64,000 nt of DNA. Origin: Polytrichum commune (Eukaryota > Streptophyta > Polytrichopsida > Polytrichales > Polytrichaceae). Every line of letters starts with the position of its first letter. The first letter of the stretch is position 1. The notes under the pieces are model-generated. The model was given only the letters and a program-made list of their open reading frames with translations. It was not told the DNA's origin and did no database searches. The position numbers and the translations under genes are program-made. The stretch is taken from assembly GCA_950295325.1 (NCBI GenBank), contig OX485807.1, forward strand, positions 9,637,001 through 9,701,000, written 5' to 3'. Shown here piece after piece: positions 1 through 64,000 of the stretch.

Positions 1-553
1 CGTGGCTTGGGTCTCGGCTACATCTCGCTTATGATCCCTCGGTGTTCCCTACCAAGTAATTCCTAACTAGTTGACAATGGTTGCAAGGATACAACAAATG
101 CACATTAGGGACTTGTCATGGAACTTAACAATGATCATGGCCATAACATTGTTATTCAACAATGTGCATTCATTATGTGGCATCTCATGGTTATATTCTT
201 AGGGCCCACAAAACGAACAAACGCATGCACACTGCTTGATAATATTATGGCTCTCCATGAATTTGGTGTCACCCCTCTATACCACATGGATTTGATGAAG
301 GCTCCTTTCCTTCCCCTTCACAGACTTCTTACTCCTACCCCAACACCCGCTTGATCAGCGTGTTCGGCTTGCTCAACTTTGCAATGATTTCACATCGTTG
401 GACTTCAGTCAAGTGGGTTGTCTCATGTTTCATCCATTTCATGTTGCGATTCATTGAATCAAAAGGTCTAGAAAGTGATACGAGTAAAGTATACACCTAT
501 TAACTAAGTGTGCACCAACGACTCCGGTTCAAAGTGCGTACAGGAGATTACTG
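1..553 (-). mobile_element. relict pogo/Tigger-like element, right end retained
   Basis: Positions 355-553 match 9830-10032 along their length. The right terminus reads, on the minus strand, CAGTAATCTCCTG preceded by TA (554-555), the form expected for pogo-type elements with a TA target duplication. The minus strand at 370-430 encodes THLTEVQRCEIIAKLSK, closely related to the helix-turn-helix segment of the second copy. The left end was not found and may lie outside the window. The reading frame is not intact. Confidence 0.6.
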
Positions 554-601
554 TAGAAGATTAAGTCTACATTATTTGGACCGAAGCAGGCCTAGGAGAA
601 A

Positions 602-602
<1 letters not shown>

Positions 603-644
<42 letters not shown>
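603..644. repeat. (AAG)14 microsatellite
   Basis: Uninterrupted trinucleotide run of 14 units on the plus strand. It lies just outside the relict element at the left edge. Confidence 0.97.
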
Positions 645-646
<2 letters not shown>

Positions 647-3600
647 TGTAAGTTTAAGGCCTAGGAGAAATACTATGTAAGTTTAAGGTACTTTCTATGT
701 ACTCCAGTCACGGTTCTAGGAGACATTTTAGACATGGAGCGTTGTTGTAGTTCAAGGGGAGGGGCAAGTTGCAGAACCAAATCTCTTGATCTTCACATTG
801 TTGAAGGTGTTCAATCTCGTGTCGATATGCTTACAATGAGGTGTATGTTGAAAGCTATATCAAAAGGTTTATAAATCGCTTTTTTGGATGTGTGAGATCC
901 GCTTCATGTGAGGGACATCAATTCTAAAGAGATTGATTTCTTACTAGCATTGTTTCATGGTTAGAAATGATATCCAATATTCAAAAAACAAAACTAGTTT
1001 GCTAAAATATTTCAATCAACAGGTGGTTTGGAGACCGTTAACAACACTCCCTTCAAGTTGCTATTCCCTTCATATCTAGTAGACATCTCTCCTCATGTCC
1101 ACACGACATGATACCAACATAATAAATCAATGCGTGATGATTTGTATTCATACAATAAAACTGGTCATATAGTCATGAAAACCAATCTCGTAAACATGGC
1201 ACCTAGTGTTTTTCCACCGTATAAAGCGAGAGAAGGGAAATGTCGTTTTGGGATCATGAATGTGTTGAGACATTGGTGCTCTGGACATTATTATGCACAT
1301 GATCTCCCCTTTGGCCTATGTTGCAACTAAACAACACTAATTAAGCATCTCAAAACCCTAAATGTTGAGTTCATTCAGCAACTGAAGATGTATAAAAAAG
1401 TATGAGTTCAAAAGCTTTTTGGAGTTCACATTCGAGAGAAAATTGTAAAACTTGATGGCGTTTTGACTACATCTATATGGTCGGAATGAGGATAATCATA
1501 AACCCTCACCACCAGAAAAATCATAAATTGATGTCTTTTATAGACTACAAATCAAAAGACAAGATAAATCAACATCACTCAAGCTTCGATTGAATGGTTA
1601 AATATTTTTCTTAAGTAAAAATGTCTTGCAACAAACCATGTCGTCACAATCCTTTGCACCCATGCATATGACACGTCATTTTAACATGACCCCCCCACCT
1701 TTCGGGAACAGTGGGGCATGGCAAGACAATTGCCACCACCACCACCACGTCTTCCATTGCAAAGTAGATAAGAAACAATACTAAGTTCCAACCACATGAA
1801 GGTGCACCCATTTTTTCTTTTTTTGAGATATAGTTTCAATTGAATTGTCCGAGTTGTTGTAGATGTTTACTAGTTCCCGTGACAAGTGCAAGAAATTGGA
1901 ATCCTAAGAAGAAATGGTTTTTTTTGGCCTTGAGAAAGTTGTATTTTGAAGAATACTCACAACCACTTTTGGGCATCCGAGGGTTAAAGAAAGAAAGGAA
2001 GGCTTGTGCTCATTCTCATGACCACCCAAGAGCAAGTCAAATTTGTGGGGCGATATTTCCACGTATGAGTGACGAGATATGAGTGAGATACAAGGCTGGC
2101 TGACACCAAATCAATCTCCCAAATCCCACCCGTATATATATTCATGATGTTGAAGAGTCTCCATCAAATTAGGTACTACCATGGATATGTATATATATAA
2201 AAATAAATAACTTATTTGTGGTTATGCTAAATATCTAGTGCCTATCGGACACCCGACATATCAAACCAATCCATTCTTTAAGTGCCTCTAATTGGCTTTC
2301 TTTTCTTCACCTCTTTAATATACGCAATAATCCCCGGTCGTCAATAACTATCTCAAGGTTCAAAAACCGTGAAGTCATGACATTGGATTTCTAGAAAATC
2401 ATACCTTGACCCAAAAGCAAACTAAATGCAAATTCATGCTTTCTTCTTTAGTTTAACGTGACATGTTCATATTCATAGCACTTCTTTCTTACATCGATGA
2501 TGAAGTCTGTTAATAATTTTTTCTAAATAAGTCCGGCTATGAAGTCTTTTCATCCAACTTAATTGTTATTTTATTGCACCAGTCATGGACTAGCTAGCCT
2601 CCCTCATGTGGTATTTGCTCCCTCTGGAGAATATTGTGTAGGGGACGGTGTATTACGTGACGCACACCAAGGCTTACTAGTGAGGTGGGAAACAACATGT
2701 TTGATATTTGGCTAATCGTTGCACGAATGGAGGTGCTCATTGGAGTAAAATTTTGTGACACCTATCATGGGGAGGGTGAAGACGTATTAAAAACATTACA
2801 TAGCATGAGGTTTCTATCTATAATCAAATGAACTCCAGATTGGAATTATAAACCCTTCATTTAGTCCAGTGGGGCCCAATTGTAATGATTTCACAACAAG
2901 CTTAGGAGAGGCGTATCCGCACCTCCCATGCTGGGTGTTATGAATCAAAATCCCATTCATCATCCAAGTTATCAATATGACATTTTTCTCATCACATAAG
3001 GAAGGTGAGAATTAACTCAACCTCATCAAGGCAACTCTCACACCTCATTATCATTAAGAAAAGGTCTTCTCAACACAACCCATACGGCATGTGTCATTTA
3101 GCCATCATAAACGAAATCATATTTTGTGTCACACATGTGTCAAATAGACCCATATTGACACAAAATGTGATGTTTTGAACATGCATTAGATTACAATGTG
3201 TCAATTGAATTGACAAAACATGTGTCAATTCAATTTCATTTCTCAATATTTCTTATAAATAATTTCCAGTCTCTCTCATGTTATAATGGACACTTAAGAT
3301 AATAACAAAATTGAGTTAGCGTAGACATTGGCATGCTACCTTCACAAGGTGCCCAAGAATGGACATCAAAATGCATGTTTATTCATTAGGTGCATGTAAA
3401 TGGATATGTGAGGAAGCCAATGGAAGCACAAGGAACTCAATGTTGAAGATCTCACACCACAAAAATCACGGCTCCCAACCATTGATTCTCTTCCACTACA
3501 CGATTTGATGATCTACTACAATAGTTGAAAATCTATCTGCATTCATGTATTTGAAACCTTCCTAGTGGAAGAGAAGGTCCAATGCTAAGGAGCCACAATA

Positions 3601-6170
3601 TTCGGAATTTTTGTTGAAGGCCCCCAAACACATTGAAGACAATCGAGAATTCAACTCAACACCGGCGCTGATCATCTTTTCCTTTAAAGGGTTTAAAAGA
3701 GGTGATATTAGGGCCCATATTTCACGGTTTAAGGTGCCAATGGGTATGTGAGTATTCCGGTCCATATATCTAGTCTATTCAAGTTTCTTTGAGCTTCTAG
3801 ATTAGATAGATGTGTGCAATCGATTTCGTATTTTCTTTTACTCGATTTCCTCTTCACATGCTGTGTGTGTGTGTTTTTGAAGAAAAAAATTATTTTGATT
3901 TTGATTTTTATAATGGTAGAGGTCGAATTCACCTTGATGTACCATTTATTCTAGTTCACTTGGCCATGTGACTCCTTAGACTTGCGCAACAACCTTTCTA
4001 TGACAAAAGTAAGATTATGATGGTGTTTCTCACATGAAAGAACTCAGTCAAAGCTAATTCCTAAACCCTAATTCGATTTTCATATTTGATTGATTGTTGA
4101 TATTCGTGGCTCCGGAAAGTGGAGTAGAGTCATAATGAAGGAATTCCACAAGCTTAAACCACAGGTTTGGAGAGGTGGTTAGAGACACCATGAAGGCGTG
4201 TGAATTAGTTAGTTTGGAAGATTTGGTCTAGCCGCCTCTCCACAAGGAGTTTACAAGTATGGGAAGAACCGTGAAGGGTGTGTCAAACCATTGTTTTGAC
4301 AATAGCTCTATCCATCCATTAATTACGGGGTTAACATGGCGTTTGTGTATGGGCTTACATCCCCGACTCGACCCCATGTTTATATGGGTAGCCGCTAATT
4401 TTTATTTTTATTTTTTTGGTAGGTAGCATGCCACCTATAACTAGGCGCTAACCCTCAAAAGAGGGGGTTTGAACAATGAAAACGGGGGAGGGTCAACATG
4501 GGTAGTTGTAGAGCAGAGGCGCCCATTCCTTATTAGGACCCTATCGACAATGTATAGGGTGTCATGATTTTGACGAGGTCGAGACTAATTTCGGTAAAGA
4601 GAAGAAAAATCATGGGTGGTCAAAATAATGTTCTATGTCTCATAGCTTTTAAGGGTTAGTTTTCTTGTAGATGCGACCAGGTGAAATCTACACTTCCATT
4701 AGATTAAGTGATAGCAATAACCGGGTGGGCGGAGCGGCTCACATTGAAACTAACCTTGAGTCTCTGACTTATGATCTCACTAGGGAATCGGTTTTGTTAT
4801 GACGCACGTCCCCGGTTTTGAGTGCTAACATGAGAAGGAATTCATCTCAAAAGCAGTGGTTATGATAGACTCTAGACATGGGTACACTGTGCTCGGACGA
4901 ACGTTCGACTTCAAGAATTCGAAACAATTTCAATTTGAGGAATAAAATTATCGAAAAAATTGCAATCCTCCTGGTACCTATCTTCCTACACATGAATGTG
5001 TTTTGCACCGCCTTGTACTACTTCTCCCCAATTTGGCACAAAATCTCTTAAGCGATAGGTTATGGGCGCCTCTACCCTAAGTAGCACCCGGTCGTTAACT
5101 ACTCCTCCTCATCCCGCTCCCCCGCATATCTTGCACATGTGGTCGCCCCGACAACACTCCCAAATGTCGAGCCCACGTGTTGGCAACATGGGCCACGTTA
5201 TTTGGGGACTTTATGGACCATGTCATTTTGTCAACGTGGTGTTTGCCAGTGTGACCTTGTCGTTTCCCATTCCCCAAGCTCAGTTCGTTCCTGATGTCCC
5301 CATAGTACGCCATTCCCTCCAAACCCGGGAACACGCTATTAAAAAACTAGCTAGAATGTGCCACCAAAGATATGGTATACTCTTTTTTATAGGTAATTAT
5401 GTATCTTTGATGAAATATGTCACATTGGATTAACACTATTATAAGGTTTTGTATAACATATCGACTTCTTTTTTTCCCTTTTAGGATTGATATACCGTGT
5501 GGGATGAATTATCTTTGTGTTGATAATGAAGCGTTTTGTGTCACCGAGTGTGTACTTCCAGTGATTTGAAACCTAAGTTATTGAAGCTTAGAATGTATTA
5601 TGGCCGCCGATACAAAAACCAACCGCCATTTGGAACTCAATTGTTCCTAGTGACATTCCTTCGTATCGTAGTCTTGGTTTTGGCACTGCAACTGTTGGAA
5701 ACATCTCTACCTTTGATCTCTACATTTCACTTTTGTAATTTACTTCAATTCATCATAATTAATTAAGGGGATGCCAAAAAAAAACGCCAGAAGGTGGACT
5801 CTTCATTGGAAACCCAAATGACATTTGTGACCGGTGGATATGCTTGTACTTCATCTCATGCGAAAATGATCCTGTCAATTAAAATACTAAGCCTTTAATG
5901 AAATCATAATTTTCATCTTCATTTATTATGAGATCACTCATTTCACATTACTAGCTCAACCATTTGGGAATTTCCCTGCAAAGATGGTGGCGACTAGGTC
6001 ACCATCGATCTTGCCATCATGCTAATCGCCAACTATTCAACGTCTCAAGTAGTCCACTAATATAGGTCATCTCCACACATAGTAGATTGGTGCCATTTCC
6101 ATTTAAAACCCTAGAATACGCCATCCATTGCTTACAATGCTTGTTGTCTCGAAGTGCCATTCTATTCTTA
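645..6170. other. gene-free intergenic stretch
   Basis: No frame above 123 codons and none with a recognisable domain. Positions 3120-3245 contain several copies of TGTGTCAAT and its complement in opposite orientations, which may be a worn palindromic element, but I could not define its ends. The block at about 5040-5340 is richer in G+C and holds the 123-codon plus-strand frame; it may be a captured gene fragment, but no family is identifiable. The rest is AT-rich with short poly-T tracts. Confidence 0.5.
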
Positions 6171-6656
6171 GGGCCACTTCACACACGAGACTGAGAGCCC
6201 GTGACCATTACACTTCAAGCACTCTCATTGCTGGAAAACGACGGTCCAAGTTTGCTTCACATTATACTTGAGGGACCAACGGAGTATGTGAATGCAAGAT
6301 GGATGTAAAGTCTACATGGATTTCTCCATGGCATCAAATGAATCATGTTTCATAGTCGCTTGGACTATTTTCAAAAACCACCTCTTGGAGGTAGACCTAA
6401 TACAAAACCACGAGGCCATGGCACTCTGAACACTCACAACCGTTGATTAATTCTACTTTATCATGCGTGAGGACCCGCATGAACAGAAATTCATTGAATA
6501 GCATTTGGTTGAGGACCCGGTCACATGTGACTTCACACTACACTTGAGGGTCCATGACCACACGACAAGATGTTGGAGGTTTGTTGGGACGGCCTTTGGA
6601 CACTTTCTTTTGGGCTACCATAATTTCATGGTCAAGAACCTCACAAACTTCTCTCG
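6171..6656. mobile_element. PIF/Harbinger-like MITE relic (same family as 11391-11991)
   Basis: It begins GGGCCACTTCACACACGAG directly after TTA (6168-6170). This matches the termini of the better preserved element at 11391-11991, including the GAGCC-rich subterminal part. The internal CCACCTCTTGGAGGTAGACC at about 6380-6400 is the complement of the hairpin core of that copy. The right end (before TTA at 6657-6659) is strongly diverged, so the boundary is uncertain. Confidence 0.5.
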
Positions 6657-6708
6657 TTAGATGAAATTCATGACTTATGTTTAGATATTTGTCTCACAAT
6701 CACATCCC

Positions 6709-7580
6709 ATGGTAGGACTGATGGTGAGGAGAGTGCACCTACGGATCCCCCTTATAAGTTTAATCCTAGACAAAGATTGTTGGCATTTCTTTGCACTTTA
6801 TGAACACACAACAACGCATCAACTCTTGAAGCGATTGGGGTGGGATTGGTCGAATAGTGAAATAAATGATGATGCAATGTTTATTCATGCCTTGTATAAG
6901 TTTTGCCTTGTCCGATGACATAGAGTGGCTCGATTCTTATGAAAGGGAGGTGTTGGGTCAAATTCTACCAGGTCTTAAGGGTGTCACAGGTGACATAGAC
7001 AACATCCTCATCAAGATAATACATCATTTTATAACAATCCTAACCACTCTAGAGGGTTCAATGGGCGAAAGAAGATGTACAACTATCAACATCATCGTCA
7101 TCGTGGACAACAACGGGCTATTCATATATGCGGATCTCAAGTACCTTGGAACCTTTCAGGATATTACTTGCCTAAGAGACTACGAACTTGACATAAATTG
7201 CCAAAAACAAATTTACCCACACTGATGGGCACTTCGAGATGGTCCTAGGTGATGTTGGATATGTAGATGCCGATAGGTACATACTTCGTCACATGGGCAG
7301 AGAAGAATCCCTCCCATGTTGGATGTCTTTGCTATTAATGCTTTCAACAAAAGTCATGCAAGATATTGAGTGAAGGTTGAGTGGGGCATAGGTGGGTTAA
7401 AGCAAAATTTCAAGCAGTTGATGAAGCGCTTTCACTCCTCTTGCCCTAACTATTGTCATTTTTTTGCATTGGTTGTTTGTTGACTATTTTTTTTTACATA
7501 GGTGTAGATTGGATTTCACAACGCAACTTTATGGTGAGGAGAATGGTGATGGTGTGCGTGGTTGGGTCAGAGACTTCTAA
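6709..7580 (+). pseudogene. decayed PIF/Harbinger DDE transposase
   Basis: Translation across frames recovers a Harbinger-type nuclease (DDE_Tnp_4 family). In order: LLKRLGWDWSNSEIN; LPGLKGVTGDIDNILIKI (first catalytic Asp at about 6998, equivalent to the usual IDGT motif); IVDNNGLFIYADLKYLG; MVLGDVGYVDADRYILR (second Asp at 7251); AINAFNKSHARY, then VKVEWGIGGLKQNFKQL (Glu at 7379-7381); then RLDFTTQLYGEENGDG after a likely small intron ending ACATAG at 7501. Order and spacing match plant Harbinger transposases. It is broken by a frame change near 6900, another near 7220, another near 7330 and a TGA at 7367-7369. It cannot make protein, but it shows that autonomous partners for the Harbinger-like MITEs once existed. 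I could not pair terminal repeats around it. Confidence 0.75.
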
Positions 7581-9410
7581 TGGGTAATGAGTTGACTTGT
7601 CTATATGTACTTGATAGTTTCACCAATTATAAAGTTGGCCCTTTTGTACTTGCTTATCTTTTAGAGGCTTCTTCTAGTCTCTCACGTGCATGTATTGGCT
7701 CCTCATGACTACTAACTCAAAAGCAATGCTTAGCTTAATGGAATAGCACCATTAAAATAAACCCTCAACCTCTTCATAGTAGTACAAGAGTCCATCATAA
7801 ATTCAATATATCCATGCACTTAACCTTGAAAGCATGGTCACTTATTATCCCTAACTCCTTTGCTTTCTCTAGATTCCTCAAACTTTGGGCCACGTGCTTC
7901 TTGACTATGAATGTAGACTTGGCCTATGAATGTACGGTGCCTCTCTAGGTTGAAATGCCCTAGTAGCCTTTGAATGTAACTCCATTTCCTTTGCCTCGAC
8001 CAACTCTGGTCTACCATCATCATTACCTTACACATGCTCAGTCAGTTACTAAGCCAACCGTAGAGAGTGGAATGTTGAGCAACATGGCAACAAGCTACTA
8101 CAACCACTTTGCCACCTACAACAAGGGGAGGAAACAAATCACTCAACTTGTTCCAAACATGGTGTGGAAGCTTGTGTATGCCGATTTCGAGGCATGCAAA
8201 TCCTAGCACCACCTTGCAAGAGGATATGCTTAAAGGATAGATTGAAGAAGGCCCTCAAGGAGGTGAAGACCAACACTAATAATGTATTTCTCAAGGATGG
8301 GGTACGTTATGGTAGAAAATATTAACATTATACATTCATAACCTCTCGCCGACCAAGAAAGTGCCTAGCATTTACAAAATGTATCTAAACCAAGGTTCTT
8401 AATCATTGTAACCTTCCTCACAACCTTTAGCTACTAGAATTGCCACCCTAAGTTTCTCCAAGTGAATAGTCCTCACCAACGGAAATGACATTAGCACCGC
8501 TTCAATGTGGATGCGCTTCCACAATGACCATTGTTTTAAAAACAATCTTAGTGTGCTAGCAAATTGACCACATCCTATGGGTTTTTTTGTGCATAGTGAT
8601 CCAATTCCTTTTCATGTGCATGATAAGCAACATTATTAGCAATACAAAAGGAAGCATGGCGGACTGAGATGTCAACATGCCACCTCCATGGCTTGTCAAT
8701 GGAGGGTAGAGAAAGATCCTCCATATGGTGATGCTATCCCTTGGCAATGCAACGCAAACCCCCAACAAGCTTAGGCCAAATATAAGTGACCTATAGTTCA
8801 TTTGGCAAACCATATATGTATCAAACATCCAAGGCGTCAAGGCAAAGAGGATTTGTGGTATGGATTGGTAAGGAAGGTAGACGCATGATCACATTGATGC
8901 TATCTAATGCATCCCACCCACAACATGTGCCTCCCAAAGAGATGACCTAGGAATTGCACCCTGGTCGCACCTGATAATAAACTTGCAATTGCCCACAAAA
9001 TAGCATGAGAAACGTATCCTTAGCATATGAATGGACTTGCAATCCAAATTAAAACTTCAAAATTCTTTAATATCACATGCATTTGGTTGCCACAAGCATG
9101 GTATTACGAAGGTTAGAGCATCTCTCTCTCTATAAATATATATAACTTCAACAATTTAGTATGGGTTCAATATATAGAACTAAAGAAAAATTGAGTTCTA
9201 ATACACCACAAAGGGTGCACTCGTCTTCAAGAGTTGGAGCCATGTGTGTGTGAGACCTTTTTTGAGTCCCCATGTAGTACAAAAAATTATCACTCTTATT
9301 CAGACTGTAATAGACATGTGAGACCCTTATTTGAATCCTGGCACTCATACTTCAGTAGACATGCAAATCATCGACTACATACTATTTTAGGGGAGTTGAT
9401 TCCCAAAGTG
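7581..9410. other. gene-free intergenic stretch
   Basis: Short frames only, up to 94 codons, without recognisable domains. Some of it may be the 3' part or second gene of the Harbinger element that ends at about 7580, but I see no Myb-type signature. There is a short CT run followed by TA repeats at 9121-9145. Confidence 0.4.
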
Positions 9411-10032
9411 TAGTAATCTCCTGCTTAAATATGCACCCGTTTAAATACACATCCCGGTTAAGTGCGCAATTTTTTTGACAAAAGTTAGGGTTCATACTTT
9501 ATTGTCTAAACATGTCATGCATAGTCATTTGTTGCGAATGCATGAATTGTTTACCCTTGGCATTCAATGTCATTTTGTTAACGTTTCGCTAAAATGTCGG
9601 AAACAATTGTCGCAATTCATCATACATTTGGCCAACATCCGTTGAACATTGGAGCAAAGCAATTGGTCGTTGATGTCTAGGACAATGTTGTGTACAACTT
9701 CAAAGCCTTTGAAGTCGGTAGCACTTTTAGATTCAACAAATGTCTTGATAGGCATGATTTCGTTGCAGTACATTCTCCCGATTGTCCTAGACCTTCCAGA
9801 TCGCGCCTTCACTGACTTCGTACTCCCGCCCCAACACCCACTTGCTCAACTTTGCCATGATTTCACATTGTTGGGCTTCGGTCAGGCGGGTTGCCTTGGG
9901 TTCCATCCGTTTCCCGTTGCGATTCACCGAATCAGAGGGTCTACAAAGAAGTATGAGTAAAGTACGCACCTACCAACTAAGTGCGCACCAACGGCTCAGG
10001 TTCAAAGTGCTTACTTAAGTGGGAGATTATTG
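9411..10032 (-). mobile_element. pogo/Tigger-like element with internal deletion
   Basis: The left terminus reads TAGTAATCTCCTGCTTAAAT. The right terminus, on the minus strand, reads CAATAATCTCCCACTTAAG preceded by TA (10033-10034). The two are inverted repeats over about 25 bases with a few mismatches. Length is 622 bp. The body encodes a helix-turn-helix remnant on the minus strand, and the right third is duplicated at 355-553. Terminus form (CAGTAATC with a TA duplication) resembles plant pogo/Emigrant-type elements. Confidence 0.65.
9570..9969 (-). pseudogene. pogo-type transposase N-terminal remnant
   Basis: Minus-strand translation from 9969 gives KATRLTEAQQCEIMAKLSK, then GREYEVSEGAIWKV. 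This is the layout of the CENP-B/Tigger N-terminal helix-turn-helix (basic residue, RLT, Q, E-I, L, then a second helix with YxVSxxAI). The sequence then moves into another frame that continues 80 codons (9570-9812) without recognisable motifs. No DDE catalytic region is present, so the gene is truncated and non-functional. Confidence 0.6.
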
Positions 10033-10535
10033 TAATGAACACTAAATTGGAATTTTTTATTTTTAGTTTTAGTTTTTTTTTGCATCACTCAAGTGAACAA
10101 AAATCCACCTGCATGTTCACCCTTGTAGAATGAACACTGCAAACCCATGTTGAGCTTTAGTTGTTTTGCAATGATGACCCAACATAAATGGAGAATCATG
10201 CTTACAAAGTCCATGGCACAAGAAGGGGTGCTGCACCCCCGTAACGTAGTGCAGAGTAATGTTATATATATATATATACATGCTATCGCACTTCCACTGG
10301 CAGCTTGCTTAATTAGACTTTACACGTGGAAACCGTAGTAATTATGTGCAGCCTCCAGTGTGGCTTTGTGTGCACAAACCCCTAAAGAGAATAACTTACA
10401 GTGTTCACTTTAGTGTAAGCATAGTCAAGCTGTTTGTTGATTCCAATGCCATGTGCTTCATGTTCATATCCACTGTGGGTGAGTCAGAGCAACAAAACAA
10501 AGCATAATTTATGCAATGGGTAATTATGATGATGG

Positions 10536-10558
10536 TATATATATATATATATATATAT
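10536..10558. repeat. (TA)n microsatellite
   Basis: Alternating TA run of 23 bases. A shorter one lies at 10262-10277. The interval between the pogo-like relic and the element starting near 10709 holds no recognisable gene. Confidence 0.9.
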
Positions 10559-10738
10559 GACTTCAATTCTTTCATAGCATTTCAATGGTAAGAAGAGTAC
10601 ATTACACAGAAACAGTTCTTCATTCCAATGGCATTTGAAAATACTGTTTCTCTGGACACCCCATTCCTTCCTCACACTCAAGTGGCCACAGTGTCTATCA
10701 TGGCTAACTTATGTCTGGTAAGCACCGGCGGTTAATTA

Positions 10739-11183
10739 GGGGCGGTTTACACTATGGACCATGAAGTCGTCCCACGGCCGTCTAAGCGATGTGATTGGAC
10801 GTTGAAGTCGTCCCGGGACGACTTGGGTTTACACCAAGGAAAAAATGGCAGAGTGACCACGGAGGTTGAGGTCCACAAAATATTATTTTTTAAGCCTACT
10901 CTATCCACTGCCATGGTCCAACGGGTTTTCCGTTGGGACAAGCAAAAGAGGTGGTCCGGGAAAAAGAGCAAGGGCCCATGTCAGAAAAATGCCGTTTTAA
11001 GCCTTTTTGGTGCATGGTCATTCTTCATGGTCCACATTCGGTTTACACCTAGTGAAGGGCCCATGAACCATGAAAACTAATATTTTAGTAACTCGGACCA
11101 TGGAAGTCGTCCCATGAAGTCGTCCCACGCAAAATAGGCCTCTTACGTGGGACGACTTCATGGTCCATAGTGTAAACCGCCCC
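10739..11183. mobile_element. PIF/Harbinger-like MITE with 38-bp perfect terminal repeats
   Basis: It starts GGGGCGGTTTACACTATGGA and ends with the exact complement. The first 38 bases of each arm are identical. Both sides carry TTA (10736-10738 and 11184-11186), the usual PIF/Harbinger target duplication. Length is 445 bp, with no coding capacity beyond chance frames. Additional copies of the motif ATGAAGTCGTCCC lie inside both ends. The perfect termini suggest a recent insertion. Confidence 0.88.
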
Positions 11184-11390
11184 TTAGTTGCAGATGAAAT
11201 AACTGGTTGAGTTTGAGAAATAACCGGTCGAAGTTGAAGACTTCAGGAGAATTACCCATCATGTTAAAGGAATCTATGGAAGAATATACCCACTCAAATG
11301 AATGAAAGCAAAACCAGAAGATGTTAACATGTAACCGGCTATATTTAGAATCACTAGGATCTTGGCCGACTATATATGCCCAAACACTAA

Positions 11391-11991
11391 AGGCCAACTT
11401 CACACACAAGGCTGAAGGCTCTTGAGCATGGCACTGTAAGAAAGAGCTCTCATTGGTCGAAAAGGCGGAGACCGTCCAAGTTCACTTCACACTAGGAGGT
11501 GAAGACCTAAAGGCCCAAAGAAAAGTTCGTGGATGAAAAGTCTACATGCAATCGTACATGGTAGGTTGTGGATTAGGGTGCATGGTCTACTGGAATTTGC
11601 GTTAGACCTACCTCCAAGAGGTGGGCCTGACGCAAATTCCGAGAGACCATGACTTTTTTAATATATATATTTTTCCAACAAGACATATTTCAGGACAGGT
11701 TGCAAGGAAGATTCCAAAACAGATTCCAGGACAAACAAACACCACCAAGTGATTATCTTAAATTGATAAAGTTTGAGACATATTATATTAAACCAAATCC
11801 TCCCCTCTTTTTTCCGCCAACAAAATATGCTATGATCCCGCAACAGGGTTCATTCTCACTTCACAGTATGCTTGAGGGCCCAAGACTACATAAAATGGCT
11901 TTCCCAACACCCATGGTACGGCCTTTGGATGAGAGTCAAGGGTCCTCACCATTACAAGGTCACGGCTCTTGGCTCATGTGTGAAGTGGCCC
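11391..11991. mobile_element. PIF/Harbinger-like MITE
   Basis: The left end AGGCCAACTTCACACACAAG pairs with the complement of the right end CATGTGTGAAGTGGCCC. The subterminal GGCTCTTG and its complement also pair. Both sides carry TAA (11388-11390 and 11992-11994). Length is 601 bp. It contains a strong internal hairpin (11581-11649), and at 11680-11735 short repeats of a TTCCA(G/A)GACA type. A 131-codon frame runs through it but has no recognisable domain. Confidence 0.75.
11581..11649. repeat. internal hairpin of about 34 bp per arm
   Basis: The left arm contains GGAATTTGCGTTAGACC and the right arm GACGCAAATTCC. The outer parts CATGGTCT and AGACCATG also pair, with the loop around CTCCAAGAG. 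There are only a few mismatches. It lies inside the MITE at 11391-11991, and its core recurs in the relic near 6390. It could form a small-RNA precursor-like fold if transcribed. Confidence 0.7.
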
Positions 11992-12159
11992 TAACTTCCC
12001 GGGCACTATCTACCCTAGAACTCACCTCAACTAGGCAAGCGTGATTCAAGGATTCGGCACCTTCCATGCACAAGGAGTGCTGCTTGCCACTAAATCTACA
12101 CCCGGGACATATGTACATGTGAAGATTATTAGCAACTTTGTTCCTCAAGGAATTTTGGA

Positions 12160-12425
12160 TATGAAATAGGCTAGGCCACCTTGAATGCTTGTTTGGAGGT
12201 GATGACCCTCTAGCAACATTTGTGTTTATTTACTCATGCTTAGAGTATAATATATCCTCTCGAACGTGACGAAATGGCCCTTTGTATCACCTTCAACACT
12301 CGTGTAAGTTACTCATGCATGAATTTACGATTTGCTCCATAACTTCGTAGAATAAAATCTTCTTGAATGTGATACAATAGCCTTGAAGGTTACCTCCAAC
12401 ATTTGTGAAAGTTACTCATGTAGGG
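12160..12425 (+). repeat. three degenerate tandem copies of about 80-100 bp
   Basis: Segments ending in TTACTCATG (about 12232, 12312 and 12414) share the order TTGAATG or CGAACGTGA, then a CCTT or CCTC stretch, then CAACATTTGTG or CAACACTCGTG, then TTACTCATG. The units are too diverged for a precise period. Confidence 0.45.
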
Positions 12426-12989
12426 ATCCGACAATTGTGAAATCTTAGTGGTGAGAATTCATCATGGTAAACATGCCTACAAAACATGTTAGGGTAATTG
12501 CCAAAAACATTATTTCATCAAGATAGAGTTGAAATGACGCAACTTTGGCGCCTTCCATTATAATGAAATTATGATAAAGTAGGTATGAAAATAAAGAAAT
12601 AAAGAAATAAAATGACATCATTTTTGACAGCCAACCAAAACTCATGATATATGTTTTTTTCCTCTATTATGTTCAAGTGTGTCAAAAGGATCCACTCCTC
12701 CTTCTAGTGATTGAGGATATGAACAATATATTAGATTTACGAATGGCTTCACATGTTTAGAGTTTTTTTTTTTTTTGTGTTCCCTAAATCCATAACATTT
12801 TACTGGAGAATGGAGAAATATTTCACTGTTGATCAACGTCCTAGTCATTGTGCATGTGAACAATACCTTAAAAATCCTTGCGCATTATTGGTTGGATACA
12901 AGGTGTTGATAAGTTTGGTCTCATTTGGACTCCTTCATAACTTCTTCAAGATTAACAAACTTTTTGAAAATTTAGTCAAAAACCCATTA

Positions 12990-13300
12990 ACATACCATAG
13001 GCTACTAGTTGGTCTGGCACACTTGTGCCAAACAACCGACTAATTTGCCAAGAGTCGGTCCAAAACTTTGACATACTAATTTTAAAACTCCCTACACAAT
13101 TTTTAATTTTGTTATAAAATTCAGCTTGTTCACCAATTCTCAATGAGATGAAATTGATTCGAAAGTCCGGGAAGCCAAAATGCTAATGGGATTGAAAATG
13201 CATCAAGATTCCTACAAGTCGACCAATTCCCTAGAGTGGCAAAGTGTACTGAGTGATTACAATGCACAATAGTTCTTGTATAAGATTTAGTATATTACCC
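12990..13300 (+). repeat. dispersed repeat, copy A (partner at 20212-20550)
   Basis: It shares with 20212-20550, in the same orientation, an ordered series of similar blocks: AGTTGGTC near the start, GAGATGAAATT, GGGAAGCCAAAA, GGGA(C/T)TGAAA and CATCAAGAT, then ACAAGTCGACCAATTCCCTAGA against AACTGGCTAAATCTCTAGA. At 13006-13040 it opens with a hairpin in which TGGCAC and GTGCCA pair. No coding frame is conserved. Confidence 0.55.
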
Positions 13301-14088
13301 CTCCCCATCGGGTGTCCACAATCCATGTGGGATATGTGAACTTGAGAGATGAACTCCCGGTAATCTACTTCTTTGTGTTTTTTGGAAGTTGTGTATAACA
13401 ACTCCAAATCATAACATTCTAGACTTGTTGGAGGTGGTGCTAAGTTTGATTGTCTAAGTTTTCCTACTTAAACAAAACTCCGAAATAAAATGTGTTCTTT
13501 GCACAATCAAGTTCCAAAAATTTGTATATGACACATTTTCTCTTACAACCTTTTACACGTCTTGAAAATGCTTGTTGAATCTCGTTCATATCTTTTGCAC
13601 AAAGTATTAGAATCACAAAATTCCTTTTGAAGCTGATACTTTGTTCAATATCCCAACTTTTCCTAGTTGGACACAATTCTAAATTAGTGCATGTTCTATA
13701 CGTCATTGAGGTTTGAAAAATTATGAGGGCAAAGATCAAGTTCTTAGCACATAGTCTTGTAATTTCATGTTAACCCATATTCTTTGCGATGACTTAGAAT
13801 GACCTTGATGATAGTATGAACCACTTCTCCGCCTAATATCTAATAATCATCTACCAACACTATGTAGCCTTGTGTTGTTTTACCAAACTCTAGCAAGTAG
13901 GTAAGGCATTCAAGAAGACAAGAGATTGCAAAAATATGTTTTTATTTTCTAAATTAATCTTGTGTGTGGTCTTAGAATCATTTTGTGCCAGACGGTAACC
14001 CATGGTAATTTTCAAAGAATGAATTCAAAAAGGTGAAAGAGATACTTTTTCACTTGAATAATGTTGTAGAGTTAGATGTGGATGTTAG
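13301..14088. other. gene-free intergenic stretch
   Basis: AT-rich, with a 91-codon minus-strand frame (13464-13739) that has no recognisable domain. No repeat boundaries were identified. Confidence 0.35.
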
Positions 14089-14422
14089 TACACTAAATAT
14101 GATATTTAGTGTTTGATACACTAAATACAAACGCATACACTAAATATCAATAACCCTATGAAAGTAAGTAACGTTAAATGCAAACTCCAACACTAAATAT
14201 CAACTATGGTAATATGTGAAAGTTACATGCACAAATTTAGTGTTAATAAAGATATGAGAAAAAATTAACAATGATAAAAGGAGAAGGGAAGTGGCGGTAG
14301 GGAAGGTGGTGGCGCATTTATGTCTAACACTAATTATCAAAGAATTGAAAATTAGTGTTGAGCAGGATAGGGTGGTAACAACACTAAATATAATCAAACA
14401 CTAAATATCATATTTAGTGTAG
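14089..14422. mobile_element. MITE with palindromic ACACTAAATATGATATTTAGTGT ends (written in parts below), copy 1
   Basis: The left end reads TACACTAAATATGATATTT then AGTGTTTGAT. The right end is its exact complement over about 28 bases, ending AGTGTA. Each terminus is itself a palindrome. Both outer edges read TA, consistent with a TA duplication. The motif ACACTAAATA recurs at least five times inside. Length is about 334 bp, without a coding frame. Related copies are at 58039-58404 and, as a lone end, at 53525-53551. Confidence 0.78.
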
Positions 14423-16918
14423 TGGACATGAAGTGTCCTCAATTTTAAATGAACTCTTATAGAGTTGGATGTGGAGGCTATTCTCGATGACGACTAGACT
14501 AAACAAGTATCATGTTCATTGCTCCGAGATTAAGTTAATATGATTGAGTCCAAGCAAGGGTCTCAAGCAGTGGCATAGAGCTCTTGACAAATAAGGCGAA
14601 AGTTGTGTCAATATTTCACATCCATACTTTGTTGTATTTGCAGTTAATCAGGATTACACAGCTAGTATTTATGTAAATTTAACATATTCTATAATTGTGA
14701 AATTTTGGGTTTTTTTAAGCTTTCATGGGTTAAGTTTAAATTTCAATACGTTTCAATTTGTCTAAGTTTCATGGGAGATTTGTGAAACCTCAATGGTTGT
14801 TCAGATGTTACGACATTGATAAAAAAAAAATTCCACATCTTGAATGAGAACACAATAATTTTTTTTAAAAATCAAATCAGAATCGACTCTTGCACATTCT
14901 ATCGGAAGATCCTCCGTACAATCCATCATGTTGTGGGGTTGGACCTTGGTCCAGTTTTATGTAAATACCACTTACATGGTTTTGTGTTACACAACACCGT
15001 ACATGTAAAATGCATTCCATTTTCTTTCTATTCTCTTTCCTCTAGATAATGTGAAGAACACTCAAACTTTGCTTGACACATTTTCATGCCCCGTTAGACA
15101 CTTTTGTCCACCATTTTGGAAACAAACATGGAATTTTTGTAAGAGCTTCTAATTCAATTCAATTCAATTGGGCAATACATGTCCACAATATGTGTGTGCT
15201 CATTTGCTTCATTTTAGTGAGATATGAGCATTTCGAAATCCGGACTTTGTTCTTGGTCAATTCATTGATCGGCATGCCATGGTCGAAACACAAAAGTGGT
15301 TGAAAGTGAACACAACTAGACCTAGTGAACTTTCAAGAAGTAGAGACCGCCCTTTGCTAGGCTTCGCATAAAGATGTGAGGATCCATAGTGATCAAAAGG
15401 ATACTATTCCGATTGGCAGCTTATAGTGACAATTATTAGAAATATGTTTGGAACCACAGAGTGACCTTTAAGGGCGAGGCATCCATAGTTGACCAGGTCC
15501 ATTTAAACCGCTCATTAAGGTCATGTAATGACGATATGGATGAGATCTATATTTTCTAGGCGAACGCAGTTAAGGTATATGTGGTGGTGGATTGTAATTG
15601 GTTACTTCCATAAGAGTTTTGACAATTGTCATAGCCAAGCATTAGCATTTTAGATGAGTGGTTATGGGTGCAATGTGAAACCCTTCTAACCCCATTAGAG
15701 ATAAGTTTCCATCATTATTTGAGAACATAGTTCCAGGGAGTCTCAAGTCATTCTTTCAAGTAGGCCATCAAGTTGACATTAGCCTTTATCTCACGGAGGC
15801 TACCTCACTCCATCATTCTGGAGAATTAGTTGGTTCTGAAACCATTTTTAAGAATTTTTGTTCAGACGTTAAATTTGCGGGATGGAATGTTAACCCCCAT
15901 GGTACCGTCACAACAAGGGTACAAGGAGCCGTGCATAAACAATCACTCGAAGCCCTAGAAGACTCAAAATGGTCCCTCAAAAAGTCAAAAAGCTCATGAA
16001 ACACATACATCAAATAGCCATACAATACCTTAGATACCTTGTCCTATACAAAAGAATGTTCGACAACAACCAAGCCCCAATCGACCTACCCCCCATGAAC
16101 CCAAATACCCATACCTAATTCACCAACAACTTATAAACGATACTCCCCCTGAAATTATTGTTTAAAGGAGTTCACCTCCCGGAAGGTGGGAAGTACGCCT
16201 ACCATGTCACCTCGTAAAACGTGATATTATATTCAATAATTTGGGACCTTTTCAGGATCTAGAGACTAATAAAGGACTTGAAGTTTAAGTTACATGATAC
16301 AAAATACAAGAAAGACAAGCTGATTACATGAAAATCAATCATATGCAACCATAAAACCAAAATAAAAAACATCAAATGTTCAAGATTACACCTGTAGCAT
16401 TGCATCCGAATCCAATTTCCAAACACTGAAGACAATAAGGATGCATCCAAATGTGTACAATACAAAACAAACAACATAATGTGAAGAGCCAAAATGGAAA
16501 ATAGATGTATTATATACTCAACATAGAACATGAGGGGCAACCTTTATTCATTTATTTATTTTGCATTCTCCTTAGAATGTGTTTCTCTTTGTAATAAAAA
16601 CAAGTCCTCACTATAACTCCTCCCAAATAGATGCAAACTTGCTTATTTTAACGGTTATAGGTGCCTCAACCTTAAAAGCCTGGTATGATACAAACACCTA
16701 ACAAGTGGGAATAGAACCCAGTTCTTTTACATCTATGATTTGCACTATCATGCACTCCATGGATCCATGGTTTGGGCACCCCTTGATGTAACATGCCTTC
16801 CAAGTTCCAAAATCATGCATCTAGGATTGTTAGGTGTATGACATAATTGTCATAGATATCTAGTTCTAGATCTAGACCTAGGGAACTTGCAACCCACCAC
16901 AAAAGTTAGGGCCACTTT
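14423..16918. other. gene-free intergenic stretch
   Basis: Only short frames, up to 93 codons, none with recognisable domains. A direct echo of 14069-14089 (GTTAGATGTGGATG) occurs at 14463-14476 just right of the MITE, suggesting a local duplication of the flank. Nothing else could be defined. Confidence 0.4.
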
Positions 16919-18392
16919 ACGTTACTGTGGAGAAGTGCACCAGTCGGTCAAGAATTTTAGCCCAAGACATGGTTGTTTGAGGCGAGGGATGGTATGCTGG
17001 AGAAGATGAAAAGAAGTCTTGACCGGCTGTAGTGTAACCACCTAGAGGAGAAGTGTATTGGACAACTTCACCAAGAGGAGAAGCCCACTGAACTACTTCA
17101 CAAAATGGTCATAGCTGGCCATAGTAGAAACCTTACCCCCTAAATAACCATTGTATTGATATTTAAAAAAATTGTGTTGATCAAGAAATTAAATGTATAT
17201 GGCAACGTTTTAAAACTTCTTTCATGACAAGAATTTATTTGAAAATATTCCACCTCTATAATACATCCAGATTGAGGTAAAGAAGTAGGTAACATTATCT
17301 TTTTTTTTTTTTTTTAAAGAAATTACATGTTGGTACAATCCAACCTCGTTAATACGACACTCGATATAATGACACATTTTTGCGAGACCAAACTTTTTAG
17401 TTCAAAACTCCCTCTTTTATACGACTACAACACTTGATAATGCGACATTTGAAATCTCCGTTTTGTCATATTAAAGAGGTAGTTAATGCTACAATTTCTT
17501 TCATCTATATTATGTACATCTAAAATACATCCATTTTCACTTGGGAACTACTTGGGAACTTCACTTATTGTTGGGAACTTAATGGTAATTAGGGTTACTA
17601 GTGTAGAATGGACATGGTTAAAGTGAGAGTGGCCTCCTGCTTAGTATGTTGCCTTGTACACATGTGATATAGTATCACCAATATCTTGATGCCAAACCTC
17701 ATGCATCATTGTTGTCTAGTTTCATATTAGAGAACTCTCTATATTTTGGTGTTAATGAAACTATTAGTTTCCAAAAGTTAGATGGGAATTTAGATAAGAT
17801 GGCAGTTGCTAACTTGGGTAGGCAACACCAAAGATCTTTGGACTCTTATTTTAAGATTTCTTGAGAATATTTTTATTTGTTTGGAGTTATAAGTTATTAT
17901 TTCATACCGTCTATATTGCTTAAACTCATTGTATATATTTTAAAGCACATATTACTTATGTTTTCGTATTCCCTCAATAACATGACAACTTTACGGCATT
18001 TGTCATATCAATGAGAAGACGACACCTCAATAATACGACTTTTTTTGTGTTTCCCAAAACTGTCATGCTAAAGAGGGAGAACAATAGTGCAAAGATTTCT
18101 CCACCGAAGAAGTATTTTATTCAAGTTGGAGTTCTCCGGAGGCCAAGTTTGTTGTCTGAGGCTTTGAGGTTGTCCAAGAAACTTGTTCTCTGGAGAACTC
18201 CCCTTCAAAAAAGTGTCACCACGTTGGCAACCGTGTCATTTCTTCATCCATGTACTAAGTTCTCCACCAAAGGACTCTTGGCCTTAGTGTAAATCACCAC
18301 CGGACAAGAGTGTCACTCTCGGCCAATCAAATTTCAAAATCCCCCTAGAATTCATGACTAGTGAACTTCTCCATCATAGTGTAAAGCAACCC
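16919..18392. mobile_element. PIF/Harbinger-like element hosting a nested pogo-like MITE
   Basis: The left end GGGCCACTTTACGTTACTGT and the complement of the right end GGGTTGCTTTACACTATGAT are inverted repeats that continue as GGAGAAGT(G/T)CAC(C/T)AGTC for about 45 bases. TTA flanks both sides (16916-16918 and 18393-18395). Without the nested element (17336-18084) it is about 725 bp. Motifs such as GAGAAGT recur inside both ends. The termini resemble those of 10739-11183 (GG-TTTACACTATGG), so the two are probably related families. Confidence 0.75.
17336..18084. mobile_element. pogo/Tigger-like MITE nested in 16919-18392
   Basis: Left end: CAATCCAACCTCGTTAATAC, then GACACTCGATATAATGACA. Right end, as complement: TTGTTCTCCCTCTTTAGCAT, then GACA. 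TA flanks both sides (17334-17335 and 18085-18086). Several AATACGAC and TAATGACA-type motifs recur inside each end. The form ACCTC followed by TTAATA is typical of pogo/Tigger termini, and it matches the larger element at 48336-49773. It is non-coding. Confidence 0.65.
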
Positions 18393-18395
18393 TTA

Positions 18396-20211
18396 GTCTC
18401 ATACACAAGTGCAACATACACAATCTTTGTAGGGTATATAGGTCCACATTGAGATACACAGTTACTCTAACAACTACACATGTGATTGTGTTTAGGCTTT
18501 TAGTTCACTAAAATAGATTTGTAGGGTTTGGGTTCATTAAAAGTGGTGTTTTCTTAGCATGTTGAAACATGCCCTTGGGGAGAGCACACCCCCTTACATT
18601 TCGTAACCACATGCGATAATACGGTATTTAATGGGGGGATATTTATGCACCTCTCAATAAATTTTCCCTCCCTACTTGTAGATGAAAAACTACTTTTAAC
18701 GTATTTTTTAACACCCTATATATATTTGTAATTCTTTGAAGATTCTAATTTCTGGCACAATATTTTCTGTATAAATTGTATAAGTACCAAATAGTGGACG
18801 GAATACTATAGCATTGTAAAACTGACTATGTGAGCAACAAACATTCCATACCGTTCAAATTATCATTCATTTGGGTTCAATTGGTAACACCAATCCTAAA
18901 TCATTCAAAATATCATCCAAAACTAGTTAAAGTGTTATCAATAAACATGAGATAACAAAATATACAAGCTGAAATAAACAACATGTAAACACAGATAGAA
19001 CAAAACAAGAATATAATTGGTTGTGACATGAAATTTTGCACAACTACCTACTTCAAAAAATAACATTGCATTCAAATAAAAGAAAGATAAATACAAAGAA
19101 TTTAAAAGAATTACTTTAATTGTGTTTATAAATGCAATCAACTATAGTCCCATTTAAACCTTGTAACAAATAGTTACAATGTGAAGGGTTAGGAGAAAAC
19201 TATGCACCTTCCAATATTATCAAGATACTAGAATTCAAAATTTAAAACCTTTTTTTTTTTCCTAGGTGCACTCTTATGTCAGCTAAGGATCCTCCATCCT
19301 CCCTTTTTATAGTTCCAATGCTCTTTGGAGATGCTCGTTCATTAGTAAGTGTATACACTTTGATCTTCTTCATTCCATGCCAAACTACAACCCTAAACTC
19401 AAACCTTGCAAGACCATACCCAAAATCCCAAAATTAACTCACAATTTCAAAACCAACAAATAAGAAACGAACCATGAAAGCTAAACCCTAAACCAAATAC
19501 ACGTAGGAAACATTGCAAAGGAAGTGGCCACTCTACATCATGCTCAAAAAATGCGTGAGCTTGACGATCGAGGATTGAGGTTGTGACAGAACCAAAACCG
19601 ATTGCAGGAACCGGTTTGAGGGTGACGGTGGAGGCTGTTAGGTTCTAAGCATCCAACGAGGTCCCACATGTTTTGTGCCGTTATAAAACCCAACGGTCAA
19701 TGAGGAGCACCATCGCATTCCTACCCCCAAAACAAATTCATGACATTTCCCTCCATACTCATGTGTTTGATTCAAATTTGGGCAAAAACTACACACTTCT
19801 TCATCCAAGTAGTCAAACCCATAATTATTCTATTGATTCAACTACACACTTTTAAGGGGATCCTATGTTATGACCCTATTTTTTTTTTACTAATTACCAA
19901 AATGGATCACTTATCCATCACCCTATTTTACATATAATCATGTAGGGGACATATTTCCTATGCTATGTTAGATCTAACAAAATTATAAATTTTACCCTAG
20001 ACGAATTAAATTGAGTCAGACCCTACTTTCTTATCTCACGTGGTATTCTAAAATTACAATAGTCACCTCCCCGAGAACGTGCCAAGGGTTGTTGTAGCAA
20101 CTATTCTTCTATTGGTTGGTGTTTTTCTAGACTGAGTGCAATTCAAGGTTTTTTCTCTTCTCTTCTCTCCAACTTCCTCTCATTATAACTAGGGTTTCTC
20201 ACTTCAAAATA
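18396..20211. other. gene-free intergenic stretch
   Basis: AT-rich, with short frames only and poly-T tracts near 19249 and 19883. No repeat with definable ends was seen. Confidence 0.35.
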
Positions 20212-20550
20212 CCGTAGGTTGATAGTTGGTCCACCATAGCTATGCCAGACAATTGATTAAAGTGCCAAAAGGCGGTTTGATACTTCAAAATAAAATTTCA
20301 AATTTTCAATATTTGTTCTCTCATTTCTTTGAGGTTCAATCTCAGCCTATTTACACATAACAAATGAAATGAAATTAATTTTAAAAATAGGGAAGCCAAA
20401 AAGGCTACAGGGACTGAAAGTTCATCAAGATGGTTTCAAACTGGCTAAATCTCTAGATTGGTGATCAAACACTGCTTGGATGGCTCAAATACAAGTGCCA
20501 CAAAACTAGTCTAATATGCCTACTAGATGATGATGAACCTCCCCCCTTTC
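20212..20550 (+). repeat. dispersed repeat, copy B (partner at 12990-13300)
   Basis: Same order of blocks as copy A: AGTTGGTC, TGCCAGACAA, ATGAAATTAATTTT, GGGAAGCCAAAA, GGGACTGAAAGTTCATCAAG, CTCTAGA. The opening hairpin seen in copy A is degraded here. Confidence 0.5.
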
Positions 20551-22454
20551 CCAAACCCACAGCATGTAAGTCAAAGTACTTCATTCATCACAATTGTTGT
20601 CGAAGCCAATCGAGTTGCAACTAAGGTAAGCATCCCTTAAATGGAAGCTTTTAGATCCGCAAGAAAAGAAAAGAAAAGAATAACGCCCATATCTAGGTAC
20701 TAGCATGAATGTGAGCCTGTTGGCCTAATGCTAATCACGGTTGTCCGTAATGCAACTTAAGGTGTTATGCCTCCTTTCACTTCTAGATCCGCACCTTCTT
20801 TCTATAGGATATGAAACACACAATGGTGCGAGATGATTGTCACACATTGAATCCTTCTAGAAAATGTGTGAGGGCAATTTTCATTGATGATCTTCATGTC
20901 GTTTTCCTTCAATTTCTTCATGCATCTACATTTATAATATTCATTGTATGCATTGTGGCGGTGAATTTGTTTGAGGCATATCTGTTACATGATTTCACTA
21001 GCTACAGTTTGCCACCTTGGGTGAAGATATTGCTTGGCAATGTGTGGAGTTTGGATGCCCTCCCCATAAACTCAGGCAATGTGAATTCCAATGGGAAGTT
21101 GAAGATTACATGATATGTTGAGGCATGTTGCAAATCTCCTTAGGAATCATGGTTTTGGTTACTAGTGATTTTGTCTTGGATGCATTCGTTCGCGGGCATT
21201 TACTTTTTAGCAATTCACATGTGTCCCCATATGTTTAAGTAGAAAGACATAGTGACCGCCCTCAATAAATATCTATATCAAACATGTGTTTTGATTGCAT
21301 GTTGGTCATGTATTACTACATATGTAACATAAATTGATGGAGTATATTCTTTGACAAATACAAAATTTCAAAGTCATTCTGTGAATTAAAATATTTGGGT
21401 TCATTCATTAACATATCATTTGTTATATGACCTCTGAAATTTTTTTGGCCTTATATGTTTTGGTAGAGTGTGTAGTTTGTTGAGCATCCTTCAAATTTTG
21501 TTTAAACATCCTTGTTTGAAGCTATATATATATATATGAGGACCCTACTCCTATAAGATCTACAATTAAGGAGTCTAATATGAGCATCATCATGTTAGTC
21601 TGCTCATGAAATAGCAACTCGAGCTACTACTTATACTTTGTTGTTTCAATATTTTTGAGGGTTGGAACTTGGGATATATCATGGCTTGACCTTGTATTGT
21701 CCCTAGTGACCTAAGGGGTCATCTCTTGTGGGGAGATTGTTCTAGGTCGCCACCTCACATCCTCCCCCCCCCCCCCCCCCCCCCCGCACACACACACTTG
21801 GCATGGTGGTTCTTGTGTCCTTCAAGAAGAGATAGGCGCAAGTCCTATTAGACTTTGATTTGATATGAAGGAGAACAAGGTGAATGTGATCCTTGGAGAA
21901 GCTCCCTAAGAATTGATCGAGGAGGCAAGTTTTCTTGCCTATGGATGTTGCCCATTATAAGAATCAACTATCTTTAGTAGTTTGGACAACATCCTAAAGG
22001 AAAAATGCTCCAAAGATGACATTCAAGTTCAATATGAGAGACACTCATCATTCGCTCAATGAACTTTGACCACCTCTAGAAGGGACATATGAACTCCAAT
22101 TTTGGAAATTCAATTTCTCCCATGTATGTATTTTGATTTTATACATCTGTGTATATTTCAATCAAGGGCCAACATCCATTCCGTCAACCCAATTTAGAAG
22201 GAAAAAGACATTATTTTTATTAGCTACCTCAACTTGACATTTTCAACTTTGTGACCGTTGAATCTTCTTAAACTTCGTTGAATGATGATTATTTTGTTCC
22301 CATGCCTTCTTTATGAAGTTGGTTTCCGCATGCAAGTGGCTGATCAACACAAATGTTGATGATAGTGGATTCAAATGACCTCAACATCAAGATGGTATGA
22401 AAATTCCAAGTTCATTGGAAGACACCCTGAGGCAATAAAGAGTTGAGAGTTGGC
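20551..22454. other. gene-free intergenic stretch with a 22-base C run
   Basis: Short frames only. A 100-codon plus-strand frame (20811-21113) has no recognisable domain. Positions 21764-21785 are a run of 22 C, followed by GCACACACACAC. A TA run lies at about 21525-21536. Confidence 0.45.
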
Positions 22455-23120
22455 CCTAAACTCTAAGATAGATGAGACTCATTCGATTAGATTCAAAATT
22501 CAGACACTTACTTATGGCTCCTAATTGGCAGTACAGTCGCTTTAATTTGAATAATGACGGTGATTTAGCTGCCGACTTGATGGTATTTGGGTTAGTCACC
22601 TTCGTAAAAGTCAGACTACACCAACCATCCTCCATAATGAGGAGTGCTATCCACAAGCTATGACACACTTGATTTTTGTGTCCAAGGTGGGCAAATTAGG
22701 AGGTGGCATGTGGTTTGAGGTGCGGACCAACTTGTGTTGTGGGTATCCGACAATGAAAAAACAATTCGGCCATGTTTTACCTTACATATGTCCACTATAG
22801 AGACATGACACAACCAATATTGACATTGAGCTTGGTTTTCATTGGCAAATGACCCATGTAGAATCTGTTAATGTTGTTGTGCACTTACACAACATTGAAC
22901 AATAAAAGAGTCCCCCCCTAATAACACCACATTGGAAAGTAGGATTTCGGAACCTATATCAAAAACTTTCTCAACTCAAATTTCAACAATTTCAAATTCT
23001 TTGGTGTTGATTCGAACTCGCTAACATGCTCAAGCATCTAATGCTCGAACCCACCAGCTAGATGATTCCACAGAGTTGGAGGTGTCCACATTAACTTCAT
23101 CAACCTTAATGTATGTTATG
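22455..23120 (-). repeat. long dispersed repeat, copy 1 (inverted relative to 43650-44305)
   Basis: The complement of this block aligns with 43650-44305 over about 660 bases. Landmarks in order on the minus strand: GTGGAATCATC, TTGAAATTGTTGAAAT, TTTCCAATGTGGTGTTAT, TACATGGGTCATTTGCCAAT, CATGCC(A/G)CCTCC, ATAGCACTCCTCATTATGG, TTAGGAGCCA. Short reading segments such as MGHLPMKTKLNVNIGCVM (MGHLPMKTKFNANIGCVM in the partner) and MEDGWCSLTFTKVTNPN suggest an old coding origin, but frames are broken and I do not recognise the protein. Confidence 0.65.
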
Positions 23121-24949
23121 TCCAAAGGGTAGGGTTCCATGGGGTATGGGCCATCTGTTCTGGCAAAGAATAAGATCTTGCCTACATTACCAGAGCTCTT
23201 GCCGCCATCACCAAACCCTTGACCACATGCTTAATTGAAGGGGCAACATGTGGGCAAAATTAGGGGTTTTTCTAGTTCCAATGTAGTTCAAGTGGCATAC
23301 TTCATTAATGAGGTGAATATTCATAGAATCGATGTTTAGATTGTGTGCACAAACATTTTTGTCATATGAGGTCACATTGTATAATTTGTTCAGATTGCTT
23401 TTATTCTTTGGGATATGGGACCTTCACATCTATGTGCATTCACAAGGAAGGGGGAAGGCGGTGTGCGATCAATTATGGTCAATAGTGTGACTTTATAAAA
23501 ATAAGAAGTACAAATGTGCTTGTCATCCTAATGTCCATGGTTGGTCAACTTTCCCAAGTTTACAAAGTGCCAGTGTGACATCTATGGTCAGTCAACTGGG
23601 CTTCAAATTTTGTGTAACCCCTAGGAAAATTTCAGCAAGGAAAAATGAACATAGTGCCACACACAACTTGCTACAGACGAAGCAATTTGGCAAACAACAC
23701 AACTTAGCCTTCACCCTCCAATTGTCAAGACTTTTGGAGACATTTCGTCAGGTCCCCCTACCTATCAAATCCTAATTTGTTAGCAATTGGTATGGTGGTA
23801 CCCCTCATCCATGCCAATAAAGTGTAGCAGAAGGAACATAAAACTAGGAATCTATGTGATGCCAAAAGTGAAGTATTCCCAGGTCACATGGTTCAAGTGC
23901 AAAGGAGTCCTTTTGAAGAAGGTTTCTCTATTGTATTTGTGGACACAACCTCTCTATTAACTAAGTAATATGAATTAGTTCACTTTCTTGTATAATTAAG
24001 GTATAACTTCATTGTCTACTGTACAACTATAATGTTGTTGGGGCCAATCTATTGGTTGTTCTCTCATTTAATTTGATCTTACACACATGTACATGCAATA
24101 AAGTCATTCTTAACAAGGTTGGGAGAAGCCATCTGGTATTTGGAGATGCATCTTGTCTTTGGTGTATTTAATTGAAAACTCTCCAGCTCCAAAAATCACT
24201 CAAGATATAGATATGCTAGACCCACCAACCTCACATCTTCCACAAAGTTCCTAAGCTTGATTTACATGTCCTCAAGTGAAATGATTAAACTTAGGCCTAA
24301 TCTCCAGAGATGCCAAGAAGCAGGCATTTCCTCTAGGCGCCCATATCAACCCTAGGGTTCCCGCTCCTTGACTCAGACTCCATCTTGTGAAAACAGTTCA
24401 CGGGGACCCAATGATTCTTCTTAGCCCAACACATTGTCAGCTTCATTTGTGAATATTTGTTTTCCTCTTGCCTTCAACAACCTGGCACCCCAATCTGGCC
24501 TTGTCCTCCACACGAATAAGGTAGAGGGGGTGCTTAAACCAAACGTTTGCTTGATTTACCCTATAAATATGATCCTAATTGTACAAGTGAGGGTAATGAT
24601 CACTTAGCAAATGGAAGCGCATTGCCATTACAATTTTAACAAAATCTACACCACAACCAACATGTACAAGCTTTGAATTCCATCCTTTGGAGGATACTTG
24701 ACTAGGCTTGTCGCAACTTTTTACTATCTTGACCATTTTTTAATTCTAGCAAGGGTCACGAGCGCTAACCCTTCACATTCCACCCATGTGAATGGTTAGC
24801 TCCCAATACCTTGAACCCCCAAGCTCATAGGTGGATGACCAATCCTCCTACACTTGCATTCGGGACTCTCCCTTTAGTCGGTAGCCAATGATTGGATGTG
24901 GACTTTCATTCATGGAAGTTTAATCTCTAGTTGATCATCACGTTGCTGG
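23121..24949. other. gene-free intergenic stretch
   Basis: Short frames only. No recognisable domain or terminal repeats were seen. Confidence 0.35.
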
Positions 24950-25700
24950 AGCAACACTACAACAACCTTAATAATATTAGGCAACTATGCCTCCACATTG
25001 GGCCAACGCCCACGGAGGCCATGCTATTCGGCCTCTGATGGATTCGGTCGGCCACGCCACTTCACCCATATAAGCCTCTAGGACTTTGGGCAGGAGGGTC
25101 CCTACCCCACTGTTAAGAAACCTTTTGTTTCTTTCTCAAGAGTTGGGACCAAGTAGACATTTTCCCTCAGCCGCTGGGGTTGGAAGCCCCGAGCAGCTTC
25201 AGACCTTCATAACTTTGTTGTGTGCTCTCTGTTTCTATCAATCGACCACTCCATCAACATCTACTCTTTGTGTAGATTCCGATAGACTCCTCACTTGCCC
25301 CATTTGGGCAAGTATTGAGGAAGTTATGGCTGTTCTAACCTAGGCAGACCCGGGCGCCACTCCCTGGTCACTGCTGTCCCAGGGCGCTGTCCTTAGGCAG
25401 CGCCCCACTCAAATTGGCATATCTCCTAGCTCACACCTCCGATTGAGGTGTTCTTGAGCATTCTAGAATCCGGATGCCATAAGTTACTCATAGCTCATGG
25501 CCTTACCCTCATGACTCCTAGTCTCCGTGGGTGGGAAGCGTTCTCAACGCCCAGGGCCCTCACCCACACTAGGATCACTTGGACCCTCTCACCAACTCTT
25601 TCTAGGGTGCGACACGCTCATTGTGAGCGATCCCTCAACACTCACCAAATTCGATGCTTATCCTTGATCCAGGTCATTCGCATTGGATGGCATTAGGCTA
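24950..25700. other. GC-richer block, possible LTR-like or gene-derived fragment
   Basis: By eye this block is clearly richer in G+C than its surroundings and contains a TATA-like ATATAAGCC at about 25069-25077. Two plus-strand frames of 82-85 codons have no recognisable domain. Promoter-like content without coding capacity would fit a solo LTR, but I found neither matching flanks nor a primer-binding site. Confidence 0.3.
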
Positions 25701-28700
25701 AACAAGGGTATACTAACGGGAAGTGGGTATAGGGGGCCTGGGCAAAATTAGTATTGCCTACCTTAGTTGGATTCACATCAATGAACGACCAAACTAGTTA
25801 GTTTGCGGTAGATTCATATTCTTCAGCAAAACCTCCATAAACAAGCACATAGACAAGGGCTAGAGCTCAGGGTACATGAGCCAAGTCCACAGGGATCACA
25901 TACCTTACAACTGACTCATGCGGCAGATCTCAAGCTATAAACAAACATGAACACGAGCTTGTGAACCGAGTTTCCTACCACAAAATAACTTAGTCCTTCA
26001 ATGTAATATTGTTTGTATTCGAGGTCATAACGCTCTGGGAGTATATATGCCTCCTCTCTCTCACCAATACACCTGAACCCCATGATCATCTGCTGCATGC
26101 ATGCTCCTCCCTCGACATACATCGATCTACCTTGGAATGTGGTCCAAAAGCAAGCATGCATAGACTCACTCGAATGCATGCTGCAGCATTTGTAGATGCT
26201 TTCCATGACAACGCGTTTGCGAGTGGACGTGTTTTGTGTCGGTCACCCTCGGCCATGGTGGTCTTCTGCCACACCCAATTAATCTGCAAAAGGAGTGGAC
26301 TCACTCAGGGTTTCCACAACCATGACGAAAACTAGACCTGTGAAACTGCCACTTGCTGGCCTCAAGGAACCCACAATCGAACGGTGCATGGTTTTGTATT
26401 ACATGCTCATGCATGCGATTCGCGTCTTTGTCAGGAGGAGGTGGTGCTCACTACAGTGGGTGGTGCTCATGCATGGATTGACTCATGGATTCCAAACATA
26501 TTCATCAAGCCGATGATCATCAGGAACATGAAACGTCACACCATGTCAAGTTGGGAATGAATCTTGATGTAGAAGTCTCACATACAACATCAAGAATCGT
26601 TCAAATCTGCAACAACTACAACGCAATGAAACATTTGGCAGAAAATGAATGAAGGGCGTGGATACACTACAAGCATATTATACGAGTCCTACGCAATCGA
26701 CCTTTGCCACGGGGAACTTGTCCGATGTAATTAACTAGGAAATTTGCAAAATCTAGCAAGGTGGTAGATTTGCATTGCTCTTTCATCGATGTGGGACGAG
26801 TGCATAGGACTGGTGTGCTAGTAGTAATGGGAGATGCGTGACACTAGACAATTTTAGGGAGGTCCTAGACTGATTTCTTCTGGTCAGATTGGATTGTGAG
26901 CATTTTTATTTAATTTTTTGGCAAATTTGCTTAAAGCAACACCGGACGAGGGAGTAATGAAGAAGTTGAACCTTAATTTTTCCAATCTTTGATATATTTT
27001 TCTCTATGAATTGAGAAATTAAATTTTGAGTTTTACATAGATAGGTGGGTCCATTCACTTGCAAGCCTTCTTCTCCCTCAAAAAGTGAAATGTATTTCTC
27101 GTGCCTAAACTTGTCATAGAACACGGCACATACTGAGTGCTTTTCATATTTTCCTTACACTTGGAAATGATAAAATTCTACATATATAGAGCTTCAAACA
27201 AGCCAACCTTGAATTAGTTGGAACCCATCAATTAATAGTTTTTTTACACATTTTACTAGTGGAGGAAGGTAACAGGCTTTTTGACATGATGATGTTTCCC
27301 ATTTTCACCAAGCCATGAAAGTCATATGAAATATGTCTTGGAATTTCAGTTATTTTCTTGAGGAAATGTTTCTCAATTGATTTGGTGGGAATCAATGGTC
27401 CTTGTTCCACTGTATAGATGTAGTCTAAAGTGCACCCTTTACAACCTTCTCTTATGGGTAAACTCAAGTAAGGTCTGCACACTATAATATACACATCATA
27501 TTCCATGTAGTATAGTTGAAATCTCCGACATGTAGAGCTAGCAAATGGAATAACATGTTCAAATCTTTTACATGGAATAGAAACTAGTTTTTACTAAGAG
27601 GTTCACTTCATTGGGATAGCTCAAATTCAATCGACATCAATCATCTTCATGGTGCAGATCAAATTTGACCAACACAAAGCCCATAAGAAACCGGGCCTAT
27701 GCAACTAAGGGTTAGCAAAAACTAAACGTATTATGGTAAATGTTGTGGACCACATTATTGAACTTTTTTTTACATTTATAACATTTTTTTAGGGAGGATA
27801 CCGTGGGTCACACTATCCACCAACCTATGCATTATTTAACGACAAAGGTCCTTGTTGTAGGTTACAGTGTTTTCAATATATATTAGGTTAAAAATTAGTA
27901 TGCATTTGAAGACTTCAAATCTAGGGAAGGAGGTGGGTATATCACATGGGCATGAAGGGTGTACACTAGAGGTGTACACCAATGTTGGACGGGTAATACT
28001 ATATAGGTGAATGCAAGTACCAACAGCTATTTGTCTACAGAAAACTATAGTCAACGGCTAGCATGATTGTAGGGAATAGTTGTAGTTTGAGGAGACGGTC
28101 TTGACTGCCTCTCTTTTTTGGAATCTGGAGACTCACTTTCATTTGACCGGAAACTTGATTTTCATGAACTTGTTTGTGTGGACCCAAGATTGTTGTATTT
28201 TACACGAGTGTTCTTCATGCGGCCATCCTCTTATTATTCAAACCTTGCCCCAACTTTTTATATTCTTAAGGATTCATTTTCCTCGTTCTAGCATCTCAAG
28301 CAATCAATCTAGTCATGCAACATTCAAAACAGATAAATGTGGGGATGGTCACATTCCAACTTGCATGTTAGATATCAAGGAGAAGCTCCTACCCGATGTG
28401 TTCAAGACCCCCCTACTCCTCCACATGGAAGTGCTTGGCCAACAAGATGCTTGAAGATATTGACAAAAACTTCACTGTTGTCAACGAACTCTATTGTGCT
28501 TTTTACGCTGAAAACGGCCGGCACATGGAAGTGTGCCCTAATTAATTCATACCGTACATTTGCCCACACTATTTACCATGATAATCATTGTAGCTCCCGT
28601 TTGCTTGCTGAGGTGTAAAGTGCAAACGATCATCCTAATCTCATCTGAAACATTGAGATAATCTAATCCCAAACCATCATCTTCAATTCATTCAGCGAGC

Positions 28701-31180
28701 AGACGCAGATGGTTGTTAAAATCTTGCTAACTTCGCCTTGTCATTATGTATGCGTTTCGAAGTGTTTTGCATGCAGATATCATTCATTTATTCATTTATG
28801 TATTTATTGATTTATTTTCGTTAGTTACTTCCCACTTTACACGCCGCACTGCATATGTGGCAGATCGACGATTGACATGGCGGCTGACACAGTCAGCTCC
28901 ATCCGCCGCTGCTCAACAGTACACACGCCCTTTTAGGTGGCCAAAAGCTTCATTGTCCGCCACATAAGTCCCTTCCCCCCCCCCCCTTGTGTCAAATGAT
29001 TGTCGGCCTACAGTCAAGATTTCGGCAATTATAGGCTTATCGAATGCTCTTGAGTCTTGGGCTAGGGCTGATTGAGCATTTGCAAAAGCCCTAATTGGGC
29101 GGGCATAGCCACTGGATGGCTCCCACAAGTATGGGACACTTTTTATGTTCATTTTCACGCAAGCATGACAGCTGTCAAAATTCGTATGAGGGTAATCGAT
29201 CAAAAGCTGCCACCACGTAAACCTTAACTTCATTTGCCTAAAAAATATACATCTCATCCATGTCGGCATTACATGAGTCACCCTAGTGAGCAGTTGAATG
29301 GACTTGGTCGGTTACGGATGCCTCGGCCTTGAATTGGGGAAGGGGAGTTATTGTATATGAAATGTGTGAGTGACGGGTAGAAGTCTATAGAAGGTAAAAT
29401 GACACAAGCATGAAAGATTAGCACACCTAAAACCAATAGAATAAGCGTTGAGCATAATTTCTGTTATTAGAAAATGATGGAATTGTATGTAACACACTGG
29501 AAAACACATCGTCTCACTACTGTATATATAAGTTAAAGGGTTTGAAGTTGTGTTTGTAAGGGATCAAAAACCGACATATGTATGAAATGTTTAGATGGAG
29601 TACATCCTTGTAACCAATATGTACTTGTTTTGCAAGATTTCTAGGTGTTGGTTTAGGTATACATATCTTACATACGGTTGGGGGTGAAAAGCATATGTTG
29701 TTTTAAGTTGAAGTTGTGGTTCCAATAGCCACTGCCATGGCACCCAACCGTACACCCAACATGCCTTCCATGTAACAACTCACAACCCAAGCACCTTATT
29801 TCTAGGCTACCGGGTGGTCCAAGCAGTTTCTATGGTCCGGACAATCGACTCCTTGTACACGTTTCTGTCACACTTTGTGTAGTTTGTGTTTTAATTTGTG
29901 TGAACTTTCTTAACTTCACAAAGATGCCATGCGGACTCCGTACACTCTTAGTTGCATGCAACGCTAGAGGAGTTCATCTCTTTTGAACTTCCTAGTACAA
30001 CTCTTAGAAAACTTGTTGAAACCAACTCATATCTTGTGCATATAAAAAAAATGTAGATATCATAATTCTTTCCAGAGATAGTACGGTGTCTAATTTCATA
30101 CCTTCTCTTTGTTGAACAAAATTCACACAAGTTCGTCTTCCATGTAGAATTGCTATCCCAAAAAATTGTTGAGGACATATTAGACCAAGTTCCGCATAGT
30201 CTTGCGATCATTCAATTATGTGAGACTCGTTTGGATGATTATGTGTCGTTGGATACGTCCTCCTTAATGCAACAAAGACTATCTTGTGGTAGAGCGGATG
30301 TGCAAGTTGTCGAAAGTGGCTTGAGGCAACGTTTAAACTAAGGTTTATGAGGCAAGAGTCTCATAGTGTAACGTAAGTATGCACCTAGTATTTGGATGAG
30401 GATGGAATCAGAATATCTGAGGGCGGCTCCCCTACGAGTTATTATACTAGGGATTGCTAACCATGAAGGTGTAGGTTGAGCCTACGATTTGCCGACATAA
30501 TTTGGACGCATGAAAGTTATCCGCAAAGGGACTCGGTCTCTCCCCGGATCCCAACTAGCTTGGACTCGTGTCGTCTCAACATGTTGCACCCATGCATACG
30601 GATTGATATTCTGGGGCCACCTCAATTTTCTTAGCTGATGTAATCATATGTTCCCATGTCCAGGCGTACATGCCACACGCATGTATGTCCATATCCATAA
30701 GGTCATATGATATGTCTGTCATCATGTCCCTTATGTCATGGTTGTCATCTTCCGGGCATTTCTCCTAGGTTTCTCCCCACCATATCCACGTGTTGCACAT
30801 GTGATCCTTTCATTTTTGTTTTTTTGGTTACATGTTGTTTTGAGAGGTGGGAGAATAGTCGACACGTGACCCTTTTCTTTGAAAATTCTCTTATTTGTTT
30901 AGGCAAGATTGATGGGGAACGGTGGGGCGACAACTACTACCATCACCTTTCACGTTTGCCATTGTAATAGATGTTGTATCCATTAAATATCTCGAGTTCA
31001 GCTTCTATCAAAAGGATGCCACCTCAGGTGATGCATGTTTGTAGCTATTCATACATGCTGGCAGTTGTCATGATCTATGACTTTCTATTTCGTTTTTACT
31101 AGAGCTAGAATGTAGTTTCTGCATATGATATTGATGGCCTCAATTAATGTATGGTTGATACATGACAAAATTTGCAAAGA
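25701..31180. other. gene-free intergenic stretch
   Basis: Many short frames (maximum 122 codons, minus strand 28913-29281), none with a recognisable domain. A small palindrome with GGTGTACAC arms lies at 27957-27981. A run of 10 or more C occurs around 28977-28987. A (TTCATTTAT)-type stretch is at 28785-28815. Nothing here supports a gene. Confidence 0.35.
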
Positions 31181-33830
31181 TCTTTTTTTTCTTCTTCAGA
31201 ATAGAGAGCCTTCTATACTAGTGCCGAAGGCAATAAGATTTTGGAACGATTGGATGAAGAGCTCATGCCTATCTATACCACAATGATGGTTTGTATAAAC
31301 ATGTTGGATTTATTTGATCTCAATGAGCTTAAGGATGGTAGACAATGCGTGGTAAATCACAACCAAGATGTACTTGCTATAATTGCTCATATGCAAGTTA
31401 TCCCTCAACTTTATAAGATACTCATTATCTTCATGATTCTTGAGTTTGATGAGTTGTATGCATTAATTTTGTTGTATTGATCATCAATTTCATGGTATTG
31501 TTCACAATCTTTCAAGGTACCTAATCAAGTTGTTTTCACAAAAACGTCCTTTGAATTTCAATGTTGCAAATTGCACAAAAATTGAATAATCCACTTTGAG
31601 CATGGTGATGACAACTTCCAATACTTTTAGAGAAAAATTTCTTACATGAATATCAAAATATTTGATGAGTACCATTTTGGCGTACACAAACATCCTCTCA
31701 AATGTCCATAATAATACAATCATTGTATTCAACAAGCTTTATTAATTAGAAACTTTGAGCAAAGAAATTCAAGATTGATATAGAGGTTCAATGCTACCAA
31801 ATCCAAATATACTTATAAGTTTTAAACATGTATTTTCTTGACTAATTTCTTTCATGGGAGGCAGGTATATTTAATAGCCATGAATGTAAATGCTCATATT
31901 GCGAAATCTAAAATTCATACACAGAACAAGCATTTGTAATTTATATTAGACATTCATGACATTATATGCATCCATATTTTTTTCTTGGTCATGATCTTTT
32001 GAATTTTTTTATACATACAATATATTTTTTCTACCTTGAAAATATATTGGATCCTGAAATCAACACTTTTTGTACAACTGAATATTAGGTTTCTTTTTAA
32101 AAATAATCTCTACATATTATTATTTGTTTTTTCTTACACCTTATACAATCGGACTATAGCTCGTACTATCCCCAACTATATGAAAATAATTTTGGTGTAT
32201 GAATAAAAATGAATTTAACCAAATGAAATTTATAATTTAGCCAATCGTCTTCATTTGTGCAGCCAACTGCATATTCTATTGTGAATTATGAATTTGTCTA
32301 ATCGTTCATCTTTAATGTGGAAAAGACAAATTCTCTAATAATCATTTTTACCAATTGACAATTACAACTTCATGGTGGACTTATCAAATCCACTATAATA
32401 TTCTACAGTCTAATCAAATCATTCCATACCAGCTCAACTTATTCATCAGCATCCCTAGATGAACAAATAGAAAACGGTTATGCTAGTCAATATGATGTCT
32501 TTAGGTCAATTAATGATATTCCATTAACAACATTTTTTAATATTCAAATTAATTGGTTACCGTTCCATCATGTTACATGTGACAACCATCATATATACAT
32601 GCAGCTCACTAAAGTTTTCAAATCTTATGAATCTCTAGAAGGAAGAGCTCATCTATGTGACGATGTCATTATTCTTATTCCATTATTTGACTAATGCATA
32701 AACAGATCTATGATTTTATTCTTGGTTTGATTTTTTCAATTTTATTATAGTAGCTTAACACCATCAATAATACAATCGTATTCATTTGCAATTTGATGTC
32801 TAGTTTAATTTTATTAATTATTTCAACAAAATACATCGGTATCAACTTCTTAACGAAGTAAGGACTAGTTAAGAGTTTTTTAACCTACATGATACCTTCA
32901 CCTTTTAATGGAGGGTCTTATAGTAATAATTATTCAAGCTATCAATCGAAACGATGATTATATAAAAAATATTTATTGTTTTAAAAATTGGATCTTTATA
33001 TATTGTTTGTTGGATATGGTCTTAATCTTGAAAGCTTTCGAGCAATTGCGTACATATTCTAAACTCTTTATTATTACATTGGAAGATACAAATTGACAAA
33101 GTTGAATACAAATAAATATATTGGGCAAGTCACTTAGTGTGGAACTTGGTATTACATGGCCATTTTTAAAGGTATGCAATTTCATTAGCATATGTCGTTA
33201 TAAATGCATCCAACTACAAAATCATATGCCAACATCCACATCATTTGACTACTAAAAGTTATATGAGTTTGTCAATTTGAACGTGTTTAAATATATTGAA
33301 TGTATTCCAATAAATTCAGTTTCAATGTATTTATACTTCCAACAAATTTTTCATTACAGATTATGATTTCTAGAAAAAATTTCTAGTTGAAATTAGAAAC
33401 TATAGTTATAAACATTAAAAAAATTAAAGTTTAAAATCGTTTTTTATGAAGTTATGGACAAATACATCCAAAAAAATTACTAAGGCTTCATATCAAGTGT
33501 ACACATAAATTGTGGACACCTCTCTACACTATCCCATATTGTTTGTATAGTGGAGAAGATTTTTCCTCTCAAATCTTATTGTTCACTTAACAAGCATCAC
33601 TAAACACATATTATTTATGAACTAAACATCAATGAACACACTCTCAACAACAAAAATAGATTATATTACAAGAAAATATAAAAAAAACCAAAATAATTTT
33701 AGTAAGTATCAAATCAACTTTCAATAAAGTAAGTAATTTACTTAGCACAAATATACCGTATGGGCTATCAATGTTGCTCTCAACACAAGCTATTTACAAG
33801 CTATTTTATGGTGTAAATGATTATGTAAAA
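31181..33830. other. strongly AT-rich block
   Basis: Composition drops visibly in G+C, with long runs of A/T-only words and frames of at most 79 codons. No organelle gene, transposon terminus or viral domain was recognised. The block may be a worn element or matrix-attachment-like DNA. Confidence 0.4.
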
Positions 33831-36800
33831 GCGGCGGGTACGTATTCCGTAGTTTTACGTCATCAAATCATTGCAAAATCCAAACTTAGGGCTAGGTCCG
33901 TGTAGGTCGCCTACTATAATTTTGAAATTTTGAAATTTGTGCAAATTTGATGATGATGCTCCACAATCATGGATCCAATGGTGCACGTAATAAGAGTGTT
34001 GGTGCACGTTCTCTACAATGGGACGGGATGAGTTCGGACCAACTCATGGTGAAACCAAGAGTTGTACTTATGTGGCATCCTTAATAAGAATGGTTTATTT
34101 ATTTGTTTGTTTTGGTCCAATGTCTTGTGACCCAACAAGATGTTGAGGTTGACAAGATGACTCTTATTCACCCGTGTACGTTAAGGTAGGCCTTGTAGAT
34201 GTAAAAAATTTTGCTATTGAAGAAAAATGGGTGTGGTGCAAGTTTTGAATTACACTGTAAATGATGTGGGTCATGTTGTATGTCATTTTGTGATTAAGAG
34301 CAATTTATTGAAACACACCTTGTTATTGAAATTCCAAGTACAAATCTAAGTTATCTTTTAATTGTAGTATGAGTCTTGGTTAAGAGTTGGTTGTTTTGCA
34401 TGCAATATTTTTCATATGTGGTAAGTTTGTGTTGCATGCTTGGAGTTGGTGTGGAAGTTTGGACAAAGTAATTTTTTATGTCAGTTCATTGGGGATCGAA
34501 TCCGTTTTCAATCAGCATGTCAAAGGTTTGCTCTGTATAAACTGATATAAAAAGTTTTTTATTCAAACCTCCAAACCGACTCCAAGGTCCCCATTAAAAA
34601 CTTACCAAATGTGAAAAAAATTGTAATATGCAAAACAACCAACTCTTGACCAAATCTCCAATTATATTAAATTTAACCCTAGTATGTATTCAATTCCTAG
34701 TGGTGATTTTAATTGCCCACCTTTTGGAGATATGTTTGACAACGAAGATTTATATAAAGCCAAATTTTTTGGAAGCCCACATTTTGTCCACCATTCTCAA
34801 TTGAATGATGTGCATGATTGTACATATTGGAACAAGATATATGCTAAGAAAGAACTTTTCTAATAGAACTATAAACCAAAGTGTCTTGGTGTTGATCCAG
34901 TAATTGTAATGGTGGCCCCAACCATAAGATAACAATTTCCTATTCCTAGTCTACAACTACATATGCTATTTGATGTGGTTTCAATTCAAAGACATACAAG
35001 GCATTTTTATTATCTGTTGGTTGTCATTATAGAAAAATCAAGTATTTTCTCTCATATCGGAAATTATACAAAAGTGAACATAGTTTCCTCCATGAAGTGC
35101 ATGTAATATTAGACTATTAGCAAATACAAATGTTGGGAGTTGCACTTGTTAGGCACTTGTCAATCGCATGCATCTAAACAGATATTTGTTAGGTGAGACA
35201 CTTATGTGTGGGAACACTAGTATAAAACAAAAGTCCAAATAACGCACGTTTCAAACAACATGGTTCTAATATCGACACAACCATAGTCCAAAATAACATG
35301 ATGTTCAGTTGGTTCAGACCATGGTCGTGTTGATTTTCGAATTGTGTTCTTAAGAAGGGTGTTGCTAGGAACCCCCCCCCCCCTCCACTAGTGGAATGTG
35401 TCGTACATGCACAAAGTATCAACCACGGGTAGGTGGGTGGGTGGGTCCAAGAATTGCTCATTGTTTGAGAGTTTCCTAAGGTTCAAGAACTAGCTTGGAC
35501 TATGGATATGAGTATACAAAGACACATTCACCATCCTAGGACCGTGCCAACTTAGCAGACAAGAAAAGACATAAGTTGCGTGAAACAAAAGAGGGCCGGT
35601 GAATAAAAGTGATGGAGTGAGTGAGGGCATCGTGGCAAGTTCCTTAAGTTGGGTGCTCTCATCATTCGATAATGTAAAACTCCATATTGGCAATTGTTGC
35701 GTCTAGACATGCATATGGATGGGAGACCTTTTCCGTACCTCATGAAGACCTTAGTCAATGTGGGCAACGGATGTTGCTTACCACTAGATATTGTTGTAGG
35801 ATCGGTTTTGTTTTGTGTTGCTTTGTTTTGGTATGAGTATTCAATGCTCAAAGAATAAAAACACAACCTAGACACCTCACAAACGTCAAGGTGTGGTCAA
35901 GGAGTGAGGAACCAAAGATCCAAGACCGAGACATCTAGAGCTACCACCTAAGCAAACATACTAAAGCAACCACCACAAACAAGCGCAAGCCATGAGCAGA
36001 ATCACGAGTTTTTTATTTCTAATTTTATTTCAAAGTGAGGAACGTGAATTTTTTTGGTTATGTAGTTTGGTTTTATCATAACAACATTTGTGTTTGATCA
36101 TGAAATATTGGTCACAACATACTACTTACGTGAAGTATATAAGTAAGTATTTTTAATTTTATTATTATTATAGTAGTACTTGATTGATAATTTTACCACT
36201 TTATATAATACTTTATAAAACTTTACATTTTAATTACAAATACAATGTACATTCACCTTTGATGCACCTAGCCACACGTTCCTTTCTTCACTAGACGGCT
36301 TTTAAAAGGTGAACACAAGTAGTTCATTTTGAAACCTTGTTAAAGGCATTTATACATTGTAAGTCGTTATCAGAGTGAAGAATATTGGAGATCCAACAAA
36401 ATCAGAACCCATAAGCAATGCCTGTAATTAACCATTGCTTATGGTCAAGGCAAATAAAAGTCCCACGTTCGGTTTGTGCAACAAAGCATTTCACAAATTC
36501 CAAAAAGTGTGAAGTAGATTGATTTTTTGTCCTTAGTTTGATCAATTCCGGTGAATTCCACTCTAGAATGTCTTCTTTTGATGTGCTCTATGACATGTGC
36601 ACATGAACACAAATCAATGGTTGCAATGGTGGAAGCTTACATACCTCATATGGTGACAAATTTTACAACTATGTTACTAAGGGAGGTCCTCCGAATTCCT
36701 TCATAAGATAGTTTGAGGGACAACCTTAGTGTCCCCAACTTGGATGACATCATGCTAGGTTAAGGTGTAGATTCTACTACAAGTAGGTTTAGTACATGGG

Positions 36801-39800
36801 TGGTTGAATATATAGGCAAGGTAGCTCCATTGAAAGCATGAGTATTGGGTTGGCTTAGAAAGGCATATGACCCTACCCCCATGGCAGAAGCGATACAAAA
36901 ATAATGTGCTACAAAGGTGTCCATATTGTGGAGGCCACTGATTTCATAGTACAACTCTAGGTTGTACCTAGTTGGAAGGCACATCCCTTTGGCGATCTTC
37001 CATGTTGAGTATTTGACCATGTACCTCAAGTGGTACTTCTCATGCCAAGGTCACGCCTAGGCATAAAGTCCCAAAACTTGACTAAGTTGTGCTTCAAGCC
37101 GAAATAAAATACCTTCAAAATCATATGATCATCAAGAGCTTTGTTGGCGTTAAAATTGGACTTGGGTTGCATGTGCCAAGAGCTTGAGGGGGGTGGGGGT
37201 ACTTGAAGACAAGCTAATTGGATATTACCAAGCATTTGTTAATTCGAACTCCATTTTGGATTGCAAAAGGCACACAAATCTTCTAGCCATGGAGACTAGC
37301 CTTAACCATGTGGGGATGACCCTCTTGACACAAAATTCTACCCTCTAACTTCCGTTGGAATACTTTCACTTGGCACACCTAATTGTGCAACAAGTAACAG
37401 GCAATGCGATCCCACCAACTGGGTTGCTAGGACTCTCTACAATTGTTGTAGTGGCAATGAGCCAAGGATGGACACCATTGTTTGACCTTGCCATATTAGA
37501 GGGGAGTGCTAACATGTGAGTTGTGAGTGATGAGCGGTAACTTGTGAGCGGTGAAGTTGGTAAAATATTCAGAGATACACCCACTAATCCTGTAACTATG
37601 GTATTTTGGCATAAATGGTAACATCTTTATTTATAATAATAAGAGTGGGAAGTTCACACAAAATGCAATCAACCTAATGAATGCATTACTTTATTTTTTA
37701 AATTAGCCACCGCAAGCTTGGCATGAGAGTTTGGAGAAGATTTTTAACATTGTCATTATATCCAACATTCACTTTAAAAAAATGAAAGCACATTCTAAGT
37801 ATTGAGTATGCTATAGGGTATATTTCTAGAATTCATGTAGGTTTGAGAAATGAATTGATGGAGGCATTGCAATTTTTTGTGACATAGATGGAAGTAAAAT
37901 AGGAAATTACTTGCCCATATCAATGTCCACAAAGGAATGAGCACATTTAGTGTAGTCAATGCAGAACCATGCAAAGAAGCTCTGTAACTACCCGTGCCTC
38001 CTCCTCATTGTCGTTAACATATGCAATACCCTCCTTTACCTCGACATTTATGAATGGCGATGATTATAACCCGACGACCTACTATAATGTGATGGCGTTG
38101 AGGTTGGATTCACAACCTTTGTGCCTGCCTTTGCATGTAATGGGATATATATAAAAATGGGAGGGGACATCACATTTTTCATCTAAAAAAACAAAAAAAC
38201 AAATGGTCAACATTCATTATTGAAGAATAACATGTTGAATGACTCCAAAATAGACAAACATGAAGCAAATGGCGAACTTACGTACTCTATTGGAATTGTG
38301 AAAACTTTTCAAATAGGTTCCTCATCATCATTAAGGGAGATCGCCTTCACCATTGAGCCACCACTGGGAGGTGAGGATAAAGTATTATATGATGGTGCCA
38401 AGATGACATCAAATATGATGGAACCTCTCTTTAACGCGATGAAGTATTGCTACTACACCAACAAGCATGAATAAATGCAAGCAATCCACATAGATATAGA
38501 GAGATTATATTCAATGTTTGAAATCCACAGTTACATTCTTAAAAATTCACATGTAGATGCATAAATATCAGTTATCATGTTTTAGTCAACACCTCTATTA
38601 AAAATTGCAAAGGCTTTGCTTTTTTTTCTTCTTTGTCCACCTCTCCATGACACATTTACTTTCATAATATGCGATTATGCAATAGTGCGATTAAAAAGGG
38701 TTGGTAGATTTATTGGAATTCTCTCTACTACCCATGTTAGCTACCCCTTTTAGTCTACATTACCATAATACCTAGACTTTATTACTAACATGATACCAGT
38801 GATATTATTCTTGAAGGTTGCATAGGTACTGCCCACCCTTTGATATTGGTTGAGAATCATAGAGGTACAACCTTAAGATTTGACCTACTTACAATCATAT
38901 CTTTGTACTAGTTATATAATGATATATCTTTTGATTTACTCCCTCTAATACCAGCAACATTACAACCCTCCAAAGATGTTGTGACGCAACTATGATTTGG
39001 ATAACTCCTTATGATCAACATCACCCAACAACACATCTAATTGTGGCCACAATTTCAACACAAAAACCTTGCAAGAATTAGATGTACACAATACAATGGA
39101 GGTGTTGAAATACAATACCATGTCACTCTATGTTGGTGGTTGCATTCTAGTGTGGGCACAAATGAAGGCTTCCACAATCTTTCAAAACATTTGAGATTGT
39201 GGCATTTCTATTACAAACAATGAAGTGGTTACATGCTCTTGGTAGGTTCTTAGGAAGGACAACTAATATGTGTTGTGGTATACATATGTGTTAAGAGGGT
39301 AATTATTTGGGGGGTATAAAGTGCATAATCTTGATTTGATTACACCCAAATTGTTATACATAACCCCGTTTTTTTTTTTTGTCAACTTCATTGATCCTAT
39401 CATTACTTAGACGTTGTAGGAGACGTAAATATTTAGCACATTCTAGTTGTTGCAAACTTTTGTTTATGACTAACAACTTTTGTTGTTCCGGAATACATGT
39501 GCTTGCATCCAACAATCCAACATAACATAAAGATAGTACATATATTACAAGTCTTCAATCTAATAGCTAAGGTTCTTATTGAAAATTTGGCTAACCAAGT
39601 ACACATTTGGGAGGGGTATTGCTCCACTTAGTTATGTGCAAATCAATAAGGTGCTATGATTTTTTTTGGAGAGATAAGTATGGTCTTCATACACCACAAA
39701 TTAAAGAACATGAGCATATAAAGAGGGATTTTAAAGGCATTCATGTTTATATTAAATATGTAATAGGAGTTCTTGTTTCTTATAATTTGCTTTTGTCTAC

Positions 39801-40179
39801 AAATAAAATGGCTATTGAGAATTTTAAAGTAGAGGTAGATGTACAAATCACAATCCTAAAGTTTTGCTAAAATTAATAGTATTTGTGTTTACCTTATGCT
39901 TTAAACGATTATTTGTTGGTAATCTAGATTCTATCATTTCCCTAGCTTCAATGACACATGGTGCATGGTCCAATTCTCATGAGCTACATCATATGGATGA
40001 AAACATCTTTATAGCCTTTCCTAAATTTGAAAGTAAAAGCGAATTGCGGATGAGGTATTTAATTTGTAAGTGAACCTTAAGATGAGATATTTCATCTAGA
40101 AGATGATGGTTTCCAACTCCAAAAACGTGGCACAATCCAAATGCACAGACCGCAAATAACAAATGGAAGTGTAGAATAC
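33831..40179. other. gene-free intergenic stretch
   Basis: Short frames only. A 12-bp-arm hairpin is at 36410-36445. Minus-strand frames at 36760-37235 read through each other after a frame change (FYFGLKHNLVKFWDFM, then LELYYEISGLHNMDTF) and may be an old element gene, but I do not recognise the family. A lone ATTTAGTGTAGT at 37945-37956 resembles the end of the MITE family at 14089. A C run lies at 35370-35381. Confidence 0.4.
36410..36445. repeat. small perfect hairpin
   Basis: CCATAAGCAATG and CATTGCTTATGG are perfect complements separated by a 12-base loop. There is no T-run after it and no adjacent gene, so a terminator role is unlikely. Confidence 0.7.
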
Positions 40180-40601
40180 CACGGGGAGGTCACTCCATTG
40201 TCAAGTTGAACACCATGTGCGAACAAAGTTTGCTATCCCTATATTACATGCCATAGATAATTTAAATTTTTATGATATATTTTTTACATATACATAATTA
40301 TTAATAGTATCTTTCGTTAAAAAAATGAGATTTTTTGTCATCTTCATTTTCTTAGTAATTTTTTTAGTTCAATTCTGCATCATTCTAGTTAGACACGGTA
40401 TTTTTTATTAAAAAGAAAAAAAATAATCAAATTTAGTTATCATTTTTTACTATGTAATAGGTACTATGTATATCTACTCATGAAATTTTTTGATAAAAGT
40501 TTGACCCATTTTGGTGATGCTTTATGTAAAAAGTAGGATTTTTTACATGTAAAGTGTTTGCACGTGGTTGTTCAACTTTACAATGGAGTGACCTCCCCGT
40601 G
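40180..40601. mobile_element. TIR element (MITE) with 8-bp target duplication
   Basis: Left end CACGGGGAGGTCACTCCATT, continuing GTCAAGTTGAACACCATGTG. The complement of the right end differs at only a few positions over about 45 bases. TAGAATAC flanks both sides exactly (40172-40179 and 40602-40609); a preceding G also matches, so the duplication may be 9 bp. An 8-bp duplication suggests hAT, while long termini with 9 bp would suggest Mutator. Length is 422 bp, very AT-rich inside, non-coding. Confidence 0.85.
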
Positions 40602-40609
40602 TAGAATAC

Positions 40610-43303
40610 TTATAATGTATGCCATGGTGGGGAAGAAATGCCAATGGGTTATATCACACACAAACACATATGCATCATGTATTCATGTATCGATATGCAA
40701 GGTTGAGTACATGATGGCGAACACCTTCATATGTGCAGCTATAACTTTGAAGTACAACAAGATCATGCACATCCGAATGATATAGGGTTGTAATTATTGT
40801 CAAGCACTAATAGTCAATAATATAGAATCATAATGTGATGTTAGTACATTGTTGATATATAAATTTTTATGAGCTTTCAATACATATAGGTAATTATAGC
40901 TATTTTTAAGTTCCATTTACTAACATTCAAGCTACAATAATATATTGAGGCTTATTTCTATATGTACTGAAAGCATGCTACTTACATGGTAATAGACCAT
41001 TTGACAAAATGTAGAGCATGAATTTCACGGTAATAGGGTTTATTTTTCAATGTCAAATATCCCCTTACGTTTCATTTCTAGCCAAACTATTAAGATTGTA
41101 TGGTATGTAATCTAAGAATAGAAACATAGGTCTCATGCTATTGCTCACTGCTCACATGCTAGCTTCCCTCCTAGATCAAACCAAAAGCTCAAAGCAAGCT
41201 TAAAACATGAGTGATGATCCATTTTTGATAGTATGGCCAAGTTGTCGGGATTCTTTGTCTACTAAGCATTGAAAGAATGCTTTAATTTCAATCTAAGAGG
41301 GAGTTGGTAACCCAATGGTGTTCATGAAGAGCGACCGACATCTACTTCAAACTTCCTTATGACAAATCCAAATAGGCAATTTGGCCCCTCTGAAGCAATA
41401 CACTTGCAACTAATCAATTGTTCAATCTGCCTAGGAATATAACCCTTGCATAGTGATGAAATATATGAGGTGGATCCTCTTGAGCAATTCCGACTATCCT
41501 TCTCTATGCTGCAAGCTTGTGGAATCCCCCCCCCCACCTAATATTGATGCCGAAAGACTTACCCTTGTCAAGAAGAACTCAAAATGCAACAAAGTTAGCC
41601 CTGTATTTTTTAGAAGCCAACCAAATTAGCTCACAACATAGAATGCCAAGTTACATGCAACCAACATTATAAGAATTGGTTCCATTTAATGTGGGTACAA
41701 GTTTCATTTTCTTTATCCAAAATCTTAGCTTTGGATTTGCCCCAACTAGATTGCAAAATCTACCCCAAGGAATTCTCCAGCCGAAGAAATCTTGGAAAAT
41801 ACACCCCTTTAACAATGCCATTAGTGTTATGGATTCCTCATAAAAAGAATGGTAAGGTCTCCACAACCCCTTACAGATGAATTTATACTAGTGATTTCCA
41901 CATGGTAGAGAGTAGCCCATATCATGTAGCATACAAATCTCTAAGAGACATCTGGGTGATCTAGAATGACACCAACTTTGGGTTAGATTCAATTGCTTCG
42001 CCAAGGAAGGTCATTTGATTCATTCTTGGGACGAAAGTGTTAAGATGCTTGTTGGGTTTAATAAATCTTTTGATTTGCAAATTTTGTTCAATTGTCATAA
42101 ACATGTATTGATTATCACAGAGTAATGAGCGACACAATTTTCTTGGGCCACCACCCAATGTCTTGATCTCATAAACTAAGCATTGTAAAAGGAAGAGCAA
42201 ACTTTTGTGATGGCAATCTATTGGTCACCAACTCGCCAGTTTCATCTGCAAGCTCACTTGTAATCAATCCAAGCTTGAGTCGGCTTCTCTTTTGGTGTAA
42301 CAAATAAGATATCGGTCATCGTCTCACCAAACTTCACTCAATGAGCATGAAACTCAATTAGGGGTTGTTTGCCTCCATCTTCCTTTCAAACCTCCAAATC
42401 CTTGAGTTATTTCCTATGGTAGCTTTTGAAGTCCTTGAAGTGGTTGTTGGTGCCAAAACACCAAGTCTTAAAAAGTTGCTCAAATAGTTTTGGAAGCTCT
42501 CATTATATAGGTTGATATTTCATTAATTATATCACGAGTCATATCATGATTGAAGGTAAAAGTTTTAGTCTTTCTGGTCTTGTAATTCTAATTTTTGAGA
42601 TTCTTGGAGTGCATTATTGGTCATGATTTAATCCATGTGGTCAAGGAATCTTTGAGGATGACAAAGTTCCCATTGGCTTGGAGATCAACTGGACTCATAG
42701 GGCATAGCACTCCTCCAACCATTAGCTTGTTGGTTTATAATAAACATACGGTACATGAAGACGACTAACCCCAACCCTTCAAAGTAATTGAAAGGTACTA
42801 CAAAACATGCACAATCAGAAACCTACCTACCTACTTGAATGGATCACTTAATTACTTATGAGCAAGATAATAACCCCCAAACGATTCTACCCTCGGCGCA
42901 CGTGGTTCCCATAAGTCACACCAAGTGTCAGCCCAGTGTGTAGCAATGCGTAACTCCAAATGATAACCCACACTAATTAGACAACAAGTGTTGTGAGAGG
43001 GAGGGGGGGGGTGTTGCTTTCGACTGCGTCTCATGGATGAGTTCACATTTAAAGTGGCGGATGCAAATCCCCAACCGGGGATACAGGTGCTGTATGTTTT
43101 GGAAGGAAACTAGGCCGATTATACTGTTGTCTTTTCCTCATGAATGACAGAATTGCAGAATCTTACATTAGAATCTTGTGCGTGAAAGAAGGCGAGAAGC
43201 TTCCAAAGAGATGCCTTAGCTGACCTGCATTTGATGCCAATCCAAAAGAGTGGCATTCCCATGGTTTGGGATGATTGCTGGAACCACGATGATCATTAAA
43301 GAG
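40610..43303. other. gene-free intergenic stretch with possible degraded minus-strand frames
   Basis: Between 41320 and 42300 the minus strand gives several 70-80 codon frames in succession, including CKGYIPRQIEQLISCKCIAS and SITLMALLKGCIFQDFFGWR. They look like pieces of one old gene or element, but no family is recognisable. C/G runs lie at 41523-41533 and near 43000. Confidence 0.35.
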
Positions 43304-43542
43304 CTCTGATCGGGGAGAACCGGCAGCTAGTTACAGATGAACCGGTTGAGTTTGACGAAGAACCAGTTGAAGTTGAAGACTTCACGAGAATTACCCATCA
43401 CTTTAGAGGAATTTATGCAAGAATATACCTCAAATTAGTATAGGAAAACCGAAGGATGTCGTCCACATGTAACCGGTTGGACTTGCAAACACTAGGAAGG
43501 ATCTCAACCGATTAGTATGCCCCAAAATCTCCCCGATCACTG
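43304..43542 (+). mobile_element. hAT/Mutator-like MITE, best copy
   Basis: It starts CTCTGATCGGGGAGAACCGG and ends AAATCTCCCCGATCACTG, so TGATCGGGGAGA is inverted at the two ends. ATTAAAGAG flanks both sides (43295-43303 and 43543-43551), a 9-bp duplication. Length is 239 bp, non-coding, with several ACCGGTTG or CAACCG motifs inside. Three more family members lie in the window, with 8-bp duplications at two of them. Confidence 0.85.
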
Positions 43543-43649
43543 ATTAAAGAGCATTCTTGGGGCTGACCTTCAAGAGGTTGTTAGGGTTTCATGTGAACAC
43601 TCTACCGCTTGGGAGCAATATGCTGGAATAAAGGTCACTTTGCCAACCA

Positions 43650-44305
43650 ACGTGATGTAAGGTCGATGAGGCTATAATGGACATCTCTAGCTTTGTGGAA
43701 TCATCCAGCCGATGGGTTTGAGCATTACAAGGTTGAGCATGTTAGTAATTGCGAATCGGGATCAAAGAAGCTGAAATTGTTGAAATCGGAGTTGAGGAAG
43801 TTGTTGATCTAGGTTCCATAATCAAAGATTCTCTACTTTCCAATGTGGTGTTATAGGGGGGGGGGGGACTCTTTTATCTTTCAATGTTGTGAAAGTGGAC
43901 AACATCATTAGTGGATTCTACATGGGTCATTTGCCAATGAAAACTAAGTTTAATGCCAATATTGGGTGTGTCATGTATCTAAAGTGGTCGTATGTTTTCT
44001 CACTATAGAATACCCACAATACAAGTTGGTTGACACCTCATAGTAACATGCCGCCTCCGAATTTGCCCACCTCGGGCACAAAAACTAAGCATGTCATAGC
44101 TCAGTGGATAACACTCCTCATTCTGGAGGATGGTGGGTGTAGTTTGACTTTTGTGGGGTGACAAACCCAAATATCATCAAGGCAATGGCTAAATCACCAT
44201 GTATTACTCGCCTGTCAAATTAAAGCGATTATACCGCCGATTAGGAGCCAAAAATAGGTGTCCGATTAAGGAAACTAACCGCATTAGCCTCATCTACCTT
44301 TGGTA
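43650..44305 (+). repeat. long dispersed repeat, copy 2 (inverted relative to 22455-23120)
   Basis: This is the plus-strand partner of the repeat at 22455-23120. Segments VDNIISGFYMGHLPMKTKF and LLILEDGGCSLTFVG are still readable but lie in different frames with stops between. A run of 12 G at 43857-43868 corresponds to a shorter G run in the partner. The phrase ATAGCTCAGTGGATAAC resembles a tRNA A box, but the partner copy and the surrounding sequence do not support a tRNA. Confidence 0.65.
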
Positions 44306-45290
44306 TGTATGTAGTCAACCTCTTTGTTGAGTTATTAATTTAAAGTACTTGGCAAATACTCGACACGTGATCAATATCAGATGGTTAGTGGATCCAAATC
44401 GCGGTTACAGCCATTCTTCTCATAAATTTTGGAGTTTATGCGAGTTTCTCATTCATTCTTAAAGCGACAACATAAGAAATTTGTTTGTTGCAACCACCAC
44501 TTCCAACATGTTTGTCCAATTTGGCCAAAAGATGCTTAAACTCAGCAGGATGTCGATCAAAGGCTTGCCTTCAATAAGTTACAACAAAGTTAAGGCTAGA
44601 GTTACATTGAATGTGCTCATTTACTAGAGGGGTCCCAGGCAACTCACTTGCAGATGTTTACGCACAACCAGCTAACCTACGTGATTGCCACCGCACATTA
44701 AACCCCACTTTCCCTTCTTTTGTCTCCATTGTCTATGAGAATGCTGTAAATTGATGAAATGACTTTATTACAAAAGTCAATCGCCTCCACTTCCATAACA
44801 CCATAATTGGACAGTTTTGGGTGCACCTTGAAGAGAACCTGGACGTTGTATAAATGACAAAAGCAGGGTGAAACTCACCCCCAACCCTTCATAGTTCAGA
44901 GAGACTTTAGGGATTGCTCTAAACCCTACTGAATTCGACATCATTTGTCATATTCTCTCTCTCTCTCTCGCTCTCTCTCTCTCTCCAAGCAGTGCACATT
45001 CATGGATACGCATCAACAGTTCTCTCCAGAGCACCACAGAAAGAAAGGCATCACGGCTCTTTCGAAGATGCCTCTCTATTCTGCCAAATAAGTTGCACTT
45101 CTGTTGTTTTCTGTCTTCCACCCAATGGCACTGATACAAGAATACGGTGCTACTAATGGCTCGACATAAGATAAGGGAGGTCATTGGACAGATGTTGATG
45201 ATAGTTCTACGCAAACCAAGCTTTTAGCCGACCACCTCATAAGGCAGTCTCCCTATTGGTCTCCAACATTCGTCCTTTTGTCAATACATA

Positions 45291-45327
<37 letters not shown>

Positions 45328-46265
45328 TCAGGAGTTAGACACGACCTATGATTGTAGAATCAGTGACAAAACAATAATACCTGGGCTGCATGCTGGCTGC
45401 TACAAATAAAATTCTGTCTTGAAAGCTGGAAAGTGTGGATGTGCCAATAATTCTAACAGGAACGTTTACATAAGTTACATAGTCATCAACTCAACTTGTT
45501 TCGTTTCCAAAGGCATCGGAGGAAGGAAAACAAAATGATAGCATGGGTTCCGTGTACGCTTATTGGAACACCTGCAAATGAGTTGCATGGGACTGTGTGG
45601 TAGTTTAACTTAGTTTTGGGCACATTCACTACACTACCCTTGGAATATACCAATTGTGCCATCACTACATAGTAGGAGGGGTACTTTTGACAAGGCCCCT
45701 TGACATCAATAATAATGATGGTGATGATGATGATGATGGATTTTTTTAAAGCAAATTGTGTCATGGCCACGGCCAAGTAAACATGCTTGAATAGTGTTTA
45801 CTTATCTTTTTTTCATATAATATGGGTGTTGTGTCATGCCCTGGTCATGCGAAAGGTTCGTGGAGATCTTGTTGTATTTTTGCCTATGATACGTATATCC
45901 AAAACCATCACTGAACTTAAAATCACCTCTATGTACCACAAGCACACATTTGTTGCTTCCAAATGTATGATGTGGTACACAGTGGTGGTTTTAGGTGCAT
46001 GTATTTACTCATTCAAGCTTACTCACTAGATTTCATGTTAATTACTAAATGTTCATGAAGGAATGTTCTATCTTTTTTTGTTCTAAAGAGATCTTCTTGT
46101 GTATTTCCCCTCCTCCAAATTGTTATTTACCCATCTACTGATATGAAACACCTTCCCAAGCTACTAATGTGGGGGAAAGAGAATTACCACATACAAGCGT
46201 ATCTCTCATTAATCCAACATTGAAGCACTAAAACAATCTATGGTCTAGAGGTTGTTGTTTTTAGC
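44306..46265. repeat. gene-free stretch with several microsatellites
   Basis: Holds (CT)n at 44953-44984, (TG)n followed by (TA)n at 45291-45327, and a GAT-rich run at 45715-45739. Frames are short and unrecognised. Confidence 0.6.
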
Positions 46266-46400
46266 TTTTTAGACAACCGATTTAGTTTGAAGACCCCAAA
46301 TTAGTCTAATTGAAGTAATCTAAGATGAACCGGCCCCAAATCTATAGAGAGCAAGTTATTATGTTGGATAGATGAGAGGTATACTCATATGTGATATTTT
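46266..46400 (+). repeat. dispersed repeat fragment (partner at 53713-53830)
   Basis: Similar order of words in both places: GACA-CC, then AAGACCC(C/A)AAATTA-TCTA, then CTATGGAG or CTATAGAG followed by A-CAAG. Same orientation. No ends were defined. Confidence 0.35.
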
Positions 46401-47706
46401 CCTCTCTCAATGTGCACTCATTTAAATCAACCTCATGAATAGTATTTACATGTGATATATCACTACACCATCTAAGGTCTTTAGTGTCAAGTTTGCCATT
46501 TTAAATAAAAGAATGCTTTCAAATTATTTCATTCTTCACCAACATATATCAAATATAGATTGTTGAATTATACAGACCATGATAGACTTTGCTTGGTAAA
46601 ATCTTACATTTTGAAGTAAATTTTATAGCTCATAAAAACTCCAACCAGTAAATTATAATAATTACCATAAATGGTGTTAAAATTTTGATCATCCTTACAA
46701 ACTCTTAATCAAATTCTAACATGGACCAATTTAACTTTCATTTGAGGGTGATTGTGAGATCAATATGTTAATATTGAAAATGTTCACTAATATGAGGATT
46801 CTGTGTAGTGTACAGGAGTGTACCCATAGTATTTACCTAGAGTACTATTTACTTATTAAAGAAATAGGGGCCTTGAAGTTGTCAATATCGGTCCCAAATT
46901 GGCCTTGCCCTATATAGTGGTTCAAAATACACTTTTGTAAATGTGTGGTGCGAGTTGGTGGCTAGGACATCCAAGTGGGGGGCATGAGGTTTGAGGTTTG
47001 AATTGCTTGGCCATCACCTTTTCCCTAGCATGCATCTAACCTTCCCTAAGTAGGAAGCCTGCCAACATGTTTAGGCAGGTTTATTTAACAAGATAATGAA
47101 ATTCATGAATTTCAAAGAATTATCCCTAGAAATTATCAACAAAAGTTGCGGCCTAAAATTATCATGAGTCAAAAAATTATCTTGTTGAAACAAAGTATGT
47201 GTCAATATTTAAAATCTAAGGAAGATTGACAATAGCCAAACCAAAAAGAAAGTTAGGTCCAAGATGACATAGGGTGGCCTCAACGAACCACACATGTCAT
47301 GCTTGGCCATTTATGTCCTTCCAATGTCAACATTGTCCTAACACTACTAGGATTGTGGGTACTACCACACGCTTCTCATTTGGAACAGGCAGTCATTGCT
47401 ACATGACCCCAATTAATTTGTGTCAAGTCCAATCTATGACGATGGGACTCAACACATGTAAATGGGGTCAATGTCGCAATGACCACATGTGTCAAATGGG
47501 TTGTGTATTCTAAGACCATATTTTCTAGAAGTGTGAAGACCCATGCTACATATGATATTTAATGTCACATACTATTTGAAGTTACACGATGCTATATCTG
47601 GAAACGTATCAGGGACTAATAGACCAAAAAAAATAAGAGTATTGCCATACAATTACCATGCACAAACATAACAATATTGAAAGCACTTAGACCCGCAAAT
47701 CAGTTT
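46401..47706. other. gene-free intergenic stretch
   Basis: Short frames only, up to 79 codons, with no recognisable domain or termini. Confidence 0.35.
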
Positions 47707-48201
47707 TTAGGCAATCGGTATTAAAAATCCACCATAGCGGTAGATTTGTAGACTTTCTAGTTCAATGCATGACAATTTCTCGATGATGCAGGACAATTGC
47801 ACAAGACTCATATGCTTGTTGTACTTAAAGCACAATGTCTTGAAGAAATGACGACTACATAGTCTATGGTATTTAGTATCACATGCATTATTTGCAAAGG
47901 GCCTAAACAAGATGCCTAGAGGTCTAACACTGCCATGTCTGCTAATTATCAACATCACTCTATTTGTCAAGATACATATTTTTTGAGGTGCAAAATTATT
48001 TACATTCTGATATTTGGCATAGCAAATTGAGATGCTTATAGTGATAGTTTTGTATTTTGATATGCAAGAAGGTGATGTGAGTACATCAATGACATCTTCC
48101 GCAAAACAATGAAACAAATAGGAGGTAGACATGAAGAAATTATTAAGCATGCAAAAGACAAGTGTCATGTGGTTACACTTATAGCAAATCTTGTTGGCCA
48201 T
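47707..48201 (-). other. 164-codon reading frame of unknown nature
   Basis: After the glucanase this is the longest open frame in the window. It is cysteine- and isoleucine-rich (MANKICYKCNHMTLVFC at the start) and shows no known domain. Its middle overlaps a dispersed repeat, and the copy at 51.2 kb keeps a similar stretch (ILTNxVMxxISxxGxxRPxGI) before a stop. More likely a chance or relic frame inside a repeat than a gene. Confidence 0.2.
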
Positions 48202-48290
48202 TATCGTAACCTAGTAGGATAGACCCCATAATAGGGTAAGTGATATTGTTAGTCAGGTGACACTAATTAAATACCATAAATGGTGTACAT
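47890..48290 (+). repeat. dispersed repeat family R, copy 1
   Basis: It aligns with 51220-51720: GATGCCT(A/C)G(A/T)GGTCT, CTAATTATCAACAT or CTAATTGTCGGCAT, ATTTGTCAA(G/A)AT, GTGACACTA, then CCATAAA-GGTGTA. Same orientation in both. There is a short non-coding-looking gap between its end and the pogo-like element at 48336. Confidence 0.55.
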
Positions 48291-48335
48291 ATCTAATGAC
48301 ATAAGCCAAAAAGTGATATACAACGTTCTACGTTA

Positions 48336-49773
48336 CAATCCTACCTCTTTAATATGACATGTTCAGAAAATGAGAAAACCATCGTATTATCAAGGTGTCA
48401 CATATTCAATAATATGACAAATTGGACCTCTTTGTCATAATAATGAGGTATTTCATGAAAACACACATTAGATATTTTTCCACATATTTAAAAAAAAATC
48501 AAATGTCTTTACAAACCTGCAAATTTCTCTCATGAAATCTATGTGGAATTGAAGGAGGTTTCAATAGTTTGTTGATGCTCCCACCTCGAGAGCCAAATTT
48601 GTCCTCTTTCTCTTGCCATCTAGTTCCATCTTGATATTTGCAACCCCCAACCACAAATAAAATCACCAAAAGTATAGTTTGTACATCACCAGTTATTGTC
48701 ATACCTCTACCAAAACAGCTCAAAATTGAGCAAAAGTACCCACCAAAAGCTACATAATCTCAATAGTTTTTAACAATATGCAAATTAGAAAGATCGCATC
48801 ATAATTGACCTCATAATGTGCAAAAGTAGATCTTTGACTTGAAATCAACTTCTAGAAAACTCAACCAACCTTCAAACGGTTATAACTTTGCCAATACAAC
48901 TCAGAACTAAGCAAAAGTACCACCAAATGTTGCGTAGTTTCAATAGCATTCCAACAATATGCAGATCAGAAAGATTGGATCAAAATTGACCTCAAAATGT
49001 GCAAAAGTAGATCATCGTCTTCAAATCAACTTCTCAAAACTCAACCATCCTCCAAACGGTCATAACTCTCCCAATACAACTCAAAAATCAGCAAAACTAC
49101 CACCAAAAGAAGAGAAATTTCAATTTCTTTTCAACAATATGTAGATGAGGAAGATCGGATCGGAGTTGACCTCGAAATTTGCAAAAGCAGATTGTTGTCT
49201 AGAAATCAATTGCAGAAACTTAGCATGCCTTCAAATGCTCATAACTTTGTCAATACAACTCGGAATCGGACAAAACTGCCACCAAAAGAAGTGAAATTTC
49301 AAGAGCTTTCCAGCAACATGCTGATCAAAGAAAAATTAGCAAATAACGAGTTCAAAATGCTCAAAAACAGACTATGCACCGTGGTATAGGGTGTAGGTGA
49401 AAAATTGTTGCGAAAGGGATAGAAACTAATGAGTTTCTTGGTTAGGTTTCAAGAAAAATAAAATAAAAAACCTAGTCCCTTAGTTTTCATGTTTTAACAT
49501 CATTTCAAATGAATATATATATAGTCCACCCTTCACATGTGAAAATTATATAAACTTAATTTCAACTATGTACATACACATGTGTGGGACCCATCATACA
49601 TGCATTTATTACCTCTATGATATGACATTGTGGGGGTCTAGAAGGGTTGTATTAACAATGTCACAATCGTATTATAGAAGCAGATTCTGACTAAAACGTT
49701 TGATATACAAAATTTTATGTCATTACATGGAGGTTGTCATGTTATGGAGTGTCATGTTAAAGAGGCAGCACTG
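48336..49773. mobile_element. pogo/Tigger-like non-autonomous element, 1.44 kb
   Basis: The left end CAATCCTACCTCTTTAATAT, continuing GACATG, pairs with the complement of the right end CAGTGCTGCCTCTTTAACAT, continuing GACACT. TA flanks both sides (48334-48335 and 49774-49775). AATATGAC and CATAACATGACA-type motifs recur inside each terminus. The body contains four 180-bp tandem repeats. No transposase frame remains. It belongs to the same superfamily as 17336-18084. Confidence 0.72.
48718..49385 (+). repeat. tandem repeat of about 180 bp, four copies
   Basis: The landmark (A/G)CTCA-AA(T/C)-AGCAAAA-TACCACCAAA recurs at about 48718, 48896, 49076 and 49256, spacing 178-180 bases. Each unit also contains CAACAATATGCAGATCAGAA, TTGACCTC, GTGCAAAAGTAGATC, and AACGGT(T/C)ATAACT followed by CCAATACAACTC. 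The copies are diverged, so the array is not young. Confidence 0.82.
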
Positions 49774-49775
49774 TA

Positions 49776-50190
49776 CTTTGCTTCCTAAACCGACTTCAAT
49801 GGATTACTTACCATCAGGCAAAATGTTTGTCTCACATCCCTAAGTTACTGGCCCCTCGCCTCCCGATCCAGCCACACCCGAGTAACTTAAGAAAGCCACT
49901 GCAGTTTGACTTGTTTCCATATGAAACAAAAGAGTGAAGATCTGGTCCCACAAACACAAGCAACTTAGGGAAGTGTGCACAAGATATGGACGCAGCTCCA
50001 GACTTCAATGATGTGCGTTATTTTACATCCCGAACCCTCCTCGGTCTTCTACAGCAGTTCACTAGCTTATACCTAATAAGATAGGCAGAGAGCTCGGGGA
50101 GGATATGCACAAGAGTTGTGAATGACCTCACCACCTGTACTTGAGGGATGGAGAACTAACTAACTAACTGCTGGCGATCGACCATGGATT
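49776..50190. other. short gene-free gap
   Basis: About 415 bases between two elements, with more balanced composition than the neighbours. No gene or repeat was recognised. Confidence 0.4.
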
Positions 50191-50418
50191 CTATGATTGG
50201 GGAGAACCGGCAGTTAGTTACAGATGAACCGGTTGAGTTTGAGAAATAAACAACCGGTTGAAGTTCAAGACTGCAGGAGAATGACCGATCATTTTAGAGG
50301 AATTTGTAGAAGAATATACCCCATTTTAATAAAGAAAAACCGAAGGCTGTCAACATGTAACCGGTTGGACTTGCAGACACTCTCAACCAATTATGCCCTA
50401 AAATCTCCCCGATCAGTG
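50191..50418 (+). mobile_element. hAT/Mutator-like MITE, family member
   Basis: It starts CTATGATTGGGGAGAACCGG and ends ATCTCCCCGATCAGTG. CATGGATT flanks both sides exactly (50183-50190 and 50419-50426). Length is 228 bp. It aligns throughout with 43304-43542. Confidence 0.85.
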
Positions 50419-50704
50419 CATGGATTTGCGAAGTAAGCTTAACGATGACTGCCTGTGGAAAATTCCCATCTAGCTCGCTCATAATCGAAGGGTAGTCCAG
50501 CGACACCTTCACCGATCATGGTATGGGGGTCTTATGCAGTTACTTTTCCTTACTCGGACCTCTATATGTGATTGGTATGTGGTTCGGTGAGGATCGCAGA
50601 GCAAACATCATAGAAGACACATGTTTGAAAGAGATTGAGCACAATTGGGAGGACCAACGTATTTGGTTACGAAATCAACAAACATTGAGTTCCGATAACC
50701 ATAA

Positions 50705-51720
50705 CTAAAGCGAAGGAGGTTCGATTTTCTGTCTAGTTTTTGCATATGTTTCATCTTAGATTGGTTAACGCAACGCAAGTTTTGTTGTGTGAATCTAATC
50801 GGTAGAAGCTCGGGGGGGGTAGTCATTGGTTGGAGTAGCAATATACGTGCGAACAAATGATAGGGTATTTAAAAAACATGGGGGCAAAAAATTATAATTG
50901 GACTTAAGAGTAATATAGGGTATCAAAAATGGCACTGGACATCTTTAAAGTACTATAGGGTATGGAATAATAGGTAATTTGGAATTATAAGTAATGCAAG
51001 CCATTTTTATATTAACCCAAAGTAGAAATTTACATAATGATAGCATGTGAAAAAAAGAAGAGAATTGAAAGTAATACCCCCCTATAAAATAGTGGTTGTT
51101 CGCACCTATATCCTTAACTTTTTAACACACTGCCCCCCCCCCCCCCCCCCCGAGGGTAGAAGTTGAAGAACATGAAAAAGTAACCAAATAACACCCACAT
51201 ATCTTGTTGGTGGACACCTTAATCTAGATGCCTCGTGGTCTCAAGTTGCCACGTCCGCTAATTGTCGGCATGACATCATTTGTCAAAATAAGTAACTATA
51301 TGAAGTGAAAAAATATGTACATCATGGCATTCAGGTTAGCACATTGGGATATGTATGTGAGATGATACTTTTTCATTTTAGTATGCCAAGGGAGGATATT
51401 ATTGAACATACAAATGTCAAGTGTCGTGTGTATACATTTTAGTAATCAAGACAAAGATATTCATGAGCATACTAATGCCAAGTACCACTTGTGTACACTT
51501 TGAGTCAACTTGTAAGCCATTATGTAAGAGAGGCATACACCTCATAACACTATTGAGCATACCCATACCCAGATATTAGTAAGCACACTCGAACACCAAG
51601 TGTCATGAGATGACACTAATCGTGATTTTGTTGGTCATTAGTGTAACCTAATGTACGCCTCAAAATAGAGTAAGCAACAGTATTCTGCATGTGACACTAG
51701 ATGCCATAAAACGGTGTAGT
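50705..51720 (+). repeat. dispersed repeat family R, copy 2, interrupted by an insertion
   Basis: The left part (GATTGGTTAACGCAACGC, AATCTAATCGGTAGAAG) matches 58800-58880. After the insertion at 50809-51154 the match resumes (TTGAAGAACATG, CCAAATAACACCCAC). The right part (51220-51720) matches 47890-48290. This is the most complete copy of the family. Confidence 0.6.
50809..51154. mobile_element. MITE with G/C-run termini and 8-bp target duplication
   Basis: The left end is CTCGGGGGGGGTAGTC; the right end is a run of 19 C followed by GAG, so CTCGGGGGG is inverted at the two ends. Further in, ACGTGCGAACAA and the complement of TTGTTCGCACCT also pair. GGTAGAAG flanks both sides (50801-50808 and 51155-51162). 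The copy at 58.8 kb reads ATCGGTAGAAGTTGGAGAAC without interruption, an empty site. Confidence 0.78.
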
Positions 51721-52398
51721 GATCATTGTAGGTAAAGTGGACTGCACAAATTTTGATCTGCACCAGGTACTTCTCCAGAATCTGCATGAAGCCCAATGCA
51801 ATTGTAAGCAATATGCAATTATGCGCCATCCCTGTAGTCAGAATCGAATTACCATGACTGTGAGACTAAGTTGATTAATTTTGTGGACTGCTTGCTTGAC
51901 AGTTTTTAAAGAATGGAGATAATTAAGTTATGCTCACTCCACAAAATGCATGCATTGTCACTAGATTGTGGCTGGCCTAGACCAAAACCTAGGACATTGG
52001 AAGTTTTATGGAGTGACTCACTGAAGAGATGAGATCGAACGTGCTAGAAAATCACATGCAAATCAGGGTTGGGTACCAAGTCACTGCAACATTTGACAGT
52101 CATACGTTTATACACTGACACTCCCTTATCACATCTGCATATATACTTGTGTATTCAGAGTTCACATGGTGGTTTCTTTTCGGCATAATTCCGCACACTT
52201 TGTATTCAGATAATGCTTTCTGTAAGATTTTTCATTCACTGGATTCTATCAAATTCCACTTGAAGATGTAAGATGAGGAAGTACTAGGCCTTCAAAACTT
52301 GAGGGTGTTCACTGGCATGAGGGTGGGAAGTATTATGAATAGGCAGTCTCATGGCTCATACCTAGCTAGTAGCTTTAGTACCTCAACTGTGCTTGTAC
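51721..52398. other. gene-free intergenic stretch
   Basis: No recognisable gene, repeat boundary or terminal inverted repeat was seen. Confidence 0.35.
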
Positions 52399-52621
52399 CA
52401 GTGCCCAGGAAGATTTTTGGGCTTAAATCAGTTGAGATCCTAGTGTTTCCAAGACTGGTTACATGTTGACATCTTTGGGTTTTACTTTGCTAAATTGGAG
52501 AATATTCTCTAGATTCCTCTAAATAGATTGGCTATTTTCTTGATGTCTTGAATTTGAATCGGTTATATCTGAAACTCAACCGGTTCGTCTTTAATTAGCA
52601 GTCGGTTCTCCCTGTTCATTG
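52399..52621 (-). mobile_element. hAT/Mutator-like MITE, family member in reverse orientation
   Basis: The complement aligns with 43304-43542: AGGGAGAACCGACTGCTAAT, ACCGGTTGAGTTTCAGATAT, GAGGAATCTAGAGAATATTC, AACATGTAACC. The termini CAGTG and CATTG are worn. The flanks are GCTTGTAC (52391-52398) and GTTTGTAC (52622-52629), an 8-bp duplication with one change. Confidence 0.75.
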
Positions 52622-53020
52622 GTTTGTACTAAAGGACCATGCATATGTGGGTGCCATGTAAGTTGAAGGCGAAAACATTGGGATCCCTTCGACTCAAAAA
52701 TTTCTTTCCTCTTATCAATTTGAACTCATAATTAGCTTTCGAGACCATGTGTTACTTTTGTGAGATTAAGGTGGGGTGAACTACACTACATATTCTTTTT
52801 GAATGTCATTTATTAGTTGACATTATGTTATGCTATAAATGTTTATTTGTATATCTCATTTTTTGCCAACATGGATCAAAATGGTTGGTTGGAGACTATA
52901 GAACATTAAACACAATATTCAATATTTTGAGAGAGTGGGATCCTCTCAAAATAATATTGGCCATTTGGACACCTAAAAGTCATGTTAGGTTGATAAATAC
53001 TAGATTATACTTCAGACGTG

Positions 53021-53301
53021 TAGTTTCCATTAAAATGAGAGTATGTTAAGTTGGGAAATCGACTCATTTAGGTTGAGTCGACCTAAATGAGGACAATTAT
53101 GTTAGTCAATTTAGGTTGAGTCGACCTAAATGAGGACAATATGTTAGTCAATTTAGGTTGAGTTGACCTAAATGAGGACAACATGTTAGTCAATTTAGGT
53201 TGAGTCGACCTAAATGAGGACAATATGTTGTCAATTTAGGTTGAGTTGACCTAAATGAGTCGACTTCCCAGCTTAACATACTCTCATTTTCATGGAAACT
53301 A
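53021..53301. mobile_element. foldback element made of palindromic 42-bp tandem units
   Basis: The outer arms TAGTTTCCATTAAAATGAGA and its complement pair over at least 50 bases with about four mismatches, continuing through GTATGTTAAG and TCGACTCATTTAGG. TA stands at both edges. Inside are five units at about 53071, 53114, 53156, 53198 and 53239 (spacing 41-43). Each is centred on GGTTGAGT(C/T)GACC, itself close to a palindrome, followed by TAAATGAGGACAA. Almost the whole 281 bp can fold on itself. There is no coding frame. Confidence 0.85.
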
Positions 53302-53403
53302 TGGCGGAATTTATGGCGGAAAATCAAATGTTATTTTTTTACTTGTACTCTACAACTTTCCAATGGTTTTCATTTCATTCTTGGATTAATAGTTTTCTTT
53401 ATG

Positions 53404-53445
53404 TACTCTCAATTCAATGGAAAACTCTCATTTTAATGAATATTG
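53404..53445. repeat. degenerate echo of the foldback termini
   Basis: TACTCTCAATTCAATGGAAA and CTCTCATTTTAATGAA lie 100 bases right of the foldback element and resemble its right terminus. They may be the remains of an older copy or an end duplication. Confidence 0.45.
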
Positions 53446-53524
53446 TGTTATTAACATCTTTACTTGATAAAATGGTACATTAATTGCAAAAAGATATGGC
53501 ATTGTAAAAATCCAAATAGCAAGT

Positions 53525-53551
53525 GACACTAAACACAATGTTTAGTGTAGT
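53525..53551. mobile_element. lone end of the ACACTAAATA MITE family
   Basis: ACACTAAACACAATGTTTAG followed by TGTAGTG is a palindromic terminus matching the right end of the MITE at 14089-14422 (TGTAGTGG follows there too). No partner end was found nearby. Confidence 0.5.
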
Positions 53552-56500
53552 GATAACCTTACAAGGGATAGGTTGTTCTCAAGTTGTTATGGGACCCCTT
53601 CACATGGTTGTTTGGAATCCAAGCAACTTAGGTCAAGGATTTGTGGCGACCACGTAAGTTGAAGGTTGAAATTCTGAAAACCCCGTCCACCTTTGATATC
53701 CCCTTTTAAAGCATGTTTGACACCATTATTAGCATTAAAGACCCAAAATTACTCTAGTGAGATGTAAGTGACATTAAGTTTCGATGAATTAGCCATAAAC
53801 CTATGGAGGGGAACAAGCATGGTCAAGTATGCGGAAAAAATGCTTTAGTATACTAAAACCATAATTGTTTTGTTCAAACTCCTAAAAGTAGTAGCAAAAT
53901 GTTGTTCAAATCTAAAAAATTCATAGTGTCCTCTATTGTTGTGTTAGGTACTCAAATATACAATATGAAGATGGTATTTTTCAAAAACTTATCATTAAAA
54001 GTATTGCTCAAAAGGTAATGGCTAATTTTGGTTTTGGAAGTAAATTTCAGGACCTTAAATATTTGAAGTTGAATTTTTTCCATATTCCTTGAGTTCATTA
54101 TAAACTTGAGGGCACCATTACGAAAAATTCTAGAAAAAACAAATAATCATAATAATCATGTTTTAAACAATGTTAGAGAATTACATGTTCAATATATCTA
54201 CTTGCACACTACTTGCACCAACGTCTAAAATATGTGGACTTTTCTTGAAAAAACATTAGTCAACATAATTGCTTGGCTTTGTACATCAATGTGTTTCTCA
54301 AATATTTATAATATTTTCCTTCACAAAATTCAAAGTTAGTATATAGTTTTGAATCACTTTCACTTAAAACTTATGCAGGATAATGGAATTGCGTACTTGA
54401 CCGTGCTTGCACCCATAGGTAGGTTCAAATCTACCTTAATCACTAACATGGCTTTCACAAACCTTAAGCCGCAAGCTTATGAGAAGAAATCGCATCAATG
54501 TAAGTTGACCTAATTTGATCATTTATCTTAATCGGACACATGTGGAGTGGTGCGAGGTTAGATGTGGATCTAAGAATGGACATTGAAAAGACATGTATTT
54601 GGATGAGATTGGGCTACATGCTCTAAATTTGTTAACTTTTTTTAGTTCAATAATCAACGTAGTTGTGGGGGGGCTATGTTATGATGATATAAGAAGAAAT
54701 ATTTCCTTTTACTTCTTTTCTCCTCACCCTCCCTTCATGTCGGGTCTCTTATCAAAACTTGATTCATTACTACTATACCCTTCTCCGATGGCAAAAGATT
54801 TAGTAGAAGGGGGAAGACCACCAAGGGATTCACGGAAGGATAGAAGTAAAGACTTACCTCTTGGCCACATGGCTAAAGAGCAAACTTGTGATCTAACAAA
54901 TACAAAAGAAGAACTCGTTTTGAAGAAAGTTGCTCTCATATATTCGTGCACACCACCAACCACCTCACTTTTCTTACGCATCTAAATTGTGTTGTGTTGA
55001 CTAACCTATTCGGCCACCCCCTTCAATTTTCAAGCATATGTTGTGATGACTAACCTACTTTGGGAGTTATTTCATTACTCGTTACAGGCACCTATACACA
55101 CTTCAATTCGAGTTCACTTGCGGGTAACGGTTCCTCATTTTGGTTCACATGGTTAACCAATGAGCGAGCAATCAATTGGAATTTATATATTTTTAATGAG
55201 TCGCGACCTCCTAATGACTATGCGTTCCTTGGATCTTCCCTTTCCCTCATATGCATTGTGGTCATTAAAGCTCTAGAAATACCATGATTATGAATATGTG
55301 TTCCAACGAAAATGCATAGCAAGCAATGAATTAACCAAAGAAAACAAAAGACATATAAATATGAGTTAGCACAAGTTATGGTAGATTGATAGTCTGGATT
55401 GTTCCAATGCATTATTTTCAGTGGTGGTGAATACCCAATGAACCAATAATGACCTAATAAACCCCTACCCCAATTCTTCTAGCCTTATCCCTAGCTTCCA
55501 TACCCATCATTGCCCCTAAGTGCTCTCATTGGTTGTTGCTAGTTAACTCCTATATATTTATGGGACTCCCCATGTACTAATGACCCCAAACGGATTGAAG
55601 CCCACATATTTGGTGACTTTTAACCAACATTGCAAGACTTGGGTCAGCAATCTTACAACAAGAGCATGTCTAGGTGAAATGCATTTTGTTTGAGTAATTC
55701 AACATGTTCAATCCTCGAATACTTTAATGGAATGTTGAAAGTTTACAAAATTTACTGTGGCCAACTTAGCTTATCATGGTTTTCATCGCAATTTATTTGA
55801 GGCAGTTGTTTGAGGGACTTCATTCAAATGACGGACCTTTAGCAGCCTCGATCAAGATACAGATTCTCATGTTTTCTTCACCAAAATGAAGTCTTTTAAC
55901 CAATAATCATTTTCAAAAACGTCAACAAATCCTAAATTACATAATATACACGGAAACCGCCATGGTACTGTGGTACTAACTTAATGGTGAAGTTTACACG
56001 CATTCACCGATTCATAGTCAACTGTTTAAACCACGACAAAAGGCTGCTGTCATGCCCTTCAATGTTGTTGTGAGACCCATCATTGCAGAGTTCAATACTG
56101 TATCTCTAGAATCCAACATTTATTCCGATGCCTCTGATGAGACCCACAAAAATTGATACCCTAAAGAACTTTTGACACATATACATGGATGTAGAATTGC
56201 AGATGCTTTTAAAGTGGAATAATCATGCACAAGTCCATCAAAATGTTCAACAATAGTTGCAGCACGGAAGCTTGAACATGAACTTAAAAGATCCCTGTAG
56301 GCAACTACATTTTGAATGTGTACAGTTCTTGGACAAACAACGTACTAGTGCCAAATTCGACGCTTTTCATACACCGATGATGTCCCAAGATAAGGAAATG
56401 TTTTACAAGGATTATACACAACTTGTACAAAGATGACTGGTTCGAAACGCATAGGGATTTTGGTCTCATTTGGCAGTTGCATTTCCCCTCGATTTCGTGT

Positions 56501-57177
56501 CCATAAAACTGAAGTCTTCTAAGCAAGCAGCAACAAATTTGACAGAACCAAATTGATAAAGACTCGTATCCCTCTTTAGTGGTACATCATTCTTTCATTT
56601 ACCTATATTTATTGTCATAAATTGCCAATGTCAGAAACTTTGGAATCCCTGGGCTGACATAAGCAAGTGACTGATCTGTTCTCTCATCACTATATGCTCT
56701 TGCAGCACTTTGGATGTGTCATTCATTGCTCAAATGTCTTTAGACAACAATTGACGATTCTTGCCATAGGAATGTCTCATATACATAACAATCTTATCAT
56801 CGAAATTTACATGTAAGATCTAGAAATGTAGCAAATTTTGCATCTTCTCTGCTGACTAGGAGTGGATGCACTAGCAATTCCTTTTTTTAAACATAGCGTG
56901 GCCTGGTTTGCAATCGTACAGAATGTTTGGTTGTATAAACAAACAAGGCTTCTAACAAGGTACTGTGCACGTGACACTCTACCAGATTGAGGATTGGTTG
57001 GAAAGTTGGTTGGTGTAGATAAGAGTAATGGGTATGAGTGACATAATCTAGTAAATAGTAAGCAAATAAATGATGGTTTCTAATAGCTTCAATAAATCTA
57101 TATCAAGTCTGATTGCTATAATTTATTTCAAAAATTGAACAAGAATATGTATCCACAACACACACACACACACACAC

Positions 57178-57219
<42 letters not shown>

Positions 57220-58038
57220 GTTTATGTTTTATGGACACATGACACGTGAAAAAGAACAAGAAAAACTAAAACTTTGCATTTTCTACAATTGTGATTGAGG
57301 GTCCCTTTTTCCTATTATTTATCAAGCTGATCAACCCCACACTCAAGTTCAATGTATGCATGGGTATTGTTGGCATGTCAATAAGGAGGCTTTATTACCA
57401 AGCAAGCAAGCCTGTCCTTGGGTTAACAAAACACACATCCTTGCCATTCATGTTGTGGCCACATACCCGAGACACCTATTAGTCTATGTAGGGTCCTTGC
57501 TTCGTTCATGGCTTTAGCAATTGATGAGAGAGAGAGAGTTTTTGTTTGAGTCATTATCGAACGTGTTGAGATGGCACTGGCTGTGATTTCAAGCTGGACC
57601 GAGAAGGGAAGTGGGGTTAGGGTTTTAGGGTTTAAACAGTCATCACCGATGGTTGCAACCACCCTTGTTCTGTGATAAGCAAGCCGACATTCTTGTAGTG
57701 ATGTTGACTAAGCATGCCTATATGGGGATGATTGAATTTGGTAGGCCTAGTGAAGTATAGTATTGTGAGTGAAGTTTTGGAGGACCATGCACATAACATT
57801 ACCAGTTGAGTATGAAGGGTGGGTGGGGCCAGGAATAAGCCAGATTTTATGCAAGAACTATACCATAGATATTCTCTTTCAAGCCGTACTATCTCATGTT
57901 CAACCTAATAAACTCAGGTGAAGCACTATCACTCAATATTATTAAAATGAAACAGTTGTTAACATTTGAATAATGTTATGCAATGTTCTCTACCCATCTA
58001 CACTAATATATAGTATGAATATTTGGAGAAACAAAATC
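53552..58038. other. gene-free intergenic stretch with microsatellite
   Basis: At 53713-53830 lies the partner of the repeat at 46266. The words AAGCATGGTCAAGTATGC (53809-53826) and, inverted, GCGTACTTGACCGTGCTTGC (54391-54410) hint at a worn inverted repeat. A (CA)n then (TA)n microsatellite is at 57157-57216. A 130-codon plus-strand frame (54593-54985) and a 73-codon minus-strand frame (56305-56526) have no recognisable domain. Confidence 0.4.
57157..57216. repeat. (CA)n(TA)n compound microsatellite
   Basis: About 20 bases of CA repeats, a short GA interruption, then about 36 bases of TA repeats. Confidence 0.95.
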
Positions 58039-58404
58039 TACACTAAATATGATATTTAGTGTCATATGGTATTCCATATCACTATGGTAACTTTTTGGAT
58101 AACATATATTATGAATAAATGCACAAATATTTTCATGGATGATGGATGAGTCACCCATTGGCCAAAACCCTACCTTCTGTTGTCAACAACTTGTGATGAA
58201 ATATTGTCATGGATGATTGAAATTTGGTAAGTGATCATAATTGCAACAGTGTAAATCTAGAATCCCCCAAAAACTTACAACGAATGACAAATAATGTTGG
58301 GTTAACATTTAATGTTGGTGACACCACACCGCGGTTTACAATGAGTATTGAGCAAGACAGTTAGAATTAGCAACACTAAATATCATATTTACTATAGTTT
58401 AGTG
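58039..58404. mobile_element. MITE of the ACACTAAATA family, copy 2
   Basis: The left end TACACTAAATATGATATTTA, continuing GTGTCAT, is identical to copy 1 for its first 24 bases. The right part AACACTAAATATCATATTTA continues as CTATAGTTTAGTGCA, a modified terminus. Inside, GAGCAAGACAG matches GAGCAGGATAG of copy 1 at the same relative place. Length is about 366 bp, without a coding frame. Confidence 0.65.
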
Positions 58405-59593
58405 CACATGAGAGAGAAAGAGAGAGAGTTCTGAGTGGGTTGTGTCCCACAAAGGGTCTTATGACATACTATCACTTGGTAACCTTCTTTGTGGGAGGAC
58501 TAATGATAGCCCCTGCTAGACACCAACTCAATGACTATATCATTCAAAAATCAAATATTGATTTTAAAAAACAATGGATATTCATTTTACATTAATCATA
58601 ATTCTTGAATTTTTTTTAAGAAACCAAAGCAATTTTGCCTTTTTAAAGAGCATCTTGATGTACTAGTCCCAAAAGAGTTTTGATTTCCTAAACTATAATA
58701 TCAATTTCATTTCATTTTATTGAGAGGGCCTACGTATTTAATTAAATAATCTACAAAGATGCACTTCTAACAACCATTACTAAATTAGGGGAGGGTTGAT
58801 TTTCCATCAAATTTTTGCAGATCCTTCATCATAGATTGGTTGATGCAACACGTCCTTTTGTGTAAATCCAATCGGTAGAAGTTGGAGAACATGAAAATCA
58901 AACCGAATAACACCCACTTACCTTATGTAAAGACTCCAAATGTGAGAAACGCATTGTCTAATCCTTGAAACATTGCATGTTCGAATCATTGAAATCCTCT
59001 TGAAGCGATGAGGTCATGAGTGACCGAGAAACTACTAATTAAGTCCAAACATATTGAAAATATATGATATATTGGGAGAAAAAGGTGAATGAATTACAAA
59101 ATTACATCACATATTTCCAATAGTAAATGCATGAGCTACTACACCCGGAAGCCTGGTTTCGGCCATGGGAAAAAGCACCGCCCCTTTGTCCACTCCCAGT
59201 AAACTCAAGTAATGAGAGCTAAAGATGGCCATGATGTGCACACTAGGTATATATTGGCATCACCAAATATCTATCTAACTAATTAACTACTTAAAAGTGA
59301 TGGGATCTTGAATGCTTGAAGGCTCTACCTGCGGCGTGTGTGACGCATGAAGAATGCATGAATGTCGGGCTAGGGTTCCAAATTATTATGTGGCTTAGCA
59401 AGTTGGGCGTTGATGGATGCATGGAATGGTATAGTAATGCAGTTGTGAAGTCATACGTGAATTGGAAATCTAATATGGTGTTGGCAGCATTGTTAGTGAG
59501 TCAACTCCAAGGCAAAAATCACTATTGTAGTTTGACCAAAGAAACGTTTCTTTGAACGTGTAGTAAGCAAAATTAGAAGTAGCCTCAAGGGGA
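58405..59593. other. gene-free stretch containing a fragment of repeat family R
   Basis: Positions 58800-58925 are a third copy of family R (GATTGGTTGATGCAACACG, AATCGGTAGAAGTTGGAG, ACCCACTTACCTTATG) and keep the uninterrupted target site of the insertion at 50809. A GA-rich run lies at 58410-58430. The remainder is unassigned. Confidence 0.5.
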
Positions 59594-59939
59594 GGCTATA
59601 CACATTTGAAAATGCCGGTTTCGAAATGGAGTTTATTAAGCAAAGGTAAAAGAATTTCGACCTTGGAACATGCCTAACTTTGAGGAGCTTGGTTTCAAGG
59701 TTGTTTGAAGGTTGGTCCCTCTTTTTTTGGGTATATAAACATCCATTCCACCCCCGATCAGTAAGCCTTTCAAAACCCCCATCTTGGATCGGAGTTGCAA
59801 ATGGCCATCTATATATACCCATTAAAAGAGGGACCGAACTTGAAACCACCTCCTGGAATTAGGCACATGTTCTTTTTGCATTTGGCTTACCAAACTCTAC
59901 TTTGAAACCGGCAACCGGCGTTTCCAAACGTGTGTGGCC
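59594..59939. mobile_element. long near-complete hairpin (foldback element)
   Basis: The left arm (59594-59735) and right arm (59805-59939) are complementary along most of their length: GGCTATACACATTTGAAAAT with the complement of the GTTTCCAAACGTGTGTGGCC region, CCGGTTTCGAAATGGAGTTT, GAACATGCCTAA, GAGCTTGGTTTCAAG, GGTCCCTCTTTTTTTGGGTA. Even the centre pairs partly (CCGATC with GATCGG, CCATT with AATGG). No clear target duplication was found. If transcribed it would give a double-stranded RNA of over 100 bp. Confidence 0.75.
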
Positions 59940-62676
59940 TACACATCAGTTATATCAGTTAACTGGGCGGTGCTTTTGTTTCGCCCTTCCATGCATAATA
60001 GATTGCCGTATGTATATTTGATAATCAAATTGGGCGATGATACTTTAACCAGCTGTTTAGCTGAAGGGCTAATCACACCGGCCACTTCTGACACCATGTG
60101 TCCGCATCTCTGGTTGTAATAGGGTGAAGAGTGATGGGCAACATAATACTCAACATAATACACAGGAGTTTTACGGCTAGAACCGGACGGAAAGTTTAGT
60201 GTGATCAGCGCCTTCCTAATCTCAAAGATACTAATAGCCAACATTATGTGTAGAAAGTGCAAGCTGAAGTACATAGTAGTGTAGTGGGTTTGAACTTTAT
60301 GTGTCACTCTGATACGGATCATAATAACACAAGAGAAAAGCGACAAGCGTTGGATTCAAACACAAGCTGCTCTTCGGCATAAGTAGAAGAAAACATGGAA
60401 CTTGGAAATCACAACAAAGGCTGATCGACAATTTCGTTCAAGGTCAACGGTATGGGTCGATCGAAATATAGAGCAGATTAAGTAAACTAAATGAGAGATT
60501 CGTACAGAAAGGCGAAACAAGCGAGAAATATACAGTACACATCAGTCATACCTAGCCAAACATGTAATATGTAGCCAACCAGTAATGTGATTTTTGTCAC
60601 ACCCTGTGCATTCACAATAAATATGATCCTAAATCATGGAGATAACCTACCAAAGGCTTCAATCCACTTCCTTGAAATGAAAATCCCCAAATGTCCAGCT
60701 ATTCCTCAGTGGGGTCGGACAACCATTGAACAGACCATAACTTCCTCCACATTGCAAACACTATTTATGATGAACATGGACTTTACAATAGGGCTCGATG
60801 GTTACAGAAAAATTGGCTAATGGACTCCAATACCCTAAACCCAATACTGGACCTGGGTAGCAAACCATGGGCTTCCAATCCGCACCCACTGGCCAATCCG
60901 CAGGCCAAGCAAGGAATGCCCAGTATTTGGGCGATATTGTCAACCAACTTGTTGGGAACACCTAGCATCATTCATAACGATGGCCCGGATTGCCAATTAC
61001 AAGCTAGTGGAAACAGATAAATGCCCAACCCTGCTTCAAATCCACCTAGGCCGAGGGTTAAGTCTCCATCAAGAGAAAAGCTCAGCTCACTGTTGCTTCA
61101 ATTACTAAATTCCTCTTTATTTATTAAACATCTTGACGTAAACATGACACCGTTTTGAGAGATCACATGAGACAATTAGAGAGAAGGACCGACCAATAAT
61201 GCTGCAGGTTTCAACTCTGTAGGCCCTCACTACATCCTTACCTAGTCCTCTCTTCAATCCCCTAACACCTGCAAGTTAGGTCTGACATTGGTAACCTGGA
61301 CTAAAAACCGGCAGACCTCGGCAACACGAAACTCTTTTGAAGATGATGAAGAAGCAGAAGCAGTGGTAGAAAGAGTACTGATGTGTGTTCTACATCAATC
61401 GGAGTCACTGCAATTTTGCAATTTCCTGTTTCAGATTGAACTGAGGTGACCTGGTACAACATTTCCTTGTGTTTGGAGAGTCGTGGCACAGCATGGTAAC
61501 AACAATCATCATATTCCTCCACACTGCCTTTGTATATCTTAAACTTTTGGTCACCGGCGTGGGTTATAAAAATAAATCCACCGACAAAAATTGTACTCCC
61601 TCCCTCGTCGAATCACCCTCCTCCCTCCCTCCCTCTCTCCTCTCCCTCCGTTGGTTGAAAATCCCAGTATCAAAATTGATGTTCGGTGCTTATGATGGTT
61701 CTCCGAGTGAACACCTGCTGGGGGGGCCAAGGAGGTAGATCCCTTTGAAATCTGCGGTTGTTTAGATTAGTGGTTAAGTTTAGAATGCTTGGCCTGTCAG
61801 AAGGTAGGTCACCAGGGCGACTACAGTGGACATCTGGAACAGGGGCATCGCATCATACAGACTTGATGTACCACTGAATGTCCCATTTCCAGCAACAACT
61901 GTCCCATTGGTCCCATTCACAACACTGCACAAGCCACCCGACATTCATCCATCAGCCATGTAGTTCTAGGTACATTATGCACTATCCTGATCAGGAGCTA
62001 CACAGTAATTTGATTTGGCTTAAGACCAACAGAATATATGTGAAGGAAGTAGGTGTCTCCGGATCATGATCATGCTTCTCCCTATGCAATTGCTGAGGAC
62101 AAGCTAGATAGTCCAGAGATACCAAGGAAAAAGAAAAGAGGATTTCGAAATCATCATGTTGATTTCTAGATGTAGCTTTACAAGTTTTCATAGAACAAAA
62201 ACCTGCACTCAAAACAGAATTTTTCAGAACAGAAGAGGCTTACCCACTGTAACCTTGAAACGTGCAAGTTGATGTACCTACATACACAGAGCGATAAACC
62301 ATCAGAAAAAAGCCACAACCCGTTTGTCTCCTCCAAAGCACCTATTTTCTATTGTCAGTTCTAATCATGAACATGCGACATTACAAGAAATTAGGTTATG
62401 AAAACCTATGATCTTCGGTTCAAAAGATCACCCACTACACATTCTTCTGCGGGGATACAGAGAGGCTCTTAAGGTTTTGGGTCGATCCCCAGTACAACCA
62501 AGTAACGCTTCCTGTGAGTTCAAAACCGGTTCAAGTATCACGGAAGAGGAGAACCAAACCCTAAAAAGCGACTCATGTTACCAGGCAGGTCAAAATACAA
62601 AAACGAGAAACCAGCTCAACTTATGTCCAAGTCCTGCGAATCGTTGCAGAATGAATTTCAGCATGTTTCATGTATG
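59940..62676. other. 3' flank of the GH17 gene; no supported gene
   Basis: This should hold the 3' UTR and possibly a short last exon of the glucanase, but I could not place either. A candidate acceptor (CTCACAG) near 62518 on the minus strand joins in frame to codons without cysteine and is not convincing. There is a 135-codon minus-strand reading frame (59939-60346) and a 66-codon plus-strand frame (60820-61020), neither with a recognisable domain. A short CTCCCTCC-rich stretch lies at about 61619-61650. Composition is more balanced than in the interior of the window, consistent with gene-proximal DNA. Confidence 0.4.
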
Positions 62677-63906
62677 CTACATGCAACACTGTAAAGGGTG
62701 GATCAAAAAAACATTCCAGGGGTAAATCGTCTCACTTGGGTCAGAGCTGGTGAGTGTAGCACATCCCTGGAAATCGCATGAAGCACTGGTCTGGTTGTGG
62801 GACTGGAAGTAGGTATTGAAGGCCCAGTTACAGTGAGCTTGCAAGGTGTTGGGCAAGTAGCAACTCTGGCCAGACTGGATTGGCCCACAATTCACATTTC
62901 CTTGTCCACTGTTGGGTCCGCAGGCCCAGTCCAGTGCGCCTTGTAAAGCAGAGTCACTTATATTGCTCTTGGCAATACACCACACTTGGGAGGCAAGCAA
63001 GCGAGCATGTGGCCTTCCTCCTTCCAAGGTGAGGCGATGCATTGGCACTCCATCAAAAAAGTCCGTGACATAGATCCCAACCTCAGCTGTGGGTCTCATG
63101 GGAGTGCCAGAATTGGCACGAGCATGCGCAAGTAAATTCTCATTGTATGTCTGAGACAAGTGATCTCGTGATGGCCAGCTGGTTTCGGTGACAGTAATGG
63201 GAATGTCACTGAAATTGAGAGCCGCCATAGCCGACACCAGAGAGTCCAGAATTGCATCAAGGTAGTTCCCGTAGTGGAGACCTGTCTTTAGGTCATCTGT
63301 TCCCCGATTCTCCTTGAAGAGGTAGTAATCCAAAGAGACCACTTGGGTCATGGTCTGGTGCAGGAAGAATGGATACACATTCACCATAAATGAAGAGTTG
63401 GACTCTGAAAGGAACCCCAAAATGGGCTTCAACCACGAAGAATGTGAATGGTGGAATGACCCGGAGGAGGGAGGGGCGGATGTCCCCAGTACCAAAACAG
63501 AGCATGGAGTGGACACTTTGATGCTGTTTTGGAGCTTAACCGAAACCAGAGCAGCTTGGATGTTGCGCATGGCTGCAAGGAGAGCTTCGGGAGAAGCCTC
63601 GTCTCTTGTTACAGCTTCGTTACCCACGGCTATGGCAGTAATTTTGGTCGCTGCCACAAAAGGCAAAACGTTCTGCGCCAGCCAAAGATCTGCATTCTGC
63701 TGGGACTCTCCAATCTCCAGAATCTCGTGGTGGTTCACCCCAACTATCACCTCGATGTTGGTGTGCGCCAGTGACCTCAATACTGAGGCATCTGTGTTGT
63801 AGATCCGCACCTTGCCAATGCCATGGGACTGCAGTTGCATCACATCTACGTCGCTGCTGTCTGTGTCTTGTGGGTAATTGACCCCCAAGTGATTTGCTCC
63901 TGTCAC
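62677..63906 (-). CDS. GH17 beta-1,3-glucanase with C-terminal X8/CBM43 domain (partial, 5' exon missing)
   Basis: Glucan endo-1,3-beta-glucosidase, expected to hydrolyse callose-type beta-1,3-glucan in the wall or at plasmodesmata (family knowledge). The 409-codon frame opens with the mature GH17 start (LGVNYPQ, residues 7-13) followed by GKVRIYNTDASVLRSL. The proton donor is E97 in AIAVGNEAVT and the nucleophile is E241 in VTETSWPS, where GH17 usually has ETGWPS. The X8 domain begins at WC (309-310) and contains ALDWACG, PNT, AFNTYFQ and SCDFQG. There is no signal peptide. The first codon is GTG and an in-frame TGA lies upstream, so the true start is in an exon beyond the window. A splice acceptor (GACAG before GAGCAAATC, exon start about 63899) fits a phase-1 intron after the signal peptide. 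The sixth canonical X8 cysteine after the DPS motif is absent. A GT donor at 62735-62734 suggests the last 20 or so residues are intron read-through and that a further 3' exon exists. Confidence 0.88.
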   Translation of the reverse strand: MTGANHLGVNYPQDTDSSDVDVMQLQSHGIGKVRIYNTDASVLRSLAHTNIEVIVGVNHHEILEIGESQQNADLWLAQNVLPFVAATKITAIAVGNEAVTRDEASPEALLAAMRNIQAALVSVKLQNSIKVSTPCSVLVLGTSAPPSSGSFHHSHSSWLKPILGFLSESNSSFMVNVYPFFLHQTMTQVVSLDYYLFKENRGTDDLKTGLHYGNYLDAILDSLVSAMAALNFSDIPITVTETSWPSRDHLSQTYNENLLAHARANSGTPMRPTAEVGIYVTDFFDGVPMHRLTLEGGRPHARLLASQVWCIAKSNISDSALQGALDWACGPNSGQGNVNCGPIQSGQSCYLPNTLQAHCNWAFNTYFQSHNQTSASCDFQGCATLTSSDPSETIYPWNVFLIHPLQCCM

Positions 63907-64000
63907 TCCTGTCAGTCACATTTGAGTACTGAATCAGATTGGAATGTTGAATAAAGCCGTAAACAATCTGAAATTTCAAGGATGGATACTATAGGAAGCT
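63900..64000 (-). other. probable intron 1 (3' part) of the GH17 gene
   Basis: Upstream of the glucanase exon on the minus strand the frame is closed by TGA. The sequence is moderately T-rich and ends in GACAG, a usable splice acceptor; a second one (GACAG before GAGTG) lies nine bases further upstream. GH17 genes commonly carry one intron near the signal-peptide boundary, so I read this edge as intron. The first exon should lie beyond position 64000. No promoter is in view. Confidence 0.5.

Follow-up and report, generated by a model that had tools for sequence, protein, structure and literature searches.

What kind of structure is the 281-bp near-complete palindrome at 53021-53301, which begins and ends with TA (53021-53022 and 53300-53301) and carries a tandem array of smaller palindromes at its centre: a hairpin transposon with an amplified centre, the core of a longer element, or a local rearrangement that never moved? 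We addressed this question within the window, i.e. the whole 64-kb stretch of DNA that was analysed, and in sequence collections, family databases and the open-licence literature. The palindrome consists of the following parts:

53021-53301, no strand assigned: whole palindromic element, from TA to TA, supported by 78% self-complementarity and fold z-scores
53021-53065, plus strand: left terminal arm outside the array, pairing with the right arm
53066-53108, plus strand: unit 1 of the Tandem Repeats Finder array, 43 bp, GTCGAC form
53109-53150, plus strand: unit 2 of the same array, 42 bp, GTCGAC form
53151-53192, plus strand: unit 3 of the same array, 42 bp, GTTGAC form, near the centre of the whole palindrome
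53193-53233, plus strand: unit 4 of the same array, 41 bp, GTCGAC form
53234-53259, plus strand: core of unit 5 of the same array, GTTGAC form, abutting the right arm
53260-53301, minus strand: right terminal arm outside the array, pairing with the left arm

The two-scale palindrome, the array and the near-identity of its units are observed directly. At the larger scale, a repeat finder pairs 53021-53088 with 53234-53301 as arms of 68 nt each that are 90% complementary and take in unit cores 1 and 5; four of their seven mismatches fall within these two cores, and the other three within the outer 53 bp. The 281 bp match their own reverse complement at 78% over the full length, and among inverted repeats with arms at most 3000 bases apart this is the top-scoring one in the window. 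Folding of 53021-53301 gave -85.6 kcal/mol as DNA (mean of 200 dinucleotide shuffles -22.5, z -18.0) and -162.9 kcal/mol as RNA (shuffle mean -60.4, z -20.5), and in both cases 0 of the 200 shuffles folded as low. At the smaller scale, single units cut at 33-42 nt were folded against 300 mononucleotide shuffles each, and the observed energy was reached by 0, 2, 15, 3 and 6 of these for units 1 to 5, respectively. Thus, several claims of the first-pass annotation hold: the palindrome exists at two scales, the outer arms exceed 50 bp, the potential to form a hairpin or cruciform is borne out by the arms, the array and both sets of folds, and the folding that it had proposed as a check placed the element 18-20 standard deviations below dinucleotide shuffles. 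Four open reading frames of at least 80 aa are listed in 48000-58000, none of which overlaps the element. It has the structural features of a MITE, being short (281 bp), without a listed reading frame of at least 80 aa, and bounded by 68-nt terminal inverted repeats; it also combines long inverted repeats with internal tandem repeats, as foldback elements do, with the repeats forming the centre rather than each arm.

The array was delimited by Tandem Repeats Finder at 53066-53259 with a period of 42, 4.6 copies and 95% matches. Its five cores, 26 bp each, begin at 53066, 53109, 53151, 53193 and 53234, in steps of 43, 42, 42 and 41, and the fifth core abuts the right arm directly, so that the array comprises four full periods (43, 42, 42 and 41 bp) and a core. 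The earlier description of five 42-bp units is therefore right as to the period, whereas its fifth unit is a core only. The same description placed a GTCGAC-type palindrome at the centre of every unit; five cores are indeed present, but the long palindrome of each unit has the G of GAGTC as its midpoint; GTCGAC itself is found in three of the five (units 1, 2 and 4), units 3 and 5 having GTTGAC.

Comparison of the five cores revealed that they differ solely by C or T at the CpG of GTCGAC, and that differences among the four spacers are limited to one T/C substitution and two single-base indels. The changes in the cores are probably due to deamination of methylated CpG. The observed/expected ratio of CpG is 0.59 in the element versus 0.47 in the window, which does not favour strong deamination or long methylation. 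In each core, the left half has GGTTGA, although GGTCGA would be expected from the right half; should this also be a CpG change, it would predate the amplification. The array fits an expansion by slippage. Derivation of the spacers from the left arm, via the shared strings AAATGAG and TATGTTA, was not significant, the scores being reached by 522 and 445 of 5000 shuffles and by 187 and 168 of 1728 window segments. Units and arms have diverged to a similar extent (3/106 and 3/194 substitutions, hand-counted with indels left out; Fisher p 0.67), and the amplification is thus not datable relative to the insertion.

On balance, we slightly favour the reading that the 281-bp element is a non-autonomous, non-coding hairpin DNA transposon of a MITE- or foldback-like type, the centre of which has been expanded as a minisatellite. 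The following course of events may be envisaged: (i) an ancestral short, near-perfect hairpin element of about 113 bp, the shortest form that fits (281 bp less the 168 bp taken up by repeat periods), would have been inserted, perhaps at TA, and moved by a transposase encoded elsewhere, (ii) tandem duplication of its palindromic centre would then have raised the number of cores to five, whether through slippage during replication, a template switch at the hairpin or unequal exchange, and (iii) the whole element would have stayed palindromic throughout, because its units are palindromes themselves. If transcribed from end to end, the element would give a long double-stranded RNA. Plants usually process such RNA into siRNAs, and the element may have been silenced in this way. 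Mobility is plausible but unproven. The long, sharply bounded inverted repeats, the short interior and the other inverted-repeat elements in the window argue for the transposon; the lack of a second copy, the near-trivial TA and a better duplication at an outer repeat (52909/53449) argue against it.

No second copy of the palindrome was found within the 64-kb window. The 21-base core pattern, with up to three mismatches allowed, gave eight window matches, all of them inside the five cores, and a maximum of 0 matches in 100 shuffles. In viral contigs, a collection not of plants, exact-pattern scans with the core, terminal and core-plus-spacer patterns gave 0 matches each; blastn in distant mode with E up to 1 found no match among plasmids, again a collection not of plants. 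A search of the open-licence literature did not find the sequence of the element; six short stretches of it, looked for within words, matched 6 papers listed under human, mouse or nematode subjects. In prokaryote contigs, the degenerate core pattern matched 10 stretches, all titled Rhizobium or Rhizobiales. In the two whose surroundings were compared over 120 bases around the match, the 21-mer occurs once, between different arms and without a 42-bp unit; on these grounds the matches were rejected as relatives and are taken as convergence of a short palindrome, a judgement based on 2 of the 10 surroundings. As an observation in its own right, these Rhizobium-type genomes carry the palindrome TTTAGGTCGAGTCGACCTAAA beside CTAGAGCCGGA-like arms (L001 1131-1151 and L002 3761-3781, of the matched L001-L010). 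It resembles a bacterial palindromic repeat and is probably unrelated to the 281-bp element.

The window has a GC content of 38%; no tRNA genes were found in it and no Rfam family reached the gathering threshold. Seven stop-to-stop frames of at least 130 aa are present, six of which were run against Pfam, and one matched: a single 412-aa open frame at 62677-63915 on the minus strand encodes a GH17 + X8 protein, a beta-1,3-glucanase of plant type; among solved structures, its best relative is CJP38, a pollen allergen from a conifer. This gene makes it very probable that the window comes from a plant. The seventh frame overlaps this gene on the opposite strand.

Several other repeats were observed in the window. 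The inverted-repeat element at 40180-40601 has ends CACGGGGAGGTCACTCC, 47-nt arms that are 91% identical and a flanking 8-bp direct repeat TAGAATAC; going by the length of the duplication, it is presumably a hAT-like MITE. The inverted-repeat element at 10738-11184 has perfect 39-nt arms starting (A)GGGGCGGTTTACAC, GGGGCGG ends and 3-bp TTA flanks, and is presumably a PIF/Harbinger-like element going by its target site; a smaller palindrome lies near its right end, at 11112-11163. At 34357-34671, a further element of 315 bp is palindromic over its whole length (72% self-complementary) and lacks a clear target duplication. The element at 14089-14421 is another two-scale palindrome, with perfect 29-nt arms TACACTAAATATGATATTTAGTGTTTGAT that are each largely palindromic; by eye, 53527-53547 (CACTAAACACAATGTTTAGTG) appears similar. 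A dispersed repeat of about 200 bp occurs at 11175-11384, 43304-43542, 50191-50418 and, inverted, at 52399-52618 (71-81% pairwise identity), and 48698-49327 is a tandem array in which a 180-bp unit is present in 3.5 copies with 78% matches.

The first-pass annotation took TA at both edges of the palindrome to suggest transposition. The TA is indeed there, but as evidence for transposition it is weak and near-trivial for a palindrome, because a last paired dinucleotide that is self-complementary yields it free. Self-complementary dinucleotides make up 22% of the window, and direct repeats of at least 2 bp without slack turned up at 280 of 3000 site pairs drawn at random; for both reasons the TA edge carries little weight. 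TG likewise flanks both ends of the element. Within 4 bases of the inner edges, exact direct repeats reach no more than 2 bp, and most random pairs exceed this, 2109 of 3000 having a direct repeat of at least 3 bp at 4-base slack. As internal controls, 40180-40601 and 10738-11184 yielded signatures in the same target-site test, and the inner edges yielded only TA/TG.

These observations bear on the type of transposase that may have been involved. The TA at both edges is what a TA duplication of the Stowaway or Tc1-mariner type would leave, though it comes free at a self-complementary palindrome end. After TA, the ends read GTTTCCAT, which, compared by eye, does not match the Stowaway mask CTCCCTYYSKYMC. 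A target duplication of about 9 bp, as in foldback elements of the MULE/Mutator-like type (MuTAnT, FARE), was not found, the longest repeat near the edges being 2 bp. TA targeting would suit a Tc1/mariner transposase, but the ends depart from the Stowaway mask and there is no MULE-like 9-bp duplication. The TA-to-TA limits are candidate edges of the element.

Outside these limits, the flanks contain further features, including the possible ends of a longer element:

52909-52933, plus strand: candidate for the outer left end (uncertain) of an element of 541 bp, 52909-53449, defined by a 25-nt inverted repeat and ATTA
52978-52993, plus strand: weak unit-like fragment of 16 nt left of the palindrome, 14 of 16 positions matching
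53397-53438, minus strand: two degenerate end-like fragments in right-end orientation (suggestive only), from match counts against shuffled windows
53425-53449, minus strand: possible outer right end of the 541-bp element (uncertain), defined by a 25-nt inverted repeat and ATTA

The palindrome may be the core of a non-autonomous 541-bp element with ends at 52909 and 53449, or may lie inside an older element, related to it, that ends at these positions; we regard this alternative as unlikely, if worth weighing. It draws on the 25-nt outer inverted repeat (52909-52933 / 53425-53449, 84% complementary) and on a direct repeat at both outer edges, ATTA (4 bp) or, with one base of slack, ATTAA (5 bp). 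Taken alone, the inverted repeat is modest: of 1938 site pairs chosen at random, 18 score as high. Among 3000 random pairs, direct repeats of this length were seen at 24 (at least 4 bp without slack) or 37 (at least 5 bp with one base of slack). In a joint control, an equally good flanking inverted repeat was found in 48 of 4763 other window site pairs, 9 of which had an equally long direct repeat too; all 9 belong to 40180-40601, the only other element to match the combination. The outer right end and the inner left arm have 15 exact bases in common, and on the right side there are end-like fragments in the interval from the inner to the outer repeat. Their positions were picked post hoc, after the matches had been seen: 53421-53438 matches at 16 of 18 positions (maximum 15 in 30 shuffled windows), and 53397-53426 at 22 of 30 (a count attained in 1 of the 30 shuffled windows), the first part of the latter, 53405-53426, matching at 17 of 22 (reached by 11 of 30). 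A further end-like match at 12549-12578 (21 of 30 positions) was rejected, as 7 of 30 shuffled windows reached that value. Against the longer element stand its own post hoc discovery, the AT-rich region in which it lies, and a local comparison of flank with flank that gave no better match than the 25-nt repeat.

A local, never mobile origin, in which a template switch gave an inverted duplication and tandem slippage then produced the minisatellite, appears quite unlikely. The single copy in the window and the TA as the only duplication at the inner edges are what it would predict, and the adjoining end-like fragments at 53397-53438 may be a sign of local duplication; the arms, however, are long, sharply bounded and of MITE size, and several other inverted-repeat elements lie nearby. 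A hairpin RNA locus, i.e. a young MIR-like or siRNA-producing gene, whether transposon-derived or not, is very improbable: the RNA fold of -162.9 kcal/mol would suit it, but all 15 Rfam matches obtained for 52850-53500 with E up to 5 are far under their gathering scores (best MIR2863, 31.1 versus 94 bits), and no MIR family matched the element or the window at the curated threshold. Long arms with a repeat core suit siRNA precursors better than miRNA genes. That the array consists of host-selected sites for a dimeric DNA-binding protein can hardly be credited, since its five TTGACY hexamers (presumably the plant W-box core), although they exceed the 0.38 per 281 bp of the window and make the element the densest 281-bp stretch among those sampled every 50 bases, are copies made by the tandem array and not independent occurrences, and the only Pfam-recognised gene (six frames tested), at 62677-63915, is more than 9 kb off.

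The hairpin transposon with an amplified centre is thus the reading that we retain. Most likely, this real and well-formed 281-bp structure is an ordinary plant relic of the MITE/foldback type with an internal minisatellite, and no host function is proposed for it. Taken as a lone copy, it is one more ordinary repeat of plant type. If copies vary in unit number, they would allow the birth of a satellite within a hairpin transposon to be followed cleanly, and the hairpin would itself be the likely driver of the expansion. A stronger version, in which a mobile hairpin holds a central expandable palindromic minisatellite, extrusion drives the gain of units while palindromy and mobility are kept, and the element seeds a palindromic satellite, strikes us as improbable.

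Elements of this general architecture are already known, among them Tetris, miDNA4, BrickBuilt and MuTAnT. MITEs giving rise to tandem repeats are reported for Xenopus miDNA4 and Xstir, rye D1100 and the lepidopteran GTCY repeats (PMC9659126). Compared by description, miDNA4, a Tc1/mariner-type MITE of Xenopus tropicalis, is like the present element short and non-autonomous with an internal, tandemly amplified motif (PMC9659126); it is multicopy and gave a satellite, whereas here a single copy has a palindromic unit concentric with the terminal repeats. The foldback element Tetris, apparently non-autonomous, likewise joins inverted repeats with internal tandem repeats (PMC4079207), but it has terminal inverted repeats of up to 1,735 bp with repeats of about 220 bp inside them, whereas in our 281 bp the repeats form the shared centre. 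MuTAnT of Medicago truncatula comes from a plant as well; it was originally identified as an element of 292 bp, nearly all hairpin and TA-associated. It lies in TA microsatellites with 9-bp duplications, which are reported for MULEs, and the TIR mask GGGGTTTGCTAGAACA was used to mine for it (PMC4486113); none of these features is seen at the present edges. Stowaway MITEs share the TA target, the short length and the plant host, but have a terminal mask, CTCCCTYYSKYMC (PMC6881990), that differs from the ends found here. BrickBuilt of Porphyromonas gingivalis is, similarly, a MITE holding a minisatellite; it is bacterial, with 23-bp units without spacers, small inverted ends and 19 occurrences in one strain (PMC4596501). 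What the present element adds to these systems is slight: a palindromic unit concentric with the whole.
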